A DNA stretch of 10,189 nt from an uncultured Oscillospiraceae bacterium (lineage in GTDB: Bacteria; Bacillota_A; Clostridia; Oscillospirales; Oscillospiraceae), in assembly GCA_900754605.1 (NCBI GenBank), contig CAAEDK010000316.1, forward strand, positions 1 to 10,189, given 5' to 3'. Positions 1-10,189 of this stretch are shown here, piece by piece. The translations under genes were made by a program, and so were the position numbers. The notes under the pieces are model-generated. The model saw nothing but the letters and a program-made list of their open reading frames with translations, was not told the origin of the DNA and did no database searches. Every line of letters starts with the position of its first letter. Within the stretch, counting starts at the first letter, position 1.

Positions 1-461
1 ACCCGCAGGGCACCTTCAGCCAACTCCCCCAGTACCACCCTGCACCCTGGAGCGTTGGCGGCAATGGCCAGACCCACACAGCCGCTTCCGGCACACAGAT
101 CCAGCACACGTGCCCCCTCTCCGGCAGCCCGTGCCTTAAGAATCCCCCGCTCTGCCAATACCTCGGTGTCGATTCTGGGAATCAGAACCTCGCTGGACAC
201 ATCCAGGGGCAGGCCGTAAAACTCCCACTCCCCTACAATATAGGCCACTGGTTCGCCCTGCAGACGGCGCTGCACCAAAGCCTCCACCCGCCTCTCCAGT
301 TCACCGGAGGCATAGAGGGACATATCTCGGTAAAACTGCTCCCGGCTCTTGTCTGCCGCATAGCAGATCAGCTCCCGCGCTTCCAGCTGTGCTCCCTCTA
401 TGCCTGCCTTCTTCAGACGGGCCCGGGTATCCAGATACAGATTGTTATATGTGGTGGCCAT
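1..461 (-). CDS. prmC: Peptide chain release factor N5-glutamine methyltransferase, N-terminal part (cut by window edge)
   Basis: PrmC (HemK family) methylates the glutamine of the GGQ motif in release factors RF1 and RF2, using S-adenosylmethionine, in the cytoplasm. The visible 153 codons start at ATG 459-461 behind a good Shine-Dalgarno stretch (AGAGGGGGAG on the minus strand). Residues 1-90 form the helical N-terminal domain, with the family signature GEPVAYIVGEWEFYG at about 69-83 and LIPRIDTE at 93-100. SAM-binding motif I, VLDLCAGSGCVG, is at 119-130. The catalytic NPPY motif would lie beyond the window edge and cannot be checked. The gene follows the DUF1385 gene on the same strand with a gap of about 105 bp, a neighbour pair often seen in Bacillota, where prfA commonly follows. 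Identification is by motif and is firm; the reading frame is open throughout the visible part. Confidence 0.95.
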   Translation of the reverse strand, partial: MATTYNNLYLDTRARLKKAGIEGAQLEARELICYAADKSREQFYRDMSLYASGELERRVEALVQRRLQGEPVAYIVGEWEFYGLPLDVSSEVLIPRIDTEVLAERGILKARAAGEGARVLDLCAGSGCVGLAIAANAPGCRVVLGELAEGALR

Positions 462-483
462 AGGCTCCCCCTCTTGCTTAAAT

Positions 484-537
484 CAGGAATTCCTGCTCCC
501 TCACCGCATCCAATTCCTAACTTCTAATTTCTAATTG
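484..537. repeat. Short palindrome and three heptad repeats between DUF1385 gene and prmC
   Basis: The 105-bp gap holds a perfect 12-bp palindrome CAGGAATTCCTG (484-495) and three tandem 7-bp units of the form CTAATTT (517-523, 524-530, 531-537; minus-strand reading TTAGAAA-like). The rest is featureless and AT-rich compared with the flanking genes. No terminator is visible, so read-through into prmC is likely. The function of these units is unknown; they may simply be intergenic low-complexity sequence. Confidence 0.4.
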
Positions 538-566
538 TTAACTCCAAAGCAGCTGCCGGAGAGAAC

Positions 567-1550
567 TTACCAGGCATCCTCGCCCTTCACCTCAGGCAGT
601 ACCAACTCCAATGCCTTGATGCCAACCTCGATCATAGAGTCATCCGGCTCAAAGGTGGTAAAATTTTGGAGCCACAGACCGGGAGCAGTGAGCAGTTTTG
701 TAACCGGTCCATCGTGCCGTCCCGCCCAGCGGTTGAACTCATAGCTGACCCCCACAATGATGGGCAGCATCAGCAAATGAGCCACAAACCGCCACAGAAC
801 ATTGTGGACCGGCCAGATTCCAAATACGACGGTAGAAACCAGAATTGAGATGGCAATGACCATGAATAGGAAACTGGTCCCACACCGGGGATGATGACGT
901 GGCTGCTTCCGTACATTCTCAACCGTCAAGGGGAGCCCCGCTTCATAGCAGAAAATAGTCTTATGCTCCGCACCGTGATACTGGAATACCCTGTGAATGT
1001 CCTTCATCCGGGAGCAGAGAGCCAGATAACTCACAAAAATAATCAGCTTCATCAAACTTTCTGCCACATTGCGGACCACCATAGAATCCGTAAACAATGT
1101 CACAATTGAACCCAGAATAGTAGGCAGCAGGAAAAACAGTCCAATGGACATCCCGATTCCCAAAATTACCGAGACCGTCACAAAAAATGAGGCCGCCCGG
1201 TCGCTGCCCAAGGTACGCTCCAACCACGCCTCAAAGCGGGACGGCTCCTCCGCCCCTCCCTCTTCCTCTGGAAAAAACTCCGCAGAGTACATCAAGGCCC
1301 GAACGCCCTCCACCATAGAAGCTACGAAGGTGGCCACTCCCCGAATCAGGGGCAGTCCCAAAATCGGAAAGCGATCCTTGATAAACCGCAGCTGGCTCTC
1401 CCGGATCGCCAGGGTTCCATCTGGCTTACGCACCACTACAGCCTGTTTTTTGGGGCCGCGCATCATAATACCTTCAATGAGCGCCTGGCCTCCACACATA
1501 GTTTTGAACCCACCAGAAGGGCAGGCGCAATTTTTCTCTTTGTTCTGCAT
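567..1550 (-). CDS. DUF1385 family membrane protein (YqhQ-like)
   Basis: This 327-residue protein belongs to the DUF1385/YqhQ family of integral membrane proteins, whose biochemical role is not settled. Visible family hallmarks are GGQALIEGIMMRGP at 20-33, YHGAEHK at 191-197, the HPRCGTSF block at 220-227 and a C-terminal LTAPGLWLQNFTTFEP block at 287-302. The His/Cys-rich conserved blocks could bind metal, but that is inference. Hydrophobic segments lie at about 119-143, 163-180, 227-245 and 251-268. The ATG at 1548-1550 fits an AAAGGAG site, although the spacing of about 12 nt is long and contains a hairpin. A sigma-A-like promoter sits 56 bp upstream, so this gene and prmC can be transcribed separately from the kinase before them. 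A cysteine-containing N-terminal extension (1-18) precedes the usual family start region, so Met18 is an alternative start. Confidence 0.9.
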   Translation of the reverse strand: MQNKEKNCACPSGGFKTMCGGQALIEGIMMRGPKKQAVVVRKPDGTLAIRESQLRFIKDRFPILGLPLIRGVATFVASMVEGVRALMYSAEFFPEEEGGAEEPSRFEAWLERTLGSDRAASFFVTVSVILGIGMSIGLFFLLPTILGSIVTLFTDSMVVRNVAESLMKLIIFVSYLALCSRMKDIHRVFQYHGAEHKTIFCYEAGLPLTVENVRKQPRHHPRCGTSFLFMVIAISILVSTVVFGIWPVHNVLWRFVAHLLMLPIIVGVSYEFNRWAGRHDGPVTKLLTAPGLWLQNFTTFEPDDSMIEVGIKALELVLPEVKGEDAW

Positions 1551-1569
1551 GAGAAACTATTTCTCCTTT
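1551..1569 (-). promoter_or_regulatory. Shine-Dalgarno hairpin in front of DUF1385 gene
   Basis: Between the AAAGGAG site (complement of 1563-1569) and the ATG lies a perfect inverted repeat GAGAAA-TAG-TTTCTC (1551-1565). Its 5' arm shares the GAG of the Shine-Dalgarno. In the mRNA this could either hide part of the site or shorten the unusually long 12-nt spacing. The pairing is seen in the sequence; any effect on translation is inferred. Confidence 0.5.
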
Positions 1570-1605
1570 GCGATTCAACGGCAAGCGCACTTCTGCGCCG
1601 TGTGT

Positions 1606-1634
1606 ATTCTACCAAGTTTTCAGAAAAAAAGCAA
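1606..1634 (-). promoter_or_regulatory. Sigma-A-type promoter for DUF1385-prmC
   Basis: On the minus strand TTGCTT (complement of 1629-1634) and TAGAAT (complement of 1606-1611) are separated by exactly 17 nt. The -10 has 5 of 6 consensus bases and the -35 begins TTG. The site lies in the 96-bp gap between the kinase stop and the DUF1385 start, in the right orientation. No terminator is visible after the kinase, so this promoter may add to read-through rather than replace it. Confidence 0.7.
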
Positions 1635-1646
1635 TAGTTATCGAAC

Positions 1647-3074
1647 TTACGTTTCAATCGGCAGGACGATGGTCACCATGCAGCCGCCCCCTTGCGCATT
1701 TCCGATGTCGAGCCTGCCCTCATGTCGGGTAACGATTTCCTCACACACCGCCAGACCGATGCCGGAGCCGCGGGCTTTGGAACTGCCCTTGTAGAATTTA
1801 TATTTCACATGGGGCAGTTCCTCCTCAGGGATACCGGGTCCGTAATCCCGGATGCGGATCACCGCCTCTTCTCCCTCCCGGGCAATGGATACATCGATCC
1901 GCTTGCCGGAACCGCCGTGCTTGGCTGCATTGTCCAAAAGATTGCAGAACACCTGACGCAGCCGCTCCGGGTCTCCGCTGATGGGCAGCATCTCCTCCGG
2001 ACAGTCCTGATAGGTCAGTTCAATGCCCTCACGCCGGAAAAACTCCCGATAGGTATACACTGCATCCTCCAGTTCCGCCTTCAGATCCAGCGGCTCTACC
2101 GACAGAGTAAAACGGCCATCCTCAATGCGGGAAAACTCTAACAATTCTTCTACCATGTTGGTCAGGCGCCGAGCCTCAGAAACGATGATATCCATTCCCT
2201 TCCGTACATCACGTGGGTCTTTCAATTCACCGCCTTGGATGGTCTCCGCCCACCCGGTGATAGCCGTCAGCGGAGTACGAAGCTCGTGGGAGACGGAGGA
2301 TATAAACTCCGATTGAGTCTTTTCCGACTGCTTGATTTTCAGGGACATATCGTTGATCGTATCGGTCAGTTCTCCCACCTCGTCATCAAATTTTTTCTCA
2401 ATCTGCACACCATAGCTCCCATCGGCGATGAGCCGGGCAGTCTCTGTTATGCTGGCCAAAGGCTCTACGATCGAGCGGACAAAGTAAAGATTCGAGAAGT
2501 AGACCAAGGCTAAGATAGCCGCTCCCAGCAAACAGGCCAGACCCATCGCCAGGAAAAACTGCCAATCGATGGCCACCAAAGAGGTCACATATCGCACCAC
2601 TGCCACCGTCTGCCCATGGTAGATAATAGGGGCGGAGGCTGCCACCACCCGCTCACCAGTATGGGGATCGGTGCCTTTCCAGGCCACAGCTTCCTGATAG
2701 TTCAGCGCACTCTGAATATCCTGTGTCCCCGGCGTTGTACCGGCAGCCAGATCATTGCTAGAGTACTGCACCGCCCCAGTGACATCCAGAAACTGGAGTT
2801 CCAATTTTGTCTTATCCTCAAACTTCTGCACTGCATTCTGGGCATTGGTCCAGTATTGACTGCGCGTAAAGGAGGCAAATCCCCCCGCATCGTCCGCCGC
2901 CCTCCGTTTCAGGTCGTTCATGGTACTGGAGTAGTAGTAGCTCCACATGGCGGTGGAAAAGGTCCCCAGCGCCAGGGCCAGCACCAGCAGAACCACACCC
3001 ACGCTATTGATGAGCCAGCGACGACGGATACCCCGGATCTTTACTTTATCGGTCACAACGGCCTTCTTCGCCAT
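1647..3074 (-). CDS. Membrane sensor histidine kinase (HAMP, HisKA, HATPase_c)
   Basis: This 475-residue kinase should autophosphorylate on a histidine and pass the phosphate to the regulator encoded just upstream. Domains in order: a basic cytoplasmic N-terminus, TM1 at about 22-45, an extracytoplasmic sensor region of about 120 residues (46-168), TM2 at 169-192, HAMP at 193-245, and the HisKA H-box SSVSHELRTPLT with His263. The ATP-binding domain follows, with the N-box around Asn382 (NLLDNAAKHG), G1 DYGPGIP at 410-416 and G2 GSGIGLAV at 436-443. All catalytic motifs are intact and there is no PAS domain. ATG 3072-3074 is preceded by a strong AGGAGGTG site. The signal is unknown. It is a PhoR/ResE-style kinase in architecture. 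The gap to its regulator gene is now 281 bp because of the repeat-flanked block at 3119-3341; without one repeat unit it would be about 58 bp. Confidence 0.95.
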   Translation of the reverse strand: MAKKAVVTDKVKIRGIRRRWLINSVGVVLLVLALALGTFSTAMWSYYYSSTMNDLKRRAADDAGGFASFTRSQYWTNAQNAVQKFEDKTKLELQFLDVTGAVQYSSNDLAAGTTPGTQDIQSALNYQEAVAWKGTDPHTGERVVAASAPIIYHGQTVAVVRYVTSLVAIDWQFFLAMGLACLLGAAILALVYFSNLYFVRSIVEPLASITETARLIADGSYGVQIEKKFDDEVGELTDTINDMSLKIKQSEKTQSEFISSVSHELRTPLTAITGWAETIQGGELKDPRDVRKGMDIIVSEARRLTNMVEELLEFSRIEDGRFTLSVEPLDLKAELEDAVYTYREFFRREGIELTYQDCPEEMLPISGDPERLRQVFCNLLDNAAKHGGSGKRIDVSIAREGEEAVIRIRDYGPGIPEEELPHVKYKFYKGSSKARGSGIGLAVCEEIVTRHEGRLDIGNAQGGGCMVTIVLPIET

Positions 3075-3118
3075 TCGAGCACCTCCTCTCCCAAATTACA
3101 GGGCATTCATCTCGTTTT

Positions 3119-3197
3119 AGACTGCCCCTGTTTCAGCTGCCCCACTTATATCCATAACCCCATACTGTATTCACATAAGTCGGCTTTGTGGGGTTGT
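3119..3197 (-). repeat. Downstream copy of the regulator gene's 3' end (direct repeat, copy 1)
   Basis: This 79-bp segment matches 3342-3420 at 77 of 79 positions (offset 223 bp). It carries the last codons of the response regulator, including the YGYKWGS end and a TGA stop (complement of 3133-3135), plus 14 bp beyond it. The two differences are G/A at 3136/3359, a silent AGC/AGT serine change, and T/C at 3129/3352, past the stop. It is not joined to an open reading frame of its own and is a gene fragment. It adjoins the natural leader of the kinase gene. Confidence 0.92.
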
Positions 3198-3341
3198 TCC
3201 CCAGAGGCACAGCCTATGGGGGCCCCGGCTTTTTTCTGCTCGGGCGGAATAAATCCGCCCTCCGCCAAGGTTTTGGCATCCGGCCAAAACGCTTGTACGC
3301 GCTCACGCACGCCCTGCTCCGCAGGGTGAGGACAACCCCGC
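3198..3341. other. 144-bp hairpin-rich non-coding block between the two repeat copies
   Basis: This block lies between the two 79-bp repeats and has no convincing reading frame. It contains three perfect stem-loops: 3242-3260 (7-bp stem GGGCGGA/TCCGCCC, loop 5), 3271-3289 (7-bp stem TTTTGGC/GCCAAAA, loop 5) and 3312-3326 (6-bp stem CCCTGC/GCAGGG, loop 3). A further 5-bp stem (3189-3203) spans the left junction. The right end holds GAGGACAACCCC (3328-3339), the exact inverse of a site just outside the other edge of copy 2. The layout resembles a small non-autonomous repeat element (MITE- or REP-like) or the scar of a larger insertion. I cannot name a family, and a structured RNA is also possible. 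Confidence 0.55.
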
Positions 3342-3420
3342 AGACTGCCCCCGTTTCAACTGCCCCACTTATATCCATAACCCCATACTGTATTCACATA
3401 AGTCGGCTTTGTGGGGTTGT
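3342..3420 (-). repeat. In-gene copy of the regulator 3' end (direct repeat, copy 2)
   Basis: This 79-bp segment is continuous with the response regulator reading frame and encodes its last 21 complete codons and the stop, then 14 bp of downstream sequence. It is the partner of 3119-3197. Because the regulator frame is intact here, whichever event made the duplication preserved the C-terminal wing of the DNA-binding domain. Confidence 0.92.
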
Positions 3421-4045
3421 CCTCGATCTTGATGCGCAGGCGGCGGATATTCACATCTACAATTTTCAGCTCTCCGAAATAGTCCTTTCCCCACACCGCA
3501 TCCAGGATCTCCTCCCGGGACAATGCCTTTCCCGGGTTTTCCATAAACAACTTGATGATCCCATACTCCACCTGGGTAAGCTTTACCCTCTGGCCATTCT
3601 TCTCCAGGGTACGATTGCGGGTATTCAAACGGAAAGGAGCCTCCACGATCTCATCCAGGGAAGCCACTTCATCCTCACCACCAGTGCGGCGGAACAGGGC
3701 ATCTACCCGTGCAGTCAACTCTGCGGGCGAGAATGGCTTTGTCACATAGTCATCTGCTCCGGTCATTAGGCCAGTGACCTTATCCATCTCCTGAGTCCGT
3801 GCGGTCAGCATAATAATCCCGATCTTATTATCCATCGCCCGGATCCGGCGGCAAACCTCGAACCCGTCAATTCCCGGCAGCATGATATCCAGCAGAGCCA
3901 CCTTGATGCTGGGGTTCGCTTTCAGCGCTGCCAGCGCCTCCTCCCCGGTGCCAGCCTCGATGGTCTCATAGCCCGCGCGCTTCAGATTGATCACGACGAA
4001 ACTGCGGATATTTTCCTCGTCTTCCAATACCAATACTTTTCTCAT
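3356..4045 (-). CDS. OmpR/PhoB-family DNA-binding response regulator
   Basis: This 229-residue regulator has a receiver domain (about 1-118) with the acidic pocket E8-D9-E10, phosphoacceptor Asp53 (LLDIMLPGIDGFE), Thr81 and Lys103 (TKPF). A winged-helix trans_reg_C domain (about 132-228) follows, with the recognition-helix region VDVNIRRLRIKIED and the terminal wing VNTVWGYGYKWGS. It should bind promoter DNA when phosphorylated, most likely by the kinase at 1647-3074. ATG 4043-4045 has AAGGAG at good spacing. It lies 22 bp after the lipoprotein gene, which indicates co-transcription. Length is normal for the family. The odd point is that the 3' end of the gene is duplicated downstream. PhoB, ResD and WalR belong to the same family, and the sequence alone does not decide which physiological role applies. 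Confidence 0.95.
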   Translation of the reverse strand: MRKVLVLEDEENIRSFVVINLKRAGYETIEAGTGEEALAALKANPSIKVALLDIMLPGIDGFEVCRRIRAMDNKIGIIMLTARTQEMDKVTGLMTGADDYVTKPFSPAELTARVDALFRRTGGEDEVASLDEIVEAPFRLNTRNRTLEKNGQRVKLTQVEYGIIKLFMENPGKALSREEILDAVWGKDYFGELKIVDVNIRRLRIKIEDNPTKPTYVNTVWGYGYKWGS

Positions 4046-4067
4046 ATCTGTCTCCTTGTCACCATCA

Positions 4068-5510
4068 TCAATCGGACCAACTGCTCTGGATCAGGTGGAA
4101 GGCAGCCTGAAGATCTGTGTCGCTCATGCCAAGTTCCCAACCACTGTCATAAACGGCGGCGGCGTATACCGCTCCCTCTTCTTCTCTTAGGATGAACCGG
4201 TTAGAGGCATCCGCCCGGTCAAATTGGCTGGTGAATTTGTAGATGACCAGGAAAGGCGTGGGCTCCTCGCCCTTTCCCTCCAGGTGATAAAAGATAACAG
4301 AGCGCTGTCCAATAGAATCTCGCCGCCGCAGGGTGATTTCATCTTTCCACTCCTCCGGCACAATCAGATACCAGCCATCCGCCACATTGTGATATGTGGT
4401 GCACACCATCGTCTTTTTTCCTGTACTGCTGTACTGGCTCCAATCGATCAGCCAGAAGTCAGAAGCAGAGGTGTCTCCACTGCTTGGCAGCGGGACAGGG
4501 GTAGGCAATTCCAATACACCATCTCCGTTGACATCAGTGGGTTCCAGATCTACATATCGGTCCAGCATCTCCCGGCTGACCCCTGTCTCATCCAAACTCA
4601 GATTTTTCAAATTTCCATTCTGATAGGTCACCACATCCACCACATGGTGCCCATCGGCCAGTTCACTCGAGACATACAGTGCCCGAACCGGCACATCTCC
4701 ATCCTCTTTGATGAAGTTGGTCTCTACCCCGTTCTTTTCCACACTGGAAATCCCCATAGACAGGGGCGCAGAGGCCCGGACCATAAAGGATCCATCCCGC
4801 CAGCCATATAGATCCACTGCACTGTTAGTCCCGGCCTTATCCACCCGAACTACAGCCAGTTCAGTCCTGGTGTCCTGATCCAGATCATACAGCGCATAGT
4901 CATCATATACAGTGGTCATCCACTCAGTGGCCCGCAGGGCCTCCCGGTCTGGGATGCCCTTTGTGGAGGCACTTCCCGCCGGGGCACTGGCCGCATACTG
5001 AAGGCTGCGTACCATCGCCTCCTCCAGGGAATACGTCCCAAGTAAATAGACACCCGTACTCATCTGCCAACTGACCACAACTTCCTTGCAGCCGCTGCCG
5101 TTCAGATCAGCATAGTCCACCCGGTAGATGGCGGTCCCGTTTCCCTCCACCATCGCACTGACGGTGTAAGTATCCTCCGCTGTCCGGGTAAAAAAGTAGA
5201 TTTTCAGGGGCTTCTCTGCCTCAGACACCCGAAAAAATGTTACGGCGGTCTCCCGCTCCCCATCCCGGTCCAGGTCCTGGAGTTGAATCAGGGCCGTGTT
5301 GTCCCCACTCATCACAGAGACGTCCTCTACCTCCACCCCATACTCCTGGGCTAGGGCATCCTTCACATTTCGAATGGTCTGAGTCAGACTCAGGTAGTCC
5401 GCCGACTGCTCTGGACTCTGATACAGGTCCTCCGGCTCCCGAAAGAAGCAGCCGGACAGGGTCAGCAAAAGCATCAGAAGGATCGCCCCGCTCTGCCAAT
5501 ATTTTTTCAT
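4068..5510 (-). CDS. Lipoprotein with four calcium-loop-like (FG-GAP/VCBS-like) motifs
   Basis: From ATG 5508-5510 this is a 480-residue lipoprotein. The signal peptide MKKYWQSGAILLMLLLTLSGC gives a lipobox ending LSGC, with Cys21 as the lipid anchor, so the mature protein should sit on the outer face of the membrane. Four acidic loops recur: DLDRDG at 79-84, DLNGSG at 135-140, DLDQD at 209-213 and DVNGDG at 326-331. The third lacks the final glycine. Such DxDxDG loops between beta strands resemble FG-GAP/VCBS propeller or EF-hand-like calcium sites. A further C-terminal domain (about 350-480) has no motif I recognise. A TTG 33 bp further upstream (5541-5543) is in frame, but the ATG lies directly before the signal peptide and has GGAG at 8 nt. 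It is the first gene of an operon with the regulator and kinase, suggesting a sensory or output role. The specific function is unknown. Confidence 0.85.
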   Translation of the reverse strand: MKKYWQSGAILLMLLLTLSGCFFREPEDLYQSPEQSADYLSLTQTIRNVKDALAQEYGVEVEDVSVMSGDNTALIQLQDLDRDGERETAVTFFRVSEAEKPLKIYFFTRTAEDTYTVSAMVEGNGTAIYRVDYADLNGSGCKEVVVSWQMSTGVYLLGTYSLEEAMVRSLQYAASAPAGSASTKGIPDREALRATEWMTTVYDDYALYDLDQDTRTELAVVRVDKAGTNSAVDLYGWRDGSFMVRASAPLSMGISSVEKNGVETNFIKEDGDVPVRALYVSSELADGHHVVDVVTYQNGNLKNLSLDETGVSREMLDRYVDLEPTDVNGDGVLELPTPVPLPSSGDTSASDFWLIDWSQYSSTGKKTMVCTTYHNVADGWYLIVPEEWKDEITLRRRDSIGQRSVIFYHLEGKGEEPTPFLVIYKFTSQFDRADASNRFILREEEGAVYAAAVYDSGWELGMSDTDLQAAFHLIQSSWSD

Positions 5511-5518
5511 GCCGCCCA

Positions 5519-5535
5519 CTCCTTTCCCAAAAGAG
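5519..5535 (-). promoter_or_regulatory. Hairpin that covers the lipoprotein Shine-Dalgarno
   Basis: The minus-strand sequence CTCTTTTGGGAAAGGAG folds into a 7-bp stem (one G-U pair) with a GGG loop. Its 3' arm is the AAAGGAG ribosome binding site for ATG 5508-5510. If it forms, it would lower initiation unless opened. The pairing is seen; regulation is inferred. Confidence 0.45.
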
Positions 5536-5664
5536 TCGCTCAAGATCCCTCCCCCTGCTGTTCCGTCTTTCCCATCTGAAGAGGCTGGGTAATCCAGGCC
5601 TGGCCGGAGGCCAAGGAACTGTCCACCAGAAAGAGATCTAGATCACACACAGTGCGTATAGATA
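5536..5664 (-). other. Long 5' leader of the lipoprotein operon
   Basis: About 155 nt separate the predicted transcription start from the lipoprotein ATG. The leader contains the palindromes GATCTAGATC (5635-5644) and CCAGGCCTGG (5596-5605), and a TGGCC-TCC-GGCCA hairpin. I see no coding sequence in it and could not match it to a known riboswitch class. Confidence 0.35.
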
Positions 5665-5698
5665 ATGGTATCATACCATAAAGGCACAGTAAAAGCAA
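5665..5698 (-). promoter_or_regulatory. Promoter of the lipoprotein-regulator-kinase operon with a dyad on the -10
   Basis: TTGCTT (complement of 5693-5698) and TATGAT (complement of 5670-5675) are 17 nt apart on the minus strand, and the -10 carries an extended TGG. A perfect 15-bp dyad, ATGGTAT-C-ATACCAT (5665-5679), sits over the -10 and is a candidate operator. The promoter lies just past the terminator of the preceding kinase gene, marking an independent operon. Confidence 0.75.
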
Positions 5699-5721
5699 AA
5701 GAATCCGGATTTTTGTTTCCT

Positions 5722-5768
5722 AAAAAATGAGGGCCGCAGCCCATCTCGATCAGGACAGGCTGCAGCCC
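5722..5768 (-). terminator. Rho-independent terminator after the six-helix kinase gene
   Basis: Read on the minus strand, GGGCTGCAGCC (complement of 5758-5768) pairs with GGCTGCGGCCC (complement of 5731-5741) in an 11-bp stem with one G-U pair and a 16-nt loop. TCATTTTTT follows. It begins 25 bp after the stop of the kinase gene and should end the regulator-kinase transcript. Confidence 0.85.
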
Positions 5769-5793
5769 AGCAGCAGATGCGCAAGATTCTGTT

Positions 5794-7824
5794 TTAAGAC
5801 GACTGCGGCAGGGTAACAATTGCTTTGAACAGGTCTCCGTCCACCGCCAGTTCAAAGGTCCCGCCCTGGAGTTCTGTCAGGCTCCGTGCTATGGACAGCC
5901 CCAGGCCGGAGCCCTCGGTGCTTCGTGACTCTTCTCCTCGAACGAAGCGCTCCAACAGCCGCTCCGGAGGTATATTCAACGCCTCCCGCGAGATGTTCTT
6001 CACTGACAGGCTTACACTCCCCTTGCCCCGAACCAGTTCGATATAGACCCGAGTTCCCTCCAGAGCATACTTGGCACAGTTGGACAGCAGATTGTCGATG
6101 ACCCGCCACAGGTGCCGGCCATCAGCATAGACATAACTCTCTCCTTCCGGCACCGTGCACACCACAGTCAGCTGCTTTTCCTCCAGCTTTTCTTCATACT
6201 CCCCCAGTGCCTGATCCAGCAGCTGAGCCATCCCGATCTTCTCCCGGTTCACCGCCAGCACTCCTGTGGACGCCTTGCTGGCCTCCACCAAATCCTCTGT
6301 CAATTTTTTCAGCCGCTGGGATTTCCGGTCCAGCACCTCGATATAAGTTTTGGCCCTTGGATCTGTCTGATCTGTGGTTTTCAAAAGATTGACATAGTTG
6401 ATAATAGAAGTCAGGGGAGTTTTCAGATCATGAGAAACATTTGTGATCAATTCTGCCTTGAAGCGCTCACTCTTCATCTGCTCGTTCACTGCGGTGGTCA
6501 GTCCGCCGGAGATATTATTCAGCGCTTCGGCATGTCCTCTCAGGTCCGCTGGCAGATGGGCTGTCTCGATCTGGTGGTTCAGATTTCCGGTAGCAATGAT
6601 TTCCGTTCCCTTCCGCACCCGTCCGAAGCCAGCGGACCACCAGCAAAGGCCCATGAGCACCACCAGGTTCACCGCCGCTCCAGGCAGAGGATACCAGTAG
6701 CGGAAGGGCCAAAGATGGTCTACCGCAAAGACCGTCGCCAGATACAGAAAAAAACACGACAATGTTTTCCAGGTAAGAGGAAGTTCATGGAAAAAGGCAG
6801 TAAACCTCTTCCACAAAATATGTGCCAGTCTGCACAGCAAAGTCGTCCGAGCCAATACCCGGATCTTCAGGCGCACTATGATTGTCCGCAAAAAGGCCGC
6901 AGTCAGCATCAGCCAGGCTGTTACAGCTACGGTACCCAAAGCACACAGTGTATCCAAACGCCCACTGTCCATCTGATACTCCGCCCAGATCCAATCAGTC
7001 TCAAACTCGGTCAGCAGCACTAGAAGCAGCGCCGTTCCACCGACAAGCAGCAGAGCCCACACCTCAGTAAAGATCCGATCCGGCCAAGCCAGCACCTCCT
7101 CCCCATCTACCCTGCCTCCTGAGGCCCATAGCAGAAATACCAGTAGTCCGGCAGCGACAGCAGCAAAGCTCAGCGCAAGGGTCAGATAGAAGGCAAAATT
7201 CATCTGACAGCGGGCAAACTCCTGCTCTAGACGTGAAAATTCATCCTGGACCTCCATCCGGTCCGGCTTCAGCACCCCGCAGCGGAGCACCACGCTATCC
7301 TCCCCTGCCTCTGTGGCAGGTATACTGTAGATCAGGGCTCCATCCCCCTCGATCATCGAAAATTCTGGAATCATCTCAGACTCCAAAACCACCTGTCCCA
7401 CTCCGGAAGCGGTCAGCCGCCGATAGAACACCTGAGACACCAGAGCCTCCAGGCCGGACTCTCCCTCCAAATTACCAAGCAGCACCTGGCTTCCATCCGA
7501 GCTCAGGACCTGATAGCGGAAGCTGGTCTGCTTTGAGTCCAACTGTTCCCCCAGTTGTGCCAACCGCTCCCGACAGGTCTGCCGGTCAACATAATCCAAT
7601 GTATCATCCTTCAGCTGAAGCTGACAGGACAGCAGTTCCAGCACCTGCTGTTCCCGTTCTTCTACCATCTGCGCAAACACACCGGTCTCTCTGGCCCCAT
7701 CCAGTCCCTGGCACCAGCCCCCCCGCAAACAGTGAAATCCAAAAAACACTGCTCCGCTGACTACGGCTAGAAATAGGATCCAGGCTCCTGTACGGATAGG
7801 CAGGCTGTCCCGCAGCTTTTTCAC
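5794..7824 (-). CDS. Large sensor histidine kinase with six predicted membrane helices
   Basis: This 676-residue kinase should phosphorylate the regulator whose gene directly precedes it. The start is GTG 7822-7824, touching the TGA of the regulator, with a GGGGGG-rich site 8 nt upstream. TM1 (about 14-32) is followed by an extracytoplasmic domain (33-208) containing several cysteines. Further helices lie near 209-233, 254-272, 293-313, 354-368 and 381-399, then a HAMP-like linker (about 400-450). The H-box TNVSHDLKTPLTS has His465, the N-box NLLSNCAKYA has Asn582, and the G2 box EGSGLGLSIA is at 637-646. A classic DxGxG box is not present; VKNISREALNIP stands there, as in VanS-like kinases. 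The region 234-400, with four extra helices between a standard sensor and the HAMP segment, makes it longer than a typical two-helix kinase. The signal is unknown; cell-envelope stress is a common theme for this class but is only inference. Confidence 0.93.
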   Translation of the reverse strand: MKKLRDSLPIRTGAWILFLAVVSGAVFFGFHCLRGGWCQGLDGARETGVFAQMVEEREQQVLELLSCQLQLKDDTLDYVDRQTCRERLAQLGEQLDSKQTSFRYQVLSSDGSQVLLGNLEGESGLEALVSQVFYRRLTASGVGQVVLESEMIPEFSMIEGDGALIYSIPATEAGEDSVVLRCGVLKPDRMEVQDEFSRLEQEFARCQMNFAFYLTLALSFAAVAAGLLVFLLWASGGRVDGEEVLAWPDRIFTEVWALLLVGGTALLLVLLTEFETDWIWAEYQMDSGRLDTLCALGTVAVTAWLMLTAAFLRTIIVRLKIRVLARTTLLCRLAHILWKRFTAFFHELPLTWKTLSCFFLYLATVFAVDHLWPFRYWYPLPGAAVNLVVLMGLCWWSAGFGRVRKGTEIIATGNLNHQIETAHLPADLRGHAEALNNISGGLTTAVNEQMKSERFKAELITNVSHDLKTPLTSIINYVNLLKTTDQTDPRAKTYIEVLDRKSQRLKKLTEDLVEASKASTGVLAVNREKIGMAQLLDQALGEYEEKLEEKQLTVVCTVPEGESYVYADGRHLWRVIDNLLSNCAKYALEGTRVYIELVRGKGSVSLSVKNISREALNIPPERLLERFVRGEESRSTEGSGLGLSIARSLTELQGGTFELAVDGDLFKAIVTLPQSS

Positions 7825-8520
7825 TCAGAATCCCCCCTTATCCATTTTGTAGCCCAGCCCCCATACCACCTTCAAATATCTCGGATCCGCAGGGTCGATC
7901 TCGATTTTTTCCCTCAGGTGCCGGATATGGACAGCCACCGTGTTCTCCGAACCGTAAGCCGGGTCGTTCCATACCTGCTCATAGATTTGAGCAGAGGAGA
8001 ACACTTGCCCTGGATGCGTCATCAGCAAACGCAGGATATTATACTCGATGGGGGTCAACGCCACAACATCTCCGTCCACCGTCACCTGCTTGGCCCCATC
8101 ATCCATCGCAATAGGGCCAACGGTCAGCAAACCAGGGCCCTTTTCTGCGCCTCCCAGAGAGGTGTACCGCCGCAGCTGACTCTTCACCCGGGCGATGACC
8201 TCCAGTGGGTTGAAAGGCTTTGTAATATAGTCATCCGCACCAATATTCAGTCCCAGGATCTTATCCGCATCCTCGCTCTTGGCCGTAAGAAGGATGATGG
8301 GGATATTGCTCCCCTCCCGCAGCCGGGCAGTGGCCCGGATCCCGTCCAGCTCCGGCATCATAATGTCCATCAGGATCAGGTGGACCTCATTCCGCTCCAC
8401 TGCCTGGATGGCCTCCAGCCCGTTGTATGCTTTCAGTGTACGATAGCCCTCACTGGTCAGATAGATATCCAGTGCAGATACAATGTCCCTGTCATCATCA
8501 CAGATCAGGATGGTGTGCAT
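7825..8520 (-). CDS. VanR/OmpR-type DNA-binding response regulator
   Basis: This 231-residue transcription factor has a receiver domain (1-118) with Asp8-Asp9-Asp10, phosphoacceptor Asp52 (LILMDIMMPELDG), Thr79 and Lys101 (TKPF). A winged-helix domain (about 130-228) follows, with TPIEYNILRLLM, the recognition-helix part TVAVHIRHLREKIE and the wing VVWGLGYKM. It is the partner of the kinase at 5794-7824: its TGA stop abuts the kinase GTG, so translation is probably coupled. ATG 8518-8520 follows an AAGGAGAGGGG site. Its own promoter is at 8565-8592, with repeated elements that could be autoregulatory sites. The relation to VanR is one of family style; no vancomycin-resistance genes are nearby. 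Confidence 0.95.
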   Translation of the reverse strand: MHTILICDDDRDIVSALDIYLTSEGYRTLKAYNGLEAIQAVERNEVHLILMDIMMPELDGIRATARLREGSNIPIILLTAKSEDADKILGLNIGADDYITKPFNPLEVIARVKSQLRRYTSLGGAEKGPGLLTVGPIAMDDGAKQVTVDGDVVALTPIEYNILRLLMTHPGQVFSSAQIYEQVWNDPAYGSENTVAVHIRHLREKIEIDPADPRYLKVVWGLGYKMDKGGF

Positions 8521-8564
8521 AACCTTTTGTCCCCTCTCCTTATTTGGATATTCTTCTGTTCTTT

Positions 8565-8592
8565 AGCATAGCACAGACTCTTTAAGATGCAA
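8565..8592 (-). promoter_or_regulatory. Promoter of the regulator/six-helix kinase operon
   Basis: TTGCAT (complement of 8587-8592) and TATGCT (complement of 8565-8570) are separated by 16 nt on the minus strand, and the -10 carries an extended TGC. Both hexamers are moderate matches. The position, 45 bp before the ATG, suits the regulator gene. Confidence 0.55.
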
Positions 8593-8609
8593 GGGCCAAA
8601 ATCTTAAGA
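8579..8609 (-). promoter_or_regulatory. Candidate regulator-binding direct repeat
   Basis: TCTTAAAGA (complement of 8579-8587) and TCTTAAGA (complement of 8602-8609) recur with a period of 22 bp, two 11-bp steps, over and upstream of the -35 region. OmpR-family regulators typically bind direct repeats with an 11-bp period, so autoregulation is plausible. The second copy is itself a palindrome. The assignment is tentative. Confidence 0.4.
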
Positions 8610-8659
8610 ACTTCTGAATTTTCTCGGGTATCCAATCCAGTTCCCTCCTTCCAACCATG

Positions 8660-8689
8660 AAAAGCGGACGGCTCACGCCGTCCGTTTTT
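8660..8689 (-). terminator. Terminator after the thioesterase gene (bidirectional in form)
   Basis: A perfect 8-bp stem CGGACGGC/GCCGTCCG (8665-8672 and 8677-8684) has a four-base loop, GTGA on the minus strand, a GNRA-type tetraloop. It is flanked by AAAA on the left and TTTTT on the right, so it can work in both directions. It lies 24 bp after the thioesterase stop and ends that transcript before the regulator promoter. Confidence 0.85.
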
Positions 8690-8713
8690 CATAGTCTCAA
8701 TATAGAGCAAAAG

Positions 8714-9097
8714 TCAATCCTTTTTCTGCTCAGCCTTCTCTTGAATCCCCTTTGGCGCAACCATAATGCGAAGGTGGGATCCTTCTCCGCACTTGCCCTT
8801 CTCATCATTTACCTCGATGTCAAACCACATTTTCCGCCTCTCGATGGAACGTAGACGGGCCGTAGCACTCACCTTCATCCCCACGGGGGTAGGGGCCAAA
8901 TGACGGCAATGGATCTCCGCCCCAACCGTGGTCATCCCCTCCTCCAGATAGGCCTTGGCCAGCTCCAGGGCTGCCGCCTCCATCAGGGCTACCATATTGG
9001 GGGTGGACAAGATCTTAGAGCCTGCGCTCCCAATGCGCTTGGCTGTCATCTCATCGGTGACCTTCCAGGTCAGCGTATATTCTGTTTGTTTTTCCAT
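8714..9097 (-). CDS. Hotdog-fold acyl-CoA thioesterase, FlK-like family
   Basis: From ATG 9095-9097 the protein has 127 residues, the normal size of a single-domain hotdog thioesterase, which hydrolyses acyl-CoA thioesters as a cytoplasmic oligomer. The central helix STPNMVALMEAAALE (31-45) and the strand EIHCRHLAPTPVGMKV (61-76) are typical of the fluoroacetyl-CoA thioesterase (FlK)-like family. Thr32, Glu40 and His66 keep the spacing (8 and 26) of the Thr42/Glu50/His76 triad known for Streptomyces cattleya FlK. The true substrate is unknown; fluoroacetate resistance should not be assumed. A GGAAGGGAG site lies before this ATG, so I prefer it to an in-frame start 57 bp further upstream (codon ending at 9154). 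The start there would lie within a few bases of the promoter region. The gene is monocistronic, with its own promoter and terminator. Confidence 0.85.
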   Translation of the reverse strand: MEKQTEYTLTWKVTDEMTAKRIGSAGSKILSTPNMVALMEAAALELAKAYLEEGMTTVGAEIHCRHLAPTPVGMKVSATARLRSIERRKMWFDIEVNDEKGKCGEGSHLRIMVAPKGIQEKAEQKKD

Positions 9098-9137
9098 CAC
9101 AGCAGTTCTCCCTTCCAGTCCTATTTGGATTTTTTTC

Positions 9138-9167
9138 AGTGTACCACAGTTCACCTCTCACTGTAAA
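9138..9167 (-). promoter_or_regulatory. Promoter of the thioesterase gene
   Basis: TTTACA (complement of 9162-9167; 5 of 6 consensus bases) and TACACT (complement of 9138-9143) are 18 nt apart on the minus strand, with an extended TGG before the -10. Transcription would start about 35 bp before the ATG at 9097. This placement supports the shorter protein start. Confidence 0.65.
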
Positions 9168-9218
9168 GCCGGAACAGCCCGCTCTCTCCGACATTTTTGT
9201 GAGAACTGTCATATTTTC

Positions 9219-9247
9219 TTTTCACTCACCAGCTATCATGTTATAAT
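9219..9247 (+). promoter_or_regulatory. Promoter of the EamA transporter gene
   Basis: TTTTCA (9219-9224) and a perfect TATAAT (9242-9247) are separated by 17 nt, 30 bp before the GTG start. It diverges from the thioesterase promoter with about 50 bp between the two -35 boxes. Confidence 0.75.
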
Positions 9248-9276
9248 TATCTCATCAAGCATAGGGAGGGAACACT

Positions 9277-9744
9277 GTGCGGACACAGCTGAAAGCAGAC
9301 CTGATGCTGGTTCTTGTCACCTTCTTCTGGGGGATCTCCTATCTTCTCACCGACCTGGCGCTAACAGAGGTCGGAGTGTTCAGCCTCAACGCCATCCGGT
9401 TCCTACTGGCCTTTTTGGTCGGTTGCCTGTGCTTTCTTCCCCGGCTGCTCCATCCCAGCGCTGCCACCCTCAAGGCTGCTATTGCAGCCGGAGCTGCCCT
9501 GTTCTGTGTGTACACTGCAACCACCTTCGGGGTCAAGTACACCAGCCTGTCAAACGCCGGCTTTCTGTGCGCCCTGCCGGTGGTATTTACTCCCCTACTG
9601 GACTTCCTGTTCTTCCGCCGCAGGCCCTCCCGAAAGCTGGCTCTGGTTCTGATCATGGCGGTAACCGGCATCGCGCTGCTCACCTTGTCTGATGATCTGC
9701 GCCCCGCTTGGGGATATCCTATGTATCCTGTGTGCCCTATCTAA
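9277..9744 (+). CDS. EamA transporter, N-terminal half (five helices)
   Basis: This 155-residue frame starts at GTG 9277-9279 behind AGGGAGGG. Predicted helices lie near 9-28, 36-55, 65-85, 91-113 and 120-138, a full first EamA domain. It includes the helix-1 motif TFFWGISYLLTDLAL and Arg41 in NAIRF, common in this family. The last 11 residues (after LRPA) are out-of-frame tail, ending at TAA 9742-9744. As a five-helix unit it could in principle fold alone, like single-domain DMT members, but the simplest reading is a truncated transporter. Confidence 0.65.
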   Translation: MRTQLKADLMLVLVTFFWGISYLLTDLALTEVGVFSLNAIRFLLAFLVGCLCFLPRLLHPSAATLKAAIAAGAALFCVYTATTFGVKYTSLSNAGFLCALPVVFTPLLDFLFFRRRPSRKLALVLIMAVTGIALLTLSDDLRPAWGYPMYPVCPI

Positions 9745-10171
9745 TGCCATCTACCTCATCATCACAGAGCGTGCAGTAGCCCGTTCCGAAGTGAATGCCT
9801 TTCAGCTTGGGGTCTATCAGCAGCTGGTCACCGGCCTGGGGATGCTGGTTCTCAGTATCTTTCTGGAGGGGCCTGACCTCCCCAGAACCTCCGCTGTCTG
9901 GACCTCCGTCCTGGTGCTTTCTCTGTTCTGCACGGGAGCTGCCTTCCTGATTCAGTCAGTGGCTCTCCAGTACACAACCGCCTCCCATGTGGGTGTCATC
10001 TTCTGTCTGGAGCCGGTATTCAACTCCATCTTCGCCTTCTTTGTGGCCCACGAGGTTCTCTCCCCCCGGTCTTACGCGGGCGCAGCCCTGTTGATGCTGG
10101 GTATTTTGGTGATGGAGATAGACCTGTCCGCTCTGCTTCGACCCCTTCGGCGTGAAAACTCCCGATCCTGA
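9692..10171 (+). CDS. EamA transporter, C-terminal half (five helices)
   Basis: This 159-residue frame can open at ATG 9692, overlapping the first frame by 53 bp, but no Shine-Dalgarno is visible before it. Genuine family-like sequence begins at LGDILCILCALSNAIYLI and covers five helices. These include the domain-typical segments ALQYTTASHVGVIFCLEPVF and SYAGAALLMLGILVMEI. It ends with a short basic tail and TGA. If made at all as a separate protein, it would depend on translational coupling or re-initiation from the first half; otherwise it is the detached second domain of the frameshifted gene. Confidence 0.55.
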   Translation: MICAPLGDILCILCALSNAIYLIITERAVARSEVNAFQLGVYQQLVTGLGMLVLSIFLEGPDLPRTSAVWTSVLVLSLFCTGAAFLIQSVALQYTTASHVGVIFCLEPVFNSIFAFFVAHEVLSPRSYAGAALLMLGILVMEIDLSALLRPLRRENSRS

Positions 10172-10189
10172 CACAAAAACACGCGGGGC

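Follow-up and report, generated by a model that had tools for sequence, protein, structure and literature searches.

The last codons of a response regulator gene in an uncultured Oscillospiraceae bacterium are present twice, on either side of a small block, and the locus raises the question of how a gene end came to be duplicated in this way. The window analyzed is the whole 10,189-nucleotide stretch of contig CAAEDK010000316.1. Its minus strand carries an OmpR-type response regulator gene (3356..4045), recognized by its open reading frame and by matches to PhoB, YycF, OmpR and other families, all below the curated cut-offs, and downstream of it a histidine kinase gene (1647..3074), an open reading frame with matches to WalK, PnpS and other kinases below cut-off. 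Positions 3119-3197 and 3342-3420 form a direct repeat of 79 nt with 77 identical bases and a spacing of 223. A preliminary description of the locus had given the same figures, and its statement that the coding difference between the copies is silent was borne out: the one coding mismatch is silent and the other lies past the stop codon. The window also contains an inverted repeat absent from that description, in which 3328-3342 and 3410-3424 are 93% complementary over 15 nt, so that the block between the copies opens with the reverse complement of the repeat start. The regulator stop lies 282 nt from the kinase start, and no promoter-like or terminator-like site was found within 3000-3500.

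Read along the minus strand, the order is regulator, copy A (3420 to 3342), block, copy D (3197 to 3119), native intergenic stretch and kinase. Copy A (3342..3420) is the gene end in use, with 65 coding nucleotides and 14 nt past the stop, and has one silent coding difference from D. Copy D (3119..3197) repeats the gene end and adjoins the native intergenic stretch; it was delimited by the direct repeat and by alignment of filled with unfilled loci. The inverted repeat and its offsets place a target site at 3410..3424 and, at 3328..3342, a guide-like stretch, here called s', which is the reverse complement of the target over the repeat start; both lie on the minus strand. Since the repeat starts at 3420, the target comprises x (3421-3424) and y (3420 downwards). 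The hairpin block E, about 140 nt in length and located here at 3200..3332 (minus strand), belongs to a structured multi-copy family and scored 133.5 bits in a cmsearch with R1, a covariance model of five such blocks among which the window copy is itself included. The repeat spacing and a comparison of a filled with an unfilled locus (L064/L062, below) suggest that the putative mobile unit consists of A, s' and E, 223 bp at 3198..3420 on the minus strand. Elsewhere in the window, a DMT/EamA-like transporter (by-eye reading) at 9277-10171 is divided between two overlapping open reading frames in different frames, 9277-9744 and 9692-10171, resembling a frameshift.

A scan with the regulator protein, from which the best 80 loci, mostly of Oscillospiraceae, were taken, gave 81 sequences together with the window. 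In five of the 81, namely the window, L001, L022, L039 and L064, the last regulator codons occur again behind the gene. Each second copy matches its own genome and not the other species, and the blocks between the copies are related in all five; in L001 an array A-E-A-E runs up to the contig end. Four further species have the arrangement at this regulator gene, and it recurs at many unrelated loci, which excludes a repeat arising by chance. The preliminary description had offered, as one alternative, a tandem duplication later split by a small element. This alternative was rejected, since the block belongs to a structured family that is conserved, has a stretch complementary to its target and comes with host-specific repeats.

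Empty junctions in relatives, which had been named earlier as a check for insertion, were found at this regulator and at other genes. The clearest is L062, the unfilled sister of L064: their gene bodies are 96% identical, and the intergenic stretch and the kinase align past the insert. Among the loci with a kinase match, the regulator-kinase gap without block was at most 100 nt in 55 of 74 and larger in 19. When the two gene ends of L064 were compared with L062, identity was 86% for D and 82% for A, as against 96% for the gene body; D is not clearly nearer, which was counted against the mobile-unit reading. One weak R1 match near the junction of L047 (E-value 0.1) was not counted as filled. 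Two further junctions hold other sequences, neither with an R1 match. After base 3193 of L017 there is a different 204-nt insert that ends in a copy of about 30 bp of the regulator gene end and is perhaps another gene-end-duplicating family, and after base 4690 of L002, a close relative, there is a 346-nt GC-rich spacer.

R1 was built from the blocks of the five regulator loci and gave hits in all six Oscillospiraceae genomes reached through these loci (68, 38, 12, 21, 15 and 63, with up to 150 candidates scored per genome). Under stricter filters, genomes bearing E around G006, itself included, numbered 16/41 in the family, 11/117 in the order and 2/299 in the phylum. The single-contig genome G311 had no R1 match. 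The phage collection gave one record that matches the block, with open reading frames that look chromosomal by eye. The one R1-matching record of the plasmid collection was pMM59_01, a conjugative plasmid of Pusillibacter faecalis, on which the E copy (L293 2481-2610) has no scored repeat. In Rfam the block matches no family at the Rfam cut-offs, the weak matches being unrelated or lying in the flanks (tRNAs), and E was rejected as a known RNA family. Longer forms of E occur in L001 (4718-4921), L146, L173 (2734-2929), L113 (131-318) and L187, where the third modelled stem is preceded by about 70 extra nucleotides or has about 60 more in its loop; L187 seems to have both. Several contigs of G001, e.g. 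C127, C119, C102 and C115, start or end within or beside E copies, as if short-read assembly had broken at arrays.

The anatomy of the family was evaluated on 111 of 118 R1 matches from 87 sources picked for holding hits, seven partial or weak matches having been dropped by hand. Short flanks or runs of N removed 21 of the 111, which left 90 evaluable copies with tandem copies counted singly. The usual order is gene body, A (the gene end), s', E and D (the second gene end). A direct repeat between the upstream and downstream flanks scored at least 30 in 64 of the 90 copies and 20 to 30 in six more. Repeat lengths ranging from 39 to 196 nt were recorded in the family. An s', scored as a reverse complement of the E-adjacent stretch with a score of at least 8 in the upstream 350 nt, was present in 50/90 copies, as compared with 4/90 for the shuffled and 14/90 for the reversed stretch. 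Of 44 copies with a scored s' at the repeat, 39 have an s' that extends 2 nt or more to either side of the start of D (medians 5 nt before and 8 nt after), and s' is therefore complementary to the uninterrupted target over the insertion point. At positions within s' where the two gene ends disagree, it matches D 13 times, five of them from one copy, and A four times. In 10 same-target groups s' fitted its own site with a mean of 11.26 and orthologous sites with 9.50 (n = 25), its own site being strictly best in 13 of 25.

The same layout was found in G340, a genome outside the model, where 12 of 20 copies had repeats and eight of these 12 had s' (control 0/12). In four distant high-copy genomes only 6/27 copies had repeats, two of the six with s'; the layout is thus not universal, and this result was counted against the mobile-unit reading. 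So were the 20 of 90 copies without a scored repeat, many of which lie at terminators. By-eye reading of the flanks of 21 repeat-less copies placed about 14 beside a terminator-like hairpin and several next to tRNA genes, and L187 has five tRNA genes near its E copy. A second class of E copies beside terminator hairpins was noted in L140, L144, L148, L150, L178, L179 and L191, several with a GGCC-TTCT-GGCC first stem and without a gene-end repeat.

The targets are not peculiar to response regulators. Sixteen target proteins of the hand-picked A/D pairs described below were checked against NCBIfam or Pfam. Family searches gave IF-2, LepA, AsnRS, UvrB, phosphoglycerate kinase, phosphoglycerate mutase, EF-Tu, RNase HI, formate-THF ligase, UvrC, an SRP54-type GTPase, EF-P, class-V aminotransferase, glutamate dehydrogenase, EutC, RNase III and DUF1385. 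The target of L180 was at one point taken for PilT, which was rejected when the family search gave EutC. A DUF1385 gene is also present in the window (567-1550); its own end is unfilled, the window having a single R1 match, and in L043 an E copy with a repeat lies behind the end of such a gene (5611-5743). Most targets carry the insertion at the 3' end with E in the sense orientation; in LepA and UvrC it lies at the 5' end and E is antisense. The gene body is on the A side in most loci read by eye, as would be expected if only gene-preserving insertions survive; L097 (mnmG-like) is an exception.

Filled and unfilled sites were then compared by searching 37 orthologous loci in relatives of G005, covering five G005 targets, with R1. 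The relatives were filled in 1/9 loci for lepA, 1/7 for asnS, 2/6 for uvrB, 1/8 for infB and 0/7 for pgk. The E copies concerned lie in L242, L243, L212, L218 and L202; weak matches in L231 (E-value 0.013) and L220 (E-value 0.018) were not counted. The lepA, asnS and uvrB insertions of the relatives share the x|y of G005 to within one base, and the infB insertion starts 41 nt further on. These sites bear on whether E might be an immobile REP-like repeat, its surroundings produced by replication errors at hairpins: a single event of template switching would create both s' and the repeat, and slippage would create arrays. In keeping with such errors, s' is an inverted copy, as from snap-back synthesis, and tandem copies exist. 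The same-point hits on the same genes in different species are left unaccounted for, as is the orthologue-like divergence of A and D described next, and we regard this origin as very unlikely.

The two gene ends differ as coding sequences do. In 45 A/D pairs, hand-picked as those in which the analyst recognized the gene, 871 codons held 136 silent and 27 replacement differences (136/163 silent), and 139 of 178 base differences fell in third positions. Random change would give an expected silent share of 23% (binomial p ~3e-60, with differences treated as independent). An uncurated run over 71 pairs, in which frames were chosen by open reading frame length and several were plainly wrong antisense frames, gave 154 silent and 91 replacement differences. 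The five 5'-end pairs alone had 28 silent and three replacement differences. The proportion of 136/163 indicates that A and D each evolved as coding DNA. This would be expected of a mobile unit that carries in a substitute for the native end and pushes the latter aside. On the simplest reading of these sequences, A and D would both have been working gene ends until recently, one imported and one native; such silent-type divergence is not what would be expected of a copy that had been dead since an old insertion. In asnS of G005, A and D share a residue absent from the seven relatives compared, which was counted against the mobile-unit reading.

The possibility of old insertions inherited vertically was weighed against these data. 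Gene conversion would keep A and D alike, and E would be retained for a host function, e.g. shaping the 3' end of the message. The uvrB copies agree with this, A/D identity being 0.92 within G005 and 0.93 within G305 and 0.79-0.82 between them. That pattern would fit repeated loss and re-entry from close relatives; gene conversion fits too, but alone would leave D unconstrained. By the analyst's rough estimate a non-coding D would show about one third silent differences, far from the proportion observed, and the 5'-end targets, with E antisense, also differ silently (28/31). Furthermore, the sites are unfilled in most relatives. In favor of vertical inheritance, E copies from different genomes that share a target are often close neighbors. 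In the small same-target clusters (29 members), the best same-target partner ranked first for 11 members and within the first three for 18; the RR cluster takes in L173, which is located at a different regulator. Against it, mean E identity over all pairs was no higher for same-target than for other pairs (0.518, 0.517, 0.507), one cluster of 22 being an artefact chained through tandem E copies. As same-target copies are close neighbors in the small clusters, and not in the overall means, E lineages may keep their target. Taken together, we consider vertical inheritance with gene conversion an unlikely explanation.

The structure of E was predicted with RNAalifold from 118 matches, which gave 24 base pairs, 23 of them with double changes. 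In the stored structure 98.6% of 2631 cells pair, a figure inflated by the fitting of the alignment to the model, and double changes affect 22 of the 24 pairs (437 cells). Covariation is strong, with a score of 0.453 compared with 0.119 in shuffles. A hand count found G-U in 38 of the 2631 cells, and this scarcity favors DNA hairpins. Folding is slightly better for the E strand than for the complementary one (61 vs 38 of 99, mean 1.5 kcal/mol), which is a poor fit to a purely strand-neutral DNA structure and was counted against the mobile-unit reading. On balance the predicted stems lead us to lean, short of proof, toward DNA hairpins.

These observations also bear on an intron-like RNA, in which s' would serve as an internal guide joining x to D, A, s' and E would be cut from the message, and both gene ends would be translated. 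Such an RNA would account for the constraint on both ends, and s' is indeed complementary to x and D read together and at A/D differences follows D rather than A (13 to 4, five of the 13 being from one copy). The antisense orientation of E at lepA and uvrC, the few G-U pairs and the absence of a match to any Rfam intron family, and so to the catalytic core of group I or group II introns, make it a highly improbable explanation.

A search for a partner enzyme covered 15 genomes with E and 11 without, and no mobilizing gene was found to track E among them, a result counted against the mobile-unit reading. PF01797 occurred in 5/15 genomes with E and 3/11 without, and a RAYT-like protein in 8/15 and 5/11; a HUH (Y1) transposase was accordingly rejected as the partner, neither protein tracking E. 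In G005 a RAYT-like gene lies directly behind copy D of uvrB (L260 1300-1794), and in G311, which has no E, one likewise lies shortly behind uvrB.

As to the question raised by the window, the reading that we put forward, with about even confidence, is that a small gene-free mobile element composed of A, s' and E has entered the last codons of the regulator gene at x|y and displaced the native end as D. The unit would consist of a copy of the end of its target gene (A), a guide-like stretch complementary to the uninterrupted target (s') and a hairpin block (E). We infer that s' acts as a guide by pairing with the target over x|y, where the unit would enter; A would make the gene whole again, and the native end, shifted downstream, would become D. 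The most likely route for movement would be through folded single-stranded DNA as the substrate of an enzyme supplied in trans, and units would be repeatedly gained and lost among related strains and species. The proposal leaves the origin of a new s' unexplained, and this too was counted against it.

The preliminary description had also compared the repeats to the attL and attR sites of an element that integrates at a gene's 3' end and restores the frame. In outline this comparison is right: gene-end insertion with the frame kept is supported by the unfilled relatives and by A and D diverging like orthologous gene ends; no integrase-bearing element was seen. Integrative elements, mobilizable or conjugative, that sit at gene 3' ends are bounded by direct repeats of the gene end that restore the target gene, and this is the likeness. 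The units could then be remnants of tyrosine-recombinase elements, with A and D as att sites and the cargo lost, and gene ends and tRNA neighborhoods are typical integration sites. The E units differ in having no integrase or other gene, the 144-bp block in the window being too small for one, and in using one hairpin scaffold at many unrelated genes, each with its target-specific s'. The larger elements bounded by the repeat that had been suggested for a search were not seen either: in 21 copies without a short repeat, the 150 nt that follow E had no long match in the upstream flank (about 3 kb), where scores peaked between 9 and 14.5, and no cargo-bearing version was seen among these copies. 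We regard remnants of this kind as very unlikely. A MITE with a fixed-length target-site duplication was rejected as well, given repeats of 39 to 196 nt and copies with coding-type divergence.

To our knowledge no known kind of element is a gene-free repeat carrying a gene end together with a guide, and no description of the E family was recognized in the open-access literature searched. We suggest, tentatively and with somewhat less than even confidence, a new class of mobile DNA: gene-free hairpin elements that would use a guide of about 12-17 nt to enter chosen ends of conserved genes, would carry the end that mends the gene, and would thereby have swapped the ends of many core genes in each genome between lineages without loss of function. 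If so, they would be a natural, programmable insertion system able to mend the target it enters, acting at core genes such as those for IF-2, EF-Tu, LepA, UvrB and AsnRS, and a force exchanging the ends of core genes between species. They would also account for incomplete copies of gene ends found in these genomes and, perhaps, for contigs that end inside E arrays. The idea is directly testable by changing s' and asking whether the target changes.

Structured nucleic acids with a target-complementary stretch include the IS110 bridge RNA and OMEGA RNA. TIGR arrays share this property (PMC12045711). Unlike these three, E was found without a linked protein, its contiguous guide lies outside the hairpins and its stems look more DNA-like. 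Hairpin repeats of the REP/RAYT and REPIN type, grouped with IS200/IS605-type systems, are another comparison. Membership in either group is not claimed, as IS200-type and RAYT-like transposases do not track E. IS608, of the IS200/IS605 family, has a guide located at a hairpin foot, and this guide base-pairs with the site of cleavage (PMC5934647). The layout of the E units resembles it in combining hairpins with a target-complementary stretch that abuts the hairpin block and, in 39/44 scored copies, spans the junction. IS608 has guides of four nucleotides, a fixed tetranucleotide target and no carried gene end (PMC5934647), whereas s' is much longer and is complementary to the target on both sides of the insertion point. 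In fungal mitochondria, hybrid genes formed through mobile ORFs (Allomyces atp6; Glomus atp6, atp9, cox2 and nad3) are completed by an imported end while the native end is displaced downstream (PMC3630166). Those elements encode a homing endonuclease (PMC3630166), for which the window block has no room; the units described here are gene-free, span about 220 bp, contain hairpins and s', and occur at many bacterial genes, 5' ends included. As for a foreign end coming in and a native end going out, the divergence of A and D is of the silent type and the L064/L062 difference between D and A is small. The likeness to the fungal hybrids is that a carried-in gene end would complete the gene and the native end would come to lie behind the element.
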